A stretch of DNA of 64,000 nucleotides from Bacteroidota bacterium (GTDB lineage Bacteria > Bacteroidota > Bacteroidia > NS11-12g > UBA955). How positions within the stretch are numbered: the stretch's first letter is position 1; every line of letters starts with the position of its first letter. The position numbers and the translations under genes are program-made. Shown in pieces: positions 1-64,000 of the stretch. The notes under the pieces were generated by a model, which had not been told where the DNA came from, made no database searches, and saw only the letters and a list, made by a program, of their open reading frames with translations. The stretch lies in the NCBI GenBank assembly GCA_947496065.1, contig CANMBF010000004.1, positions 1 to 64,000 of the forward strand, read 5' to 3'.

Positions 1-52
1 TGGTAGAGATCTCTATTTCATTCCAATCACACCACGTGGCTCAGTCCACTAA
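1..52 (+). CDS. C-terminal end of an unidentified protein (partial at window start)
   Basis: One frame is open from the window edge to a TAA at 50-52 and reads GRDLYFIPITPRGSVH, which looks like a normal protein tail. It is too short to name. It would be convergent with mutS and overlap its last 12 bases; tail-to-tail overlaps of this size also occur elsewhere in this window (36786-36789, 18620-18633). The palindrome TAGAGATCTCTA at 4-15 lies inside it. The assignment rests only on the open frame and composition. Confidence 0.35.
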   Translation, partial: GRDLYFIPITPRGSVH

Positions 53-2644
53 TCTTTTTAATTCTTGTAGTTTCATAAGCGCATCTATGGGTGTGAGACT
101 ATTCACCTCCATGCTTTTTAATTGCCTGTGCAGCTCTTCTATTTTAGGATCACTGACGCCAAACATGGTGAGTTGGTATTGGGGTACTTTAATGGTTTTT
201 AAAGTTTCGCGGCCGCTGACTTGTGAGCGGTCTTTTTCTAATTCGGATAAAATTTGCTCGGCCCTTTGCACTACTGTTAAAGGGACACCCGCCATCTTGG
301 CTACGTGTATACCAAAACTGTGTTCGCTGCCACCTTTTACGAGTTTGCGCAAGAACAAAATTTTGTTTTTGGTTTCTTTAATCGAGATGTGGAAATTGCA
401 AATGCCATCTATATTTTTTTCGAGTTCGTTCAGCTCGTGGTAGTGGGTCGCAAAGATGGTCTTAGGACTCATCGGATGCTTGCCCAAATACTCGGCTATG
501 GCCCATGCTAAGGACACCCCATCGAATGTGCTGGTGCCTCTACCAATTTCATCCAATAAAATTAAACTGCGCTCGCTCACATTGTTCAAAATGCCTGCGG
601 TTTCTATCATCTCTACCATAAAGGTACTCTCGCCACTCGATATATTATCGCTAGCACCTACACGGGTATAGATTCTATCTACCATACCAAATTCGGCTCG
701 CTCTGCTGCAACAAAGCAACCAATCTGGCCCATCAGCACAGCCAGAGCAGTTTGACGCAATACAGCGCTTTTACCACTCATGTTAGGGCCAGTAAGTATC
801 ACAATTCTTTGTTTCTCTTTGTCTAAAGAAATATCATTCGGAATGTAAGTATCATCAATTTTTAATTGCTGTTCGATTACTGGGTGACGGCAATTAATTA
901 AATTCAAATCGAAGCCATCGTTGATGCTTGGCTTAGCGTAATTGTGTTGTTGCGATACTTGTGCAAAGCTTACCAAACAATCGATACGCGCCAATAGCTG
1001 AGAGTTCAATTGCACTGCTGTAATATAGCTCGCCATAAAATGCAAGAGCTCGCTGTACAATCTGTTCTCTATTTCAAAAATGCGACTCTCGGCCGTTAAT
1101 ATTTTTTCTTCGTAGGTTTTTAATTCTTGGGTAATGTAGCGCTCGGCATTGGTGAGGGTTTGTTTGCGAATCCAATCTTCGGGCACCTTGTCTTTGTGGG
1201 TATTGGTAACTTCTAAATAATAACCGAACACACTGTTGAAAGCAATTTTCAAAGAAGAAATACCCGTGCGTTCTGTCTCGCGTTTTTGTATGCCAACCAA
1301 ATAATCTTTGCCACTATAAGCCAAGGCTCTTAACTCATCCAATTCGGCATCTACACCATCGTTAATCACACCACCTTTGTTAACGAGCAAAGGAGAATCT
1401 ACTTTTACTTCGCGTGTAATTTTATCAATCAAAGTCTGACAAGGATTCAGTTGCTCATTTAAAATTTGCATTTCTGATCCTGGTAAATGACTGGTAATTT
1501 GTTTGATGTTTTTAACACAATCTAAAGCCCTTGCCAATTGTAATACCTCGCGCGGATTGGCCCTCAGCAAAGATATTTTAGAAATGATTCTTTCGATGTC
1601 ACCACATTGTTTAAGTTGCGCTGCAATCTCTGTAAAGGCCGCTGTATTTTGAATTAAAGTCTCAACTGTGTTTAAGCGGTTGTTAATTTCTGGTAAATCT
1701 TTTAAGGGCAATACCAACCATTTTTTGAGCATGCGACTGCCCATAGGGGTCAATGTTCTATCAAGCACATCGACCAAACATTTGCCACCTTGGTAGGTAG
1801 GGTAGAGGATCTCTAAATTGCGAATGGTAAATTGATCGAACCACACATAATTATCTTCATCAATTCGGCTGATGGTATTAATGTGATTGATATTGCTTTG
1901 TTGGTTGTGCTCGAGGTAATACAAGGAGCTACCTGCAGCAATAATAGCATTCGGCAAATGGCTTATACCAAAACCTTTGAGGGTCGTTGTGCCAAAGTGT
2001 GACAATAATTTTTCTTCGGTATAATCCAATTGAAATACCCAATCATCGATGGTGAATTGATAAAATTTTTCGCCTGTCAATTCTTTGAATTGTTTGGCTT
2101 GGTTCTTACTTAAAATAACCTCCGAAGGGCGCAAGCTATTCAGCAATTTATCGATATAATCCAAAGGGCCTTCAGCTACTAAAAATTCACCTGTTGAAAT
2201 ATCTAAGAAAGAACAACCCGCAATGTTACCATTGAAATAAATGGCGGCTAAATAATTATTGGTGCGGGTGTCTAAAACTTTATCGTTGAAAACAACACCA
2301 GGGGTCACCAATTCGGTAACGCCTCTTTTTACAATGCCTTTGGCAGCTTTGGGGTCTTCGAGTTGATCGCAAATGGCCACTCGCTGACCGGCCCTTACCA
2401 ACTTAGGTAAATAAGTATCCAATGAGTGGTGAGGAAAGCCTGCCAACTCAATTTCGCTGCTGCTACCAGCACCGCGTTTGGTGAGCACAATGCCCAAAAT
2501 TTGCGAAGCGCAGATGGCATCTTCACCGAAGGTTTCATAAAAATCGCCCACTCTAAACAATAGTAAGGCACCCGGATATTTTTGTTTAAATCCGAAATAT
2601 TGCTTCATCAGCGGTGTTTGATTATCTGTTATCTTTGCACTCAT
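41..2644 (-). CDS. mutS: DNA mismatch repair protein MutS
   Basis: MutS binds mismatches and small loops in DNA and recruits MutL in an ATP-dependent way. At 867 residues the protein has the usual full length. The mismatch-reading motif GDFYE is at residues 33-37 (Phe35, Glu37). The C-terminal ATPase has a Walker A GPNMSGKS near residue 620 and a Walker B region LILLDEIGRGTSTFDG, followed by the dimerisation helix-turn-helix tail. The start is an ATG at 2644. It is divergent from the SpoU methyltransferase with 60 bases between them. No strong -7 box is visible for this gene; the best candidate in the gap, TATATTTA, has one mismatch. Confidence 0.98.
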   Translation of the reverse strand: MSAKITDNQTPLMKQYFGFKQKYPGALLLFRVGDFYETFGEDAICASQILGIVLTKRGAGSSSEIELAGFPHHSLDTYLPKLVRAGQRVAICDQLEDPKAAKGIVKRGVTELVTPGVVFNDKVLDTRTNNYLAAIYFNGNIAGCSFLDISTGEFLVAEGPLDYIDKLLNSLRPSEVILSKNQAKQFKELTGEKFYQFTIDDWVFQLDYTEEKLLSHFGTTTLKGFGISHLPNAIIAAGSSLYYLEHNQQSNINHINTISRIDEDNYVWFDQFTIRNLEILYPTYQGGKCLVDVLDRTLTPMGSRMLKKWLVLPLKDLPEINNRLNTVETLIQNTAAFTEIAAQLKQCGDIERIISKISLLRANPREVLQLARALDCVKNIKQITSHLPGSEMQILNEQLNPCQTLIDKITREVKVDSPLLVNKGGVINDGVDAELDELRALAYSGKDYLVGIQKRETERTGISSLKIAFNSVFGYYLEVTNTHKDKVPEDWIRKQTLTNAERYITQELKTYEEKILTAESRIFEIENRLYSELLHFMASYITAVQLNSQLLARIDCLVSFAQVSQQHNYAKPSINDGFDLNLINCRHPVIEQQLKIDDTYIPNDISLDKEKQRIVILTGPNMSGKSAVLRQTALAVLMGQIGCFVAAERAEFGMVDRIYTRVGASDNISSGESTFMVEMIETAGILNNVSERSLILLDEIGRGTSTFDGVSLAWAIAEYLGKHPMSPKTIFATHYHELNELEKNIDGICNFHISIKETKNKILFLRKLVKGGSEHSFGIHVAKMAGVPLTVVQRAEQILSELEKDRSQVSGRETLKTIKVPQYQLTMFGVSDPKIEELHRQLKSMEVNSLTPIDALMKLQELKRLVD
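2630..2637 (+). promoter_or_regulatory. Bacteroidota -7 promoter box inside the mutS 5' end
   Basis: TATCTTTG followed by CA matches the Bacteroidota sigma -7 consensus TAnnTTTG exactly. It points at the RNA methyltransferase starting at 2705 and lies within the first codons of mutS on the other strand. A clear -33 TTTG at the usual 19-21 base spacing is not visible. The inferred leader is about 60 bases. Confidence 0.55.
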
Positions 2645-2704
2645 AGTTTACCATTCTAGCAGTCGTAAATATATAAAATTATTATAAAAATACCACCCGT
2701 CAAA

Positions 2705-3226
2705 ATGTTCCGCAAGTTAGCTACACATCAACTGAACCGATTAACAATTTATCAATACCAACAGCTCAAAAAAAAACCGATTGCCATTGTGCTCGACAAT
2801 GTGCGCAGTTTGAATAATGTGGGCAGTATTTTTCGCACTTCGGATGGCTTTGGTATCGAGAAAATTTATTTGTGTGGCATCACAGGTACGCCTCCTCACC
2901 GCGACATTCACAAAACCGCATTGGGAGCCGAAAACAGCATGGCTTGGGAACATGTAGAAAGCACAGTGGCCTTGTGTCAACAACTCAAAGCCGAGGGCTA
3001 TCAACTAATGGCTATTGAACAGGCCGAGGGCAGTGTATCGCTCAAAGATTTTAAATTGCAAGCCGACGAAAAATGGGCCATTATTTTTGGCAACGAGGTA
3101 GATGGGGTGCACAACGATGTGCTAGCCTTGTGCGATGCCTGTGTTGAAATTCCCCAATTTGGCACCAAGCATTCCTTCAATGTATCGGTATGTGCTGGTA
3201 TTATTTTGTGGGAATTGCTGAAGTAG
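2705..3226 (+). CDS. SpoU/TrmH-family RNA 2'-O-methyltransferase
   Basis: This is a SPOUT-fold methyltransferase expected to methylate a ribose 2'-OH in tRNA or rRNA with S-adenosylmethionine. The three family motifs are visible: motif 1 NNVGSIFRTSDG (residues 37-48, with Asn38 and Arg44), motif 2 FGNEVDGV (128-135), and motif 3 IPQFGTKHSFNVSVC (149-163) that forms the knotted cofactor site. At 173 residues it is a minimal catalytic domain without the N-terminal substrate-binding domain of RlmB, nearer in size to TrmH or TrmL. The exact RNA target cannot be told from sequence. Confidence 0.93.
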   Translation: MFRKLATHQLNRLTIYQYQQLKKKPIAIVLDNVRSLNNVGSIFRTSDGFGIEKIYLCGITGTPPHRDIHKTALGAENSMAWEHVESTVALCQQLKAEGYQLMAIEQAEGSVSLKDFKLQADEKWAIIFGNEVDGVHNDVLALCDACVEIPQFGTKHSFNVSVCAGIILWELLK

Positions 3227-3344
3227 GGGCGCTAAATTTATTATGGTTTAGTAATTGTTTTGAGGCATATCTATTTAATTATAGAAAAAATAATTTTGAA
3301 AATCAATAAAAATGTAATCATTTTGTAATAACAATTGAATACCA

Positions 3345-3587
3345 ATGGAACTCTCTGTAATCAATATAGGCAACTCAAAAGGCATTCGACTTTCCAAGGC
3401 CATACTTGAAAAGTATAAAATTAGCGAAAAAATTGAACTCATCCTTGAAAAGGATTATATCATTTTGAAACCAAAGTCAGAGCCCAGAAAAGGTTGGGAA
3501 AAGGCATTCAAAAAAATGCATGAGAATGGCGATGATCAATTGTTAATGGCGGATGTTTTTGAAGATGAAAGTTTTAAAGCGTACTAG
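3345..3587 (+). CDS. AbrB/MazE-family antitoxin-like protein, orphan
   Basis: This 80-residue protein has the swapped-hairpin AbrB fold typical of MazE antitoxins. The signature VINIGNSKGIRLSKAILEKY is at residues 5-24, followed by a charged hairpin ending in ILKP. The acidic C-terminal tail (residues 60-79) is where a MazE binds its toxin. No MazF-like gene follows: an overlapping frame starting with ATG near 3567 runs only 20 codons and does not resemble MazF. The next gene is an Nramp transporter with its own promoter. It could be an orphan antitoxin or a stand-alone AbrB-type regulator. Confidence 0.8.
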   Translation: MELSVINIGNSKGIRLSKAILEKYKISEKIELILEKDYIILKPKSEPRKGWEKAFKKMHENGDDQLLMADVFEDESFKAY

Positions 3588-3678
3588 AATTAACAAAGGT
3601 ATTCGAGAATTTTCTTGGATTAATTAGGAGATAAATGTCAATCGTATTTTAATTTATCGGAGTTGTTCAACTAGTGCT

Positions 3679-3686
3679 TAACTTTG
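3679..3686 (+). promoter_or_regulatory. -7 box for the Nramp-like transporter
   Basis: TAACTTTG is an exact TAnnTTTG match ending 12 bases before the ATG at 3699. No convincing -33 TTTG is present at standard spacing. Confidence 0.6.
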
Positions 3687-3698
3687 AAATAAATTACC

Positions 3699-4964
3699 AT
3701 GACAACAAAAAAGAAAACATTAACTGCAAGACTTTTTGGTAATTGGAAAAAATTAGGTCCAGGTTTGGTAACTGGTGCTAGCGACGACGACCCATCGGGC
3801 ATTGCTACCTACTCGCAAGCAGGTGCAGCTTATGGCCTTTCAACTTTGTGGACTGGTATTCTGGCGTTCCCATTAATGGCGGCCATACAACAAATGTGTG
3901 CACGCATAGGCTTGGTAACCTCGCAAGGTTTAACAGGTACACTAAAAAAGAATTATCCCAAACCCATTTTGTATGTTATGTTGCTCTTTAGTTTTCCTGC
4001 CATTGTCATGAACATTGGTGCTGATATTGCAGGCATGGGAGCAGTTGGTAATTTGTTGTTCCCCTCTATCGATGCCAATTTTTTTGCAGTGCTATTTACC
4101 ATCCTATTGTTGGGTTTGATTATTTATTTGCCCTATCAAAAAATAGCTTCTGTTTTAAAATATTTATGCATCGTAATGCTGGTCTATTTTGTTGTGCCTT
4201 TCTTGTCGAAACAAAATTTTTCTGAAATCCTAAAAGCCACTTTTATTCCAACCATTCAGTGGGATAAAAACTTTATCGCCATCATCGTGGGAATATTGGG
4301 TACTACGATTTCGCCTTACCTTTTCTTCTGGCAAGCCTCTGTTGAAGTCGAGGAAATGAAAAGTAAAAAGAAGCACATCATTGTCAATAAAAAACGCATC
4401 AATTCCATGAACCAAGATGTGGATTTTGGCATGACCATCTCAGGCTTTGTGATGTATTTTATTATACTCACCACCGGTACTGTTTTGTTCAAAGGCGGTA
4501 TCCACCAAATTGATACGGTAGAGCAAGCCGCCATGGCTTTAAAACCGCTGGCAGGCGACTTGGCCTATTTCTTATTCGCAGTGGGGGTTATAGGTACTGG
4601 TCTTATTGCCATTCCTGTATTGAGTGGTTCGATTTCCTACATCATTACCGAAACCTTTGGATGGGAGCAGGGCCTCGATAAAAAGTTTCATGAGGCCAAA
4701 GGTTTTTATGTTATCATCGCCATCTCCTTGGTATTGGGTTTGTCTTTAAATTATATTGGCATCACACCGATTCAATCACTCATTTATACCGCCATATTGT
4801 ATGGTTTAACAGCACCTGTTTTAATCGCTATCATTTTGCACATTTCAAATAACAAAAAAATCATGGGCGAAAATGTGAATGGTTGGGCTGCGAATATTTT
4901 GGGCTTTGCCGCTTTAATCATCATGACAGTAGCAGCAGTTGCGCTGATTTATTTGCAGTTCTAA
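3699..4964 (+). CDS. Nramp-family divalent metal transporter, divergent clade
   Basis: This is an inner-membrane transporter of 421 residues with about eleven hydrophobic helices and the LeuT-like Nramp fold. The family places metal-binding residues in broken helices 1 and 6. Canonical Nramps carry DPGN and MPH(N/H) there; this one has DPSG at residues 31-34 and ISPY at 204-207. The helix-1 Asn is therefore Gly and the helix-6 Met, which selects transition metals, is Ser. This pattern belongs to a known divergent bacterial branch, so the substrate may not be Mn or Fe; Mg or another ion is possible. It sits alone with its own -7 box and a hairpin after the stop. Confidence 0.88.
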   Translation: MTTKKKTLTARLFGNWKKLGPGLVTGASDDDPSGIATYSQAGAAYGLSTLWTGILAFPLMAAIQQMCARIGLVTSQGLTGTLKKNYPKPILYVMLLFSFPAIVMNIGADIAGMGAVGNLLFPSIDANFFAVLFTILLLGLIIYLPYQKIASVLKYLCIVMLVYFVVPFLSKQNFSEILKATFIPTIQWDKNFIAIIVGILGTTISPYLFFWQASVEVEEMKSKKKHIIVNKKRINSMNQDVDFGMTISGFVMYFIILTTGTVLFKGGIHQIDTVEQAAMALKPLAGDLAYFLFAVGVIGTGLIAIPVLSGSISYIITETFGWEQGLDKKFHEAKGFYVIIAISLVLGLSLNYIGITPIQSLIYTAILYGLTAPVLIAIILHISNNKKIMGENVNGWAANILGFAALIIMTVAAVALIYLQF

Positions 4965-4981
4965 ACACACTTGTGTTTTTA
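4963..4981 (+). terminator. Short intrinsic terminator after the Nramp-like gene
   Basis: The arms AAACACA and TGTGTTT (4963-4969 and 4972-4978) form a 7-bp hairpin overlapping the stop codon and are followed by a short T run. The stem is AT-rich, so it may be weak. Confidence 0.5.
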
Positions 4982-5088
4982 GTGAGGTATTCATTTCAAT
5001 ATTATTAGTGCTATTTTTCTTATGTTTGTTTTTAATTAAGTATAGCAAAGTATGATAGTATTGTTGCGGACAGACTTATTTTTTTGAA

Positions 5089-5949
5089 ATGACAACATCA
5101 GAATTACAATTTGAAAAATTAGACATCAATGGTTTAAAAACCTTGGTGGATTGGGCCATCGCAGAAGGTTGGAATCCTGGCTTACACGATGCCGATGCTT
5201 TTTTCGCCGCCGATCCTGATGGCTTTTTTGGTTGCTACCAAGCAGGTGAATTAATTGCAGGCGGTTCGATTGTCGCCTATGGTAAAGCTTTTGGTTTTAT
5301 GGGGTTTTTTATTGTGCACCCCGCCCACCGTTCGCATGGCATTGGTCGACAATTGTGGTTCGAAAGACGCAACCGTTTATTGGCCCGCTTAAACCCAGGG
5401 GCTGCCATTGGCATGGATGGGGTAGTGGCCATGCAACCCTTTTATGCCAAAGGCGGATTTAAAAAAGCACACAACGATTTTCGATATGAAACGCAAGGAA
5501 AAGCTTTGTCCATCCATGCTAATATTTCTGAAATTTCAGCCAGTGATTTTGATGCCATTGTTGCTTATGATGCGCCTTGTTTTGGTTTGGCGCGACCGCA
5601 ATTTTTAAAGCCTTGGTTAGTGTTGCCAGAAAGTTCACAATTTAAATTTGAAGAGGAAGGAATTGTTAAAGGCTACGCTGTGGTAAGAAAAGTACAACGC
5701 GGTTATAAAATCGGTCCCTTGTTTGCCGAAAGTCCTGAAATTGCAGAATCGCTTTATCAAGCTTGCTTAAATGTGGCAGTTGGTGAGCCCATTGTCATCG
5801 ATGTGCCTGCAGTTAATATCGAAGCATTGGCAATGGTGATACGCTATGAGAGCGCCTATGTTTTCGAATGTGCACGCATGTATTACGGAGAACCACCAAG
5901 CATGGCGACCAATAAAATATTTGGCGTCACTACTTTTGAGTTGGGGTAA
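5089..5949 (+). CDS. GNAT-family N-acetyltransferase with C-terminal Acetyltransf_18-like domain
   Basis: The N-terminal half (about residues 1-140) is a GNAT domain with the acetyl-CoA loop HRSHGIGRQLW and the strand preceding it, GFFIVHPAHR. The C-terminal half (about 145-286) has the order of conserved pieces of the Acetyltransf_18 family: DAPCFGLARPQFL, an IGPLFAESPE segment, VIDVPAVN and a final ARMYYGEPP. This two-domain layout is common in uncharacterised acetyltransferases; the substrate is unknown. It is a single-gene unit between the Nramp-like gene and a short isomerase-like gene. Confidence 0.9.
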   Translation: MTTSELQFEKLDINGLKTLVDWAIAEGWNPGLHDADAFFAADPDGFFGCYQAGELIAGGSIVAYGKAFGFMGFFIVHPAHRSHGIGRQLWFERRNRLLARLNPGAAIGMDGVVAMQPFYAKGGFKKAHNDFRYETQGKALSIHANISEISASDFDAIVAYDAPCFGLARPQFLKPWLVLPESSQFKFEEEGIVKGYAVVRKVQRGYKIGPLFAESPEIAESLYQACLNVAVGEPIVIDVPAVNIEALAMVIRYESAYVFECARMYYGEPPSMATNKIFGVTTFELG

Positions 5950-6034
5950 GTTCATTCTTTATTCGTTTTGTTAAAAGCAAGTGATAACTCTTAAAATAAG
6001 CAATCAAAATTTCTTTTGAATTGATTAAGACCAC

Positions 6035-6087
6035 CTTGCCAAACTGAGTTTTTTTAACGCCATAGAAAGGCTATGTTTGTCGGCAAG
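6035..6087. repeat. Nested stem-loop in the intergenic gap
   Basis: Outer arms CTTGCC (6035-6040) and GGCAAG (6082-6087) enclose AAAC/GTTT and an inner hairpin CATAG-aaagg-CTATG (6061-6075). There is no T run beside it. It lies between the GNAT gene and the 6180 gene and may act on RNA or simply be a palindromic element. Function unknown. Confidence 0.5.
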
Positions 6088-6179
6088 TGCCTTCAAAATT
6101 AGTGTGAATGTGAGAATAGGGTTAAGCCCATTTTTATAAAAACAATAAATTCTAAAGGGCGAAATTTAAATACAAATTC

Positions 6180-6446
6180 ATGAACAGAATACAAGTCATC
6201 CTAACCCTCGACATGGGCAATTTGCCAGACAATTTTCAAGAGATATTAAAAGAAGAACAAGCCTTGGTGGCCCAATGGAAAGCCGATGGTATCTTAGAAC
6301 ATCTTTTTTTACGCCAAACAAAAAATGGAGCGGTCCTTATTTTTAAAGACCTCGATGAAGAACAAGTGAAAAGCCATATGGAACATTTGCCTTTTTTTAA
6401 AATTGCAAAAAGCATAGAATACTTTGCTTTAATTCAGCAGTTTTAA
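6180..6446 (+). CDS. Muconolactone isomerase-like small protein
   Basis: This 88-residue protein has the length and pattern of the muconolactone delta-isomerase-like ferredoxin fold: a first strand IQVILTLDM, a helix with LKEEQALVAQWKADGILEHLF, a strand of the type GAVLIFKDLDEEQVKSHMEHLP, and a final strand IEYFALIQQF. Such stand-alone copies are usually of unknown function; no aromatic degradation genes are nearby. Confidence 0.75.
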   Translation: MNRIQVILTLDMGNLPDNFQEILKEEQALVAQWKADGILEHLFLRQTKNGAVLIFKDLDEEQVKSHMEHLPFFKIAKSIEYFALIQQF

Positions 6447-6560
6447 AAAAGCATTTTGAATAGAATTATCAATGCAACCATTTCCTTAAGTTAAGACTAA
6501 GGAGTAGTTAATCGTTTTGATTGAATCTATGATTAAAATACCTTTTAAATAAATATAACC

Positions 6561-8177
6561 ATGCCGCGTTTTTTATTCACTATTGTATTGATCCTTTGTG
6601 CTTTTTCTTCAAAGGCACAACGCAATACCATTCTAATCATTGCCGATGATTTAAGTCCAGATTATTTTGGATTTTATGAGAATGCAGTGGATACAGTTGA
6701 TGTACCTAACATCCGAAGTTTATTGGCCAAAGGTGTTCGCTTTACCAATTTTAGTAGCAACCCTGTTTGTTCGAGTACAAGAACAACCATTTTAACTGGT
6801 CGCTATAGTTTTAGAACAGGTGTTGGCGGAATTGTAGGCGGCATTGGTGGCAGCAATCAAATTGATACCGCTGAAATTTCAATTCCTAAATTATTGAAAA
6901 AATTTAACCCTAACATCGCAAAAGCCGACATTGGAAAATGGCATTTAAAACAGGCCATGCCTGCGATTAATTTAATGAGTCCGCAAGCCTTGGGTTACGA
7001 CTGGTTTGAAGGTCCTTTTATCGGTCAGCTGCCTAGCTTTACCAACTGGACCAAATACACCAATGGTGTTGCTAGTAATGTTAAAACCTATGCACCTACA
7101 GAAAATGTAAACAATGCGGTGACCTGGTTGAAAACACAAAATCAAAACAAGCCATTTTTCTTGTGGTTGGCTTTTAATGCTCCCCACGAACCCCTGCATT
7201 TACCCCCTATAGGTTTGCATACTTACACAAGTTTGACTGGTACAACAGCCGATATTAATGTCCAGCCTAAGCAATATTTTAAAGCCATGATTCAAGCCAT
7301 GGACCATGAAATTGGACGGCTGTTTGATAGTTTGCAAATGATGAACAAATGGGACAGTACCGATATTATTTTTATTGGCGATAATGGCAATACCTCGCGC
7401 ACTGCACAAATTGCTGATCTTACAAAAGCCAAAGGAACCGTCTATGAATATGGTATTCATGTGCCATTAATAATTGCCGGTCCTGCGGTTGTAAACCAAT
7501 GCAGGGTTAGCAAAGCTTTGGTGAATACAGCAGATTTATTTGCCACCATCGTAGAAAATTTTGGTTATAAAAACTGGCAAACACAAATACCCGCCAACAA
7601 ACCAGTCGATAGTAAAAGTTTACAACCCATTTTAAAAAATACAACTGATAGTATTCGACCATGGGCCTTTAGCGAAATATTTAAACTAACCACCGACAGC
7701 GCAGATGGTAAAGGGATGCGCAATAGAAATTACAAACTGATTAAGTTCGATTATGGGGCACAGGAATTTTATAATCTTGCCAATGATCCATTAGAGAGTA
7801 AAAATTTATTGAATGGAACTTTAAGTTCTACTGAACTTTATAATTATAATTATTTATGCAATGAAATGTCCAAATTGGTTGGTGGAAATTCAATTTGCAA
7901 AATTAGTTTAGGCATACAGAATCCGATTGCAAGAGAATTGGTGAAGGCATATCCCAATCCAGCCAAACAAATTATTAATTTTGAATTCGATAACCATTCG
8001 CAAAGTATGTGCAGCATTCAATTAGTGGATCAATTAGGCAGAGTGATTTACAATCAAACAAAAGTCATTGAAACGAATATAATCGCCATCAATGTTGCTC
8101 ATTTTAACAGTGGTTTGTACTATGCAAAAATTAATACAAATGGTATCACCATTGTTTTAAAAGTTGTGATCGACTAA
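6561..8177 (+). CDS. Secreted sulfatase with type IX secretion C-terminal domain
   Basis: A signal peptide (residues 1-19, ending SSKA-Q) leads into a sulfatase of the alkaline-phosphatase superfamily. Metal ligands are Asp29-Asp30 (IADDLS) and the later GDNGN; the formylglycine motif is CSSTR at residues 70-74 with Cys70 as the modified residue. The last 75 or so residues, starting near AYPNPAKQIINFEFD and ending with GLYYAKINTNG, form a T9SS type A sorting domain. The protein is therefore expected to be exported through the outer membrane. Its sulfated substrate is unknown and no maturase was seen nearby. Confidence 0.94.
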   Translation: MPRFLFTIVLILCAFSSKAQRNTILIIADDLSPDYFGFYENAVDTVDVPNIRSLLAKGVRFTNFSSNPVCSSTRTTILTGRYSFRTGVGGIVGGIGGSNQIDTAEISIPKLLKKFNPNIAKADIGKWHLKQAMPAINLMSPQALGYDWFEGPFIGQLPSFTNWTKYTNGVASNVKTYAPTENVNNAVTWLKTQNQNKPFFLWLAFNAPHEPLHLPPIGLHTYTSLTGTTADINVQPKQYFKAMIQAMDHEIGRLFDSLQMMNKWDSTDIIFIGDNGNTSRTAQIADLTKAKGTVYEYGIHVPLIIAGPAVVNQCRVSKALVNTADLFATIVENFGYKNWQTQIPANKPVDSKSLQPILKNTTDSIRPWAFSEIFKLTTDSADGKGMRNRNYKLIKFDYGAQEFYNLANDPLESKNLLNGTLSSTELYNYNYLCNEMSKLVGGNSICKISLGIQNPIARELVKAYPNPAKQIINFEFDNHSQSMCSIQLVDQLGRVIYNQTKVIETNIIAINVAHFNSGLYYAKINTNGITIVLKVVID

Positions 8178-8190
8178 TTGTTTTTAAGTT

Positions 8191-8979
8191 TTATTCTAAC
8201 AAATTGGCATTAATCACCAGGCCAACCATAATCGATGCATTAAAAACAGGAATGGCATTTACAAGTTCGGTGCTATTCAAACCATGGTAAATGCCGAATT
8301 GCATTTGAAATTTTACATGCTCGCCACCCGCGCGAAACAATAAGGCATGCTCCAACATGGTATAATTAACTTTGCTGTTTAATCGGTCGAGGTCTGTTTG
8401 CCAAAATGAAAAATCATTGCAGCGTGTGTTCGAAAACATAATCTGACTCGCCCGAATTGAATAAGCAATAGCAAACTTACTATCTGAACTCACATAGCCA
8501 ACGTTGGGCATAATGCCAATGCGGGTAAAATTGCCATTGAGAAAAACATTTTTACCATTGCTATTATAGGAATTTCTATAATTGCCCAAGGCAAGATCGC
8601 CAAACACTTCGAAACGAAATTGAGAACTCTCGGCCTTGCTCAAAAAATAACCAATGCCTAAATTCAGCATGTCGCCATTGTACCGCTTTTGTTCGTTTGT
8701 TGTGTTGGTGGTTGTATTGTTTGAATCGGTATAAGTATAGCTTGTTTTTAGCGCTGAACCAGCATAGCCAGCATAAGCGCCAATGTTTTTTGTCAAAGCA
8801 TAGCCTGCAGTTAAATCGTATTTGTTAACGAGGTTGGTAGAAGCATCCACATATAAGTCGCCAGCATCTTGAAACAAAGGAACTGGATTGCGATTGGGGG
8901 TGTAGAATCGTGCTCTGCAAGCACTCAATACTAAGACACATGCAATAGAAGCCATAAAGATGTAATCAGTTTTTTTCAT
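8191..8979 (-). CDS. Outer-membrane beta-barrel-like lipoprotein of unknown function
   Basis: The chosen start is the ATG at 8979. An upstream in-frame TTG at 9003 overlaps the -7 box and is less likely. The N-terminus is MKKTDYIF followed by a hydrophobic stretch and lipobox LSAC (Cys21 from this start), so the protein is probably lipidated. The rest is rich in alternating aromatic and polar residues (GAYAGYAG, FEVFGDLALGNY, FRAGGEHVKFQMQFGIYHG) consistent with a small beta-barrel. No specific family was recognised. It is convergent with the sulfatase gene. Confidence 0.78.
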   Translation of the reverse strand: MKKTDYIFMASIACVLVLSACRARFYTPNRNPVPLFQDAGDLYVDASTNLVNKYDLTAGYALTKNIGAYAGYAGSALKTSYTYTDSNNTTTNTTNEQKRYNGDMLNLGIGYFLSKAESSQFRFEVFGDLALGNYRNSYNSNGKNVFLNGNFTRIGIMPNVGYVSSDSKFAIAYSIRASQIMFSNTRCNDFSFWQTDLDRLNSKVNYTMLEHALLFRAGGEHVKFQMQFGIYHGLNSTELVNAIPVFNASIMVGLVINANLLE

Positions 8980-9000
8980 AATAGGAGGTGTTGGTTTATA

Positions 9001-9008
9001 CAAACTTA
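9001..9008 (-). promoter_or_regulatory. -7 box for the 8979 lipoprotein gene
   Basis: On the minus strand this reads TAAGTTTG, an exact -7 match 21 bases upstream of the ATG at 8979. It supports that start over the TTG at 9003. Confidence 0.6.
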
Positions 9009-9105
9009 CAACATTTTATTTGTTTGTTTTTTAGGACTCTTTTAATGGGTTATTGATTACTCTTTTCATGTTATGCTAGAACATGGCACTATATTTGAAA
9101 AATAT

Positions 9106-11142
9106 ATGAGAATGAAAGTCCTCTCTACTTTTGTATTACTTATTGTATCAGCAGTTTCAGGCTTTGCTCAAAAATTAGATTTTTCTAAGTTGTTAGATGC
9201 CGAGCAGGATAGAATCGATTTGTTCGACCTTAAGGCCGATAAAAACATTGTGATTGGGAATAAGAGTCAGAATCTTTTGGCCAACAATGTTTACTTTAAA
9301 TTGGTAGATCAACTACAAGCCGATATTGCTAGTAATGGAACAAACGTTGAACTCAACATTAAAGCCCTCATAGAATTTCTTAAGTTAATCGATCGGCACA
9401 ATGTCTACCATCTAACGGCACACCAACATGCTATTGAATTGGCGAATAAAATCATGGTGCTTAAAAATGATGCCAAGGAATTAGAAGTTTTGAAAACCGA
9501 TTTGAAAACAGGTATTCTGATTTCAGATTTTATTAATACAAAGACCTACGCCAAAGATTATTGGGTTCATGTGGCAGGGTTTTATCCAACCGATTTGTTA
9601 AATAAATTTAAAAACTTAGCGTATACTCCCATTGGTACTGCCGTTGTGAATGCGGTTGCCAAGGCCGACCCCAATGCCGTAAAACAATATTTTGGCACCA
9701 ACCATTTGGTCGACCGTGCACTAAAAAATTCAAAGGATACTGTTGTGCAACTTATCAATACTATTTACAAAACCTATGGTATGCAGTCGCGAGCCTATGC
9801 TTTGTTACATTATGTATATCACAAAAAAATGGACCTGCAAGATGCAGAAACCTTGAGCAAGAATCCGAAATTGTTTTACAAAACCTTAATTGAGCTCAGA
9901 AAAAATAAAAACATTTTGGCCGATTATACCGTCGATAAAGAATTGCAAACCTTTGGGATGGAGCGTGTGGTAGAAATTAATTTGCGCCACGAAGACAAAG
10001 AGCCTGTGCGGTTCGAACCCATTAACAACGATAACGCAGTCGAAATTTATACCGCTATTGTTTATTGTCCCGAAGAAATTTTCACCTCTTCATTTTTAGG
10101 AATGTACAAACGCATGATGGAAAAACGCAAAGAAACTTCTGGGTATTATTTCTTAGCGCGCACCAACTTCAATCGCTTTCGTATTTTTATAAAACAATGT
10201 GCAGGCTATAACAAGCTCGATGATTTTTTTAGCACCATGAATGATAGTCAGGCCAACGCTTTGATTGCGATGTTTGCAAGTGGCTTGTATAATTATGGTG
10301 GTAACCTCGGTCCTGCAGTTGATGTGGCTGATACCTATGGCAGTTTAGAAAATGAAAAAATTAAAGCCTTGTTTAAAAAAGTTATTGAAAGTGAATTCAG
10401 ACAAACCTTACTGAGCAAGAACGATCATGGCATCAAAATTTATGGCTTGCTCTCAAAATTAATTGGTGGGACACCTGAAAATTATACCAGTACGTATCAA
10501 TTTGCCATTCCCAATTTGGATAGGGTGAACAATGCCGAATTGTTTCCGGACAGTGTGCACATTCAACAGCATTTTTTCTTTGATGACGAAGATGGTGAAA
10601 CCGCTTTTGCCGCTTGGTTAACACAATACCCCGCCACCTTGTATAAGAAGGAAGATAAAGGCACCTATGTTGTTTTGAAAACTATTAAAGGTAAACACAT
10701 GGAAATTTATGCGAACAAGCCTGCTAGCGAAATTGCAGGTAGAGCAGACTTGCGAAAATATTTTGAGTCGCGCAACCGATTCCCTGATTTGATAGTGCAC
10801 CGTGGACACAGTTATTACATTGAAAATACTTTGGCTAACATGACCAATAGCAATCGCATTGCCATACTTGGCAGTTGTGGCGGTTATCAAAACATTAGCA
10901 AGGCCATGGAGAACGCCATGGATGTGCAAATTGTAAGTACCAAGCAAGTGGGCACCATGGCAGTGAACTCGGTGTTAATTAACGAGACAACAGAGACCAT
11001 TCGTTTAGGTAAAGATATTGTATGGGTAGAATTATGGAAACAAATTGCAACCAAATTAAAAGACAATCCCCAGTTCAAAGATTATATACCGCCTTATAAA
11101 AATTTAGGGGCGAGGTTTATCAAAGCCTATAATGCACTTTGA
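9106..11142 (+). CDS. Secreted protein of unknown function, possible caspase-fold C-terminus
   Basis: The chosen start gives MRMKVLSTF and a signal peptide ending SGFAQ; an ATG at 9073 would put 11 residues in front of it and is less likely. The mature part is about 655 residues, helical, with no family I can name with certainty. The C-terminal region has a hydrophobic strand before His (DLIVHRGHSYY, His codon at 10798) and, 26 residues on, another strand ending in Cys (RIAILGSCGGY). A strand-His-Gly and strand-Cys pair is the arrangement of clan CD peptidases and CHAT domains. It stands alone, divergent from the lipoprotein gene and convergent with an MFS gene. The fold assignment is inference. 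Confidence 0.75.
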   Translation: MRMKVLSTFVLLIVSAVSGFAQKLDFSKLLDAEQDRIDLFDLKADKNIVIGNKSQNLLANNVYFKLVDQLQADIASNGTNVELNIKALIEFLKLIDRHNVYHLTAHQHAIELANKIMVLKNDAKELEVLKTDLKTGILISDFINTKTYAKDYWVHVAGFYPTDLLNKFKNLAYTPIGTAVVNAVAKADPNAVKQYFGTNHLVDRALKNSKDTVVQLINTIYKTYGMQSRAYALLHYVYHKKMDLQDAETLSKNPKLFYKTLIELRKNKNILADYTVDKELQTFGMERVVEINLRHEDKEPVRFEPINNDNAVEIYTAIVYCPEEIFTSSFLGMYKRMMEKRKETSGYYFLARTNFNRFRIFIKQCAGYNKLDDFFSTMNDSQANALIAMFASGLYNYGGNLGPAVDVADTYGSLENEKIKALFKKVIESEFRQTLLSKNDHGIKIYGLLSKLIGGTPENYTSTYQFAIPNLDRVNNAELFPDSVHIQQHFFFDDEDGETAFAAWLTQYPATLYKKEDKGTYVVLKTIKGKHMEIYANKPASEIAGRADLRKYFESRNRFPDLIVHRGHSYYIENTLANMTNSNRIAILGSCGGYQNISKAMENAMDVQIVSTKQVGTMAVNSVLINETTETIRLGKDIVWVELWKQIATKLKDNPQFKDYIPPYKNLGARFIKAYNAL

Positions 11143-11160
11143 TTATTTCTAAATTGATTC

Positions 11161-12336
11161 TTAAACAATTGTTTTTTTCTCAGTAAAAAGCACAAAATAT
11201 AAAATACAAACCAGGGCCGCAATTCCCGTTGCTGCAAATAATGTGTTAGCTCCGAATTGAAGCCATACAAATCCGCCCACACTGCTCGCAATTAATGTGC
11301 AGATACTTTGAAAACCAGACAAGGTGCCTATTGCAGTTGCAGTATCTTTTTTCTCTGTAACATTGCTAATCCATGCCTTTGCTATGCCTTCGGTAGCGGC
11401 AGAAAATAAACCATAAATAACAAATAGTGCAATGTAGAAATGGCTACTTAAATGCATTGAGAAACCAAAATATACAATCGTATATAAACCCAATCCTAAA
11501 ACAAAGGTTGGTTTTAATCCTAGTCGGTCGCCTATTTTTCCCAATGGAAATGCAAACAGTGCATAAATAAAATTATACAAAATGTATAATGCTATAATAT
11601 GCGTATCGCTCCACCCAAACTGCTTCAATTGCAACAATAAAAATACATCTGAGCTATTGATTAATGCAAAGGCAAGTAATCCTAATGTTACTTGCTTGTA
11701 TCCCTTTGGACTTTCTTTCCAATAGTTGAAAAACGACCAAAAATGTGGGCGTTCTTTGTGCACGATAGCTTCACGTTTTGTTTCTTTAATCAGAAAAGTA
11801 AACATGATGGCCAATAGGCCTGGAATAAATGCAACATAAAATAGTGCTTGGTATTGGGCTGGATGATAATACAGGTAGGTTAAAGCTATCAATGGCCCTA
11901 TGGCCGCACCTAAAGTGTCCATCGAACGGTGAAAACCGAAGACTGCGCCTTTGGTTTTAGGGCTGGCTTCATCAGAAAGCATGGCATCTCTTGCACCTGT
12001 GCGTATGCCTTTACCCAGCCTATCTAAACTTCGCGAAAAGAAAACCCATAAAGGGTTTGTAAACAATGCTAACAGAGGTTTTGATATGGCACTTAAGCCA
12101 TAGCCAATTTGTATCAAAGGCAAACGTTTTTGATACGTGTCTGATACTTTGCCAAAGTAACCTTTGCTTAATCCAGCCAAGGCTTCGGCAACCCCCTCTA
12201 AAATACCAATGATTAAAATTGAAAAGCCAATAGATTTTAAATAAATAGGCATCATCGGATACAGCATTTCACTGGCTATATCTGTGAACAAACTCACCAG
12301 CGAAAGTATCCAAACATTCTTACTGATGATCTTCAT
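11161..12336 (-). CDS. MFS transporter
   Basis: This 391-residue inner-membrane protein has twelve predicted helices and the MFS loop 2-3 signature, here GYFGKVSDTYQKRLPL, with a further conserved loop DRLGKGIRTGARDAMLS near residues 104-120. The latter motif is typical of a branch annotated as tetracycline- or multidrug-like efflux proteins of unknown substrate. It begins 8 bases after the stop of the secreted protein encoded at 12345-13196 and so is probably in one transcript with it. The substrate cannot be inferred. Confidence 0.9.
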   Translation of the reverse strand: MKIISKNVWILSLVSLFTDIASEMLYPMMPIYLKSIGFSILIIGILEGVAEALAGLSKGYFGKVSDTYQKRLPLIQIGYGLSAISKPLLALFTNPLWVFFSRSLDRLGKGIRTGARDAMLSDEASPKTKGAVFGFHRSMDTLGAAIGPLIALTYLYYHPAQYQALFYVAFIPGLLAIMFTFLIKETKREAIVHKERPHFWSFFNYWKESPKGYKQVTLGLLAFALINSSDVFLLLQLKQFGWSDTHIIALYILYNFIYALFAFPLGKIGDRLGLKPTFVLGLGLYTIVYFGFSMHLSSHFYIALFVIYGLFSAATEGIAKAWISNVTEKKDTATAIGTLSGFQSICTLIASSVGGFVWLQFGANTLFAATGIAALVCILYFVLFTEKKTIV

Positions 12337-12344
12337 TTAAAACT

Positions 12345-13196
12345 TTAGAATTTAATATTCTCGGTCACCAATGGCACACCATTGACATAAAGAAGCGCTT
12401 GATAATCTCCAAAATCTAAGTCGGCATCCGAAATCCAATAGCTCTCTTTGTAATCGCCTTTGGGTTTGTCTTTGGCTGTTAAAAAATACAAAACCACATT
12501 GCCACCCTTGTCGTATAAAATTATTTTGACATTCGAAGTATCGGTGAGGGTATAATCGAAATACACCCTTTGACTCACCTTGGCATTGGCATAGGCTTTG
12601 GGCACAGGAATAAGTTGAGCTTTGCAAACAGATTTTATCAAGGCCGATGATTTTACCTTGTCCTTACATAAATCCAAAAGACCTTGTAATGGCAAGTTAT
12701 CCGTAGCACACCATACCGCATTTTGTCCAATGTCGTTTTGATAGTTGCCATTCTCCACTTCTTTTACCACTCTTAATAAAGGCGTTGCACAAATTTCGCC
12801 TGCCGTAAATACATGCAACCCGCTTGGCGTCAATTTGTTGAATTCGGTAGCTATGGCCATTATTTTTTGAGTGAGTTCTTTCTTCGGAACAATTGAGATG
12901 TATTTTATTTTGGTACATACCATGGCCGATATACTAGCATCCTTGCACTTAAAGGTTGTTCCAGTATTTACTGCTATGACATAAGGCTTATCCCCTAAAC
13001 AGTTTAATTTTATTTTAATACATTCACCAAAGTGAAGTAGATTGGTGCCCTTGGTTGGGTCGACACCATTAATTATGGCGGACACCTTTTTTTTTGTAAT
13101 TGCTTCGTTCAAAGAAAGAGTATCTGCGGCATTTAGTCGAAATGAACAAAGTACAATCATTATAACCAGCGTATTTTTGAATGTAATTGCTTGCAT
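12345..13196 (-). CDS. Secreted protein of unknown function
   Basis: Residues 1-24 are a signal peptide ([19 protein letters not shown]...NAA). The mature protein contains eight cysteines that could form disulfides, for example [36 protein letters not shown] and [17 protein letters not shown]. The last 80 residues read as a beta-sandwich with [17 protein letters not shown], similar in style to FlgD-like Ig folds. No family recognised. It is the first gene of a likely two-gene unit with the MFS transporter and has a -7 box almost touching its ATG. Confidence 0.75.
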
Positions 13197-13200
13197 TTAA

Positions 13201-13208
13201 CAAAAGTA
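13201..13208 (-). promoter_or_regulatory. -7 box abutting the 13196 start codon
   Basis: The minus strand reads TACTTTTG, an exact TAnnTTTG match ending 4 bases before the ATG. With transcription starting about 5-7 bases after the box the mRNA would have essentially no leader. Confidence 0.6.
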
Positions 13209-13274
13209 TTGGATTCATTTCAATATTTTTATATTTATTCAAACTTTTTAAACAAAAACAACTTATTTATTGTT

Positions 13275-13808
13275 ATGAAATATATTCAATCACAATCGAT
13301 TTTTACAACACTGTTTTTCACTGCATTAGTATTTGTACAATGCAGTAATACCTCACCTGCGAATGGGGTAAAGTCATTGTTGACATTGAATGATACAACC
13401 TACAACGATACCACAAAAGTTATGAAGACAGAAGAAGAATGGAAGCAACAATTAACGCCTCAAGAATACAAAGTCTTGCGAGAAAAGGCAACGGATAGGC
13501 CATTTACGGGCGAGTATGAGAACCATTGGGACAGCGGCATTTATGTGTGTAAAGGTTGTGGCACTGAATTGTTTAGAAGCGAAACGAAGTTCGATGCCGG
13601 TTGCGGCTGGCCAAGTTTTTACCAAGGTATTGATTCCTCCAAAATTACTGAAATAGTTGATAAAAGCATGGGTATGTATAGGGTCGAAGTGCTATGTTCA
13701 AAATGTGGTGGCCACCTTGGCCATGTGTTCACAGATGGGTTCGGAACCCCGACAGGTTTAAGATACTGTATTAATTCTACTAGCTTAGGGTTTAAGAAAA
13801 AAGAATAG
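13275..13808 (+). CDS. msrB: Peptide methionine (R)-S-oxide reductase MsrB, exported lipoprotein form
   Basis: MsrB reduces the R form of methionine sulfoxide in proteins. The start at 13275 gives a hydrophobic leader with Cys after FVQ (VFVQCSN), so the enzyme is probably a lipoprotein in the cell envelope; the open frame from 13191 is not a natural N-terminus. The catalytic domain starts at [20 protein letters not shown]. It has the zinc pairs CKGC and CSKC, the segment [10 protein letters not shown], the GGHLGHVF core and the catalytic Cys in [12 protein letters not shown] resolving cysteine or a thiol partner for the periplasm was not seen nearby. Confidence 0.95.
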
Positions 13809-13871
13809 AAAAACTTGTGCAAAAGGTTTGAGTAAAATAGGCTAGTTTGGCATGATTAAACTACCCCAATT

Positions 13872-14939
13872 ATGAAAAGTTTATTTATTGCTATTCTAGT
13901 TCAGTTTCTGTTTGCTAATCAGTCGTTTGCGCAAAGCTTGAAAGTAAAACTCACCGAACATACTGCCAATGTTGAAACCATTGCATACGCTTCGAACGGA
14001 ATGTATTTTGTTTCAAGTGGTTGGGATGGTGCCGTTAATTTATATACCATCGATTCTTTAGGGACTCCAAAGTTCAAACAATCCTTTTTCGGTCACTTAG
14101 GGGCTGTAACTTCGCTTGGCTTTTCAAAAAATAATAAATTCATTATCAGTTGTGGTAAGGATTACTCAGCGCGTTTGTGGAACATTGATTTTCCTGATTC
14201 CTCAAAAGTATTTGGCATGCACTTGGATCCTGTTACCAATGCGTTTTTAGATGTTTCAGGTAAAAATATGATTACTGGCAGTGTCGACGGTACCATCAAA
14301 ATCACCAATGTATACGACAGTAAGAAATCAAAAACTATTAAGGTAGGTAAGCCAATCGTTGATTTGGTTTTAAGTCGCGATGGAAAGTTTTTTTATGCGG
14401 CGCTCAAAGGTGCTGGCATCGCAAAAATTGAAACAGGTACCCAGAAAATTGTAGAAGAACTTTTAGGGCATAACGACGAAGTGAATGCCATTGACCTTTC
14501 GCCCGATGGAAAGTTTTTAGCGAGTGGAAGTAGCGATAAAACCATAATTATATGGGACCTTACAACAGGAAAAGAACTCAAAAAACTAATCGGTTTTGAA
14601 TGGAAGGTAACCTCTGTAGAGTTTAGTCCTGATGGTCAATACATCATTGGCGGTTGTAATGATGGCACTACAAAATTATATCATGTTATTTCAGGAAAAT
14701 TAATTTCAGATTTTACCGAGTTAAGTAAAAATGTGCGCGATGTGGCCTTCAGTCCAAATGCTAAACAAATAGCCATTGCCACCAATTTAGAGACGGAAAA
14801 ATTTGGTGCATTGATTTATAACAGCGGTGTTTTTATTAGCACTCCTGAACCTGCTAATAAATCCAAAGGTGTAAAACCTACTGATAAAATTGCGCCCAAA
14901 ATTGTTGTAAAAACAACTTCAAAAGTACCCGTAAAATAA
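13872..14939 (+). CDS. Exported WD40-repeat protein
   Basis: A signal peptide (MKSLFIAILVQFLFANQSFAQ) precedes a beta-propeller of about seven WD40-like blades. Clear blades include SSGWDGAVNLYTID, SCGKDYSARLWNID, TGSVDGTIKITNVYD, ASGSSDKTIIIWDL and IGGCNDGTTKLYHV, each with the usual Gly-Asp and aromatic closing residue. The C-terminus is a lysine-rich tail. The stop codon is immediately followed by the ATG of the RidA gene, so the two are likely co-transcribed and translationally coupled. Its ligand is unknown; WD40 proteins usually act as scaffolds. Confidence 0.9.
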   Translation: MKSLFIAILVQFLFANQSFAQSLKVKLTEHTANVETIAYASNGMYFVSSGWDGAVNLYTIDSLGTPKFKQSFFGHLGAVTSLGFSKNNKFIISCGKDYSARLWNIDFPDSSKVFGMHLDPVTNAFLDVSGKNMITGSVDGTIKITNVYDSKKSKTIKVGKPIVDLVLSRDGKFFYAALKGAGIAKIETGTQKIVEELLGHNDEVNAIDLSPDGKFLASGSSDKTIIIWDLTTGKELKKLIGFEWKVTSVEFSPDGQYIIGGCNDGTTKLYHVISGKLISDFTELSKNVRDVAFSPNAKQIAIATNLETEKFGALIYNSGVFISTPEPANKSKGVKPTDKIAPKIVVKTTSKVPVK

Positions 14940-15362
14940 ATGAGTGAGATTAACCAAAGTATTGAATCAAGTAAAGCGCCCGAGCCAGTGGGACTCTACC
15001 CACACGCCAAAAGAGTTGGCAATTTATTATTTCTAAGTGGCGTTGGCCCGCGCGAAAAAGGCACCAAAATAATTCCAGGAGTTGAGTTAGATGAAAACCG
15101 TAACATAATTAGTTACGATATTGCTGTGCAATGCCGCAGCGTCTTTCAAAATATTAAATACATTCTTGAAGATAGTGGCAGTAGCTGGGATAAAATTGTA
15201 GATGTTACAGTCTTTCTTACCAATATGAAAGACGATTTTCCTATCTACAATAAAATATGGGCCGAGTATTTTGCCGAAAACCCACCTTGCAGAACCACCC
15301 TTGAAATCAATTGTCTGCCAACTCCAATAGCCATTGAGCTAAAGGTAATCGCAACATTTTAG
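14940..15362 (+). CDS. RidA/YjgF-family protein, 2-aminomuconate deaminase-like
   Basis: The 140-residue protein belongs to the Rid superfamily, which hydrolyses reactive enamines or imines to keto acids and ammonia. Visible family features are GLYPHAKRVGNLLFLSGVG near the N-terminus, the central DVTVFLTNMKDDF and the conserved Arg in NPPCRTTLEI that holds the substrate carboxylate. The SGVGPR sequence and length are like the 2-aminomuconate deaminase subgroup of tryptophan/kynurenine breakdown, but no other kynurenine genes are here. It starts directly at the stop of the WD40 gene. Confidence 0.88.
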   Translation: MSEINQSIESSKAPEPVGLYPHAKRVGNLLFLSGVGPREKGTKIIPGVELDENRNIISYDIAVQCRSVFQNIKYILEDSGSSWDKIVDVTVFLTNMKDDFPIYNKIWAEYFAENPPCRTTLEINCLPTPIAIELKVIATF

Positions 15363-15459
15363 GAATTAAAATAACTGCATAAAATTGGCGTCAATTATAG
15401 CTATACAATCTGAGAAATAATGATGGTTCTAATCTGTGAATCAGTGGCGATAAAGAAAA

Positions 15460-15981
15460 CTACCACATAAAGCTTTCTTCAACCCACCATTTTTCTTGGA
15501 GCTTCAAAGTTTTTTCAATGATGTCTCTTACACAGCCATGCCCACCTTTAAAAGGTGACACATAGTGACAAATGTCTAAAATGTCAATGGCCGCATCGGC
15601 AGGACAGCAAGCAACACCTACTATTTTTAATAATGGATAGTCGGGTAAATCATCGCCCATGTATATAATATCTTCTGGTGTTAAATTGTAATTGGTAAGA
15701 AAGGCTTCGAAAGCTGCTTGTTTGTGTTTTTGTCCTGTGTAAATATCTTTAACACCCAACATTTCAAAACGTTTGTTAACGCCATTACTAGAGCCACCAG
15801 AAATAATGGCCATCGGGTAATTGAGTTTGGTAGCATGTTGTATGGCATAGCCATCTTTGATATTGAAGCTGCGCAAAAAATTGCCTTCTTCTGTGCCAAT
15901 CACCGATCCATCGGTCATCACACCATCAACATCAAAAATAAAGGCTTTGGCGTGTTTGAGCTTTGTATGTATTAATTCCAC
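15460..15981 (-). CDS. kdsC: KdsC-like 3-deoxy-D-manno-octulosonate 8-phosphate phosphatase (HAD family)
   Basis: The enzyme removes the phosphate of Kdo-8-phosphate on the way to lipopolysaccharide Kdo. HAD motif I is FIFDVDGVMTDG (nucleophile Asp17 and Asp19), motif II is AIISGGSS, the conserved Lys is in TGQKHKQAAF, and motif III is YMGDDLPDYPLL. The C-terminal GGHGCVRDIIE is typical of KdsC rather than of general HAD phosphatases. It is 173 residues, the normal length. It lies 9 bases after the SGNH hydrolase gene, likely in one operon. Confidence 0.92.
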   Translation of the reverse strand: MELIHTKLKHAKAFIFDVDGVMTDGSVIGTEEGNFLRSFNIKDGYAIQHATKLNYPMAIISGGSSNGVNKRFEMLGVKDIYTGQKHKQAAFEAFLTNYNLTPEDIIYMGDDLPDYPLLKIVGVACCPADAAIDILDICHYVSPFKGGHGCVRDIIEKTLKLQEKWWVEESFMW

Positions 15982-15990
15982 TGTGTTTGT

Positions 15991-17034
15991 TTATTTAGTA
16001 ACCAAATCTTTTACTTCATCATAAATTATTTCTGAAACAAATTCTGCCCCATCGTTTGTGAAATGGTAGCCATCGTAAAAGAAGGTGGCATCTTTAGGTA
16101 AACGGGCCGATACATTTACAAATTTCAAATTATTCTTTTCTGCAATATCAAAACTTGTTTTGTTATACTGCTTTAGCAACAATGATTTTGCTTTTCCATT
16201 GATATCGCCTGTTTTTAAAGTGCCCAAATCGATATTGCTAATGACATCTTTTTCATCACCAAATAAAATAGCTTGTGATACTAAAATGAGTTTAATGTTA
16301 TTTGCTTTACAAGCATCGGACAATTGTTGCAAATTATTTTTATACAATTCTACCAATGGTTGCTCGCGTGCAATGCGTTGCAAAATAGCACTGTCACTCA
16401 TCTCTAAAGTAATAGAAGTTTGAAGGTCGAGGTACCGGTGATAAATGGCATCTTGTGGAAGTTGTATGCGGTTTCCATGCAAAAAAACAGCAATTGTTTT
16501 GGGTATTTCTAAAAAATTGTAAGCCTTTTCAAAAATAGAGACATCTTCCCGTGTTTTTTCTAACTCTGATGGAAATGAGATATCATCTAACCCACTCATT
16601 AAAATGATAGCACGCGGTTTTAATGGTAAAATATTGGTTTTAAAAAACTTTAAATACTGCGCTGATTTAAGGCCGTTTACACCCGCATTGTTCAACCAAA
16701 TGTTTTTATCTTTTTTCTGTAAAGCAGTCAATAAAAGTGCGGGCCAGTCTTGCCCATCTGTTAAGTCAGGACATTCGGTGGTACTGCCACCCATGCAGAT
16801 AATGCGTTTACTTTGTTTGTCGTCGGGCTCGCTGCCTCTAAAGCCCAAACTATTAGTGCTAAGGGTTATGTCTCCACCTGGCGGCAAGTCTTTCCAAGTT
16901 TGTTTTGAATTAGGTCTTAAAACATAAGCATCAGCTGTATTTTTTCTAATAAATGGGTTGTAAATGTGCAGAATGATTTCTGCACCCAAGAAAATCATAA
17001 GGCCCCATCTGAGAATTTTAAGCGTCCATTTCAT
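15991..17034 (-). CDS. Membrane-anchored SGNH/GDSL-family hydrolase
   Basis: The N-terminus has one hydrophobic anchor (WGLMIFLGAEIILHIY). The SGNH blocks are visible: block I CMGGSTTEC with the catalytic Ser, a Gly in NAGVNGLKSAQY, and the C-terminal Asp-His dyad YDGYHFTNDGA. The family contains esterases and acyltransferases that act on lipids, glycans or envelope polymers; the substrate here is unknown. It leads the kdsC transcript, which suggests but does not prove a surface-glycan role. A -7 box abuts the start. Confidence 0.85.
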   Translation of the reverse strand: MKWTLKILRWGLMIFLGAEIILHIYNPFIRKNTADAYVLRPNSKQTWKDLPPGGDITLSTNSLGFRGSEPDDKQSKRIICMGGSTTECPDLTDGQDWPALLLTALQKKDKNIWLNNAGVNGLKSAQYLKFFKTNILPLKPRAIILMSGLDDISFPSELEKTREDVSIFEKAYNFLEIPKTIAVFLHGNRIQLPQDAIYHRYLDLQTSITLEMSDSAILQRIAREQPLVELYKNNLQQLSDACKANNIKLILVSQAILFGDEKDVISNIDLGTLKTGDINGKAKSLLLKQYNKTSFDIAEKNNLKFVNVSARLPKDATFFYDGYHFTNDGAEFVSEIIYDEVKDLVTK

Positions 17035-17039
17035 CCTTG

Positions 17040-17047
17040 CAAAATTA
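17040..17047 (-). promoter_or_regulatory. -7 box for the SGNH hydrolase-kdsC unit
   Basis: The minus strand reads TAATTTTG followed by CAAGG and then the ATG at 17034. The exact consensus lies 5 bases from the start codon. Confidence 0.6.
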
Positions 17048-17121
17048 GTGTTTTCATCCTTCGATTATGAATTTGTAAGCGAATGATATAAACAATGTGC
17101 ACTATTTAGCGCTAAATATTA

Positions 17122-17129
17122 TAATTTTG
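17122..17129 (+). promoter_or_regulatory. -7 box for pyrH
   Basis: TAATTTTG is an exact -7 match ending 5 bases before the pyrH ATG. The pyrH and SGNH promoters are arranged back-to-back in a 100-base gap. Confidence 0.6.
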
Positions 17130-17134
17130 TAGCC

Positions 17135-17842
17135 ATGAAATACAAAAGGATATTGCTAAAATTGAGTGGCGAGGCATTGATGGGAGAGAAGGAATTTGGG
17201 ATTGATGCTAAAATTTTAGAGGCCTATGCCAACGAAATAAAAGCAACTGTCGCCTTAGGCGTTCAAGTAGCCATTGTCATTGGAGGCGGTAATATTTTTA
17301 GAGGCGTTCAAGGTGTGCAAGGCGGAGTAGTAGATAGAGCACAAGGCGATTACATGGGTATGTTGGCCACGGTGATAAATGCCATGGCTTTGCAAGGCGC
17401 ACTCGAAAAACTAGAAGTTAAAACCAGGTTGCAATCGGCCATTAAAATGGAACAAATTTGCGAACCTTTCATACGCAGAAGAGCCGTTCGTCACTTAGAA
17501 AAGGGACGTGTAGTCATCTTCGGAGCAGGTACAGGTAATCCTTATTTCACAACCGATACTGCTGCTTCTTTGAGAGCAGTAGAGATTGAAGCCGATGTTA
17601 TTTTGAAAGGTACAAGAGTAGATGGTGTCTATACAGCCGATCCTGAAAAATACAGCGATGCTAAAAAGTACGATGTGGTAAGTTTCTCCGAAGTCTACGA
17701 GCGCAGTTTAAACATCATGGACCTTACAGCCATCACTTTGTGCCAAGAAAATAACTTGCCAATTGTGGTGTTCGATATGAACAAACAAGGCAACCTAAAA
17801 CGCTTGATGGAAGGCGAAAAGGTTGGTACCTTGGTGAGTTAA
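17135..17842 (+). CDS. pyrH: UMP kinase
   Basis: PyrH phosphorylates UMP to UDP with ATP, a step in all pyrimidine nucleotide synthesis. The 235-residue protein is full length and follows the amino-acid-kinase fold: [14 protein letters not shown] at residues 4-17, [13 protein letters not shown] around 48-60, then [33 protein letters not shown] and [18 protein letters not shown]. In many Bacteroidota it lies near frr, but here small unrelated genes follow. Confidence 0.97.
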
Positions 17843-17864
17843 TACAAGTCCTTTCTTCTTATTC

Positions 17865-18077
17865 ATGAATAAGCACAAATTAAAAATGACCATTTTGGTA
17901 TGGGTGAGTATTTATCCGCTCATAACCTTGGTATTTGTGTTTTTCGGTCAGTATTTACTTATGCTACCTTTGCTGTTAAGAACTTTAGTACTAACTCTAT
18001 TTTTGGTACCAGCTATGGTATTTGTGCTTTTGCCTTTCTGGACCAAAGTCACCAAACGCCTCTTTAAAAATTGGTAA
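17865..18077 (+). CDS. Small two-helix membrane protein resembling the C-terminal part of ABM-type monooxygenase-like proteins
   Basis: The 70-residue protein consists of a basic N-terminus (MNKHKLKM), helix 1 (TILVWVSIYPLITLVFVFFG), a short loop, helix 2 (RTLVLTLFLVPAMVFVLLPF) and a basic end. From memory this pattern (W-IYPL ... RT-LLT-LVP-M-F-LP) is that of the membrane tail found on a group of proteins with an antibiotic biosynthesis monooxygenase domain; here the catalytic domain is absent. It sits 22 bases after pyrH and 7 bases before tag, so it may be co-transcribed. Function unknown. Confidence 0.7.
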   Translation: MNKHKLKMTILVWVSIYPLITLVFVFFGQYLLMLPLLLRTLVLTLFLVPAMVFVLLPFWTKVTKRLFKNW

Positions 18078-18084
18078 AGTTTAT

Positions 18085-18633
18085 ATGGAAAAACCCAAGT
18101 CATATTGCGAAGCGGTGGCCCTCATGGAGTCCACCAACGTGCACAAAATATACCACGATACCGCTTATGGTTTTAATATCGATGACGATAATGAACTATT
18201 CGAACGCTTGGTATTAGAGATTAATCAGGCGGGACTTAGCTGGAGCACCATTCTCAACAAACAACAGAATTTCAAAATGGCTTTTCACAATTTCGAAATC
18301 AAAAAAGTAGCGGCTTATAGTGAGAAAGACAGAGAACGTTTATTGAGTGATGCAGGCATTATTCGCAACAGATTGAAAGTGAATGCAGCCATTGTAAATG
18401 CGCAAAGAATTTTAGACATTCAAAAAGAACACCAATCGTTTAAAAACTGGTTGCTATTGCACCACCCTAAAACGAAGGAAGAATGGGTGAAATTATTTAA
18501 GAAAACATTCTTGTTTACAGGTGGCGAAATCGTCAATGAATTTTTAATGAGCATTGGTTTGCTCGAAGGTGCGCACATTCCAAGTTGCCCTGTTCATAAG
18601 CATTTGCAGCAACAAAAGCTTAAGGAAAAATAA
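18085..18633 (+). CDS. tag: DNA-3-methyladenine glycosylase I
   Basis: Tag removes 3-methyladenine from alkylated DNA. The ATG at 18085 gives MEKPKSYCEAVALMES; the open frame from 18022 overlaps the previous gene and is unlikely. Visible family elements are Cys8 and the HDTAYG segment (His24) near the N-terminus, LVLEINQAGLSWSTILNKQ, and the C-terminal GAHIPSCPVHKH that supplies the other zinc ligands. Length 183 residues fits the family. It overlaps the convergent LysE gene by 14 bases. Confidence 0.93.
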   Translation: MEKPKSYCEAVALMESTNVHKIYHDTAYGFNIDDDNELFERLVLEINQAGLSWSTILNKQQNFKMAFHNFEIKKVAAYSEKDRERLLSDAGIIRNRLKVNAAIVNAQRILDIQKEHQSFKNWLLLHHPKTKEEWVKLFKKTFLFTGGEIVNEFLMSIGLLEGAHIPSCPVHKHLQQQKLKEK

Positions 18634-19249
18634 AAACTAAGGTGAGTTTAATGCCTATGCCTATAAATATCAATCCCGATATTTGATTCACGCGTTTTAA
18701 TACTTTGGGTGTAATCCACTGCTTGACTTTCGAAGCACCAAAGGCCACTAAAATTTCTACTAAAAAAATGGCGCACAAGCTGGCCAAAAAGAAATAGGTT
18801 TTGTCGTGCAAAGTATAATTGAAACGAATGGTGAGCATGGCACTAATGGCCAACCAACTGAAGAAATTAATTGGGTTTAATAGGTTCAATAAAAAACCAT
18901 TCATAAAGAACAGCCATGCACTTCTTTTCTCTTCGCCCATTAATTTACCTTCTTCAATTTTTGGATTGGATTTTATAATCATAATGGTCCCCATAATGAC
19001 TAACATACTACCGCCAACGATTGAAATTTGCGATTGATAGGTTTTTAAAAAAATAGCAAAGCCTTCGCTCAATAAAGCCAAAGAAATAAAGATAACATCG
19101 CAAACAATAACCCCCGAAGCAATATAAAAGCCGCTTTTATAACCGTATTGCAGGCTATTGCGCAACAGCGAAAAGAACACAGTGCCAAGCATTAAACTTA
19201 GCGCCATGCCTGTTACAAAGCCCTCCCAAACAACATTAAACAAGTGCAT
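18620..19249 (-). CDS. LysE/RhtB-family exporter
   Basis: This 209-residue protein has about six hydrophobic helices and the start typical of LysE exporters (FVTGMALSLMLGTVFFSLLRNSLQYG), then a second conserved part FMNGFLLNLLNPINFFSWLAI. The family exports amino acids or related small molecules; the substrate cannot be told. The gene is convergent with tag and its 3' end overlaps it. Confidence 0.88.
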   Translation of the reverse strand: MHLFNVVWEGFVTGMALSLMLGTVFFSLLRNSLQYGYKSGFYIASGVIVCDVIFISLALLSEGFAIFLKTYQSQISIVGGSMLVIMGTIMIIKSNPKIEEGKLMGEEKRSAWLFFMNGFLLNLLNPINFFSWLAISAMLTIRFNYTLHDKTYFFLASLCAIFLVEILVAFGASKVKQWITPKVLKRVNQISGLIFIGIGIKLTLVFIFP

Positions 19250-19305
19250 ATTAGCAGTCCGAATTTATTTTTATTAAAAAATGAAAAAACACGACGCGCA
19301 AATTA

Positions 19306-19313
19306 TAACTTTG
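19306..19313 (+). promoter_or_regulatory. -7 box for rbfA
   Basis: TAACTTTG followed by CA is an exact match 13 bases before the ATG at 19327. It lies inside the longer open frame that starts at 19281, which argues for the shorter protein. Confidence 0.6.
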
Positions 19314-19326
19314 CATTGGATTTTTA

Positions 19327-19706
19327 TGAGTACACGTACAGAAAAGTTTAACAGAGAAATGCAAAGGGAACTTGGGGTCATTTTTCAATCACGCTCGCAC
19401 GATTGGTTCGAAGGTGCCTTTATCACAGTCACCGAAGTAACTGCCAGTCCTGACCTTGGCTATATCAAAGTGTACTTGAGTTTATACAACACCAAGAACC
19501 GCGATGCTACGATGCAAAATGTGAACCTTTACAACAAACACATTCGCAAAGAGCTGGCAGGTAAAATCAAACATTCGGTACGCATTATACCCGAGCTCGC
19601 CTTTTTCGAAGACAAGAGTTTGGACAATGTCAATAAGTTCGAAAAGATTTTCGACAACTTGGCCAAAGAGCGCGAGAATCGTGAGAACAAAGACAAAGAC
19701 AGTTAA
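19327..19706 (+). CDS. rbfA: Ribosome-binding factor A
   Basis: RbfA binds the 30S precursor and helps 16S rRNA processing, especially in the cold. From the ATG at 19327 the protein begins MSTRTEKFNREMQRELGVIF, as expected for the family. The KH-like core contains the strands ITVTEVTASPDLGYIKVYLSLY and the end motif VRIIPELAFFEDKSLDNVNK. An upstream ATG at 19281 would add 15 residues and would overrun the -7 box. Its product and the following FtsX-type permease form a frequently seen pair in this phylum. Confidence 0.95.
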
Positions 19707-19748
19707 GTCGGGGTAACTCATCCACTAACTTTACAGTTAAAACCCAGC

Positions 19749-20948
19749 ATGAAAGCCCAATACTTTATAGCACTTAGATATCTGTTTGCTAAAAAGAAAC
19801 GCAATGCCATCAATATTATATCAGGTATTGCCATGTTGGCTTTTGCAGTGTGTACCGCTGCTCTCATCATTATTTTAAGTACTATGAATGGCTTCGAAGC
19901 ATTGATTTTTTCGATGTACAATAAGTTCAATCCCGAAATTAAAATTGCTTTGGCCGAAGGCAAAGTGTTCGAAGAAAAGGGAGTGCAGGCCAAATTAAAA
20001 AACATACAAGGCATTCAATTTATTTCGCCCGTATTAGAAGACAATGCTGTGATCCGCAATCGCGATTACCAAACGGTGTGCACGATTAAGGGAGTCGACT
20101 CGGCCTACTTTGCCAAAACAGGTATGAAGTCACAGATCACAGAAGGAGAGGCCTTGATTTCAAAAAACAATATCAACTATGTGATTTTAGGAGCTGGCAT
20201 CAGTCAAAAGGTGAATGCCAATATCAATGGTCCTTTTAGTTTGTTGTCCTTCATTACACCCAAGCGTGGCGACTATAGTGTGGGCGACCCCGATGCGATT
20301 AACCAAATGGAGATAGAACCATCGGGCGTTATAACGATGGACGAAACAGTAAACAACCGCTATGTATACGTGCCCTTACAGTTTGCAAGAGAATTGTTCG
20401 AACGCGAGCAGATGTTAACCTCCATTGAATTGAAATTAAAAGACCCAAATGCAATTGAATCAACGATAGAAAAAATTCAAGAAACCTTAGGTCCCAAATA
20501 CAAGGTGCAAAACCGCATGCAGCAACAAGCCTCTTTATACAAAATGTTCAAGAGCGAAAAATGGGCGAGCTATGCCATCCTTACTTTTATCTTGTTAATA
20601 GCAGCCTTTAATGCTTTAGGTAGTTTAACCATGTTGGTGATAGAAAAGCAAAGCGATATTAAAACCCTCACAGGCATGGGAGCCAACCATTCCTTTATAC
20701 GTACCATCTTCTTTAGCAATGGGGTTTTAATAGCCCTTATCGGTTGTTTAATCGGTTTAATCTTCGGCATTGGCATGGTATGGGCCCAGCAAGAGTATGG
20801 CTTCGTAAAACTCACAGGTGCCATTGTAGAAAGCTACCCAGTAAAACTCATATTGAATGATGTGCTTTTAGTAAGCGGCACTGCTTTAGGTTTGGGTTTG
20901 TTGACGGGTATTTACCCAGCGCTTAAATCGGTGAAGGGGGTGAATTAG
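19749..20948 (+). CDS. LolC/LolE-like ABC transporter permease (FtsX domain)
   Basis: The 399-residue protein has an N-terminal membrane helix (INIISGIAMLAFAVCTAALIIIL), a large periplasmic MacB-like domain (about residues 50-260) and three C-terminal helices with the FtsX signature (SYAILTFILLIAAFNALGSL and EKQSDIKTLTGMGA). It is expected to move lipoproteins from the inner membrane to a carrier, with an ATPase LolD-type partner. That partner is not in this window. It follows rbfA by 42 bases. Confidence 0.9.
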   Translation: MKAQYFIALRYLFAKKKRNAINIISGIAMLAFAVCTAALIIILSTMNGFEALIFSMYNKFNPEIKIALAEGKVFEEKGVQAKLKNIQGIQFISPVLEDNAVIRNRDYQTVCTIKGVDSAYFAKTGMKSQITEGEALISKNNINYVILGAGISQKVNANINGPFSLLSFITPKRGDYSVGDPDAINQMEIEPSGVITMDETVNNRYVYVPLQFARELFEREQMLTSIELKLKDPNAIESTIEKIQETLGPKYKVQNRMQQQASLYKMFKSEKWASYAILTFILLIAAFNALGSLTMLVIEKQSDIKTLTGMGANHSFIRTIFFSNGVLIALIGCLIGLIFGIGMVWAQQEYGFVKLTGAIVESYPVKLILNDVLLVSGTALGLGLLTGIYPALKSVKGVN

Positions 20949-21193
20949 GGGGAAACAAATAAGGATAAGATTAGAGTTTTTACTGCGTAAAAACGGAGCC
21001 AATTAAACACAAAGAGAAGCTTCATTGACGCCAATAATAAAAAATTAAATCGTCAATAACAGTCACAGAAAGTGGAGCCAGAAGTCACAAAAGCTAAGTG
21101 CAAATGCTCTATTTCCTTTGTGAGGTATTCTCTTTGAGTCCTTTGTGGTTAAATTGCACCATTGTTGGTGTTATTCACCAACAATTCCGAAAA
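20949..21193. other. Intergenic region with CACAAAG-type dispersed sequence
   Basis: No gene is seen. On the minus strand 21105-21156 reads AACCACAAAGGACTCAAAG and then CACAAAGG, and CACAAAGAG occurs near 21003 on the plus strand. Phrases like AACCACAAAG are common in intergenic DNA of this phylum, so it is probably the remains of a dispersed repeat. Confidence 0.4.
21161..21185. repeat. Perfect 10-bp hairpin beside the 153-residue gene
   Basis: ATTGTTGGTG (21161-21170) and CACCAACAAT (21176-21185) are exact complements with a 5-base loop. It ends 9 bases beyond the stop of the minus-strand gene at 21194. It could end that transcript, but no T run follows in either direction. Confidence 0.65.
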
Positions 21194-21655
21194 CTAAACA
21201 TCCATGGTGGGAGGTAGTTCAATTAGAAATCTTATGAGACAAAGTAGTTCCAATTCTTTTTCGCAAAAAGTAGTAAGATTGTAAATAATTGGGTGTTCCG
21301 CAAACCCATGCAATGCTGTTGACACTTCTGCAACAATTGCATTGTTGTCTTCAATTGTATAAAGTGGATTTTTAAAGTAATGTCTTTGTAAATTAAGTTG
21401 ATGGTCTTCCTTTGTTAAATAGTATTTTGAGGAGCTTTTAATTAATGCTACTTTGTAGGATAGGTTTTGCTTCGTAATAGAAAGATACAATCTAAAGAAA
21501 AAGATATTATAACTAGATTCCAAGATGACTTCATTGCCAATCAAAAATGTAGAAGTCAATTTTCCGAGGAAATTAAATTTCCGTTTAACTTGTAAATATA
21601 AAATGTCATTTTGAAAGACTTCTATATCGTCATTATATTGTTTAACAATAAACAT
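21194..21655 (-). CDS. Uncharacterised cytoplasmic protein, 153 residues
   Basis: No family recognised. The protein has no signal peptide or membrane helix. It reads as mixed beta strands (IEVFQNDILYLQVKRKFNF, FFFRLYLSITKQNLSYKVALI) followed by a helix (TTFCEKELELLCLIRFLIEL). The layout of an antiparallel beta half and a final hydrophobic helix recalls tubby-like or LURP-like folds, which is only an impression. It is flanked on both sides by inverted copies of the sequence ATTGTTGG. Confidence 0.65.
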   Translation of the reverse strand: MFIVKQYNDDIEVFQNDILYLQVKRKFNFLGKLTSTFLIGNEVILESSYNIFFFRLYLSITKQNLSYKVALIKSSSKYYLTKEDHQLNLQRHYFKNPLYTIEDNNAIVAEVSTALHGFAEHPIIYNLTTFCEKELELLCLIRFLIELPPTMDV

Positions 21656-21681
21656 TTTTATGAATTAAAACCAAGCGGAGC

Positions 21682-21728
21682 AATTGTTGGTGTTTTTTGT
21701 TGCGCAAGATAATCGTTGTCCAACAATT
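21682..21728. repeat. Inverted repeat upstream of the 153-residue gene
   Basis: AATTGTTGG (21682-21690) and CCAACAATT (21720-21728) form 9-bp arms 29 bases apart. The arm sequence is the same as in the hairpin at 21161-21185, so both ends of the gene carry it. Confidence 0.55.
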
Positions 21729-21777
21729 CTAAATCCCCTCATTGTTTTTTTCAATACCATTTCAAAAATTAAAGCCT

Positions 21778-21785
21778 TAAGTTTG
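21778..21785 (+). promoter_or_regulatory. -7 box for the DUF2480 gene
   Basis: TAAGTTTG ends 4 bases before the ATG at 21790, so the mRNA should be nearly leaderless. Confidence 0.55.
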
Positions 21786-21789
21786 TAGT

Positions 21790-22299
21790 ATGCAAGTGGA
21801 AGAAATCCAGAATAAAGTAGCACAAAGTGGTTTGGTAACCTTCAATCTCGAAGAGATGATAGATACAGCCCCTCAAATGCTCATTGATATCAAAGAACAA
21901 TTGTACATGGGCTTGATGTTAAAAGAAAAGGAATTCAGAACCTTTATCAAAGTACACGATTGGACCCAATACCAAGGCGCCAATGTGGCCATTACTTGTA
22001 GCACCGATGCCATAGTACCTACCTGGGCTTATATGTTAGTGGCCAATAAACTGAGTGGCATTGCCAAAAATATAGTGTTCGGCACTTTAGAAACTTTGCA
22101 ACAAACATTGTTCGAAACCAGCATCCATGCTTTAGATGTAAGCGCCTATGCCGACCAACGTGTAGTGGTGAAAGGTTGCAGCGACCAACCAGTGCCAGTA
22201 AGCGCCTATGTGGCTTTAACCGCCAAGTTAACACCAGTGGTTAAAACCCTGATGTTTGGCGAGCCTTGCAGCACGGTGCCTAGTGATAAAGAGGGGTAA
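21790..22299 (+). CDS. DUF2480-family protein
   Basis: This 169-residue cytoplasmic protein matches the Bacteroidota family DUF2480. The N-terminal part contains the stretch KEKEFRTFIKVHDWTQYQG. Two later segments resemble one another: GANVAITCSTDAIVPTWAYM and the following VVVKGCSDQPVPVSAYVALT, each followed by a helix and a strand ending in FG. The function of the family is unknown. It is a single gene with its own -7 box. Confidence 0.88.
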   Translation: MQVEEIQNKVAQSGLVTFNLEEMIDTAPQMLIDIKEQLYMGLMLKEKEFRTFIKVHDWTQYQGANVAITCSTDAIVPTWAYMLVANKLSGIAKNIVFGTLETLQQTLFETSIHALDVSAYADQRVVVKGCSDQPVPVSAYVALTAKLTPVVKTLMFGEPCSTVPSDKEG

Positions 22300-22323
22300 A
22301 GCTTTAAAATTTGATTTCATAAA

Positions 22324-22548
22324 ATGATGAAACATTATTCTGAAATTATCACCATCAATCCCCAAATTAGATTTGGTAAGCCTTGTATTAGAGGTGTGCG
22401 TATAAGTGTATACGATATATTGGGTTGGTTTGCATCTGGTATGAGCATGAATGATATTCTCGCAGATTATTCTGAATTGAATGAAGAAGATATCAAAGCA
22501 GCATTAGCCTATGCAGCAGATCGTGAACATAAATTAAAAATTATTTAA
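22324..22548 (+). CDS. DUF433 antitoxin-like protein, orphan
   Basis: The 74-residue protein has the DUF433 signature: ITINPQIRFGKPCIRGVRIS, then VYDILGWFASGMSMNDIL and YSELNEEDIKAALAYAADRE. DUF433 proteins are often the antitoxin next to a DUF5615 PIN-like toxin. No such gene follows; the next gene is convergent and overlaps by 8 bases. It begins 24 bases after the DUF2480 gene. The start could be either of two adjacent ATG codons. Confidence 0.88.
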   Translation: MMKHYSEIITINPQIRFGKPCIRGVRISVYDILGWFASGMSMNDILADYSELNEEDIKAALAYAADREHKLKII

Positions 22549-23341
22549 CTTTTGTTCCAATAAATCGCCTTGTAACGTAACTAATTGAAAAATCAGGATT
22601 CTCTTGGTTATGAATATAATCAATAATTATTTTATTCCCGTTCTCTTTTGTATATCCATGGGCCAATTTCGCGCTACCTGAGCTGTTTTCGCTGTAGTAA
22701 AATTCAGAGTAACTTAGACTCAATTCCGTTTGATAAAATTTGTACCCTTTTGGAAAATTGCCAATAGAATAGGACATGTTACTTACATTTCCTTGATAAT
22801 CATAATATCCGAAAATAATGGAAAAGGTGTCATTAGGATTATCTTCATTGTGCCCAAAATATTTGCCGTAAAACGAAGGGTTTTCTTTTACCTTAAAATG
22901 AAATTTTCTTTTAACAGTGTCATAGCCTGTCAATTCAGGAAAACACTCTTTCCATGGTTCAAATTCCTTGGTACAGGTAGCTTCTAAAGTCCCAGTTACT
23001 CCAGAAAAATCAATTTTCTTTTCGTATCCAGTCCATATAGTTGGGTCGCCACTTATGGTCCATTCGCATTTTTTCTTTGTTTCAGAAGTTCTAAACCTTA
23101 ATCTTATATTTTGATAACTGATACTGCTATCTGGTTTAATAAATTTTATAACATAAACAGTATCATTGTTAAGTTCAGAGTATCGATCAACTTGGTCCAA
23201 ATCTTTAAAATTTAAATCTTGTTGAATGGTAAAATTAGCACTCAAATCGATATTATTAGGGCAATTGTCCTTACTTTTTGTATTGCAAGCAAGCAACATT
23301 AGCACTATTAATAAATAGTAAATATTTATTTTGAAAGTCAT
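22541..23341 (-). CDS. Lipoprotein of unknown function
   Basis: A lipoprotein signal is clear (MTFKINIYYLLIVLMLLAC, lipobox LLAC). The mature 248 residues are beta-rich and contain pairs of cysteines (SKDNCPNN, KKKCEWTISG, EATCTKEFEPWKECFPE). No family recognised. A -7 box lies 35 bases upstream. The end overlaps the convergent DUF433 gene. Confidence 0.75.
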   Translation of the reverse strand: MTFKINIYYLLIVLMLLACNTKSKDNCPNNIDLSANFTIQQDLNFKDLDQVDRYSELNNDTVYVIKFIKPDSSISYQNIRLRFRTSETKKKCEWTISGDPTIWTGYEKKIDFSGVTGTLEATCTKEFEPWKECFPELTGYDTVKRKFHFKVKENPSFYGKYFGHNEDNPNDTFSIIFGYYDYQGNVSNMSYSIGNFPKGYKFYQTELSLSYSEFYYSENSSGSAKLAHGYTKENGNKIIIDYIHNQENPDFSISYVTRRFIGTKVK

Positions 23342-23375
23342 TTATTTGGAGGTCAATCAGTCCTATTCTGTTCTC

Positions 23376-23383
23376 CAAATATA
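23376..23383 (-). promoter_or_regulatory. -7 box for the 23341 lipoprotein gene
   Basis: The minus strand reads TATATTTG, an exact match, with TTTA at the -33 spacing of 19 bases. Confidence 0.55.
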
Positions 23384-23420
23384 ATAAACTAATAAGAAAT
23401 ACTAAAGCAATTGAATTACT

Positions 23421-24380
23421 TTAGCTCACACCTTCTTCTTCCACAACACCCATAGCGCTGAATTTTTCAATTCTTTCGTTAATTAGGGTATCGGTATCTT
23501 TATCTTTTAAAGCTTTGTATTGCTTTTTAATTTCTTTTCTAAGGGTCTCTACCATTTGAGGAATATTGGTATGTGCACCGCCCAATGGCTCTTCAATAAT
23601 GCCATCAATTAAGCCGTTCTTCAGCATGTCATTAGCCGTTAATTTAAGCGCGTCGGCAGCTTTCTCTTTCATGTCCCAAGTACGCCATAAAATAGAGGAG
23701 CAACTCTCTGGTGAAATTACAGAATACCAAGTGTTCTGCATCATTAATACACGGTCGCCAACACCAATTCCTAAAGCACCACCACTGGCACCTTCGCCAA
23801 TTACGATGCAAATAATAGGCACTTTTAATACCGACATTTCTAATAAATTGCGGGCTATCGCTTCTCCTTGTCCTCTTTCTTCGGCCTCTAATCCAGGCGA
23901 AGCACCGGGGGTATCAATCAAAGTAATAATCGGACGGTTAAACTTCTCGGCCAATTTCATTAAACGCAAAGCTTTTCTATAACCTTCGGGATTAGGCATG
24001 CCGAAATTTCTGTATTGGCGCTCTTTGGTATTTCTGCCTTTTTGCTGACCGATAAACAAATAAGATTGTCCATCGATGCTACCAAAACCACCAATCATGG
24101 CTTTGTCATCTTTTACATTGCGGTCGCCGTGAATCTCAACAAAATCTGTACACAAGGCATTGATATAATCCAAAGTATACGGACGGTCGGGATGGCGTGA
24201 AATTTGAACCTTTTGCCATCCTGTCAAATGGCTATAAATTTGTTTCTTAGTCTCTTCAATTTTTATAGTCAAAGAGTCTATGGTATCAGTCATGTTTATC
24301 TTCCCTTTGGCATGGGTTTCTTGTGCTTTTTCAAGCTGATCAATCAATTCTTGTATGGGTTTTTCAAAATCAAAAAACAT
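23421..24380 (-). CDS. accA: Acetyl-CoA carboxylase carboxyltransferase subunit alpha
   Basis: AccA with AccD transfers the carboxyl group from biotin to acetyl-CoA, the first committed step of fatty acid synthesis. The 319 residues cover the whole subunit: N-terminal helical part with [15 protein letters not shown], then [16 protein letters not shown]-like [38 protein letters not shown], and the oxyanion-hole region [20 protein letters not shown] and [16 protein letters not shown] near-consensus -7 box (TATTTTCG) lies at 24404-24411. The partner genes are not adjacent. Confidence 0.97.
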
Positions 24381-24476
24381 AATATTCTATCTTAATGGTT
24401 ATGCGAAAATATGAAAATAAAATTAAATGAATAATTAAATAAAATACAGGTCCTATTTTAAGCGTTCATAAAAGGC

Positions 24477-24932
24477 TTATTTTACAAGGCCATTGCTATC
24501 CATCACGATGGTAACAGGTCCATTGTTTACCAACTCTATTTGCATATCGGCTCCGAATACACCTGTGGCAATAGGCTTGCCACTGTGGGCCCCTAATTGT
24601 GCTATAAAGTATTCGTAAATTGGGATGGCTTTTTCTGGTCGTGCAGCTTGAATGTAGGCAGGGCGATTGCCTTTAACGGTATCGGCATAGAGGGTAAACT
24701 GACTCACCACCATTAGTTCTGCATTGACATCAGCCTGACTTAAATTCATCTTACCTTCAGCATCATTGAAAATGCGCAGGTCTTTTATTTTTTTACAGAG
24801 ATAGTCGGCTTCTTTTTCGGTATCGGTTTCGTGTATGCCAAGTAGGATCATGAGGCCAGCACCAATATTGCTTTGTATTGTGCCATCAATACTTACACTT
24901 GCTTTTAATACGCGTTGTATCACAACCCTCAT
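24477..24932 (-). CDS. dtd: D-aminoacyl-tRNA deacylase
   Basis: Dtd cuts D-amino acids and glycine off mischarged tRNAs. Both family motifs are present: SQFTLYAD near residue 78 and NNGPVTIVMD (the GP-containing cross-subunit motif) near residue 136. Length 151 is normal. Its ATG overlaps the stop of the upstream membrane protein gene by 4 bases, so the two are translated from one message. Confidence 0.96.
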   Translation of the reverse strand: MRVVIQRVLKASVSIDGTIQSNIGAGLMILLGIHETDTEKEADYLCKKIKDLRIFNDAEGKMNLSQADVNAELMVVSQFTLYADTVKGNRPAYIQAARPEKAIPIYEYFIAQLGAHSGKPIATGVFGADMQIELVNNGPVTIVMDSNGLVK

Positions 24933-25702
24933 AATTTAGAATCTTTTTTTTCTGGTTTGAAAATAAAGCCTACTTCAAAACTCAAGGCGTATAAATGGTG
25001 TCTCTCTTTGCCGTAGTTGGCGTTTAATGAGGGAATGTTCAAACTAGGTTGCACAAAGATATAGGTGCGCTTGCCATCAATTAAATTTTCTAAACGAAAG
25101 CCTGTATGGAAATTGGCATTGAACAAGCCCGGGTTGTTGTCGGCATCTTTCAATTTGAAAATATTTTGGCCTCTTGCCGAAAAACCATGAAAAACCGCAC
25201 GAATATCGTGGTGAACTAAACCGGAAATAGAGCCACCAATATTCCAATAAATCGTTGATGATTTCATGGTCCTGCCGCTAATTTGCATTGAATACAGAAT
25301 TGGGATGGTAAGGTATTGGTAGCGGTAATTAAAATCAATGTAGTTATTACTCGTTTGAGAAATGTCGGCCATTACGCCAATTTCCGGGTGAAGGATATCC
25401 AAAAATTTATAGTTTTCGCGTTTGCGTGTAAAGCCATAATTGCTGAACTGCAAACCTATCATTAGCTTGCGGGTTGGACTTAACTGTAAGCCAAACATGG
25501 CGCTAGCACCTATGGCACTGCGCCATCGGTCTTGCTTTTTAAGTGAGTCTTTAACTTGCGATGAAACTGAATTTTGAAAGGTCGTAAAGCTATTGCCAAG
25601 GGTTGGCATAACGCTCCAATACATGGATCCTTTTATTTTTTGCGCCTGCAAAGTTGGCAGATAGGCAAATAAAAGTAAGACCCAAAAATATTTAAATTTC
25701 AT
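24929..25702 (-). CDS. PorT-like outer-membrane beta-barrel protein
   Basis: A signal peptide (MKFKYFWVLLLFAYLPTLQAQ) precedes about 235 residues of alternating strands, such as LMIGLQFSNYGFTRK, IDFNYRYQYLTIPILYSMQ and LYALSFEVGFIFKPEK. This is the outer-membrane beta-barrel style common in the phylum. No specific role can be given. It is translationally coupled to dtd. A palindrome AGTCAA-N5-TTGACT lies 23 bases upstream of its start. Confidence 0.8.
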   Translation of the reverse strand: MKFKYFWVLLLFAYLPTLQAQKIKGSMYWSVMPTLGNSFTTFQNSVSSQVKDSLKKQDRWRSAIGASAMFGLQLSPTRKLMIGLQFSNYGFTRKRENYKFLDILHPEIGVMADISQTSNNYIDFNYRYQYLTIPILYSMQISGRTMKSSTIYWNIGGSISGLVHHDIRAVFHGFSARGQNIFKLKDADNNPGLFNANFHTGFRLENLIDGKRTYIFVQPSLNIPSLNANYGKERHHLYALSFEVGFIFKPEKKDSKL

Positions 25703-25724
25703 TAAAGGAAAGGGGTATAAAAAT

Positions 25725-25741
25725 AGTCAATAAGGTTGACT
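25725..25741. promoter_or_regulatory. Small palindrome in the promoter region of the barrel-dtd unit
   Basis: AGTCAA and TTGACT are separated by 5 bases. A near-consensus -7 box (TATTTTTA on the minus strand) lies between this palindrome and the gene start, so it could be an operator. This is only positional evidence. Confidence 0.3.
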
Positions 25742-25749
25742 AATATAAA

Positions 25750-26730
25750 TTAAGCTCTGTAAGTAACGGCTTTTACTGCTTCAACAATTTTAGCAACATC
25801 TGGCAAGAAAGCATCTACTAAGGTAGGAGCGTAAGGCAATGGAACATCTCTAGTAGTAATTCTTCTGATAGGTGCATCTAGATAATCGAAACCATGGCGT
25901 TGTACTTGGTAAGTAATCTCGCTCGAGATAGAAGCCAAAGGCCAAGCTTCTTCAACAATTACCAAACGGTTGGTTTTCTTAATCGATTCGATAATCGTGG
26001 CATGGTCGAGCGGACGAACCGTTCTCAAATCAATCACCTCGGCATTGATGCCTTGTTCTTCTAAAGCTTTAACGGCATCGTATACGCGCAACATCATTTT
26101 ACCAAAAGACACGATGGTTACATCGGTACCTTCTTTTGCAACATGGGCTTTGCCTAATTCAATAACGTATTCTTCTTCGGGCACTTCGCCTTTAAAGCCA
26201 TACATCTGTTCGCTTTCCATAAAGATAATGGGGTTACCATCTCTAATAGAGGCTTTTAATAAACCTTTAGCTTCGTATGGATTCGAAGGTACTACGACCT
26301 TTAAACCGGGGGTATTGGCATACCAGTTTTCGAAATTCTGAGAGTGTTGAGCACCTAGTTGACCAGCACTACCTGTTGGTCCTCTAAATACCATGTGACA
26401 TTTGTACTGACCGGCTGTCATGCTATTCATTTTAGCAGCACTGTTAATGATTTGGTCAATAGCAACCAAAGAGAAATTGAAGGTCATGAATTCTACAATA
26501 GGAATTAAGCCGTTCATAGCTGCACCAACTGCAATACCAGCAAAACCAAGTTCTGCAATTGGGGTATCTATCACTCTTTTGGCACCAAATTCGGCCAACA
26601 TGCCCTGACTAACTTTATAAGCACCATTGTATTCTGCTACTTCTTCACCTATAAGAAAAATGCGGTCGTTGTTACGCATTTCTTCATTCATGGCTTCTCT
26701 TAAGGCTTCGCGAAATTGAATCTCTCTCAT
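25750..26730 (-). CDS. pdhB: Pyruvate dehydrogenase E1 component, beta subunit
   Basis: The 326-residue protein is the beta chain of a thiamine-diphosphate E1 that decarboxylates pyruvate (a branched-chain keto acid substrate is the alternative). It starts MREIQFREALREAMNEEM and shows GEEVAEYNGAYKVSQGM, DTPIAELGFAGIAVGAAM, the PFRGP-like FRGPTGSAGQLGAQHSQ and the C-terminal transketolase domain DLRTVRPLDHATI. A -7 box lies 17 bases upstream. The alpha chain is encoded elsewhere, which is common when the genes are split. Confidence 0.95.
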   Translation of the reverse strand: MREIQFREALREAMNEEMRNNDRIFLIGEEVAEYNGAYKVSQGMLAEFGAKRVIDTPIAELGFAGIAVGAAMNGLIPIVEFMTFNFSLVAIDQIINSAAKMNSMTAGQYKCHMVFRGPTGSAGQLGAQHSQNFENWYANTPGLKVVVPSNPYEAKGLLKASIRDGNPIIFMESEQMYGFKGEVPEEEYVIELGKAHVAKEGTDVTIVSFGKMMLRVYDAVKALEEQGINAEVIDLRTVRPLDHATIIESIKKTNRLVIVEEAWPLASISSEITYQVQRHGFDYLDAPIRRITTRDVPLPYAPTLVDAFLPDVAKIVEAVKAVTYRA

Positions 26731-26747
26731 TATTTTTGAATAAAAGG

Positions 26748-26755
26748 CAAAAATA
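26748..26755 (-). promoter_or_regulatory. -7 box for pdhB
   Basis: The minus strand reads TATTTTTG followed by CC, an exact match 17 bases before the ATG at 26730. Confidence 0.6.
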
Positions 26756-26852
26756 AGGTTTCTAAATGAAATATTGAAGGTAAAAATTGAATATCAAATC
26801 ACGACTGATTTACGATTTTTTTAGATGTGCTAAACAGATTGTTTACAAGCCC

Positions 26853-27452
26853 TTAATCTAAATCTTCAAACAGCTCATCAACCGAAAAATTGATTTCTGC
26901 AAACAAAGGACTGATTAATTGTTGGCCAATCGTAAAGGGTTTGTGTCCTATGAATTTGCCATTTACTAAGCTGTAAATGAGAATGAGTTTGTCTACTGGG
27001 TCTATCATCCAATATTCTTTTACCCCACTTTCTTCATACAAATCAAATTTGGTAGCGGTATCGTGTTTGGAATTGCCTGGTGAGAGAATTTCGACTATTA
27101 AATCGGGAGTACCATCGCAACCTTGTTCATCTATTTTTTGAGGGTTGCAAATGATACATAAATCGGGTTGCACAACAGTGGTGTCTTTTTTGGCAGATGG
27201 AATTGGTAAACGGACATCAAAGGGAGCTATAAATACATTGCACTTTTTGTGTTTGTAAAGCGGGCCAATGATTAAGTGTAGATTGCCAAGTACTCTTTGA
27301 TGGCGTACATTGGGGCCAGGACTCATAGGGAAAATTTTGCCTCTAATTAATTCCAACCTTTCAGAAAATTGCCAACGCATATAATCTAAATAGGTGTAAG
27401 ACCCATTGATATCCAAAGTTTGATAATCGGTGATTGGCTCTTTTACTTCCAT
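26853..27452 (-). CDS. Uma2-family (DUF820) putative endonuclease
   Basis: This family has a PD-(D/E)XK nuclease fold and is abundant in many bacteria; its biological role is unsettled. The 199-residue protein shows the pieces in order: a conserved LIRGKIFPMSPGPNVRHQRV segment, VQPDLCIIC, the acidic active site GTPDLIVEILSPGNSKHD (Asp, Glu) and a catalytic Lys in TATKFDLYEESGVKEYW. It is a single gene with a -7 box 9 bases before its ATG. Confidence 0.9.
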   Translation of the reverse strand: MEVKEPITDYQTLDINGSYTYLDYMRWQFSERLELIRGKIFPMSPGPNVRHQRVLGNLHLIIGPLYKHKKCNVFIAPFDVRLPIPSAKKDTTVVQPDLCIICNPQKIDEQGCDGTPDLIVEILSPGNSKHDTATKFDLYEESGVKEYWMIDPVDKLILIYSLVNGKFIGHKPFTIGQQLISPLFAEINFSVDELFEDLD

Positions 27453-27461
27453 TTTTCATTA

Positions 27462-27469
27462 CAAATTTA
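27462..27469 (-). promoter_or_regulatory. -7 box for the Uma2-family gene
   Basis: The minus strand reads TAAATTTG, an exact match 9 bases before the ATG at 27452 and just after the rpoD terminator. Confidence 0.6.
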
Positions 27470-27482
27470 AGAAATATGTTAC

Positions 27483-27515
27483 AAAAAAAAAAGAGCACCT
27501 TGCAGTACTCTTTTT
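27483..27515 (-). terminator. Intrinsic terminator of rpoD
   Basis: On the minus strand AAAAGAGTAC pairs with GTGCTCTTTT (one T-G wobble) around a 6-base loop, followed by a run of T. It lies 22 bases beyond the rpoD stop and separates it from the Uma2 promoter. Confidence 0.85.
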
Positions 27516-27536
27516 GTTAAATATTGATTGTTAGGC

Positions 27537-28400
27537 TTAACCTAAGTAGGTTTTTAGAATTTTGCTTTTCGATGATTTTCTCAATCTGCGCAAAGCTTTT
27601 TCTTTGATCTGACGAACACGTTCGCGGGTTAATCCTACTTTTTCAGAAATATCTTCTAATGTATGGGCAGGACCGCCATCTAAACCGTAATAGAAACGCA
27701 ATACATCGCGTTCTTTTTCGCTTAGGGTTGAAATCACACGGTTAATCTCTTTTTGCAATGACTCGTTCATCAAAGGCATATCAGGATTAGGCTCATCGTT
27801 ATTGTCTAACACACCTAATAGTGTATTGTCTTCACCTTCGGTCAATGGCGCATCAATTGATAAGTGTCTACCGCTAGATTTCATGGCGTTTTCTACTTCA
27901 ATCAATGGAATTTCTAATACGGTGGCAATTTCTTCGGCCGTTGGTTCACGTTCGAATTCTTGTTCCAATTTAGCAGCAGCAGCGCTGATTCTACCAATTG
28001 AACCTACTTTATTCAATGGCAAACGCACAATACGCGATTGATCAGCCAAAGCTTGTAAAATTGATTGACGAATCCACCATACTGCGTAAGAGATGAATTT
28101 GAAACCACGGGTTTCATCAAATCTTTTGGCAGCTTTTATTAAACCTAAATTACCTTCATTAATTAAATCGCCTAAGGTTAAACCTTGGTTTTGGTATTGT
28201 TTACTAACAGAAACAACGAAACGCAAATTGGCGTTTACTAGTTTTTCCAATGCTGCTTGGTCGCCTTCTCTGATTCTGCGGGCGAGTTCAACTTCCTCCT
28301 GTGCATCAATCATCTGCACTTTAGAAATTTCATTTAAATACTTGTCAAGCGATTTGTTTTCGCGATTGGTAAACTGTTTGGATATCTTGAGTTGTCTCAT
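27537..28400 (-). CDS. rpoD: Primary sigma factor RpoD (sigma-70), short Bacteroidota form
   Basis: This is the housekeeping sigma factor that reads the -7/-33 promoters of this phylum. The 287 residues contain region 1.2 ([20 protein letters not shown]), region 2 ([20 protein letters not shown] and [16 protein letters not shown]), region 2.4 ([19 protein letters not shown]), region 3 and region 4.2 ([18 protein letters not shown]). The long acidic region 1.1 of proteobacterial RpoD is absent, as usual in Bacteroidota. Its own promoter has a perfect -7 box. Confidence 0.97.
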
Positions 28401-28456
28401 TTATTTATTGCGCTATTATACAGGACTTAAGGGTTTTTGAGAAAATTGAAAGGTTG

Positions 28457-28464
28457 CAAATATA
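28457..28464 (-). promoter_or_regulatory. -7 box for rpoD
   Basis: The minus strand reads TATATTTG followed by CAACC, an exact match 56 bases upstream of the ATG. TTTTTTAG lies near the -33 position. Confidence 0.6.
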
Positions 28465-28843
28465 CTGTAAACTCACTAAAATCCTAAAAAATGAGGGGGT
28501 TTGCAACTTCTCAATGAGCAGCAAAAATCAGACCAAAATAGATTTTTGTGAGTTTTTATTTTTATTTATTTCAATACCTATCAAAAATACTAAAACTATT
28601 ATTTTAGCATTGTGTTTTCTACAATTCTTCACAGCATAAGGATATTTTTAAATGAATACAAAAGTCTTTTAAATGGAAAATGCATCAATAAAACTAGAAT
28701 TCGCCGTCAAAATTAGGCTACTTAGCTTTTTTTAATTGCGAGTTGACAATTGGTGAAATTTGAGTTTCAATAAATAACCTATCTATTTCATCGTTCTATT
28801 AAATTCATCCGTCCCACTCATTTTCTTATGTGGCAAAAAAATG

Positions 28844-28851
28844 TACATTTG
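28844..28851 (+). promoter_or_regulatory. -7 box for dapB
   Basis: TACATTTG followed by CA is an exact match 25 bases before the GTG start; TTTT occupies the -33 position at 19-base spacing. Confidence 0.6.
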
Positions 28852-28876
28852 CATGGATTTTAAAAATTAAAAAAGC

Positions 28877-29593
28877 GTGAAGATTGCATTGTTAGGATAT
28901 GGTAAAATGGGCCAATTGATTGAGCAAATTGCAGTTGCCAAAGGACATGTTATAGTATGTAAACTCGGTTCTAGTTCAAATGCAGAAGAATGGGCTCAAC
29001 TTTTTACTGCTGATGTTGCCATTGAGTTTTCAAAACCAGACGTTGCCATTTCAAATATTAATAAATGTTTTGATGTGAATGTGCCAGTGGTTGTTGGAAC
29101 AACTGGTTGGTACGAGCAGTATGACGAAATTGCAAAAAGAGCGAATGCTCAAAATCAATCCATTATTACAGCTACCAATTTTAGCATTGGTGTTAATTTG
29201 TTTTTTCATGTCAATAAAATCATTGCAAGGGTGATGGATAATTTGCCTGAATACAATGTGAAGATTGAAGAAATACACCACACCCAAAAGTTAGATGCAC
29301 CAAGCGGAACCGCTATAACTTTGGCCGAAGGTGTAATGGCTGAGCTCAGTCGCAAAAATGCATGGCAATTAGGAACAGATGCTATATCTAAAAGCGATTT
29401 GATGATCAACGCCATAAGAAGAGACGATGTGCCGGGCACCCATACTGTAACTTACACTTCGGCCATCGATGATATTGAAATAAAACACATAGCGCACAGT
29501 CGCACAGGTTTTGCAACAGGCGCTGTGTTAGCAGCAGAATGGCTGCAAAACAAACGCGGCATATTCACCATGAACGACTTTATAGGATTTTAA
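28877..29593 (+). CDS. dapB: 4-hydroxy-tetrahydrodipicolinate reductase
   Basis: DapB reduces hydroxy-tetrahydrodipicolinate with NAD(P)H in lysine and diaminopimelate synthesis, which feeds peptidoglycan. The start is a GTG, giving MKIALLGYGKMGQLIEQIA with the Rossmann GYGKMG. The catalytic segment EEIHHTQKLDAPSGTAI (His-His and Lys) is intact, and the C-terminal SRTGFATGAVLAAEWL is typical. At 238 residues it is the short form usual in this phylum. It is followed 24 bases on by the signal peptidase gene. Confidence 0.95.
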   Translation: MKIALLGYGKMGQLIEQIAVAKGHVIVCKLGSSSNAEEWAQLFTADVAIEFSKPDVAISNINKCFDVNVPVVVGTTGWYEQYDEIAKRANAQNQSIITATNFSIGVNLFFHVNKIIARVMDNLPEYNVKIEEIHHTQKLDAPSGTAITLAEGVMAELSRKNAWQLGTDAISKSDLMINAIRRDDVPGTHTVTYTSAIDDIEIKHIAHSRTGFATGAVLAAEWLQNKRGIFTMNDFIGF

Positions 29594-29617
29594 TTATACA
29601 TAGACCTTTTAATAAAA

Positions 29618-31339
29618 ATGAACCCAACTAACCTTACGTATTTTCTGATTTTTTATGTGCCATTGTACCTTGCTACACACATTGGATTGTATTTGCTTTT
29701 CAAGAAAGCCAATGTTAAAATGGCTTGGCTTGCGTTCTTTCCAATTGTCTGTTATTGGCCTTGGATTCAATTAACGGGCCGCCCAAAAACGTGGATGTTA
29801 TGGGCTTTGTTGCCAGCAGCAGACATAATCATTTGGTTTAGTTTGGTAATTGATATGATGGAAAGTTTTGGAAAATTAAAATTTATAGAACAAGTGATCG
29901 GGGTTTTATTTCCATTTTATTACTACCCAAAATTGGCCATGGCAAAAGATGTGGTTTATTTGGGTCAAGCGCGCGATGCAGCGTTTAGAAAAAAATACAT
30001 TCCTGCTAAAAGGGGTGCAAGTCGCGAATGGGCCGATGCCATTTTCTTTGCATTCATTGTAGCTTACCTTATTAGAACGTTTCAATTAGAACCTTATAAA
30101 ATTCCAACGTCATCGATGGAAGACAGCATGATGGTTGGTGATTTTTTATTTGTAAGCAAAATGAATTATGGTCCGCGATTCCCAATTACTCCAATTGCTT
30201 TTCCATTGGTTCACCAAGACTTAGCAGGCGCTAAGGCCTATTCAGATATTTTGCATTTGCCTTATATGCGTTTGCCAGGTTTTCAAACCATTAAAAGAAA
30301 CGACCCAGTGGTATTCAACGTGCCTTGGGATCAAATAGATCCTACCGAGCGCCCTGTCGATAAAATGCAAAACTATGTAAAGCGTTGTGTGGGTATTCCA
30401 GGCGATAAACTCCAAATTAAAGATGGTATTTTATACATCAATGATGAAATTGCTTTTCAAGCACCAAAGATTCAACACAACTACATCATTAAATTTAAAC
30501 CCAATGCGGTGGTGCCTACCGAAGAAGTGTTAACCAATGAATATGACATTTATGATTTCGGTTATTTCGATAACAGAACCATTCGTGTGGCTTTAAATAA
30601 TGATGATTTGGAGCGTTTCAAAAATGATTTTGAAATCGAAAACATCATGCAAAACATTGCGCCTAAAACAGGTAACTTTTATTCACCCGATGGTGGTGGC
30701 GAATTCAATGCTTTGATTCGTGTTAAAGACAGCATGAAGCTATCTGATGAGGACATGCGAAAGCTTGGTGTGATGTACGCTTTGCCTTTGGGTTCTGATT
30801 TAAGAAATCTTCAAGTCATGATGAACGAAGATTTTATAAATCCCACGAAATACAAACAGGTTTTCAAAGTGGATACCATTAAACATATGAAGCAATTAAA
30901 ATCTGGTGGGGCCAATGCCTTCCCAGATTATATGGAAGCGTATCCTTGGAACAAAGACAATTATGGACCTATTGTTTTACCAAAAAGAGGAGAAGCAATG
31001 GCCATTAATAAAGAGAATTTTTATTTTTACCAGCGTGCTATCGCTTTGTACGAAGGCAATGCCGATTTAGAATTGCGCGGTAGTACACCCTATATGAATG
31101 GTAAGCCTTTAACAACCTATACCTTTCAATACGACTACTATTGGATGATGGGAGATAACAGAGATAATTCCTTGGATTCAAGATTCTGGGGCTACGTTCC
31201 CGAAAATCATATTGTAGGTAAACCACTTTTTGTGTTTTTTAGCATACAATATAAGCATGCACAAAACCCAATACCCGGCACAGATGGTAATGAGTTTGTG
31301 AAAGTAAGATGGAACAGAATGTTTAAAGGTATTCAATAA
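29618..31339 (+). CDS. lepB: Signal peptidase I, long Bacteroidota form
   Basis: LepB removes signal peptides from exported proteins. The N-terminal 120 residues have three or four membrane helices matching the DUF5684-type region often fused here. A further membrane segment precedes the catalytic Ser166 (IPTSSMEDSMMVGDFLFVSK) and the general base Lys255 (NYVKRCVGIPGDKLQI). A very large insertion (about residues 285-490) separates this from the final S26 motif WMMGDNRDNSLDSRFWGYVP. At 573 residues it is far longer than E. coli LepB, which is normal for the phylum. Likely in one operon with dapB. Confidence 0.95.
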   Translation: MNPTNLTYFLIFYVPLYLATHIGLYLLFKKANVKMAWLAFFPIVCYWPWIQLTGRPKTWMLWALLPAADIIIWFSLVIDMMESFGKLKFIEQVIGVLFPFYYYPKLAMAKDVVYLGQARDAAFRKKYIPAKRGASREWADAIFFAFIVAYLIRTFQLEPYKIPTSSMEDSMMVGDFLFVSKMNYGPRFPITPIAFPLVHQDLAGAKAYSDILHLPYMRLPGFQTIKRNDPVVFNVPWDQIDPTERPVDKMQNYVKRCVGIPGDKLQIKDGILYINDEIAFQAPKIQHNYIIKFKPNAVVPTEEVLTNEYDIYDFGYFDNRTIRVALNNDDLERFKNDFEIENIMQNIAPKTGNFYSPDGGGEFNALIRVKDSMKLSDEDMRKLGVMYALPLGSDLRNLQVMMNEDFINPTKYKQVFKVDTIKHMKQLKSGGANAFPDYMEAYPWNKDNYGPIVLPKRGEAMAINKENFYFYQRAIALYEGNADLELRGSTPYMNGKPLTTYTFQYDYYWMMGDNRDNSLDSRFWGYVPENHIVGKPLFVFFSIQYKHAQNPIPGTDGNEFVKVRWNRMFKGIQ

Positions 31340-31435
31340 ATATCTGTTGATTATCTCATAGAGATTATTTAATGTTGGCATAATTTTTATTTTATAATTA
31401 TGTTATAATGAAATATTTACTTTAGTTTTTTCTTT

Positions 31436-31443
31436 TATATTTG
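31436..31443 (+). promoter_or_regulatory. -7 box for the 31459 gene
   Basis: TATATTTG is an exact match 15 bases upstream of the ATG; TTTA lies upstream but at short spacing. Confidence 0.55.
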
Positions 31444-31458
31444 TAATAGAGATTTTCA

Positions 31459-31842
31459 ATGGAAAAAGATGCTAAATATTTTATTAAATCTGCTTCAATG
31501 TTGGATAGTTCAACATTTGAATTGGTATTTCAAGATGAGGTTTTAATAGATTTGGAGGCTATGAAATTAATAGATACCTATTGCGCTGCAATGCTAGCTG
31601 GCCGCAGATTAAAGCGATTAGTTGTTTCAGGTAAGAATACCTTAATGTCAAAGGAGGCTCGACTCTTTGGCCAAAAGAAAAGCAATGTGAATAAAAATCT
31701 TATCATTGCAGAGGCAGTTGTTGTCAATACACTTCCCCAAAAAATGATGGCCAATTTCTATTTTGCATTTATTCGCGATTTTTATCCAGCAAAATTCTTC
31801 ACCGATATTAACAAAGCGAAGGAGTGGCTGTCTAGCAATTAA
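31459..31842 (+). CDS. STAS/SpoIIAA-like (DUF7793-type) small protein
   Basis: The 127-residue protein has the alternating strand-helix pattern of SpoIIAA-like proteins: SSTFELVFQDEVLIDLEAMKLI, then LKRLVVSGKN, a helix with SKEARLF, IIAEAVVVNTLPQKMMANFY and a final FFTDINKAKEWL. Several Bacteroidota proteins with this end motif are annotated DUF7793; the function is unknown, and no phosphorylatable STAS Ser is obvious. Its tail overlaps the start of a remnant open frame by 7 bases. Confidence 0.75.
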   Translation: MEKDAKYFIKSASMLDSSTFELVFQDEVLIDLEAMKLIDTYCAAMLAGRRLKRLVVSGKNTLMSKEARLFGQKKSNVNKNLIIAEAVVVNTLPQKMMANFYFAFIRDFYPAKFFTDINKAKEWLSSN

Positions 31843-32021
31843 GCGACAATAAGGCACTTCAAACGTTAGCAAAGACAAAGGATGTTATTTTAATTGGCTT
31901 GTATTCGAACTTTGTATCTAATGGTGAAATAAAGTCTGAGTATGTGATTGAAGATGGCATTCGTTTTAATGGGGCTGCCTATATTTTATGGGTGCAATTG
32001 ATAGGGTCCTACCTCCAATAA
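31836..32021 (+). pseudogene. 3' remnant of an unidentified gene lacking a start
   Basis: One frame reads 61 codons without interruption after a TAG and looks like a true protein end: DNKALQTLAKTKDVILIGLY, then SNFVSNGEIKSEYVIEDGIR and FNGAAYILWVQLIGSYLQ before TAA. There is no ATG or GTG at its beginning and no recognisable binding site. It may be the surviving tail of a deleted gene, or a downstream part joined to the previous gene by a frameshift. I do not recognise the family. Confidence 0.5.
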
Positions 32022-32490
32022 ATGCTATATTTTGAATTTAAAGCGCTTAAAAGTGCATGGTTATTTTAAAATGGTGAATAAAGTCTAATAATTGTCCACA
32101 GTTTTATGGACTAATCAATTGTTTTTAAAGACAATTATGTTTTTCGATAGTCTCTTTTATGGTGTAAAATATTTAATGAATACATCGTATTGACAATTCT
32201 TATTGAAAGAGATGAACAAGGTGTTTTGGATTTGTAGGTTAACATTATAAGTGTTAATCAGTCTGTTATTGCAAAAATGATTTGTTCGGATTTAATTATT
32301 ATAACATTAACCAAAGCATCAAGGGCCTTGATGGCATAACGGATTAATCCAGGTTTTTAACCAAAAATGAATAACTTCTTTTTTCAACAAAATGCCAAGC
32401 TAGTCCATAAATGAATACGTTGGACTTCGCATTTAGTTTACTAATTAAGATTTAATTTCGCTTTTTTTTAACAAATCAAATATTTTTAAA
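32022..32490. other. Gene-poor gap after the remnant
   Basis: No convincing frame is present in 469 bases. One perfect 8-bp palindrome, CATCAAGG-G-CCTTGATG, lies at 32317-32333, and a single near-DnaA-box word TTGTCCACA near 32096. The lack of genes beside a remnant suggests decayed DNA. Confidence 0.45.
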
Positions 32491-32742
32491 ATGAAAATAA
32501 TAAACTTTATTTTCTTAGTCTTTTTACCTGCAATGCTCATGAGCTCTGTGTTGTTTTTTTACCAAAATATTTCGTCTGGAATTTTCGAGTTAGTGGCCTT
32601 TATTTTATCGGCCAATTTATTGTTAATTTATGGGTTGATTGTTGCAGTTGTAATTTTTAAAATGTTAAGAAAAAAATTAGCCCTTATCGGCATTGAAATT
32701 ACGACCATCTTTCATCAAAAATCAATCGCTCCATTCTCATAG
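32491..32742 (+). CDS. Small two-helix membrane protein, uncertain
   Basis: The 83-residue frame encodes a hydrophobic N-terminal helix (MKIINFIFLVFLPAMLMSSV) and a second helix (FILSANLLLIYGLIVAVVIF) with a basic stretch KMLRKK after it. Composition is consistent with a real small membrane protein, but no family is recognised and no -7 box was found. It lies in a gene-poor stretch, so a chance frame is possible. Confidence 0.45.
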   Translation: MKIINFIFLVFLPAMLMSSVLFFYQNISSGIFELVAFILSANLLLIYGLIVAVVIFKMLRKKLALIGIEITTIFHQKSIAPFS

Positions 32743-32941
32743 GTGCTATCGCAATTGAGAGTCCATGAGTGATGATCTAAGTCATGTTTTGAATTTTGTA
32801 ATATTAACCAATATAAATGTATTTTTGATAATTATATGAATCAGTTGTTTTTGTATTTTGTATTTAATTAATTTTAATAAGCAACTATTTCAAATTAATT
32901 GAGTCTATTTAATAAATTTCCCGTAATCAAAACATACCGCT

Positions 32942-33670
32942 ATGCCACTGAATCTTAAAATACTTGCTGTCATACCTGCTCGTGGGGGCTCGAAAGGTAT
33001 ACCGCGGAAGAATATTAAACAATTGGGTGAAAAACCGCTGATCGCCTATACCATTCAGCGGGCTTTGGAGTCAAAATTAATACATACTGTAATGGTAAGT
33101 ACTGAAGATGAAGAAATTGCAAGCATTGCAGAACAATTTGGATTAAAAGTTCCATTTATGCGCCCTGAAAGATTAGCACAAGATTTTACACCTTCATTAG
33201 ATGTTGTCATTAATGTTTTAGAAACCTATAAAAAGCGACATGTGTTTTTTGATGCAGTGATGATATTAGAACCTACCAATCCTTTCAGGACAGTAAATGA
33301 GATAGATGAATGTATACGAATTTTTAAGGCCAAGGATTCCGATTCATTAATTTCAGTTAAAGAGGTGCCACCTCAATTTAACCCGCATTGGGTTTTTGAA
33401 GAAAATGAAGATTCAATTTTGCACAAAGCGATCGGAGAAACAACCATTATTGCTAGACGCCAGATGTTGCCGAAAGCATATGCAAGAGATGGTTCAGTTT
33501 ATCTTACAAAAGTTGATGTTGTTTTAAACCAAAGAAGTTTATTTGGAGAAACCATTGCTTTCCGATTAAATGATAACCCTAACCAAGTAAATATTGATAA
33601 TTTGGAGGACTGGCATGCTGCTGAAAAAATTGTTAAAGAAAATCATTTTTTACTTACAAAGGTGGTTTAA
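32942..33670 (+). CDS. NeuA-like acylneuraminate cytidylyltransferase family protein
   Basis: These enzymes activate nonulosonic acids (sialic, legionaminic, pseudaminic) by CMP transfer. The 242-residue protein has the N-terminal nucleotide loop IPARGGSKGIPRKNIKQLG (residues 11-29), ILEPTNPFRT in place of the usual LQPTSPLR, and the conserved ARDGSVYL and DNLEDWHAAE later. No other sugar genes are near, so the exact sugar is open. It could also be a related cytidylyltransferase. Confidence 0.85.
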   Translation: MPLNLKILAVIPARGGSKGIPRKNIKQLGEKPLIAYTIQRALESKLIHTVMVSTEDEEIASIAEQFGLKVPFMRPERLAQDFTPSLDVVINVLETYKKRHVFFDAVMILEPTNPFRTVNEIDECIRIFKAKDSDSLISVKEVPPQFNPHWVFEENEDSILHKAIGETTIIARRQMLPKAYARDGSVYLTKVDVVLNQRSLFGETIAFRLNDNPNQVNIDNLEDWHAAEKIVKENHFLLTKVV

Positions 33671-33758
33671 AACAAATTTGTGTTAATTCAATATTTTAGT
33701 ATTTCTTTTTAAAAAGCATTAACCTAAATTGCGAGGCTAATAGAAAAAACAATTTATC

Positions 33759-34646
33759 ATGAAAAATGCTTCATTATCACTTAGTTTAAAACATCTATAT
33801 ACACCTAAGTCATTTATTTTAACGCTTATTGGGGTCTCTTTAGCGGTATTTGCCTTGAAAGGGTTTATGATTCCGAATGGATTTATAGATGGAGGCGTTA
33901 CAGGTATTTCATTGCTTTTTCATAAGTTGAACCATGTTAGTTTTAGTTTGCTTGTAATTTTCATTAATTTACTTTTTATTATCCCGGCCTACCGATATGT
34001 TGGAAAATTATTTGCAATCCGTTCATTTATTGCTATTTTGATTTTAAGCGTTGGAGTCGCCATTGTCCATATAGAGCCAGTAACAACAGATAAGTTGTTA
34101 ATTGCACTCTTTGGGGGCGCGCTCATTGGTTTGGGTATGGGCTTAATTATGCGTACGGGCGCAGCTCTTGATGGATTTGAAATTTTAGCCGTTATGACAA
34201 CACGTAAAATTGGATTTTCTATTAGTGAGGTTATATTATTTTTTAATAGTTTAATATTTTTAGCAGCAGCCTTTAAGTTTGGCATCGAAACCGCCATGTA
34301 TTCAATTATCACCTATTTTACAGCGCTCAAAATGGTGAATTATGTGGTCGATGGCATCGAAGAGTATATTGCACTAACTATTATTTCTAAAGAACCCGAT
34401 AATATAAAATCCTTATTGGTAAATCAATTTGGAAAGGGTATTACCGTATACAAAGGCGAAAGAGGGTATTTGCCAGGTAATTTTCATGTCAAGACCGATT
34501 GCGATATTATAACCACCATTGTAACCCGTTTAGAATTACTAAATATTAACGATAAAATTTCAAAAATTGATCCCACCGCTTTTATGTATACCAACACAAT
34601 AAAAGAAGCTACAGGCGGTATTGTTAAGCAAAAGGTTAAGCATTAA
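33759..34646 (+). CDS. YitT-family membrane protein (DUF161/DUF2179)
   Basis: This 295-residue protein has five or six N-terminal helices with the family features GFMIPNGFIDGGVTGISLL (near residue 30) and IGLGMGLIMRTGAALDGFEI (near 125), followed by a soluble C-terminal DUF2179 domain with GKGITVYKGERGYL and KIDPTAFMYT. The function of the family is unknown; transport has been suggested. It lies between the cytidylyltransferase and a convergent methyltransferase. Confidence 0.9.
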   Translation: MKNASLSLSLKHLYTPKSFILTLIGVSLAVFALKGFMIPNGFIDGGVTGISLLFHKLNHVSFSLLVIFINLLFIIPAYRYVGKLFAIRSFIAILILSVGVAIVHIEPVTTDKLLIALFGGALIGLGMGLIMRTGAALDGFEILAVMTTRKIGFSISEVILFFNSLIFLAAAFKFGIETAMYSIITYFTALKMVNYVVDGIEEYIALTIISKEPDNIKSLLVNQFGKGITVYKGERGYLPGNFHVKTDCDIITTIVTRLELLNINDKISKIDPTAFMYTNTIKEATGGIVKQKVKH

Positions 34647-34669
34647 GCAGTAATTTTACTACTTTTTCG

Positions 34670-35470
34670 TCAATCTTTTTTGGCAATTTGAAAAATTAAT
34701 TCTGCATTTAAAAAGCCCAATTTGATTTGCTCTGGTTTTGAATAATTGTCTTTGAAATAAATGATGCTAACATGGCATCCAGCCTTGGTTAAGCGACCAC
34801 TAAAGTCTGTTCCGTATTTTCTCACATGGTCGTACTGCCCATAATGCAAAAAACGCAGCGCATCTGTATTTGTGCTTGGGTTTTGATAAGTTTTTTCTAA
34901 TTCTGGAAAATAAGGCACCACGAGGTAGCAAATGCCTTTTGGTTTAAGCACCCTCAATATATTTTGAATGGCTAAAGTATCCTCTTCAATATGTTCTAAA
35001 ACGTGACTGCATATAACCAGATCGAAAAAACCATTCTGAAATTTTAAATCCGTTAAGTCCATGGCTTGAACATACTTTGGATAGTGATAACCGCTTTCAA
35101 ATTTATCGATGGCGTAATAATTAACCTTTTTGTTTTTGCGAAACGCCTCACTTAGCGAAACCTCTGGTGCAATGTGAAGAAGATTAATGCAGTTATTATT
35201 TTGTGCAATAATAGCATTGCTTAAAATAGATATCTGTCTATGCCTATCAATTGAATTACAACCCGGACAGCGCGCATGCGCTTGTGGTTCATCGCCAGAA
35301 GGCAAAAAAGTTAAATAACTTTTTTTACAGATACAGCAATAAACATTGCCTCCTTTAAGGGCAATTTTTCTTATCCATTCAATCAGTTTTTTTATGATAA
35401 ACACCACTGCAATAATAATTCTTAAAACCTTACATTTATTATAAACCAATCTTTCATGCTTAAACTTCAA
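34670..35470 (-). CDS. Class I SAM methyltransferase with membrane segment and zinc ribbon
   Basis: From a TTG at 35470 the protein has a basic start, a hydrophobic helix (VLRIIIAVVFIIKKLIEWIR), a likely zinc ribbon with four cysteines (VYCCICKKSYLTF and ARCPGCNSIDRHRQ), and a methyltransferase domain. The domain has motif I in the form LLHIAPEVSLSEAF, an acidic motif YYAIDKFESGY, and FDLVICSHVLEHIEED at motif post-I to IV. The classical GxGxG is replaced, as in a group of Methyltransf_11-like proteins. No ATG is available upstream of the core, so the start is uncertain. Substrate unknown. Confidence 0.82.
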   Translation of the reverse strand: MKFKHERLVYNKCKVLRIIIAVVFIIKKLIEWIRKIALKGGNVYCCICKKSYLTFLPSGDEPQAHARCPGCNSIDRHRQISILSNAIIAQNNNCINLLHIAPEVSLSEAFRKNKKVNYYAIDKFESGYHYPKYVQAMDLTDLKFQNGFFDLVICSHVLEHIEEDTLAIQNILRVLKPKGICYLVVPYFPELEKTYQNPSTNTDALRFLHYGQYDHVRKYGTDFSGRLTKAGCHVSIIYFKDNYSKPEQIKLGFLNAELIFQIAKKD

Positions 35471-35560
35471 GTGATTATCAATTGCTTTGTAGAAATTTCT
35501 TTTTTTTTTACAGAACTATGACACTGACTAGAAAGTATTCCAATATTTTTGCTCCATTAA

Positions 35561-35947
35561 ATGAAGGTAGCAGAAACATACGACGTCAGAATATCTGTTG
35601 AGACAGAATATATTGCCCTTCATAGTAATCCTGACAATGGGGAATACTTTTTTGCCTACCGAATTAAAATTCAAAATAACAGCGCCTATACTGTGCAATT
35701 ATTAAAAAGAAATTGGTTTATAGCTGATTCTACACATGAAATTCGCGAGATTGAAGGCGAAGGGGTGATAGGGTTGCAACCCATTTTGGCCCCTGGTGAA
35801 TCCCATGCTTATCGATCAGGTTGTATTTTGAAAAGTGAAATTGGCGCTATGTGGGGGTTTTATACATTTGAAAGAAATTTTTCTGATAGCATAATTGCTG
35901 TTGAAATTCCGCGCTTTGAGCTGGTGGCGCCTTGGCTCAATAATTAA
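35561..35947 (+). CDS. apaG: ApaG family protein
   Basis: The 128-residue protein is the fibronectin-like ApaG domain, linked to Co/Mg homeostasis and to diadenosine tetraphosphate in other bacteria. The family pattern is clear: YIALHSNPDNGEYFFAYRIK, IQNNSAYTVQLLKRNWFI, GEGVIGLQPILAPGESHAYRSG and MWGFYTF, ending in IPRFELVAPWLNN. No associated ksgA or apaH is adjacent. Confidence 0.95.
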   Translation: MKVAETYDVRISVETEYIALHSNPDNGEYFFAYRIKIQNNSAYTVQLLKRNWFIADSTHEIREIEGEGVIGLQPILAPGESHAYRSGCILKSEIGAMWGFYTFERNFSDSIIAVEIPRFELVAPWLNN

Positions 35948-36192
35948 TTAGATTCTTTTTTTTTACATTATTATATTGAGTGAGCGATAGCTTCTGCAGA
36001 CAACGCTAGAGAAGGAAAGGATATATTTGTTTTTTGAATTTATCGAAGATGAAAAAGGTTGACTCAAACTTAGTATCGGCTGAGTTAGCATATCGGTTTG
36101 TTTTCTAAATTCATAATCATAGGAAAAGGAGTATTTTTGAAAACTCAAGTTAAAAACAAATTACAATTGTTTTTACAATTTAAAGCATAGCC

Positions 36193-36789
36193 ATGGTATT
36201 TGAATTTTTAAAGCTCAATAAAAAGATAACAGACAATGAGTTTGATGCGATCTATCCAGAAGACCTTAAGAAGCTTGGCAATATTCACTGGACACCTGTC
36301 GAAGTAGCGCTTGAAGCTGCGGTATTTTTGTCCGAAATGAAGTCTCCCAATATTTTAGACATTGGATCTGGTGCAGGTAAGTTTTGTTTGATAGGAGCGG
36401 CTATTACCAAGGCTAATTTTACTGGGGTTGAATTAAGGCCGGTGTTATATAAAGTAGCAAAGCGTATCGCTACCCATTATGGCTTGTCTAATGCCCAATT
36501 CATTAATTCAAATATTATTGAGATAGATTTTTTAAAGTATAATGCCTTTTATTACTTTAACCCGTTTTATGAGAACATTGAAAAAACCAATATTATTGAC
36601 GACACACTCGATTTGAAAACACAGAATTATAATATTTATACAAAGTATGTCAAGGAGCAATTGGAAAACATGCCAAAGGGTACGCGTTTGGTTACCTATT
36701 GGAGCAGTGCTAAAGATGTGCCTTTAAACTACACATTGCAAGCAGAGAGTATGAATGGCTTGTTAGAAATGTGGGAGAAAACATTTTAG
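36193..36789 (+). CDS. Class I SAM-dependent methyltransferase
   Basis: The 198-residue protein has motif I NILDIGSGAGKFCLIGA (near residue 54), an acidic residue after the next strand (FTGVELRPVLYKVAKRIA), and a motif IV in the form YYFNPFYENIEKT, which differs from the NPPY of DNA or RNA methylases. The start sequence is MVFEFLKLNKKITDNEFDAI. The substrate is unknown. Its end overlaps the convergent TPR gene by 4 bases. Confidence 0.88.
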   Translation: MVFEFLKLNKKITDNEFDAIYPEDLKKLGNIHWTPVEVALEAAVFLSEMKSPNILDIGSGAGKFCLIGAAITKANFTGVELRPVLYKVAKRIATHYGLSNAQFINSNIIEIDFLKYNAFYYFNPFYENIEKTNIIDDTLDLKTQNYNIYTKYVKEQLENMPKGTRLVTYWSSAKDVPLNYTLQAESMNGLLEMWEKTF

Positions 36790-38612
36790 TCGCCATAATA
36801 TTCAGTCGGTTTTTCGTTGTCGTCACCCCTTAAAAAACGAAAGCGTTTTCGCGCCTCATTAGCGAATAAACTGCCGGTATAATTTAAAATAATTTTTTCA
36901 TAGAGCTGTTTCGCTTTTTCAGTATCCTTTAATTTGAACTCATAGAGTTTCGCTAAATTTAATAAGGCATTATCTGCTAAGATATCAAATCCGTAATCTT
37001 TGTATACTTTGGTATAATATACAATCGCATCGTTTAAATTGCCTTGTTTTTCGGCTATTACAGCCTTTGAAAAATAGATTTCATCGGCTAGGGTGTGTTG
37101 CGGAAACTTATTGGGAATTCCATCTAATGCAATGGCAGCTTCTGTTAATTTGTTTTTAAAAATCAATAACTCTACATTGGCATAAAGTGCCATCGCTTCT
37201 TCTGTACTATCGAGTCCAATGTTGTCTTGAATTAAGAGCCACAAGCGCAAAGCATTGTTACTAATGAGTTGTGAAGTGGCGTTTTTTAGAACATCTAATT
37301 GCGTTTGACACCAGCTAAATTCGCCTCTGAAATAGCATAAACGGGCATATCTAAACTTAGCTTCTTGGCCTAATTCATCTGTGTTAAAAGTTTTTTCTAC
37401 CTGTTTATATAAAAGATCAGCTTCCCAAGGGTCGCCATTAATTAACAAAGCATCGCCTAGGCTCAATTTGCATTTTGCCAAAACGAAGGGTTGAATTTCT
37501 CGCATTTTGATTGCTTTATTTAGCTCAGTAATTCCCTTTTCATTTTCATGCAAATAATAGATGTAAAGTTCTGCCAATTGTTCCATTTGTTCGGCGGTTT
37601 GCCAATTGTTCCCATTGCTATTTAAAAATGCAATGTATTCTTTTTCTAGCAAACGAAGGTTTATGATATCGGCACCATTGCTAGCTTTTATTTGTAAAAG
37701 TCCGTTTTGTAAAATACCCTGCTGTGCTTGGTAAAAATACCGTTTGTCGCCGCCTAACTGTTTAACATATTCGAAGCATTGGATGGCAATATCATATGCT
37801 TCATTACTTTGACAAATCCATCCCAATTCAATGATTTTACGACCCTCCTCATTCAGGCGTTTATCTACAGCCTTCGATTGCAGTAAGGCACCTTGCCAAT
37901 CTTTTTGTTGAATAAAACTCCAAATCAAAAGGTCGTTATAAACCAAGTTCTCGGGATTTTTTTGAAGTTTTTGAAGTGTGTTTTTAGAGAGAACATCGTA
38001 ATCTTTCCGATTGCGATAAACCATCATTAATTTATCTTTCACCTCTTGAATGGTAAAATCATAATGTCCAGCATAGAGCACAAGTTCGTTGGTGCCATTG
38101 GCTATTTCACCCATCACAAAATAAAGTTCTGCAATTTCAAAAGTAAAAATATAGGCATCATTTAATGCCTTTCTACCTTTTGAATAGGCTTGCAAGGCTT
38201 GTGCATAGTATTGTCTTTTCAAAAACGCATTTGCTAAATTATCAATGCTAAATTGCTCATTGAATTTAAGGTCTAAGAGTTTTTTAAATAGCTTGTCGCG
38301 TTCTTGCTCGATTGCTTGTAATCCTAATAGGTAGCCTTTATCAACTTGATAGCCATAATTAGTTTCATATTTTTTTATCCGTTTATCTATTAGTTTTTCA
38401 CCTGCTTTAAAATCTTTTAAGAGGATATAACACTGCAATAAATTTTCGTAGTAATAAATTGATTCGGGTTGTTTTTTTGCCAGCGATTCATATAAGTCAG
38501 CGGCTTTTGAATAGGCCTTTTCGGTCATGTATTGTGCGGCCAATTTCTCGTCATTGTTTTGAGCAGACAAAGAAAAGGCTGTAAAAAATAAAATTATACA
38601 ATAACGAAGCAT
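36786..38612 (-). CDS. Exported TPR-repeat protein
   Basis: A signal peptide (MLRYCIILFFTAFSLSAQ) precedes about 590 residues of tetratricopeptide repeats. Examples are AYSKAADLYESLAKKQPESI, YAQALQAYSKGRKALNDA and, near the end, DAIVYYTKVYKDYGFDILAD and KLKDTEKAKQLYEKIILNY. Such proteins scaffold envelope complexes; the last repeats are like those of cell-division or assembly TPR proteins. A -7 box abuts the start. No partner is evident from the neighbours. Confidence 0.88.
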   Translation of the reverse strand: MLRYCIILFFTAFSLSAQNNDEKLAAQYMTEKAYSKAADLYESLAKKQPESIYYYENLLQCYILLKDFKAGEKLIDKRIKKYETNYGYQVDKGYLLGLQAIEQERDKLFKKLLDLKFNEQFSIDNLANAFLKRQYYAQALQAYSKGRKALNDAYIFTFEIAELYFVMGEIANGTNELVLYAGHYDFTIQEVKDKLMMVYRNRKDYDVLSKNTLQKLQKNPENLVYNDLLIWSFIQQKDWQGALLQSKAVDKRLNEEGRKIIELGWICQSNEAYDIAIQCFEYVKQLGGDKRYFYQAQQGILQNGLLQIKASNGADIINLRLLEKEYIAFLNSNGNNWQTAEQMEQLAELYIYYLHENEKGITELNKAIKMREIQPFVLAKCKLSLGDALLINGDPWEADLLYKQVEKTFNTDELGQEAKFRYARLCYFRGEFSWCQTQLDVLKNATSQLISNNALRLWLLIQDNIGLDSTEEAMALYANVELLIFKNKLTEAAIALDGIPNKFPQHTLADEIYFSKAVIAEKQGNLNDAIVYYTKVYKDYGFDILADNALLNLAKLYEFKLKDTEKAKQLYEKIILNYTGSLFANEARKRFRFLRGDDNEKPTEYYGD

Positions 38613-38616
38613 TACA

Positions 38617-38624
38617 CAAAGTTA
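38617..38624 (-). promoter_or_regulatory. -7 box for the TPR gene
   Basis: The minus strand reads TAACTTTG, ending 4 bases before the ATG at 38612, again a nearly leaderless arrangement. Confidence 0.6.
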
Positions 38625-38708
38625 ACAAAAATCACTGTATTTTTATTGTGTTCAAACATGTTAATAATATGCTGTATGAACTTAAAGTTAATTATCGCCA
38701 AAAAAAAG

Positions 38709-38716
38709 TATTTTTG
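38709..38716 (+). promoter_or_regulatory. -7 box for anmK
   Basis: TATTTTTG followed by CC is an exact match 30 bases upstream of the ATG at 38747. Confidence 0.6.
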
Positions 38717-38746
38717 CCGAAATCTATTCCAAAACAATCTAGGTAA

Positions 38747-39838
38747 ATGAAAAATTATAAAGTAATTGGTATTATGTCTGGGTCATCAATGGATGGCATT
38801 GATTTAGCACTCTGTAATATTAGTGTTGAAGATGGACAATATAATTATAGTATTGAAGCCAATCACACTTATGCTTACGATGATAAATGGCGTGTGAGAT
38901 TATCGCAATTGCGAAAAGCAGATGCCTTAGCCTATGCAAAAACTGATGTTTTTTACGGTCATTATTTAGGCGGATTGGTCAATGATTTTATTAAAACCTA
39001 TGATTTGCAACCTGATTTGGTAGCGTCTCATGGACATACTGTTTTTCATTATCCGGATGAATTGATTACAAGACAAGTGGGTGATGGTGCTTCTTTATCG
39101 GCCATTTGTGGATTGCCCGTTGTGAGTGATTTTAGAAGCATGGATGTGGCCAAAGGTGGCGAAGGCGCGCCTTTGGTAGCAATAGGCGATGAATTACTGT
39201 TTGCAGAATATGATTATTGCATAAATATAGGGGGCTTTGCAAATATTTCAGGTCTTGTTGGAGAGTACCGCGTGGCCTTTGATATTAGTCCTGCCAATAT
39301 TCTACTCAATAGGGTTGCCCGAGATTTGAATTTAGCCTATGACCACGATGGCGAAATTGCTGCTAAGGGTGCTATCAATTATGCACTTTTGGCCGATTTA
39401 AATGGCATTGATTTTTACAAAATGCCATTTCCTAAATCATTGAACCGCGATTGGATCAATGAAGAATTATGGCACTTGGTAAAAGAGGGTGAAAAGCTTT
39501 CACCTGAAGATAAAATGAAAACGTTTGTGGATCATATCGCATTTCAAATTGGCAAGAGTATTAATTATATTAGTAGAAACCAAGCCGCTGGTAAACGTGT
39601 ATTAGTAACTGGTGGAGGTGCATTTAATCATACGCTCATGGATTATATTCGCACCCATAGTGAAGCTGAATTCATTATACCTGATGCTAATTTGGTGAAA
39701 TATAAAGAAGCCATAATTTTTGCATTAATGGGCGTCTTAAGAGTAGAGAACACTATCAATATTCGAAAAACATTTACTGGTGCCAAAAGTGATAGCGTGA
39801 GTGGTAGCCTAAATGGTGATTTTAAAAAATTACTTTAA
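38747..39838 (+). CDS. anmK: Anhydro-N-acetylmuramic acid kinase
   Basis: AnmK opens and phosphorylates 1,6-anhydro-MurNAc, recycling cell-wall muropeptides. The 363-residue protein starts with the family ATP loop YKVIGIMSGSSMDGIDLAL and shows ASHGHTVFHYP, a GEGAPLVAIGDELL segment, CINIGGFANIS, FDISPANILLNRVA and the C-terminal VTGGGAFNHTLMDYI. No MurQ etherase is adjacent. Confidence 0.95.
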   Translation: MKNYKVIGIMSGSSMDGIDLALCNISVEDGQYNYSIEANHTYAYDDKWRVRLSQLRKADALAYAKTDVFYGHYLGGLVNDFIKTYDLQPDLVASHGHTVFHYPDELITRQVGDGASLSAICGLPVVSDFRSMDVAKGGEGAPLVAIGDELLFAEYDYCINIGGFANISGLVGEYRVAFDISPANILLNRVARDLNLAYDHDGEIAAKGAINYALLADLNGIDFYKMPFPKSLNRDWINEELWHLVKEGEKLSPEDKMKTFVDHIAFQIGKSINYISRNQAAGKRVLVTGGGAFNHTLMDYIRTHSEAEFIIPDANLVKYKEAIIFALMGVLRVENTINIRKTFTGAKSDSVSGSLNGDFKKLL

Positions 39839-39856
39839 TTTTACAAATTAAATCTT

Positions 39857-39864
39857 TACATTTG
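39857..39864 (+). promoter_or_regulatory. -7 box for the 39869 lipoprotein gene
   Basis: TACATTTG ends 4 bases before the ATG at 39869; TTTA lies at the -33 position with 19-base spacing. Confidence 0.6.
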
Positions 39865-39868
39865 ATTA

Positions 39869-40432
39869 ATGAAATATCTTAGACTTTCTGCATTTTTAGG
39901 TCTTTTAACGGTTTTTTCTGCCTGTAAAAAGGATAAATCACCTACTGAAATAGTGATAGAATATCCCATCTTTTTTGCGGATCAATTTGAAGTTGCATTG
40001 GATACTGTTAAGCTAAGCGAGTACATCACAAGAGAATCATTTCCATTTCCAATGGATTTAGATACCGAATTATCTAAACAAGGCGCGAGTAAAAAATCAA
40101 TCAAGTCGGCCAAATTAATGTTTTTAAAATTGCAAGTATTAGATTATGCTTATCCCGATTCAACAAAATATTGTAATTTTAAAGATTTGTCGGAAATGTA
40201 CATGGATATTAAGTACGATGGTATAGGACAAGATTTAATAGCCTCAAAACCACAAATTCCAGATACCAGAACAAAAGTATTAAATCTTAATATGACAGAT
40301 ATTGAGCTTAAAAATTATTTTCAGCAACCCACCATTCAAATGGTTTTTAAATACAAAAAAAGACGTCAAATGCACAACATCATGCCATACATTATTATCG
40401 GCAGACTGAAGGTTATTGCTGATCCAATTTAG
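39869..40432 (+). CDS. Lipoprotein of unknown function
   Basis: A clear lipoprotein signal (MKYLRLSAFLGLLTVFSAC, lipobox FSAC) leads 168 mature residues. They contain DTELSKQGASKKSIKSAKLM and a C-terminal strand pair of the type FKYKKRRQMHNIMPYIIIGR. No family recognised. A leaderless-type promoter precedes it. The second lipoprotein gene follows 42 bases on. Confidence 0.78.
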   Translation: MKYLRLSAFLGLLTVFSACKKDKSPTEIVIEYPIFFADQFEVALDTVKLSEYITRESFPFPMDLDTELSKQGASKKSIKSAKLMFLKLQVLDYAYPDSTKYCNFKDLSEMYMDIKYDGIGQDLIASKPQIPDTRTKVLNLNMTDIELKNYFQQPTIQMVFKYKKRRQMHNIMPYIIIGRLKVIADPI

Positions 40433-40474
40433 ACCTTTTCTAAAAGCATCTTTGTCTTTCAATAATTATATACT

Positions 40475-41023
40475 ATGAAAAAATTATCATACGTGTTGGC
40501 ACTTGTTCTTTTGGCCTTTGTTTTTATGGGTTGTCCCTATCAATCAAAAGTTGCAATTGATGAACCCTCTATTAAAATTCCATCAGAAATGATTAATACT
40601 TGGGAAGAAGAAAGTTCAGATAAAAATGCAGATAAGTTTGTGATAACAAAAGATAATGAGTTTGTAATGCGCATTCTCAAAAAAAGTACAAGTAGTTCTG
40701 GGGATCTTACAAAATATTATTATAAAGGTTTTATTTCAAAATTAGATAAGGTTGAATTTCTTCAAATTTATGAAGTAGATGGCGATTGGAAGGATAAAAC
40801 TACTACAGATGACAAAGGAAATACAGTATCCGATAAAGGGTATTACCTCTATAAATTTACCCACGGCAGTGCATATATCAAAGCAACCCTGTCTCCGGTG
40901 ACTGATAATGTAACTGATGAGTTTAAGACTTCTGCTGAATTACATGCGTTTCTTGATAAATACAAGGATATTTCATTCTTGTATGATAAAGATACTGAAA
41001 AATATATTCGAACAGATGACTAA
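40475..41023 (+). CDS. Lipoprotein of unknown function
   Basis: The signal MKKLSYVLALVLLAFVFMGC gives a lipobox FMGC at Cys20. The mature part begins PYQSKVAIDEPSIKIPSEM and then TWEEESSDKNADKFVITKDN, a pattern of small beta-sandwich lipoproteins in this phylum that I cannot name further. It ends in a TYR-rich acidic tail. It is convergent with queA. Confidence 0.78.
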   Translation: MKKLSYVLALVLLAFVFMGCPYQSKVAIDEPSIKIPSEMINTWEEESSDKNADKFVITKDNEFVMRILKKSTSSSGDLTKYYYKGFISKLDKVEFLQIYEVDGDWKDKTTTDDKGNTVSDKGYYLYKFTHGSAYIKATLSPVTDNVTDEFKTSAELHAFLDKYKDISFLYDKDTEKYIRTDD

Positions 41024-41056
41024 GCATTTGAAGGTCGCTGTAAGTGGTCTTTTTTA

Positions 41057-42253
41057 TTAACGCAGTAAAAGTGAACTATCGCCATAGCTTAAAAAACGGT
41101 AGTCGTTCTCTAGGGCATGTTGGTATATGTTTTTCCAATTGCCATTAGTAAATGCCGCAATTAACAATAATAAAGTTGATTTTGGCTGATGGAAATTGGT
41201 GATTAATCCTTTAATGAATTTAAATTCATAGCCAGGCATGATCATAATAGCAGTAACACCTCCAATATCATTTAACTGTTTCTTTTCAAGATAAGCAATG
41301 AGCAATTGAATAGCCTCTTCCTTATTGTTTAAAATATCTTTTAATGTATAGGGGTCGAGCTTATTGATGCTAAAAGGGTTTTGGAGATTCGATTTTATTT
41401 TTACGGCACACCAATAAAGACTCTCTAAAACCCTAACAGTTGTAGTGCCGACTGCAATTGGATAACTTGTTTTTAGTAATTTTTTTAAAGCGTCCATCGA
41501 AATGCTGAAATATTCTTCATGCATCGGATGTTCATCTGCTTTGTCAACCGAAACAGGTAAGAAAGTGCCTGCACTCACATGTAAGGTGAGTGGTGTCATA
41601 TGGATATTTTTATTGGCCATGTTTTGTATAACCGTTTCAGTAAAATGCAAGCCAGCAGTTGGGGCCGCTACCGAGCCTTCTGTATTTGAGTAAACAGTTT
41701 GATAACGGATGCTATCGTTTTTATCTGCAGTCCTTTTGATATAAGGTGGAAGCGGTATTTCACCAATTGCGCTAAGCAATTCAATAAACCTTAATTGATG
41801 TTGGTTCCAATCAATTTGCACGGCATTTTGAGTCCTGTTAACCCAAGTCAATTCCAACTTTACGGCGAGGTTGTTAAGGTTTAATTCTAAAATTAGTGCA
41901 GTGCCGTCTTTCCATTTTTTTTTGTTGCCAACCAAACATTCCCATCGGCAGTTTTGGGTGCTATTAAGTGCTTTGAAATACTCTGTTTGAAAAGGTTTCA
42001 AAAGAAAAATTTCAATGTGTGCGTTGTGTTCGTTTTTGGCAAATATACGTGCAGGTATTACCTTGGCATCGTTGTAAAATAAGCCCATGCCATATTTTAA
42101 TAAATCGGGCAATCGATGGAATTGCTGATCGAAAATAACTTGGTCTTGATAGATTAACAATTTAGAGGCATCGCGTAATTCTATGGCTGTTTGCGCAATC
42201 TTATCATTGGGCAAATCGTAATCAAAATCCTTAATTAAAATTTCCGGAATCAA
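41057..42253 (-). CDS. queA: tRNA preQ1(34) S-adenosylmethionine ribosyltransferase-isomerase
   Basis: QueA transfers the ribosyl part of SAM to 7-aminomethyl-7-deazaguanine in tRNA to give epoxyqueuosine. The family motifs are visible: FDYDLPNDKIAQTAIELRDA near the start, VIPARIFAKNE, then SVAAPTAGLHFTETV near residue 190 with LHVSAGTFLPV, TTTVRVLESLYW, and the C-terminal GLITNFHQPKSTLLLLIAAF. The protein is 398 residues, a bit longer than E. coli QueA. It starts 3 bases after the rdgB stop, so they form one unit with the 43343 gene. Confidence 0.95.
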   Translation of the reverse strand: MIPEILIKDFDYDLPNDKIAQTAIELRDASKLLIYQDQVIFDQQFHRLPDLLKYGMGLFYNDAKVIPARIFAKNEHNAHIEIFLLKPFQTEYFKALNSTQNCRWECLVGNKKKWKDGTALILELNLNNLAVKLELTWVNRTQNAVQIDWNQHQLRFIELLSAIGEIPLPPYIKRTADKNDSIRYQTVYSNTEGSVAAPTAGLHFTETVIQNMANKNIHMTPLTLHVSAGTFLPVSVDKADEHPMHEEYFSISMDALKKLLKTSYPIAVGTTTVRVLESLYWCAVKIKSNLQNPFSINKLDPYTLKDILNNKEEAIQLLIAYLEKKQLNDIGGVTAIMIMPGYEFKFIKGLITNFHQPKSTLLLLIAAFTNGNWKNIYQHALENDYRFLSYGDSSLLLR

Positions 42254-42256
42254 AAC

Positions 42257-42832
42257 TTAAATTTGGTTTAAAAACACAACTAATTGCGCAATTGCATTTT
42301 TTCTATGACTTATTTTATTTTTCTCTTCTGCTTCCATTTCAGCAAAGGTGTTTGTGTAACCGGTAGGAATAAAAATAGGGTCATATCCAAAGCCATTGCT
42401 GCCATGCATTTCGGCGGTAATATGTCCATGTACTTCGCCTTTAAAGAAGCTTTCTTTATGGGCATCTTTATAGCATACTACAGTTTGAAAACGGGCAGCT
42501 CTATTATCCTTACCTTTGAGCTTGTGAAGTAATAATTGGATATTGGCAAGATTGTCGCTCGGTTCACCTGCATACCTTGCACTTTTTACACCCGGCTGTC
42601 CATCAAGTGCATCGACCATTAGCCCACTGTCATCTGCAAAGCAAGCCTCGCCAGTTAATTCGAAAATGCTGCGCGCTTTGATGGCAGCATTTTCTTGCAA
42701 TGTACTACCTGTTTCTTCAATCTCAATATCAAATTCGATGTCTTGCAAACTCAATATATAAATATGCGGAGGCACTAAGGCTTTTATTTCTTTTAATTTA
42801 TTGGCATTGTTGCTAGCGAAAATTAATTTCAT
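42257..42832 (-). CDS. rdgB: Non-canonical purine NTP pyrophosphatase, RdgB/HAM1 family
   Basis: RdgB hydrolyses dITP, XTP and similar bases to keep them out of DNA. The ATG at 42832 gives MKLIFASNNANKLKEIKALV, the classic HAM1 start; the open frame from 42856 would add eight residues that overlap the upstream gene. Further motifs are EETGSTLQENAAIKA, CFADDSGLMVDALDGQPG and GSNGFGYDPIFIP, ending with SHRKNAIAQL. Length 191 is normal. Confidence 0.95.
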   Translation of the reverse strand: MKLIFASNNANKLKEIKALVPPHIYILSLQDIEFDIEIEETGSTLQENAAIKARSIFELTGEACFADDSGLMVDALDGQPGVKSARYAGEPSDNLANIQLLLHKLKGKDNRAARFQTVVCYKDAHKESFFKGEVHGHITAEMHGSNGFGYDPIFIPTGYTNTFAEMEAEEKNKISHRKNAIAQLVVFLNQI

Positions 42833-42842
42833 GATGCGTACT

Positions 42843-43343
42843 TTAGGCGATGCCAAATAAACGTTTCACCAAACCCCATAATTTCCTTTTTAATTCGTCA
42901 CTTTCACTGATGGTTTTAATATCGTCTACGAAAACAATTTTACAATCATTATGAATTAAGCCATTGTATTTACGGCAAACAAGGTCCATTTCTGAAGGGT
43001 CGACACCCCAAAAAATGCAACATTTTGGAGAAAATATTTTTTCTAAGTTTTTCCAAGTTAGGCCTTCGTAATTTTTAATATTGATGACCGAAAAACCATC
43101 GGCATCCATAAAAACTTTGTCTGTTCGAATGGCATTAATCATTTTGAAGAAAAAATCGCGTTGTGCTTCTGGAATAATTTTTTCTTCATGGTGATTCATG
43201 ATATGAAGGAAACGGTATTTGTTGCCACCTTCATGCTCAATGGAATCATAATTAACAAGCTCTTTCACAAGATAGAACTCTTCACCAACAAATAGATTGA
43301 TAAGTTCAGGAAAATTTTCGGATATAATTAACTTTTCATCCAT
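42843..43343 (-). CDS. Uncharacterised conserved Bacteroidota protein, 166 residues
   Basis: No family could be assigned with certainty. The protein has no signal or membrane segment. The pattern, a helical middle with IIPEAQRDFFFKMINAIRTD, a strand SVINIKNYEG, then KCCIFWGVDP and a final VFVDDIKTI plus ELKRKLWGLVKRLFG, is like a group of Bacteroidota hypotheticals and is reminiscent of DNA polymerase III psi-type proteins, which I only infer. It lies first in the rdgB-queA unit, 10 bases before the rdgB start. Confidence 0.75.
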   Translation of the reverse strand: MDEKLIISENFPELINLFVGEEFYLVKELVNYDSIEHEGGNKYRFLHIMNHHEEKIIPEAQRDFFFKMINAIRTDKVFMDADGFSVINIKNYEGLTWKNLEKIFSPKCCIFWGVDPSEMDLVCRKYNGLIHNDCKIVFVDDIKTISESDELKRKLWGLVKRLFGIA

Positions 43344-43369
43344 TAAAATATGTTTATTTGCATTTATAA

Positions 43370-44428
43370 ATGAGCTTCGAAATTACAATAAATCATGTAG
43401 AACAAACAAAGATTTCTTCTTATGATATAGAAAATGTAGGATTTGGAAAAGTTTTTACAGACCATATGTTTTCATGCGATTATATCGATGGGACATGGCA
43501 AAATCCTAGAATTGAGCCTTTTGGCAAAATTGAATTGAGCCCTACTTTATCAGCATTGCATTACGGTCAAGCCATTTTTGAGGGGATGAAAGCCTTTAAA
43601 AATAGTGATGGAAAAGTGGCCTTTTTTCGCCCTTTAGAAAATTTAAAGCGTTTAAATCTTTCTGCAGAGCGTATGTGTATGCCGCAATTGCCTGCTGAAG
43701 TTTTTATGGAAGCCCTGCATCAGCTTGTTAAATTGGATGCTGCTTGGATTCCTGTAAATGCTGGCAGCGCTTTATACATTCGGCCGTTTATGTTTGCAAC
43801 AGATGATTTTTTGGGTGTTAAGCAAAGTGAAACCTACAAATTTATGGTGTATGCTTGTCCTGTGAATGCCTATTATAGCCACTATTTAAAAGTTCGGGTT
43901 GAGGAACGTTATACTAGAGGTGCTATAGGTGGCGTGGGTTTTGCAAAGTGTGCTGGCAATTATGCCGCTGCAATGTATCCTACCATGTTAGCACAAAAGG
44001 AAGGATTTGATCAAGTTTTATGGACTGATGGCGCGACCCATACCTTGCTCGAAGAGACAGGTACTAGAAATGTTTTCGTTGTTACCAAAGATGCTATTTA
44101 TACCCCTGATTTATCAGAGACTTTATTAGATGGAATAACTAGAAATTCGGTCATTGAATTATTGAAAGATTGGGGTCAAAATATTGTTGAAAGAAATATA
44201 AGCGTTGATGAATTGATTCAGTGGCATAAGAGTGGTGATTTGCTCGAGATGTTTGTCTCTGGTACCGCAGCAACACTTACCAATATTGAAATGTTTAGTT
44301 ATCAAAAAATAAATTATGAGTTGAATACCAACATTGATTTGTTGAGTGTTAAAATTAAGGAAGAATTTAATGCGATAAGAATCGGTGCAATCGCCGATAG
44401 ATTTAATTGGATGATTGCATTAAAATAG
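43370..44428 (+). CDS. ilvE: Branched-chain amino acid aminotransferase
   Basis: IlvE moves the amino group between glutamate and leucine, isoleucine or valine. The 352-residue protein belongs to the fold-type IV PLP family, long BCAT form. It shows SALHYGQAIFEGMKAFKN, then RPLENLKRLNLSAERMCMP, YIRPFMFATDD, the PLP Lys in GGVGFAKCAGNYAAAMYP and the late EETGTRNVFVV and LLDGITRNSVIEL. It is divergent from the 43343 gene with only 26 bases between, and is followed by ruvA 45 bases on. Confidence 0.95.
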   Translation: MSFEITINHVEQTKISSYDIENVGFGKVFTDHMFSCDYIDGTWQNPRIEPFGKIELSPTLSALHYGQAIFEGMKAFKNSDGKVAFFRPLENLKRLNLSAERMCMPQLPAEVFMEALHQLVKLDAAWIPVNAGSALYIRPFMFATDDFLGVKQSETYKFMVYACPVNAYYSHYLKVRVEERYTRGAIGGVGFAKCAGNYAAAMYPTMLAQKEGFDQVLWTDGATHTLLEETGTRNVFVVTKDAIYTPDLSETLLDGITRNSVIELLKDWGQNIVERNISVDELIQWHKSGDLLEMFVSGTAATLTNIEMFSYQKINYELNTNIDLLSVKIKEEFNAIRIGAIADRFNWMIALK

Positions 44429-44473
44429 AAAAAGAACATTTGTTTATTCTCACGCAAATAAAATAAAAATAGA

Positions 44474-45064
44474 ATGTACGAATTTATTGAAGGCAAAGTT
44501 GAACATGCCAATCCCGCTTTTATAGTGATTAATGCCAATGGTATAGGTTACCATATTCAAATTAGCATTAATACATACGAACAGTTTAAAAGTATGAAGG
44601 ACGCTCGGGTGCTTACCTATCTGGCAATTAAGGAAGACGGCCATTATATTTATGGTTTTTTCGATGAGGTAGAGCGACAATTATTCAAACAGCTTATTTC
44701 TGTGAATGGTGTTGGAACGAATACAGCACGCATGATATTGAGTGGGCAATCGCCTAGCGAAATAATAAGCGCTATAACGACAGGAAATATTGCCATGTTA
44801 AAAGCAGTCAAAGGGGTTGGTCCTAAAACAGCCCAGCGCATTGTATTAGAGCTGCAGGATAAAATTGCTAAAATGGCAACGCCAGGTGAAATGAGTAGTA
44901 TTCCAGATCAAAAGAACAAGGCATTTGACGAAGCCTTGTTGGCCTTGCAAGCTTTAGGTTTCCAAAGAGGCGTAGCCGAAAAAGTATTGTTAAAGGTAAC
45001 CAATAATAACAAACTACAGATTGGTGTCGAAGACATGATCAAACAAAGTTTGAAAGCCCTTTAA
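44474..45064 (+). CDS. ruvA: Holliday junction branch migration protein RuvA
   Basis: RuvA binds four-way junctions and guides RuvB. The 196 residues show the OB-fold start MYEFIEGKVEHANPAFIVIN, the helix-hairpin-helix segments LISVNGVGTNTARMILSG and LKAVKGVGPKTAQRIVLEL, an acidic linker, and the C-terminal RuvB-binding domain DEALLALQALGFQRG. A strong terminator follows. RuvB and RuvC are not in this window. Confidence 0.96.
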   Translation: MYEFIEGKVEHANPAFIVINANGIGYHIQISINTYEQFKSMKDARVLTYLAIKEDGHYIYGFFDEVERQLFKQLISVNGVGTNTARMILSGQSPSEIISAITTGNIAMLKAVKGVGPKTAQRIVLELQDKIAKMATPGEMSSIPDQKNKAFDEALLALQALGFQRGVAEKVLLKVTNNNKLQIGVEDMIKQSLKAL

Positions 45065-45078
45065 AGTTAATGGCAACA

Positions 45079-45112
45079 AAAAACCCCAAAACTGAAATTC
45101 TTGGGGCTTTTA
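45079..45112 (+). terminator. Intrinsic terminator after ruvA
   Basis: CCCCAA (45084-45089) and TTGGGG (45101-45106) form a G-C rich stem followed by CTTTT; A runs on the other side make it potentially active in both directions. Confidence 0.85.
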
Positions 45113-45347
45113 TAATTGCGTTTTGGTAGTGTGTTGTAAAACTTCAACGGCTTACGGAAAATTTTGTAAAAACTGTTTCAGGAATGGTTTTAGACTATAG
45201 GTAGAAGTCCAAATGCATTAACTGAAAGCGTATTTTATAGTGTAATGTGTGTAAAGAACTTAAAAATTTTTGCCTTTGTATGTTTGAGATACAATTGCGT
45301 TTGGAACCCCCTTTTATGATAATGATTATAAAAAGGATACTAATACG

Positions 45348-45473
45348 ATGCCAAGGCATAAGAACCAAATGATATACGAATACAAGGTATACTTCATTGA
45401 TTTTGTTAAACTGATTTCGATGATTGAGTTTTTCATAATTGTAATTGTTTTAATGTTTGATAATTTAAATTAA
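45348..45473 (+). CDS. Possible small single-helix membrane peptide, 41 residues
   Basis: The frame begins MPRHKNQMIYEYKVYFIDFV and then has a strongly hydrophobic run LISMIEFFIIVIVLMF before the end DNLN. It is preceded by a stem-loop and a -7-like box about 60 bases upstream, overlaps an 18-codon frame starting at 45316 and runs straight into the 40-bp repeats. A short peptide with one helix in a repeat-bearing region resembles type I toxins in general layout. A chance frame is also possible. Confidence 0.3.
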   Translation: MPRHKNQMIYEYKVYFIDFVKLISMIEFFIIVIVLMFDNLN

Positions 45474-45475
45474 GG

Positions 45476-45595
45476 TTGTGTTTTCGCTAGTTTTAGTTTT
45501 TGTCAAAATCCGCAGTGTGTGTTTTCATAGTGTTGGTTCTTGTCAAAAGCAATTGTGTGTGTTTTCGTAGTTTTAGTTTTTGTCAAAAGCGATTT
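45476..45595. repeat. Three 40-bp tandem repeats
   Basis: Units at 45476-45515, 45516-45555 and 45556-45595 share the pattern TGTGTTTTCnTAGTTTTAGT plus TTTTGTCAAAAGC at exactly 40-base spacing. The 14-mer TAGTTTTAGTTTTT is perfect at 45488 and 45568 (units 1 and 3), and again outside the array at 45644 and 45660. There are no spacers, so it is not a CRISPR array, and 40 is not a multiple of 3. Confidence 0.85.
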
Positions 45596-45745
45596 AATTT
45601 ATTTCTCTTACTTTGTTAAATTTTTGTTAAAATGTGTTTTCAATAGTTTTAGTTTTTTTTAGTTTTAGTTTTTCAGTTTTTAATTCTGTGTCTTATGTAT
45701 ATGTTTTTATTTGTTTTTCAATTTTTAAATAAGGGCTAAAATGCT

Positions 45746-45972
45746 GAGTATAAATGCCTAATGAGTAAAAATACCTACCATTTTGGATACCTTATACACA
45801 AACATATATCGCAATCTCTAATTTGCAAATGATGGTCAAATTAATTCTGAAATTAATATGTAATGCGCAATAAATCAGTGCAATAAAATAAGTTAGAAAG
45901 ATTAAAAAATGACTAGTTTTTGGGTTTTTTGACCTTTTAGGGTTCATTTTAGGCCTTTGAGTATAAATACTT
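45746..45972 (+). repeat. Three dispersed GAGTATAAATACCT-like 14-mers
   Basis: GAGTATAAATGCCT at 45746-45759, GAGTAAAAATACCT at 45763-45776 and GAGTATAAATACTT at 45959-45972 differ by one or two bases, all on the plus strand. They could be binding sites for a regulator of uvrD or of the region itself. Confidence 0.45.
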
Positions 45973-46104
45973 TTTTAGCTTTTTAGCGTTCTAGAATTTT
46001 TAGCTATTTTTTGTTTATCTCTTGGTGTTTGTCTGTAAAATATAGGGACTTAATTATTGGTACTTTTGTGTATATTCTTTTTTAATTTTTTTTATACAAA
46101 CGAT

Positions 46105-46112
46105 TAGATTTG
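46105..46112 (+). promoter_or_regulatory. -7 box for uvrD
   Basis: TAGATTTG is an exact match 12 bases upstream of the ATG at 46125. Confidence 0.6.
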
Positions 46113-46124
46113 TAGTTCTAAATT

Positions 46125-48404
46125 ATGTCAACCAATAACCATCCGCCGTATCTTGATAAATTAAATGAAGTTCAAAGAGAAGCTGCGCTCTGTATCGATG
46201 GACCTGTCATGATCATTGCAGGCGCAGGAAGTGGTAAGACACGCGTACTGACTTATCGTATTGCACATATAATCAAGCAAGGGGCTGATGCATTCAATAT
46301 ATTGGCACTCACTTTTACCAATAAAGCGGCCAAGGAAATGAAAAAACGTATAGAGATGGTCGTTGGTTCTGAAGCCCGCAATCTTTGGATGGGTACTTTT
46401 CACAGTGTGTTTGCAAAGATTTTAAGAATCGAGGCTGAAAAAATAGGATATCCGCGCGACTTTACAATCTATGATACGGACGATGCAAAAAGTGTTATCA
46501 AGGGTATTGTGAAGGAACTTAACCTAGATGATAAACTTTACAAAGTTGGTTTAATTTACAACCGCATTAGCAATGCCAAAAATAGTTTAATTACAGCCAA
46601 AGAATATATCACCATTCCCGAATTAATGGAAGCCGATGCCTCTGCTGGTAGACCATTAATTTCGAGAATTTTTGCACTTTATCAGCAAAAGTGTTACAAA
46701 GCAGGTGCCATGGACTTTGATGATCTATTGGTTAATACTTTCCGACTTTTTAAGGAACATGCCGATGTTTTATATAAATATCAGCACAAGTTTAAATACA
46801 TTATGGTAGATGAGTATCAAGATACCAATTTGTGCCAGTATATGATTATTAAGAAATTGGCCGCTATGAATCGCAATATTTGCGTTGTAGGCGATGATTC
46901 ACAGAGCATTTATAGTTTTAGGGGCGCCAACATTCAAAATATACTTAACTTCGAAAAGGATTATCCTGAACTTAATATCTATAAATTAGAAAACAATTAC
47001 AGAAGTACCTCAAATATTGTAAATGCTAGTAGTAGCATCATCGCAAACAATAAAGAAAAACTCGATAAAAAGATTTATACCGATAATGATGAAGGCGAGA
47101 AAATAAAGGTGATGCGAGCCATAAGCGATAATGAAGAGGGTAGAATGGTAGCCCAAAGCATTTTCGAAGATATGAATACACAGCGTTTGTCCTTTTCTGA
47201 TTTCGCTATTTTATATCGCACCAATGCGCAAAGTAGATCTTTTGAGGAAGCCTTAAGGAAAAATAGTATTGCCTACAGAGTCTATGGTGGCACTAGTTTT
47301 TATCAACGCAAAGAAATTAAGGACTTGGTGGCTTATTTGCGTTTGGTGGTCAATCCAAATGATGATGAAGCACTAAAGCGTATTATTAATTATCCCGTAA
47401 GAAAAATTGGCAATACCACCATTGATAGGGTCACAGCCTTGGCCAACGAAAAAGACTGTTCTTTGTGGGAAATTATTAGCCACGCCCAACAATTTGCAGC
47501 TGAGTTGGGAAGCAGCATAGGGCATCTTCGCGATTTCCATACAATGATTTATAGTTTTCAGGGGATGATGGGTAGCAAGAATGCCTATGAAATTGCAGAG
47601 TATGTTGCCAAACAATCTACTTTGCTTAAAACACTTTACGAAGATAAAACAGTAGAGGGTGTTTCGAGGCACGAGAACGTCATGGAATTGTTAAATGGTA
47701 TCAAAGAGTTTACAGAAGATGACACCAATGAAAATGATAAAACCATTTCTCAATTTTTGCAAGATATTGCCTTGTTAACCGATGCCGATAAGGACAAAGA
47801 GAATGCAGATACAGTAACGCTTATGACCATTCATAGTAGCAAGGGGCTGGAATTCAAAAATGTCTTTGTGGTGGGTCTTGAAGAAAATTTATTTCCGAGT
47901 CAGTTAAGCTTAACAAGTAGGCAGGAACTAGAGGAGGAACGCAGATTGTTTTATGTTGCAGTGACTAGGGCCGAGCAAAAGTTGACTTTGTCATTTGCTA
48001 CATCGCGATTTAAATATGGTAATTTAATTCCTTGTGAACCGAGTCGATTTATAGACGAAATAGAAAGCAAATATCTCGAATTTGCCTATGCCAATACGCT
48101 GAAGATGGAATCTTCTGTTTTAAAGAAAAAAGAGTCACAAGCATTTGGAAAAGGTTATGGCATGAACGTTGGAAAACCGGTTTTTTCTAAACCAAATACC
48201 CCAATCCAAGTTTCGGCTAATTTTAAAGAAAGTAATACGGCCAATTTAAATGCAGGACAACAAGTAGAACACCAACGCTTTGGTAGGGGAGAGGTGATAA
48301 GTGTTCAGGATACAGGTGATAATCGCAAAGCTGTAATTCGGTTTGTAGAGGCTGGGGAAAAGACCTTGGTTTTAAAGTTTGCAAAGCTAATGGTGTTAGA
48401 ATAG
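46125..48404 (+). CDS. uvrD: UvrD/PcrA-type superfamily 1 DNA helicase
   Basis: This 3'-5' helicase acts in repair and in clearing stalled complexes. The 759 residues carry Q motif LNEVQREAAL, Walker A AGAGSGKTRVLT, motif Ia FTNKAAKEMKKR, motif II VDEYQDTN, motif III GDDSQSIYSFRGA, motif IV ENNYRSTSNIVNA, motif V VTLMTIHSSKGLEF and motif VI EERRLFYVAVTRAEQ. The C-terminal 50 residues (VEHQRFGRGEVISVQDTG) are the Tudor-like RNA polymerase-binding end of PcrA. The name uvrD or pcrA is a matter of convention. Confidence 0.95.
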   Translation: MSTNNHPPYLDKLNEVQREAALCIDGPVMIIAGAGSGKTRVLTYRIAHIIKQGADAFNILALTFTNKAAKEMKKRIEMVVGSEARNLWMGTFHSVFAKILRIEAEKIGYPRDFTIYDTDDAKSVIKGIVKELNLDDKLYKVGLIYNRISNAKNSLITAKEYITIPELMEADASAGRPLISRIFALYQQKCYKAGAMDFDDLLVNTFRLFKEHADVLYKYQHKFKYIMVDEYQDTNLCQYMIIKKLAAMNRNICVVGDDSQSIYSFRGANIQNILNFEKDYPELNIYKLENNYRSTSNIVNASSSIIANNKEKLDKKIYTDNDEGEKIKVMRAISDNEEGRMVAQSIFEDMNTQRLSFSDFAILYRTNAQSRSFEEALRKNSIAYRVYGGTSFYQRKEIKDLVAYLRLVVNPNDDEALKRIINYPVRKIGNTTIDRVTALANEKDCSLWEIISHAQQFAAELGSSIGHLRDFHTMIYSFQGMMGSKNAYEIAEYVAKQSTLLKTLYEDKTVEGVSRHENVMELLNGIKEFTEDDTNENDKTISQFLQDIALLTDADKDKENADTVTLMTIHSSKGLEFKNVFVVGLEENLFPSQLSLTSRQELEEERRLFYVAVTRAEQKLTLSFATSRFKYGNLIPCEPSRFIDEIESKYLEFAYANTLKMESSVLKKKESQAFGKGYGMNVGKPVFSKPNTPIQVSANFKESNTANLNAGQQVEHQRFGRGEVISVQDTGDNRKAVIRFVEAGEKTLVLKFAKLMVLE

Positions 48405-48416
48405 CAACTTTTTGTA

Positions 48417-48424
48417 TATTTTTG
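48417..48424 (+). promoter_or_regulatory. -7 box for the 48449 beta-barrel gene
   Basis: TATTTTTG followed by CA is an exact match 24 bases upstream of the ATG at 48449; it overlaps the in-frame TTG at 48422, so the later ATG is preferred. Confidence 0.6.
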
Positions 48425-48448
48425 CAACCAATCGAATACAATAATTAC

Positions 48449-49294
48449 ATGAATTCAATAATAAATCAATTCAAAAACATTTCAAAATACAGTCTGATTT
48501 TGATGTGCATGTTATATGCTAGTCAACTTTTTCCCCAATTACAACCTGTTCTAAAAAATAAACGCGGTATTGCCATTTTGCCACAACAAGGCGATTTTGC
48601 CATCGGTTTTGGTGCTAATCCTTTTTTAAATTATTTCGGCAATTTTTTCAACGGAAATAACAACAATATTTCACCTAGTCCAACATTTGCTACACAAAAT
48701 CAAAGTATCTTTTTTAAATACATGAAAACCAATCAATTGGCATATCGTGGTTATTTTAGAGTAGGTGTTAATTCTAATTCTATGAATATCAATGTGGCAG
48801 ATAAGATGCCTGGTGCTTTAAGTGGTAGCATGGTTAAAGATATTCAAAAGACCAAAAGCAATATCATTGGTATTGGTTTTGGAATTGAGAAAAGGCGCGG
48901 TAATACAAGGGTTCAAGGCTATTATGGCGGAGAATTATACTTGAACTATAACAGTGGTTTTGATACAAAGTATAAATATGGCAACGCTATTGAAAACGAA
49001 GATTCAGGCGTTATTCGCAATACCATCCTTAATGCGGCTTCAACCTTGACAATAGGATTTAGAGGTTTTGCTGGCGTTGAATATTTCATTGCACCGAGGG
49101 TTTCGTTGGGCGGCGAATTGGGCTATGGCCCCTCAATAAACATTAGAAGTGCGAATGAAATCACTTCGGAATCTTATGTTAAGCCTACCTCAACGCTTAA
49201 TACAACTAAGGTCTCAACTAATTCAAGATCAACTGGATTTGCATTAGATACGGACAATTATTTCGGAATTGTTAAGTTATTGTTTTATTTCTAA
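48449..49294 (+). CDS. Outer-membrane beta-barrel protein of unknown function
   Basis: From the ATG at 48449 the protein starts with a signal peptide (ISKYSLILMCMLYASQLFPQ). The remaining 255 residues alternate strands and Gly/Asn-rich turns, for example KNKRGIAILPQQGDFAIGFG, YRGYFRVGVNSNSMNINV, YYGGELYLNYNSGFD and LGGELGYGPSINI. This is the usual form of a small barrel. It lies between uvrD and a lipoprotein gene. Confidence 0.82.
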   Translation: MNSIINQFKNISKYSLILMCMLYASQLFPQLQPVLKNKRGIAILPQQGDFAIGFGANPFLNYFGNFFNGNNNNISPSPTFATQNQSIFFKYMKTNQLAYRGYFRVGVNSNSMNINVADKMPGALSGSMVKDIQKTKSNIIGIGFGIEKRRGNTRVQGYYGGELYLNYNSGFDTKYKYGNAIENEDSGVIRNTILNAASTLTIGFRGFAGVEYFIAPRVSLGGELGYGPSINIRSANEITSESYVKPTSTLNTTKVSTNSRSTGFALDTDNYFGIVKLLFYF

Positions 49295-49319
49295 AATTAC
49301 GGGTTTAATTCACGCTCGA

Positions 49320-49352
49320 TTTGTAAAATTGAATAGTTTATACTTATCTTTG
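49320..49352 (+). promoter_or_regulatory. Full -33/-7 promoter of the 49362 lipoprotein gene
   Basis: TTTG (49320-49323), 21 bases, then TATCTTTG (49345-49352) give the complete Bacteroidota promoter. It ends 9 bases before the ATG. It is the clearest full promoter seen in the window. Confidence 0.75.
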
Positions 49353-49361
49353 TCAAATATT

Positions 49362-49946
49362 ATGAAAATGAAAATGAAAAATTTATTAATAATCGTTGCC
49401 ATTGCATCTCTCATTTTGTCAGCTTGTAAATATGATGACGGACCGGGAATTACCTTGAGATCTAAACGTGTTAGAATTAGTAATGAATGGATTATTGCTG
49501 ATTATCAAGTTGATGGTACAACAGATAATGTAATTAAAGGATCCTTCACACATGGTGATTCTTTGCAATTGGTGCTAACCATTAGTAAGACCGGTAGATA
49601 TGCAATGAATCTTCAATATACCAAAGATTACCAAGCAAAAACCAATTGGAACAAATATTTTATTGCTAACCAAACTGGTATTGTTTCCCTTTATTACGAT
49701 TATAATCAAAATTCATTCTTTAAAAGAATTGGTAGTTCTGGTGCGTGGTCATTTGATAAACGTCATGATAACATCAATTTTGGTGCTTATGATTTATCAC
49801 ATGCTGATGGAGAGGACAAGCCATTAGAATGTAAGATTTTAATGTTAAAAGCTAAAAATTTAAGGTTCCAATTTACTGCGAAAGATGGTAAGATCCATAC
49901 CATGACTTTAGAGCCTAGAAACGATGAGGCTGGTTTATTGAAATAA
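49362..49946 (+). CDS. Lipoprotein of unknown function
   Basis: The ATG at 49362 is chosen because the longer frame from 49269 overlaps the previous gene and contains the promoter. The signal MKMKMKNLLIIVAIASLILSAC has lipobox LSAC. The mature 173 residues form a beta-rich domain with VRISNEWIIADYQVDG and GSSGAWSFDKRHDNINFGAY, a layout seen in many small Bacteroidota lipoproteins; no name can be given. A strong terminator follows. Confidence 0.82.
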   Translation: MKMKMKNLLIIVAIASLILSACKYDDGPGITLRSKRVRISNEWIIADYQVDGTTDNVIKGSFTHGDSLQLVLTISKTGRYAMNLQYTKDYQAKTNWNKYFIANQTGIVSLYYDYNQNSFFKRIGSSGAWSFDKRHDNINFGAYDLSHADGEDKPLECKILMLKAKNLRFQFTAKDGKIHTMTLEPRNDEAGLLK

Positions 49947-49966
49947 TAAAAAATATTTAAATGGAG

Positions 49967-50000
49967 AGTCCTGCAATGAATTAATTGCGGGACTTTTTTT
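49967..50000 (+). terminator. Intrinsic terminator after the 49362 gene
   Basis: AGTCCTGCAAT and ATTGCGGGACT pair (one G-T wobble) around a 6-base loop and are followed by seven T. Confidence 0.92.
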
Positions 50001-50037
50001 ATACTATAATTTTAACCTAATTTTGAAATCGAATAAT

Positions 50038-50691
50038 ATGACTGAACTTTTTGAGTACAATACCCAATCCAATAAATTAATTATTTCTGAATATGGAAGG
50101 GCTTTTCAAAAAATGGTTGAACATGTGTTAACCATTGAAGATAGAATAAAACGCACCAAGATGGCCGAGGCCCTAATTGGTGTTATGGAAATTTTAAATC
50201 CATTGGCAAAAGAACAAACAGATTATAGACAAAAACTTTGGGACCATTTGCACATCATTGCGGGGTTTGCCTTAGATGTCGATTGCCCTTATCCTGTGCC
50301 TGAGAAAGATGTTATTATAAAGAAACCAGAGCCAATACCTTATTCCTCACAGCCAATCAAATTTAGGTTTTATGGTCGCAATTTGCAAAACATGGTTAAC
50401 AAAGCGACTAATATTGAGAATCCGGAAATGAAAAATGAGTTCTTGAATTTATTGGCTTCTTTCATGAGTAATTCATCAAGAAATTGGAACAATGAAAATT
50501 TAACCAATCAGCAATTAGCCGAGCATTTGAAAAGTATGTCGAATAGCAAATTAGAAATTAATCCAGAAGCGCTTGAAATTACTTTAGAGCAAAGAAGAAA
50601 GAAATTCTTTAAGCCCAATAATACGGTTAGCAGCAGTAGCAATAATAAGTTTTACAACAAAAACAAAAAGCACAACAATTTCAAAAAGTAA
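50038..50691 (+). CDS. DUF4290-family protein
   Basis: The start is the ATG at 50038; a TTG at 50023 would add five residues. The 217-residue protein begins MTELFEYNTQSNKLIISEYG and continues ALIGVMEILNP and KLWDHLHIIAGFALDVDCPY, which is the conserved part of DUF4290. The tail is low-complexity, rich in Ser, Asn and Lys (SSSSNNKFYNKNKKHNNFKK). The family occurs almost only in Bacteroidota and its role is unknown. It sits directly in front of murA (9 bases). Confidence 0.88.
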   Translation: MTELFEYNTQSNKLIISEYGRAFQKMVEHVLTIEDRIKRTKMAEALIGVMEILNPLAKEQTDYRQKLWDHLHIIAGFALDVDCPYPVPEKDVIIKKPEPIPYSSQPIKFRFYGRNLQNMVNKATNIENPEMKNEFLNLLASFMSNSSRNWNNENLTNQQLAEHLKSMSNSKLEINPEALEITLEQRRKKFFKPNNTVSSSSNNKFYNKNKKHNNFKK

Positions 50692-50700
50692 TTTTCTGTC

Positions 50701-52014
50701 ATGTCAACTTTTAAAGTAACGGGAGGTAAAAAATTAAAGGGAGAGATTGTCCCTCAGGGTGCGAAGAACGAAGCACTCCAAATAATCTCCGCGGTTTTAC
50801 TAACGCCAGAAGAAATTGTTGTCAATAATATTCCAGCCATTCGCGATGTTCTTAAATTAATAGAATTGTTAATGGACCTTGGAGTTAAGGTGAGCAAGAT
50901 TGGAGAAGAGTCGTATTCTTTCAAAGCAGATAATATCAACCTAGACTATTTAAATTCGGCTGATTTTAAATTGAAAGGCGCTGGCTTAAGAGGCTCAATA
51001 ATGATTATCGGTCCTTTGTTGGCGCGCTTTGGAAAAGGCTATATCCCTAGTCCTGGTGGCGATAAAATTGGGCGCAGAAGGCTGGATACCCACTTTATTG
51101 GTTTTATGAAATTGGGGGCTAAGTTTGAATATTTACCAGAAGAACAATTTTATAAAGTATCAACACCAGAGGGTAAATTGAAAGGTGCCTACATGTTATT
51201 AGATGAGGCCTCTGTGACTGGAACTGCAAACATTGTGATGGCTGCAGCATTGGCTGATGGTATTACGACTATTTACAACGCAGCATGTGAACCCTATTTG
51301 CAACAACTTTGTAAAATGTTGAATCGCATGGGTGCTAAAATTAGTGGAATCGGTAGTAATTTGTTAACCATTGAGGGTGTAGATAGTTTAGGTGGTACAG
51401 AACATACCATGCTGCCAGACATGATTGAGATTGGCAGCTTTATTGGCTTGGCTGCAATGACAGCGAGCGAAATTACGATTAAAAATTGCCGAATTCCTGA
51501 ATTAGGGGTTATCCCAGATATCTTTAGAAGGTTGGGCATTCAACTTGAATTTAGAGGGGATGATATTTATATTCCAAGCCAAGAACATTACGAAATTGAT
51601 ACATTTATAGATGGCAGTATTCTCACCATTGCCGATGCGCCATGGCCAGGTTTTACGCCAGATTTGATCAGTATTATTTTAGTAACAGCAACACAAGCGA
51701 GAGGGAATGTTCTAATCCATCAAAAAATGTTCGAGAGCCGCTTGTTTTTTGTCGATAATCTAATAGACATGGGCGCTAAAATTATATTGTGCGATCCACA
51801 TCGCGCAAATGTCATGGGCCTTGATAAGAAAATGTTGTTAAAGGGCATCACCATGAGCTCGCCGGATATCAGAGCTGGTGTAGCTATGTTGATTGCTGCG
51901 ATGAGTGCCAATGGTGTTAGTACCATTAAAAATATTGAACAAATTGACAGGGGCTACCAACATATAGATAAGCGCCTGAATAACATTGGCGCAGAAATTG
52001 TAAGATTAGACTAA
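50701..52014 (+). CDS. murA: UDP-N-acetylglucosamine 1-carboxyvinyltransferase (Asp-type active site)
   Basis: MurA adds enolpyruvate to UDP-GlcNAc, the first committed peptidoglycan step. The 437-residue protein has KGEIVPQGAKNEALQIISAV at the start, the loop PSPGGDKIGRRRLDTH (Asp121) and the later RELGVIPD-like CRIPELGVIPDIFRRLG, plus DIRAGVAMLIAAM at the end. The loop residue that is Cys115 in E. coli, the target of fosfomycin, is Asp here. Asp-type MurA is active and known to be resistant to fosfomycin. It follows DUF4290 by 9 bases. Confidence 0.97.
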   Translation: MSTFKVTGGKKLKGEIVPQGAKNEALQIISAVLLTPEEIVVNNIPAIRDVLKLIELLMDLGVKVSKIGEESYSFKADNINLDYLNSADFKLKGAGLRGSIMIIGPLLARFGKGYIPSPGGDKIGRRRLDTHFIGFMKLGAKFEYLPEEQFYKVSTPEGKLKGAYMLLDEASVTGTANIVMAAALADGITTIYNAACEPYLQQLCKMLNRMGAKISGIGSNLLTIEGVDSLGGTEHTMLPDMIEIGSFIGLAAMTASEITIKNCRIPELGVIPDIFRRLGIQLEFRGDDIYIPSQEHYEIDTFIDGSILTIADAPWPGFTPDLISIILVTATQARGNVLIHQKMFESRLFFVDNLIDMGAKIILCDPHRANVMGLDKKMLLKGITMSSPDIRAGVAMLIAAMSANGVSTIKNIEQIDRGYQHIDKRLNNIGAEIVRLD

Positions 52015-52023
52015 AAGAATCTT

Positions 52024-52545
52024 ATGAAAAATCGCAAATTCACGGCCATGGGTTTACTATTAGCCTTGCCAGTTGTTTTTCTTATTTATAGTTTTTGCCC
52101 AAGACAAGCAAACACCCAATTAAAAACACCAACAAAGGCACTTGCTGTCCTTGTAATGTATGGTCAGGGCGATACTTTTAACCTCACTAAATTTAAAGGC
52201 AGAATAGTGGTATTGAATTTTTGGGCTTCATGGAGCAAAGTCAGTCGAGCTGAAAATAAAAATCTAGTAAGAATTTATCAGAAATATAAAAACAATAGCA
52301 AAGTTGTTTTTTACAGTGTTTCATTAGATACCGATGAGCAAAGTTGGAAGACTGCTATTGAGGAAGATGAGTGTGCATGGTTGAACCATTATTGTGATTT
52401 TAAAAAATACAATTCTCCAGTTGCTATTGTATATAAAATAAAGACCATTCCAACCTTCTATTTATTCGATAAATTAGGCGTGGTTAATACGTCGGGTGCA
52501 AATGTTTCCGATATTGAAACCGCCATTGATGGTTTACTGAAATAA
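52024..52545 (+). CDS. Thioredoxin-fold envelope protein lacking active-site cysteines
   Basis: A signal anchor (FTAMGLLLALPVVFLIYSF) precedes a TlpA/redoxin-like domain. The fold is clear: FKGRIVVLNFWASW (57-70), VVFYSVSLDTDEQSWK, and the cis-Pro segment IKTIPTFYLFDKLGVV. The CxxC that normally follows WASW is SKVS (residues 71-74), so both redox cysteines are Ser. It therefore should not catalyse thiol exchange by the usual route. It starts 9 bases after murA and may share its transcript. Confidence 0.85.
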   Translation: MKNRKFTAMGLLLALPVVFLIYSFCPRQANTQLKTPTKALAVLVMYGQGDTFNLTKFKGRIVVLNFWASWSKVSRAENKNLVRIYQKYKNNSKVVFYSVSLDTDEQSWKTAIEEDECAWLNHYCDFKKYNSPVAIVYKIKTIPTFYLFDKLGVVNTSGANVSDIETAIDGLLK

Positions 52546-52617
52546 AAATCCTTTGATTATATAAGTCATGTTGTCAGTTATCGTGGCTTGGCAATGTTTT
52601 TGACTGATAGGCTTCGT

Positions 52618-53145
52618 ATGAACAATGATCAACCTATTGACCAAAGTGAAGAAAACTTAGAGCCGACATCAGAAAATGCTGGCGAACCTAAAAATGAAGT
52701 TTCAGAACTTGACCAATTAAAATCCCAAGTTGCAGAGAGCAATGATAAATTCCTAAGATTGTATGCGGAGTTTGATAACTATAAACGCAGAACAATGAAG
52801 GAAAGAGCCGAGCTATTGCAGATGGCGGGTAGAGAGGTAATTCTATCATTATTGCCAGTCGTCGATGATTTTGAAAGAGCCAAAAAGGCAGATGTTCAAG
52901 ACATCGATATGTACAAAGAAGGTATTGATTTAATTCATCATAAATTTAATTCAATATTGTCTGCAAAAGGGCTAAAAGCAGTTGAATCCATTGGTCAAGT
53001 ATTTAATGTTGACAAGCATGAGGCCATTACCAATATTCCTGCACCAAGTGAAGACTTGAAAGGTAAAGTAATGGATGAAACTGAAAAGGGTTATGAATTG
53101 AATGGGCATGTGATACGTTTTGCTAAAGTTGTAGTTGGCGAATAA
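52618..53145 (+). CDS. grpE: Nucleotide exchange factor GrpE
   Basis: GrpE releases ADP from DnaK. The chosen ATG at 52618 gives [20 protein letters not shown], the acidic N-terminal tail typical of the family; ATG 52594 and a TTG at 52588 are also in frame. The long coiled helix contains [20 protein letters not shown] and the head domain has [35 protein letters not shown] and [18 protein letters not shown]. It is followed by dnaJ 29 bases on; dnaK is not in this window. Confidence 0.93.
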
Positions 53146-53174
53146 TAAAAGTATTCAAATTAAATTTTAAAACA

Positions 53175-54302
53175 TTGGCAAAAAGAGATTATTACGAAAT
53201 ATTAGAGGTAACAAAAGCTGCCTCTGCAGATGAGATTAAGAAGGCTTATCGCAAGATGGCCATAAAATTCCATCCTGATAAAAATCCTAACAACAAGGAG
53301 GCAGAAGAAAAGTTTAAAGAAGCAGCCGAAGCTTATGAGATTTTGAGCGATGCTCAAAAGAAACAACGGTATGATCAATATGGACATGCTGGCGTTGGAG
53401 GTGCTTCAGGTGGAGGCTATGGTGGTGGTATGAACATGGATGACATCTTCAGTCAGTTTGGCGATATTTTTGGCGGTGGCGGAGGTTTTAGCGATTTCTT
53501 TGGCGGCAGTCAAGGTGGGCGCGGCGGACGTACCAGAGCCAATGTGGGTAGTAATATTCGCATTAAATTAAAACTAAATTTCTCCGATATTAAAAATGGC
53601 GTTGAGAAAAAAATAAAATATAAAAAACAGGTCCTTGCCAAAGGCGTTACTTTCAAAGACTGTTCAACTTGCCGTGGTACTGGTCAAGTAGCCCGCATAA
53701 CCAATACCTTCTTAGGGCAAATGCAAACGGTATCGGCCTGCCCGACTTGTGGAGGCAGTGGCAAAATCATGAACAACCGTCCTACTGGCGCCAACGACCA
53801 AGGTTTAGTATATGAGGAAATAGAAACAACTATTAAAATACCAGCAGGCGTGCAAGAAGGGATGCAATTATCAATAAATGGTAAGGGCAATGCAGCACCA
53901 GGTGGCGGTATTGATGGCGACTTGTTAATATTGATTGAAGAAGATCAACATGCAGAATTAATAAGACAGGAGCACCATGTTATTTATAATTTAGTAATCA
54001 GTGTGAGCGATGCCATTCTTGGTACTTCAGTGGAGGTGCCTACCATCGATGGGAAAGCTAAAATTACCATCGAACCAGGCACACAAAGCGGTAAGGTGTT
54101 GCGATTAAGGGGTAAAGGTTTTCCAGAAGTAAATGGTTACCATACGGGCGATCAATTGATTCAAATTCATATTTGGATTCCTAAAAAAGTATCAGCCGAA
54201 GAAACCGAGATGTTAAATAAATTGAATGAATCTGATCATTTTTCGCCTAAACATGCGAAGAAAGACAAAGGTTTTTTTGATAAAATGAAGGACTGGTTCT
54301 AA
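53175..54302 (+). CDS. dnaJ: Chaperone DnaJ with a reduced zinc-finger region
   Basis: The gene starts with a TTG. The J domain (residues 1-70) has HPD at 33-35, then a Gly/Phe-rich stretch to residue 120. The central part has only two of the four CxxCxGxG repeats: CSTCRGTG at 163-170 and CPTCGGSG at 189-196. Where repeats 1 and 4 should be there are [12 protein letters not shown] and [10 protein letters not shown]. The C-terminal substrate domains follow ([40 protein letters not shown]). Repeats 2 and 3 build zinc site II, while repeats 1 and 4 build site I, so site I is lost. Total 375 residues. Confidence 0.95.
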
Positions 54303-54622
54303 GTTTGTTTTATAGGCCTATATTTGTTATTTGCTAAATAAGCTAATAGATTACCTGTCTTTTCTATCAGCGGTAGTTTGCTTTTCGTATTACATATTGT
54401 TGGGTATGTCTATTCCATTTGTTTAAGAGCATAAAACCTTAATTTTATGAAAATAATAAGCACTCAAATAGTCTCCAATACACGCTGAAACAGATAGATT
54501 AGAGAAGTTTTTAAAGTGAAACCTTCTCTAATAAATAAGTTAGTGGTAATGTTGTAAAACAAAACGGTAAAGAAAAGAAACATATTTTAATTTAAATTTA
54601 ACTTACACAAAACGATAAAATT
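54303..54622. other. Intergenic region between dnaJ and the aldolase gene
   Basis: No gene is seen in 320 bases. A 9-bp stem TTAGAGAAG (54499-54507) and CTTCTCTAA (54523-54531), extended by TTT/AAA, is the main structure and may end transcription or regulate the aldolase gene, though it has no T run. Confidence 0.55.
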
Positions 54623-55663
54623 ATGAATAAAGGATTTGCAAGTGATAATTATGCAGGTGTACTGCCTGAAATGCTTAAAGCAATAGTAGAAGCAAATAAA
54701 CTGCATCAAAAATCTTATGGATATGATGAATTTACAAAATTAGCAAAGCAAGAATTTGAAAACCATTTTGGCGAAAATCTTGATGTTACCTTTGTATTTA
54801 ATGGTACAGGAGCAAATGTTTTGGGTATTGGAAATGTAACTCAATCCTTTAATGCTGTGCTTTGTGCAGACACATCACATTTATGCGTTGATGAATCAAC
54901 TGCTCCAGAAACTTTCACTGGTTGTAGATATATTCCATTGAAAACAAATGAATTTGGAAAAATAGATGCTGAAACAATTTCAAATGCAATTATTAGGAAA
55001 AATGATGAACATTACCCACAAATAAAAGTATTATCGCTGACTCAACCCACAGAATACGGAACTTTATATACCTTGCAAGAGCTTAAAGAAATAAATAAAA
55101 TACTCAAAGAACATGATATTGTTTTTCATATGGATGGTGCTAGAATTTTCAACGCAATCGTAAGTTTAGGATGTACTTTAAAAGAAATGTCAAAAGATGT
55201 AGGCGTAGATGTACTCTCGGTAGGAGGTACAAAAGTTGGACTTTTGTATGGTGAGGCTATCGTATTTTTTAACAAATCTTTGTCTCAAAATTTAAAATTT
55301 AGACAGAAACAAAGTATGCAACTACCTTCAAAAATGCGATTTATTTCAGCGCAATTTCATCATCTCCTTAAAGATGAACTTTGGAAGAAATCAGCAGCAC
55401 ATGCCAATGAAATGGCAACAAGATTGTACAATGGCGTAAAGGATATTGAAAATATAAAGATAACCAAACCTGTTCAAGCAAATGCTGTATTTGTAGAAAT
55501 TCCAAGTGAATGGAATGAAACACTAATGAAAGTAAGTCCTTTTTATGTATGGAATGAAAATACAAATGAAGTGCGTTGGATGACAGCTTTTGATACTAAT
55601 GAAACTGAAGTTGATAATTTTGTGGAAATAATTAAGACTCTTAAAATAAACAGATACGATTAA
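54623..55663 (+). CDS. Low-specificity L-threonine aldolase-like PLP enzyme
   Basis: The enzyme cleaves threonine or allo-threonine to glycine and acetaldehyde. The 346-residue protein has fold-type I features: a start FASDNYAGVLPEMLKAIVEAN, NGTGANVLGIG, then SLTQPTEYGTLYTLQELKEI, the Asp-Ala-Arg pair in FHMDGARIFNA, and the PLP Lys in VLSVGGTKVGLLYGEA. It lies alone, and its codon use looks a little more AT-rich than its neighbours, which fits a mobile region but is not proof. Confidence 0.93.
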   Translation: MNKGFASDNYAGVLPEMLKAIVEANKLHQKSYGYDEFTKLAKQEFENHFGENLDVTFVFNGTGANVLGIGNVTQSFNAVLCADTSHLCVDESTAPETFTGCRYIPLKTNEFGKIDAETISNAIIRKNDEHYPQIKVLSLTQPTEYGTLYTLQELKEINKILKEHDIVFHMDGARIFNAIVSLGCTLKEMSKDVGVDVLSVGGTKVGLLYGEAIVFFNKSLSQNLKFRQKQSMQLPSKMRFISAQFHHLLKDELWKKSAAHANEMATRLYNGVKDIENIKITKPVQANAVFVEIPSEWNETLMKVSPFYVWNENTNEVRWMTAFDTNETEVDNFVEIIKTLKINRYD

Positions 55664-55783
55664 AATGAAACTTTAAGAATGTTTAATCGTGTAAAGAAAA
55701 AACACTACCACAAACAGCCGTTTCACGAAATTGCGGGGTTTGGAATTTATCAGAATTGATAATTTATGAATCTATATTTTGTC

Positions 55784-55791
55784 TATATTTG
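55784..55791 (+). promoter_or_regulatory. -7 box for the 55840 gene
   Basis: TATATTTG is an exact match upstream of both possible starts (GTG 55801 and ATG 55840). Confidence 0.5.
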
Positions 55792-55839
55792 TAATCAATA
55801 GTGTTGAAAATTAACAACTTATTGAAGCGTCGACACGTT

Positions 55840-56349
55840 ATGCCCAAGCTTAAAATGACTACATATTTAACCGTAAGCATTCTAACAGTTTTGTTTGCCC
55901 TTTCAGCAAAAGGACAAATTAACGACAACGACAAACGACAACAAGTTTTAGAAAAAGGAATCGTTGACAGTTTATTTATTTATGGAAAATGGACTGAAGG
56001 AGGACAAACCGAAACGCATTTGAAATATTTGGGACAAGTGACGACCGCAGACGGACGAATTTTTAAGATTATGAATTCTTGCTGGTTTTGGGGCCTTTCG
56101 CATCGAGCGACAAGTTGGATATTAATTTTTAACGACAAAAATGAATACGTTGGAAATTATGGATTAGCAATGACTTGTGACCTGCCGGACAAATTAGAAA
56201 ACGGAAAACTGATTTTTGCGAATAATGATAATGAAGACTGCGATAAAAAACTTATAACGAAAATAAACTTTACGAAAGTACTTCCAAAAGAAATAGTTAT
56301 CAAATGCAAAAACGAATATTGCGCCAGTTACCCATTTTCAGTAGAATAA
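55840..56349 (+). CDS. Small secreted protein of unknown function
   Basis: The preferred ATG at 55840 gives MPKLKMTTYLTVSILTVLFA and a cleavage after SAKGQ; a GTG at 55801 is an alternative. The mature 143 residues contain GKWTEGGQTETHLKYLGQV, FKIMNSCWFWGLSHRATSWI and a final cysteine group EDCDKKLIT ... KCKNEYCASY. No family recognised. It is followed at once by a chain of large palindromes and lacks any relation to its neighbours, which is typical of accessory or cassette-borne genes. Confidence 0.72.
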   Translation: MPKLKMTTYLTVSILTVLFALSAKGQINDNDKRQQVLEKGIVDSLFIYGKWTEGGQTETHLKYLGQVTTADGRIFKIMNSCWFWGLSHRATSWILIFNDKNEYVGNYGLAMTCDLPDKLENGKLIFANNDNEDCDKKLITKINFTKVLPKEIVIKCKNEYCASYPFSVE

Positions 56350-56380
56350 AGAAATTTTTTGTATCCTACAGGCTACACGC

Positions 56381-56468
56381 AATGTGCAATTTGTGCAACC
56401 TGCAAATACAATTTGAAAGGTTCGCTTCGCGCAAATTATTTTGTATTTGCAACATAGTTCAGCACATT
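56381..56468. repeat. Large nested palindrome
   Basis: Outer arms AATGTGC (56381-56387) and GCACATT (56462-56468) enclose TGCAAATACAA (56401-56411) and TTGTATTTGCA (56441-56451), a perfect 11-bp pair, and an inner CGC-TTC-GCG. The design is that of a long single-strand hairpin with unpaired blocks. Confidence 0.7.
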
Positions 56469-56541
56469 TAATAAAGGGTTTCGGTTAAGGCAGTTTTGTG
56501 GCTTTTAAGCCGCACTGCTTGTAACCTTTAAAACGTTAAAT
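56466..56541. repeat. attC-like palindrome, first
   Basis: Terminal boxes ATTTAAT (56466-56472) and GTTAAAT (56535-56541) are complementary but for one base; the latter fits the integron R' form GTTRRRY. Inside, GGTT/AACC, then AAGGCAGT against ACTGCTT with one extra G on the left arm, and GTGGCTT against AAGCCGC, form one stem. An extrahelical base in an otherwise paired stem is a feature of attC sites. Confidence 0.5.
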
Positions 56542-56645
56542 CAAACATTAGACTTAATGTAGAACAAAGTTCAAATATCCTGAAAATTAAAGATATGTCT
56601 AATTATATACAGGTATTAATGAAAAGGAATTCTTAAGAACGATTG

Positions 56646-56767
56646 CTAACAAAGGGCTTGCCGAAAGCGACCAATGTATTCGACTAAACTTGCGTTAACT
56701 TACGTATCTTTGGATTTTCGGGACGGCTTTGGAAGTCGCCTTCGCAAGCCCTCTGAACGAACGTTAG
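56646..56767. repeat. attC-like palindrome, second
   Basis: Boxes CTAAC (56646-56650) and GTTAG (56763-56767) flank an 8-bp perfect pair GGGCTTGC (56654-56661) and GCAAGCCC (56744-56751). Going inward there is an unpaired C62, then GAA/TTC, one A-C mismatch and GCGAC/GTCGC. The right end GAACGTTAG and the total of 122 bases fall in the attC size range. The loop is about 60 bases and not coding. No integrase gene is in this window. Confidence 0.55.
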
Positions 56768-56831
56768 AAGCCATGCTAAAATTTAGCGGTAACAGATAGT
56801 TCAAGTCTCAAAAACAAACTTTGCAATTGAA

Positions 56832-58259
56832 ATGAAAAACAAAACGAAGGAAGAACTCATCATTGAGTTGATGGAATTACGACAAAAGAACATTTCTTTA
56901 AAGTCTTTAAAAGATAAGCACGTAGCTGAATTGAGCAATGCGGATAAAAATCTTGCGTTTCAAAACAGAGAGAAAGAAAAGCGGGCAGATGAGTTGGGTC
57001 TGGCTAACAAAGAACTCGCCTTTCAAAACGAGGAGAAAGAAAAGCGGGCAGATGAATTAATCATAGCGAATAAAGAACTTGCCTATCAAAATGAGCAAAA
57101 AGAAAAACGTTTAGCTGAATTGGTCCTTGCGGATAAAGAACTTGTTTTTCAAAATAGAGAGAAAGAAAAGCGGGCAGATGAGTTAGGTCTTGCCAATAAA
57201 GAACTCGCCTTTCAAAACGAGGAGAAAGAAAAGCGGGCAGATGAATTAATCATAGCGAATAAAGAACTTGCCTACCAAAATGAGCAGAAAGAAAAACGTT
57301 TAGCTGAATTGATTATAGCGGATAAAGAACTTGTTTTTCAAAGCAGAGAGAAAGAGAAGCGGGCAGATGAATTAATCATTGCGAATAGAGAACTGGCCTA
57401 CCAAAATGAGCAGAAAGAGAAACGGGCAGATGAATTAATTATTGCAAATAAAGAACTTGCCTACGAAAACGAACAGAAAGAAAAACGGGCGGCAGAACTT
57501 GTAATCATCAACAATGAACTTCATCAATTAATTCAATTAAACAAAGACAAAGACAAATTCTTCTCGATCATTGCGCATGATCTGAGAGCCCCGTTCAATG
57601 CTATTGTTGGTATTGGTGAAATTCTCAAAGCACAGATCAGGAAAAAGGAGTTTGAAGAGATTGAGGAGCTTGCCAATATGATATCTCAGTCGTCTAATAA
57701 GGCAATGGATTTGTTGATGAGCCTAATGGCATGGGCGCAATCGCAATCCGGCAGAATGGACTTTAAAATGGAATACTTCAATATAGTAACCCTTATTGAC
57801 GAAGTGACGTTTTTATTTATTGACATAACAAAGCAAAAACGTATCCTCGTTTCATGTTCATTGCCTCAAAGTATTCAGGTAAATGCTGATAAAGAAATGA
57901 TAAGTACAGTATTGAGAAATTTGATTTCAAATGCTATAAAATTTACACAGCCTGAAGGAAAGATTGTCGTTTCATTAGTGGCCAAACAAGACGAATTAAT
58001 TTTTTCCGTAAGCGATACGGGCGTTGGGATATCAAAAGCGGGAATCGATAAATTATTTAAAATAAGTACTAGTTTTTCGACACCGGGTACGCTCAATGAA
58101 AAGGGATCAGGATTGGGTTTGGTTCTCTGCAAAGAGTTTATAGAAAAAAACAAAGGAAAAATTTGGGTGGATGATAGGGTTGGAATCGGGACGACAATTT
58201 GCTTTTCATTGCCATTAAATATGGAGGGTGGACTAGGTATTGATGAATCAAAGCCATGA
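56832..58259 (+). CDS. Soluble histidine kinase with long 21-residue-repeat coiled coil
   Basis: The 475-residue kinase has no membrane helix and no recognisable sensor domain. Residues 32-219 are nine copies of a 21-residue repeat of the type ADELIIANKELAYQNEQKEKR, a continuous coiled coil. The kinase core follows: H box FFSIIAHDLRAPFNAIVG (His249), N box TVLRNLISNAIKFTQPEG, G1 FSVSDTGVGI and G2 GSGLGLVLCKEFIE. No response regulator or sensor partner is adjacent, so it is an orphan; a -7-like box AAACTTTG is 12 bases upstream. The repeat part is very similar to that seen in other Bacteroidota kinases. Confidence 0.93.
   Translation: MKNKTKEELIIELMELRQKNISLKSLKDKHVAELSNADKNLAFQNREKEKRADELGLANKELAFQNEEKEKRADELIIANKELAYQNEQKEKRLAELVLADKELVFQNREKEKRADELGLANKELAFQNEEKEKRADELIIANKELAYQNEQKEKRLAELIIADKELVFQSREKEKRADELIIANRELAYQNEQKEKRADELIIANKELAYENEQKEKRAAELVIINNELHQLIQLNKDKDKFFSIIAHDLRAPFNAIVGIGEILKAQIRKKEFEEIEELANMISQSSNKAMDLLMSLMAWAQSQSGRMDFKMEYFNIVTLIDEVTFLFIDITKQKRILVSCSLPQSIQVNADKEMISTVLRNLISNAIKFTQPEGKIVVSLVAKQDELIFSVSDTGVGISKAGIDKLFKISTSFSTPGTLNEKGSGLGLVLCKEFIEKNKGKIWVDDRVGIGTTICFSLPLNMEGGLGIDESKP
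56925..57488 (+). repeat. In-frame 63-bp tandem repeat in the histidine kinase
   Basis: Nine 63-bp units encode residues 32-219 (three heptads per unit). Units 2-4 (56985-57173) and 5-7 (57174-57362) are almost identical to each other in sequence and order, which shows a 189-bp duplication on top of the 63-bp period. Copy number may vary between strains. Confidence 0.9.
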
Positions 58260-58440
58260 TTTCTTAGGAATAGAATTTGATTTTTTAATAAACGTACAGC
58301 TGGCAAATGATTGAGTTTTCCAAAAAACCGCCATCGCAAAGCCGCATTCTGATGAATCGGTAGTTACTTTTCACATTTTTTTTATTCAATGATGCGCAAT
58401 TTTAAATAGCGTAATTTCATCTAGCATTAAGCGCTAAGCA

Positions 58441-58791
58441 TCAAGCTTCTGTGCCGTATGGTTTTTCCATCACCAAATAACAGCCATACAAGGCAACTAA
58501 AGCCGATGCACTAGTAAGTATATACATCAAAAATCCGCGAAATGCTGGAATTAAATCGACTATGGTTAATACGCAGGCGATTAATCCAACAAAACCGCCC
58601 ATGCCCATCAAAAGCCAACCAAGACTGCATCGTTTCGTTAAACGGTAAAGGACGTATTGGTCCCAAAGTGTTATAATGTCTTCGGCATTTAAACCTTGAT
58701 TTTCTAATTCCGCCATCGCTAATGATTTTGAAATTTTGTTTTGCTGCCACCTTCGGAACAGCATTTCAGTATTTGTATACATTGGTACCAT
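58441..58791 (-). CDS. Small membrane protein of unknown function
   Basis: The 116-residue protein has a soluble N-terminal helical part (MLFRRWQQNKISKSLAMAEL, then ENQGLNAEDIITLWDQYVLY) and two membrane helices (WLLMGMGGFVGLIACVLTIV and GFLMYILTSASALVALYGCY). No family recognised. The start could be either Met 1 or Met 4. It lies between the kinase and the efflux operon terminator. Confidence 0.65.
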   Translation of the reverse strand: MVPMYTNTEMLFRRWQQNKISKSLAMAELENQGLNAEDIITLWDQYVLYRLTKRCSLGWLLMGMGGFVGLIACVLTIVDLIPAFRGFLMYILTSASALVALYGCYLVMEKPYGTEA

Positions 58792-58952
58792 AGGAGAAAT
58801 ATGAACGAAGTAAGTGAAAATAAAAACGCAAAAAAAATAACAGAAGGTTTTTTTGCAGTCTTTTTTTAGTGTATTGTTTTAAAAGCCATAAAGTTGTTTT
58901 ATAAAACAATTGACTTGTACATCTTCTTTTAAAAGCATTAAAAAAGGAAAAC

Positions 58953-58988
58953 AAAAAAGCCCCATCATTTTTAAAATATGGGGCTTTT
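58953..58988 (-). terminator. Intrinsic terminator of the tolC-hlyD operon
   Basis: GCCCCAT (58959-58965) pairs with ATGGGGC (58978-58984); on the minus strand a T run follows. It lies 21 bases after the HlyD stop. A runs on the other side could also serve the plus strand. Confidence 0.9.
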
Positions 58989-59008
58989 GAATCCTATATA
59001 TAAACCTG

Positions 59009-60301
59009 CTATTTCTTGTCTGTTATTTCGTAAAGCTTTTCTTTTTCTACTACCTGTACAGTTCCTCCATCAATCAATTTATTGTTAATGGCTTCGAAGG
59101 GCGCTGATACTATCACTTCGCCTGGTTTTAAACCTTCTATTATTTTAATGTACTTGGTATCCTGAATGCCTGTTTTAACAGCGCGTTTTACTACTTTGTT
59201 TTTTATCACAACAAATACCACTTCTTCTTTCTCAGTTAAATTGTCTTTTTTCTCTTTCAATGTAACTGAAGCGACTGGTACCGCTAAGACATTTTTTTCT
59301 GTTTTTGTGTAGACATGCACACTTGCGCTCATTCCCGGTCGGAATGGCATTCTGCCTTCGTTTTCATCCATTATTGCTTGGTAGGATTCTTTAATAATCA
59401 ATATTTTTACTTCGTATTTGGTAACTTGATCAGTAGAAAGAGAAGCCGCCGAACTATTCTTTGCACTATTGGCGACTTGTGTAACCACACCTTTAAAAAT
59501 TTTGCCTTGGTATGCATCTACTTCAATGCCTGCAGTATCACCATTTTTTATTCGCACAATATCATTCTCATTCACATCAACCCTTACTTCCATTCTGCTC
59601 AAATCTGAAATGCGCATCATTTCGGTACCCGCCATTTGAGCCGTTCCAACGACGCGTTCACCTTTCTTAGAATTCAAGCCTGTGATCACACCATCTGCTG
59701 GCGCTAATACCGTGGTTCTGTTATAATTTTTACCAGCTTGTTGCACCCCGGCTTCAACCGATTGGGTGTTATACATCGACGCTAAAGTTTGCTTTTCGGC
59801 CGCTTCCAATTCAGCTTTTGACATACTGTACTGCGCTTCTGAATTGTCGAATTCTTGTTGGCTAATTACTTTTTCGTCAAATAATTTTTTCTGGCGTTCG
59901 AAATTTTTTCTTTGCATTTCAACATTCGCTTTGGTGCGGGTTAATTGCGCTTGAACATTCGAAGAATTAGCCTTTGCATTGTTTAAGCCGGCTTTGGCTT
60001 GGTCGAGCTGCGACTGGTATAAATCAGGATTGATTCTTACCAATAACTGCCCCTTTTTAACTGTATCGCCTTCTTGTACATATAAGTCAATTATTTCACC
60101 AGAAACATCCGGGCTAATCTTTACTTCGCTCTCTGGATAAATGGTGCCGCTTGCACTTACTTCTTCAATAATATTTTGGTTGGCCACTTTTTCTACAGCG
60201 ACTTTAATACCCATGTTTTTTTTGCCCGAGAGCATCATAAAAATAAGGCTGATTAATACAATGGCCGAAATGCCTATGATTATTTTTTTCTTTTTTGACA
60301 T
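59009..60301 (-). CDS. HlyD/MacA-family periplasmic adaptor (efflux)
   Basis: This membrane-fusion protein bridges an inner-membrane pump and TolC. The 430 residues show one N-terminal anchor (IIIGISAIVLISLIFMML), a lipoyl-type half EEVSASGTIYPESEVKISPD and GEIIDLYVQEGDTVKKGQLL, a long coiled-coil hairpin (about 95-195), the second lipoyl half VLAPADGVITGLNSKKGERV and a beta-barrel part RIKNGDTAGIEVDAYQGKIF. It is the second gene of the operon with the TolC gene. No pump gene follows; the terminator stands directly after it. Confidence 0.93.
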   Translation of the reverse strand: MSKKKKIIIGISAIVLISLIFMMLSGKKNMGIKVAVEKVANQNIIEEVSASGTIYPESEVKISPDVSGEIIDLYVQEGDTVKKGQLLVRINPDLYQSQLDQAKAGLNNAKANSSNVQAQLTRTKANVEMQRKNFERQKKLFDEKVISQQEFDNSEAQYSMSKAELEAAEKQTLASMYNTQSVEAGVQQAGKNYNRTTVLAPADGVITGLNSKKGERVVGTAQMAGTEMMRISDLSRMEVRVDVNENDIVRIKNGDTAGIEVDAYQGKIFKGVVTQVANSAKNSSAASLSTDQVTKYEVKILIIKESYQAIMDENEGRMPFRPGMSASVHVYTKTEKNVLAVPVASVTLKEKKDNLTEKEEVVFVVIKNKVVKRAVKTGIQDTKYIKIIEGLKPGEVIVSAPFEAINNKLIDGGTVQVVEKEKLYEITDKK

Positions 60302-60305
60302 AATT

Positions 60306-61730
60306 TTAAAGTGTTATGGTATTGCCTCTGTAGTATTCAATAATGAGGGCTCTAAATACCAATTCGTATTTGGATTGTAGTTCGTTAGATTGTGCTTGTA
60401 AATAACTGTTCTTTGCATTGATAAAATCGAATGAGGTGGTAACGCCTGCGTCGAATCTTTTTTGAATATAATCTAAACTCATTTTTTGTGCTTCAACACT
60501 GTTTAAACTGGCATCGTGTTTTGCTTTTGCCGCATTGTAACTATTCACCGCAGTGTTGATATCGTTAAGCAAAGTATTTTTTTGCTTAAGTAAATTCATG
60601 TCAGTGATTTGCTGATTGATTTTTGCTTTTTGAATATTGTTTTGTACTTGGAATCCATTGAATATATTCCAGCTAAAACTTATGCCTGCGCCTTGACCAA
60701 TATTGTTTTTAAACTGATCGCCAAATTTGATGATATTGGAATTGTAGACAAACAAAGGTTGTAATACTGCCTCATTGGAATTTTGCGTATAACCGATGGT
60801 TTGGTAGCCAATAGGCGTGGTGTTGACTGTATAATTTTTGGCACTTTGCGAATACACCGTGCTGACACTTCCATATAGTGAAATTGAAGGCGAAAGCAAC
60901 CCTTTTGAAACTTTGGTTTGTGCATTAGCGGCTTCACTTTGTTTAACAGCTGCCTTAATTTGAGGAAGGCTGTTGATGGCTGTTTCGTATATTTCTAAAA
61001 CCACTGGTTCGCGCGTGGCGGTAATGCCTTCGACATTTGGCACTATAATATCAAAGGGTTCGGAATACGGCAATTGCATTAAGTTTCGCAGGGTTAACAA
61101 GGCCGTATTTTTACTATTCACAGCATTGACGAGATTTAATTGTTCGTTGGCAATCTGTGCTTTTAAGGTTAATAAATTGCTAAGATCGGCAACGCCAGCA
61201 TCGACTTGTTTTTGCGCTTTGTCAATACGTTGTTGGGTAGAGGCAATTTGTAATTGCGCATTGTTAATGCTTTCCATGGCTTGTATCAGTTGCAAGAAAG
61301 AACTCGATATATTAAGCGCGATTAAATTTTTGGTGTATTGTATGTTTTCTGCACTTGCCTCTTGGGTGAATTTTTTTTGTTTGATGTTGTTCAAATTTTG
61401 AAAACCACTAAACAATATGATACCAGCATTTAAACCAAAGTTGTTAGAACGTATGGTTTGTCCTGTGATAAAGGCATTGGTGAACCTATCGACCGTTCTA
61501 CCAAATTGATAGTTCTGTCCGGCACTTGCCGAAAGGGTAGGTAACAGATTGGCCTTACTAGCATTTACGTCGATTAACGAAGATTCGCTGTTAAGTATGC
61601 TTTGTTTGATGTCTAGGTTATTCGACCAAGCATAGTCAATACATTGCTTAAGTGTAAATTTTTGTGCATTGACATTGGTAGAGAGCAGACACCCTATCAG
61701 TCCTATTATTGAGAATAATTGTCTTGTCAT
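60306..61730 (-). CDS. TolC-family outer-membrane efflux protein
   Basis: A signal peptide (FSIIGLIGCLLSTNVNAQ) precedes 455 residues with two outer-membrane efflux repeats. Typical segments are FTLKQCIDYAWSNNLDIKQS, ASKANLLPTLSASAGQNYQF, then LQLIQAMESINNAQLQIAST and, in the second half, GISFSWNIFNGFQVQNNIQK and YIQKRFDAGVTTSFDFINAK. The stop is 4 bases before the HlyD start. The two make the outer two parts of a tripartite exporter. Confidence 0.95.
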   Translation of the reverse strand: MTRQLFSIIGLIGCLLSTNVNAQKFTLKQCIDYAWSNNLDIKQSILNSESSLIDVNASKANLLPTLSASAGQNYQFGRTVDRFTNAFITGQTIRSNNFGLNAGIILFSGFQNLNNIKQKKFTQEASAENIQYTKNLIALNISSSFLQLIQAMESINNAQLQIASTQQRIDKAQKQVDAGVADLSNLLTLKAQIANEQLNLVNAVNSKNTALLTLRNLMQLPYSEPFDIIVPNVEGITATREPVVLEIYETAINSLPQIKAAVKQSEAANAQTKVSKGLLSPSISLYGSVSTVYSQSAKNYTVNTTPIGYQTIGYTQNSNEAVLQPLFVYNSNIIKFGDQFKNNIGQGAGISFSWNIFNGFQVQNNIQKAKINQQITDMNLLKQKNTLLNDINTAVNSYNAAKAKHDASLNSVEAQKMSLDYIQKRFDAGVTTSFDFINAKNSYLQAQSNELQSKYELVFRALIIEYYRGNTITL

Positions 61731-61931
61731 ATACTGAAATGAAAGGTCGAAAATAATGGCTTACAATTGAAGGTATTCTAATACTTCGACCAAATCGAAT
61801 CAATAACGATAAAATGTTGTTGTACTTTTAAATTGAATGCGTAATCGGTGGAAAAGTGTTGCACGATACCTTGAAAATTTGTGTTGCGAACTACTTTGGT
61901 TTAAGTTTTTGGGATTATCTTCGCAGGGTAC

Positions 61932-64000
61932 ATGAAAATTTCATTGAATTGGCTAAAAGCCTTTATTGATATACAAAAGACCCCTGAGGAAATTGAACAA
62001 ATACTCACTGGGACAGGACTCGAAGTAGAACATTACGAAACCATAGAATCTATCAAAGGTGGATTGAAGGGTTTGGTGGTTGGGAAAGTTGAACAATGTG
62101 AGAAGCATCCCAATGCCGATAAATTAAGTTTAACAAAAGTAGATATTGGAACAGGTGAATTGTTGTCAATTGTTTGTGGTGCGCCCAATGTGGCTGCAGG
62201 TTTAAAAGTTATTGTAGCGCCAGTTGGTACCATGATTTATCCTTCAAAAGGAGAGCCTTTTCAAATCAAAAATGCAAAAATAAGAGGCGAAGCAAGTGAA
62301 GGTATGTTGTGTGCTGAAGATGAAATAGGAATGGGTGTAAGCCATGAAGGCTTATTAATTCTGCCAGAAACCTTGCCCATTGGAACGCCTTTGGCCAATT
62401 ATTTTAATGTCACCAGCGATGTAGTATTTGAAATCGGGTTAACGGCTAACAGAGGCGATGCAACGAGTCATCTCGGGGTAGCCAGAGAATTGGCCACAGT
62501 TTTAGACATTGATTTAAAAAAACCGACACAAACAGTAAAGCCTGTTGCGCAATTACCTACCCTTAAAATTGTGGTGGAGGATACTGCCGCCTGCCCGAGG
62601 TATTCAGGATTAGTGCTGTCAAATATTACAGTGAAAGAGAGTCCTGATTGGTTGAAACTACAACTAAAATCCATCGGATTGAAATCAATAAACAATGTAG
62701 TGGATGCTACCAATTATGTAATGCATGAATTGGGGCAACCTTTGCATGCCTTCGATTACAGTGCTATTGTTGGCGAACAGATAAAAGTAAAAAGAGCCAA
62801 TCTTGGCGAAGTTTTCATAGCCTTAGATGATAAATCCTATACACTAAAAGGATATGAGTTAATGATAGCCAATGCGAATGAAAATATGTGCATGGCAGGT
62901 GTTTATGGAGGCAAAAACAGTGGTGTAAATAATGCAACCACTAAAGTGTTTTTAGAGAGCGCTTATTTTAGTGCCGATGTAGTGCGTAAAAGTGCCAAGG
63001 TCCATGGCCTTAATACAGATTCAGGTTTCAGGTACGAACGCGGTACCGATCCTGAAATAACACTTATCGCTTTAGAACGCGTGGCATCTATTTTAACAGA
63101 GATAGCAGGTGCTAAAATTGAATCAGATTATGTCGATATTTATCCTGAAAAATTAAAACCTTCAGTTGTATATTTAAGAAAAAGTACGGTTAAAAAAGTA
63201 GGTGGTTTTGAAATTCCAGAAGCCAATATTGAACAAATAGTAACAGGTCTTGGAATCACTATAAAAGACAAGGATGCGAATGGCTGGAACCTTGAAGTGC
63301 CTTTGTTTAAAAGCGATGTTACGCGAGAAATTGATGTGGTTGAAGAATTGATTCGCATTTATGGATTCGAGCATATTCCTTTGAATAAGCACATGAGTCT
63401 TTCGCTTAATTACACAACTGAATTAAACGAGCGTTTCATATTAAATAAAGCAAATGACTATTTGAGAGGCATGGGTTTCTCAGAAATTATGACCAATTCA
63501 TTGGTGAGCGATAAGGTATATGAAGAGAAAGATGAGTTGGTTTACATGGCCAACCCTTTGAGCGCCGAAATGAACGTCATGCGAAAGTCGATGTTGTATT
63601 CAGGATTAGAAGCCATCGCTTACAATAAAAACAGAAAGCAAAGCAATACCCATTTTTTTGAATTTGGTAAAACCTATATTGCCGCCAATCAACAGTATTT
63701 TGAAAAAGAAGAGTTAGCGATTTTTGCCTCGGGAAATACCACCGCCGAAAGTTGGGAACAGAAACAAAAGCCCGTCGATTACTACTTCCTTAAATCCATT
63801 GTAACACGTTTGGTGTCTGCTTTAGGTGGAGATTTAAAATGTGCAGAAATAAAAATGGTAGATGGTAAAGATTTAGCGCTTTTTGACATAAAAGACGATG
63901 TTTATTTTGCAACTATTAATTGGCAAATGTTAATGAATCAATCCGCTGATAAGAAGTTCGTTTTAAAAGCCTTACCACAGTTTCCAATTGTTCGCAGAGA
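61932..64000 (+). CDS. pheT: Phenylalanine--tRNA ligase beta subunit (partial, runs off the window)
   Basis: PheT pairs with PheS to charge tRNA-Phe and carries the editing site. The open 689 codons begin MKISLNWLKAFIDIQKTPEE and contain the tRNA-binding EMAP-like domain (VVGKVEQCEKHPNADKLSLT), the B3/B4 editing region (GLTANRGDATSHLGVARELA and INNVVDATNYVMHELGQPLH), the B5 domain near YLRKSTVKKVGGFEIPEANI, and the start of the core (PQFPIVRRD at the very end). About 110 residues are missing. A near -7 box (TATCTTCG) lies 11 bases before the ATG. Confidence 0.96.
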   Translation, partial: MKISLNWLKAFIDIQKTPEEIEQILTGTGLEVEHYETIESIKGGLKGLVVGKVEQCEKHPNADKLSLTKVDIGTGELLSIVCGAPNVAAGLKVIVAPVGTMIYPSKGEPFQIKNAKIRGEASEGMLCAEDEIGMGVSHEGLLILPETLPIGTPLANYFNVTSDVVFEIGLTANRGDATSHLGVARELATVLDIDLKKPTQTVKPVAQLPTLKIVVEDTAACPRYSGLVLSNITVKESPDWLKLQLKSIGLKSINNVVDATNYVMHELGQPLHAFDYSAIVGEQIKVKRANLGEVFIALDDKSYTLKGYELMIANANENMCMAGVYGGKNSGVNNATTKVFLESAYFSADVVRKSAKVHGLNTDSGFRYERGTDPEITLIALERVASILTEIAGAKIESDYVDIYPEKLKPSVVYLRKSTVKKVGGFEIPEANIEQIVTGLGITIKDKDANGWNLEVPLFKSDVTREIDVVEELIRIYGFEHIPLNKHMSLSLNYTTELNERFILNKANDYLRGMGFSEIMTNSLVSDKVYEEKDELVYMANPLSAEMNVMRKSMLYSGLEAIAYNKNRKQSNTHFFEFGKTYIAANQQYFEKEELAIFASGNTTAESWEQKQKPVDYYFLKSIVTRLVSALGGDLKCAEIKMVDGKDLALFDIKDDVYFATINWQMLMNQSADKKFVLKALPQFPIVRR

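Follow-up and report, generated by a model that had tools for sequence, protein, structure and literature searches.

A probable decayed cassette recombination site points to an integron-like system in the Bacteroidota

Results

An inserted block of cassette-like genes lies between dnaJ and efflux genes

The window that we analysed, a stretch of 64,000 nucleotides from a Bacteroidota genome (contig CANMBF010000004.1, positions 1 to 64,000), carries an inserted block of ~4.1 kb (54310-58457) between dnaJ and the orf116/efflux genes, as determined computationally by tblastn and blastn of the flanks against relatives. In three relatives (G006, G004 and G014), whose DnaJ proteins are 93-97% identical, the block is absent and dnaJ adjoins the efflux genes; the order of the flanking genes has thus changed, as it should around the mobile site that was predicted here. 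The genes, sites and cassette start of the block given below lie on the forward strand.

A gene for a beta-eliminating lyase of the threonine aldolase type (54623-55663; Pfam PF01212) stands between a candidate cassette start, GTTAGTGGTAATGTTG (54539-54554), and an attC-like site, S1 (55707-55845). That start is complementary to the R'' of S1, pairing at 13 of 15 scored positions, which 2 of 1000 control 16-mers do equally; the threonine aldolase gene is, judged by this pairing, a cassette that S1 closes. Another genus carries a five-site array in which one well-preserved site is 77% identical to S1. The GTT of S1 (55837-55839) opens the next cassette, whose ATG follows directly and whose ORF (55840-56349), assigned to no Pfam family, encodes a small secreted or lipoprotein-like protein with a 70% homologue in a different context in another genus. 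A short perfect hairpin with equal spacers, ATTAGAGAAG..CTTCTCTAAT (54487-54541), stops right where the threonine aldolase cassette begins; it may be a terminator or a trace of the place of first insertion.

Downstream of the lipoprotein-like gene we recognised two tentative sites by eye. S2 (56397-56459; inverted repeat I14), a probable degenerate site without an R2 match (R2 being the covariance model described below), reads AAC c TGCAAATACAA .. TTGTATTTGCA acata GTT and has the 4-nt spacer asymmetry of the family. S3 (56468-56537), ending AAAACGTTAAAT, is a possible degenerate site. A histidine kinase gene (56832-58259; Pfam HisKA and HATPase_c), which is inside the block and absent here in relatives, is probably the last cassette; it is followed by S5 (58327-58353), the remnant of a site right arm, ACCGCCATCGCAAAGCCGCATTCTGAT, which agrees with the family right arm at 20 of 27 positions and is the only such position in the window on either strand. 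The start of the kinase gene (56832-57500) encodes many near-identical ~20-residue repeats (ELIIANKELAYQNEQKEKRAD), probably a coiled coil, and similar repeats are present in G008 and G066.

The palindrome S4 is more than a chance hairpin

Upstream of the kinase gene the original prediction had placed an attC-like palindrome, bounded by the boxes CTAAC and GTTAG. We find these boxes at 56646-56650 and 56763-56767, within a site, S4, spanning 56642-56771, in which AAC occupies 56648-56650 and GTT 56763-56765, with GAAC duplicated ahead of the GTT. The stem is laid out essentially as predicted, save that its outer block is of 9 bp and not 8: the left side runs AGGGCTTGC, an extra C, GAA, an A.C mismatch and GCGAC, and the right side opposite it runs GTCGC, C, TTC and GCAAGCCCT. 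S4 was the sole site that the prediction noted; the higher-scoring S1 had been missed.

With a score of 27.2, S4 was the sole match of at least 18 in the window in a search for AAC, a stem and ACGTT, and the reversed-sequence control gave zero such matches of at least 22 (the reversed background overcounts ACGTT and is left out as a rate). The expectation of copies elsewhere was borne out by one in the same genome, on contig C6 (83% over 115 nt; own-genome site counts are those derived from searches), and by four diverged copies in the genus, all in differing gene contexts. Because S4 is the best such hairpin in the window, and has copies in different contexts, the palindrome is clearly real and more than a product of chance. 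We rejected the folding z-score alone as a proof of S4, as it was indecisive: with DNA parameters 11 of 200 shuffles equalled the top strand in stability, and 1 of 200 was as stable as the bottom strand with RNA parameters.

We refer to S4, its C6 copy and the genus copies as type A sites. For S4, complementarity between cassette start and end, taken from the best matches within 5 kb on either side, is at background level only. The sister type A sites (C6, G011 and G014) have candidate cassette partners at 8-9 of 11 scored positions, where random controls over 5 kb reach at least 8 of 11 in 22% of cases and at least 9 of 11 in 3%. Type A as a class is therefore probably a cassette site, on modest evidence, and the S4 copy looks inactive, its cassette signature having apparently been lost. 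A tRNA gene search found none, and neither a DNA similarity search in plasmids and phages nor a search for the exact pattern in viral contigs gave a match, so there is no known plasmid or phage carrier.

The C6 array, in the same genome, comprises three cassettes with the full signature and a fourth, ending in the type A site, with a partial one; it reaches the contig end, so that its head may be missing, and no recombinase was found in the assembly. Since no recombinase was found in the source genome (G000), the most fitting description of the window block is that of a cassette cluster in decay and lacking an integrase. Further strong sites in this genome are at G000:C39:26622-26757 and G000:C29:2885-3020; as the former is less than 1 kb away from a contig end, the cassette content of the genome has probably been underestimated.

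S4 is related to a family of sites found across the phylum

A covariance model of the type A sites (R1) gave two weak but well-placed matches (L034 and L035) in other species of the genus; the hairpin matched there is related to type A and led to the main site family. This related hairpin was seen again across the taxonomic family and order. Weak R1 matches at L033 and L038, both within coding sequence, were discarded as chance. From 11 of the related-hairpin sites, with zero type A sites among them, we built a second model, R2. In its stem 98.2% of cells are paired, both sides have changed in 12 of 17 inner-arm pairs, and the covariation score is 0.542, versus 0.115 for shuffles and 0.025-0.088 with the partners slid; the family stem is strongly backed by covariation. 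R2 matches S4 weakly but at full length (23.1 bits, E 0.03), three other type A sites at 22.4-27.9 bits, and S1, the stronger site of the window, at 48.7 bits (E 4e-8).

R2 matches occur in 48 of 59 relatives, with up to 32 in one genome, and in 100 of 198 genomes (60 of 103 genera) sampled across the phylum, numbers that undercount distant sites, as the model was trained on relatives of the source genome. Many of the genomes are draft assemblies and arrays are often at contig ends. A longer site subtype (L066 518-700 and 689-806, L163 3086-3239, L164 16571-16703) carries GTCAAACTGTCTAA-like sequence in its right arm; here R2 is out of register at the GTT end, which lowers the cassette-signature score for some pairs.

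The sites delimit cassettes in co-oriented arrays

The family sites form tandem arrays, all on one strand. A typical cassette has one ORF and one near-palindromic site of ~124 nt; the median length is 713 bp, and the longest ORF lies on the array strand in 81 of 86. GTT is constant, and the bases following it vary freely with the cassette (for example GTTATAGGG and GTTACCTGC). In an integron cassette, the start and the R'' of its own terminal site meet in the free circle, and are complementary. Testing neighbouring sites, we found that at least 5 of the 9 bases after GTT match in 42 of 51 pairs (mean 6.3), compared with a mean of 3.4 for shuffled pairs (sd 0.17, maximum 4.1) and 3.1 for same-site controls; in the genome_contigs loci the figures were 57 of 63 pairs and a mean of 6.9, versus 3.4 when shuffled. 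Within a cassette, the start and the terminal R'' are thus complementary, as in integrons.

This bears on whether S4 might instead be a dispersed repeat, MITE-like or another single-strand-folded element, that spreads as a hairpin and not as gene cassettes. A short palindrome with diverged copies in differing contexts would suit such an element, but start/end complementarity marks out a mobile unit that takes in the gene between two sites, and the arrays, whose sites share one orientation, lie downstream of a recombinase. We regard a dispersed repeat as very unlikely.

When the circular sites were reconstituted from cassette start and end (n=86), the outer arm measured 15 bp and the inner arm 20 bp, with a conserved C.A mismatch at position 10 of the former (86%) and a conserved A.C mismatch at position 14 of the latter (89%); the arms are separated by spacers of 1 nt and 5 nt, which amounts to a 4-nt bulge. 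Since these 86 sites were picked for their start/end match, part of the outer-arm pairing near GTT follows from the selection itself, in which positions 12-14 played no role. The arms are ungapped at offset 4 in 114 of 163 sites, and in 18 of 23 in another set.

On the bottom strand the conserved mismatches become G.T pairs. The original prediction had pointed to bottom-strand folding as a check, and we found the bottom strand to be stabler in 78 of the 86 sites (mean -30.7 versus -26.1 kcal/mol, p 4e-14), a bias that control windows did not show; the conserved A.C mismatches favour bottom-strand folding. The same observation weighs on a reading of S4 as a hairpin that serves the flanking genes as a transcription terminator or regulator. 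S4 is intergenic, near a gene start and moderately stable as RNA, as such a hairpin would be; nevertheless the strand favoured by the family's conserved mismatches is the opposite of the mRNA, the sister copies precede unrelated genes, and an Rfam search of the window gave no match. A terminator or regulatory role is in our judgement scarcely credible.

A recombinase and an attI-like site head the arrays

At the head of the arrays is a tyrosine recombinase of ~350 aa, which scores above the NF040815 cut-off. Among the relatives, 11 of 12 recombinase loci with downstream sites give a clear start for the first cassette, predicted from the R'' of the first site, and these 11 starts lie 97-166 nt after the recombinase stop (L079 gives none). 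The same arrangement repeats in 80 recombinase loci from other, mostly named, genomes: 97 of 99 sites are downstream of the recombinase and share its strand, even though the search covered twice as much DNA upstream; sites are present in 30 of the 41 loci having at least 2 kb downstream; and most first-cassette starts are ~70-170 nt past the stop. Across the phylum sample, sites occur in 61 of 69 genomes with the recombinase versus 39 of 129 without it (p 8e-16, uncorrected for relatedness), these 39 having sites yet no recombinase match at 1e-50.

We compared 31 attI-like junctions, chosen by distance to the stop and hand-copied. They share TATA at -9 to -6 (28-30 of 31 at each position) and an A at -1 before the GTT (30 of 31), so that the motif TATAWAYRA|GTT after the recombinase stop is a putative attI analogue. 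One genome, G063, contains two copies of the recombinase with this motif that are 98.95% identical over 1241 bp (L147 4871-6111 and L161 7015-8254) and that part just after the GTT into different first cassettes; the presence of this module twice suggests that the platform itself may be mobile.

By alignment, the recombinase has 20 residues where VchIntIA has about 63, and about 43 residues of IntI1 are absent in 12 of 12 aligned recombinases. Its N-terminal ~70 residues matched no Pfam family and form a candidate domain for recognising the bulge of the sites. An AlphaFold model gave a pLDDT of 84 and a pTM of 0.54, with domain packing uncertain, so we used only its fold class; a Foldseek search with this predicted model ranked XerA and VchIntIA first. 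The recombinase family also occurs outside the Bacteroidota, in L219 (Halonatronum saccharophilum), L235 and L237 (Nitrospirae MAGs) and L169 (an Ignavibacteria MAG); in L219 and L169 the recombinase gene is also followed by an attI-like start, 103-107 nt past the stop, and by an R2 site.

Discussion

Integrons are the textbook case of gene capture on folded single-stranded DNA, and the system described here, as read from its sequences, is integron-like on every layout point tested, with a recombinase of another type. Shared with integrons, such as those of class 1 and the chromosomal ones of Vibrio, are a tyrosine recombinase beside an attI-like site; cassettes that hold about one ORF each and stand in tandem on one strand; near-palindromic sites with AAC and GTT ends; an R'' complementary to the cassette's own start; an asymmetric, unpaired central spacer (here 1 and 5 nt); and a better-folding bottom strand. 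In contrast, the Bacteroidota recombinase is without the IntI-specific insertion, and its gene is oriented as the array, with the attI-like site past its 3′ end. The sites mostly lack single extrahelical bases (type A sites have one extra base), do not have GTTRRRY, and are distinguished by a 15-bp outer arm, the 4-nt spacer asymmetry and the conserved A.C mismatches. In canonical attC sites, two or three single bases of the R''-L'' arm are extrahelical and the central spacer is unpaired (PMC2727003). The IntI-specific domain, near patch III, has been described as a defining feature (PMC9668308), and the insertion is not fully conserved inside the integron-like subgroup (PMC8138268).

Thus the original prediction of attC architecture holds in that S4 belongs to attC-like folded sites with cassettes, but the R' box, extrahelical bases and integrase depart from the integron definition, and with the recombinase insertion, extrahelical bases and R' box all differing we have not filed the system as a canonical integron, despite its integron-like layout. 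Its suggestion of an integrase-less cassette cluster in the Bacteroidota proved apt, given the cassettes, a second array in the genome and the empty site in relatives. Like CALINs, the window block and the C6 array are rows of cassettes without a recombinase in the assembly, but their sites are not canonical attC. With Xer/XerA (NF040815) the Bacteroidota recombinase shares a score above the cut-off, and its nearest solved relatives are XerA and VchIntIA; it differs in its extra N-terminal ~70 aa and in heading cassette arrays.

Could these nevertheless be the products of an ordinary integron or CALIN, in which a normal IntI, encoded elsewhere or since lost, moved canonical attC sites? The AAC/GTT folded sites, tandem cassettes, attI-like site and complementarity of R'' to the cassette start would all agree with this. 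However, no IntI (TIGR02249) scored above the model cut-off in 97 relatives (TIGR02249 matches every genome including controls, never above cut-off, so that sub-threshold matches are uninformative), and the recombinase linked to the arrays has no IntI-specific insertion. The sites, moreover, mostly have no single extrahelical bases, and they have another spacer geometry and an R' box that is not GTTRRRY, and R2 matched nothing in two class 1 integron loci with attC sites. We consider an ordinary integron unlikely.

We propose that S4 is, very probably, a cassette recombination site that has decayed, and that the integron-like system to which it belongs occurs across the Bacteroidota. The intact system consists of the ~350-aa recombinase gene, an attI-like site ~100 nt past its stop, and then tandem same-strand cassettes. 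Excision as a circle would complete the site, whose bottom strand would fold with a 15-bp outer arm, a 20-bp inner arm and the 4-nt bulge; the linked recombinase would then join this folded strand at the GTT to attI or to other sites, and such joining could add, remove or shuffle cassettes. The sequences themselves show the structure, the cassette unit, the attI position, the linkage of recombinase and array, and the insertion in the source genome; from them we infer the circular form, the bottom-strand recombination, the catalysis by the linked recombinase and the crossover at GTT. The array that was inserted in the window between dnaJ and the efflux genes is a small one (threonine aldolase, lipoprotein and probably histidine kinase), and its sites, S4 included, have decayed.

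More broadly, we think it likely that the Bacteroidota, with relatives in Ignavibacteria, Nitrospirae and Halonatronum records, hold a second kind of integron, in which a Xer-like recombinase without the IntI insertion would recombine folded single strands, reading the 4-nt bulge and a wobble-coded strand polarity and not extrahelical bases. Such a system would be common in the phylum (sites occur in about half of the sampled genomes), and may have escaped notice because the tools for detection depend on IntI and canonical attC. Integrons are reportedly almost lacking in the Bacteroidota: IntegronFinder 2.0 (PMC9024848) reports that only In0 had previously been detected in Bacteroidetes, and adds one complete Salinibacter integron. 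Our search of the open-access literature (subscription journals and preprints being outside its scope) found no description of the present system, which provisionally appears to be undescribed so far.

In a phylum that ranks among the most abundant of bacteria, a large gene-shuffling machinery may therefore have gone unnoticed. If our proposal is true, folded-strand capture works without the IntI-specific domain that has been described as necessary, and the site anatomy directly predicts what sets strand polarity. The compact recombination sites would lend themselves to tool building; and Flavobacterium, Chitinophaga, Pedobacter, Algoriphagus and their relatives would hold a large, unexamined pool of mobile cassette genes.
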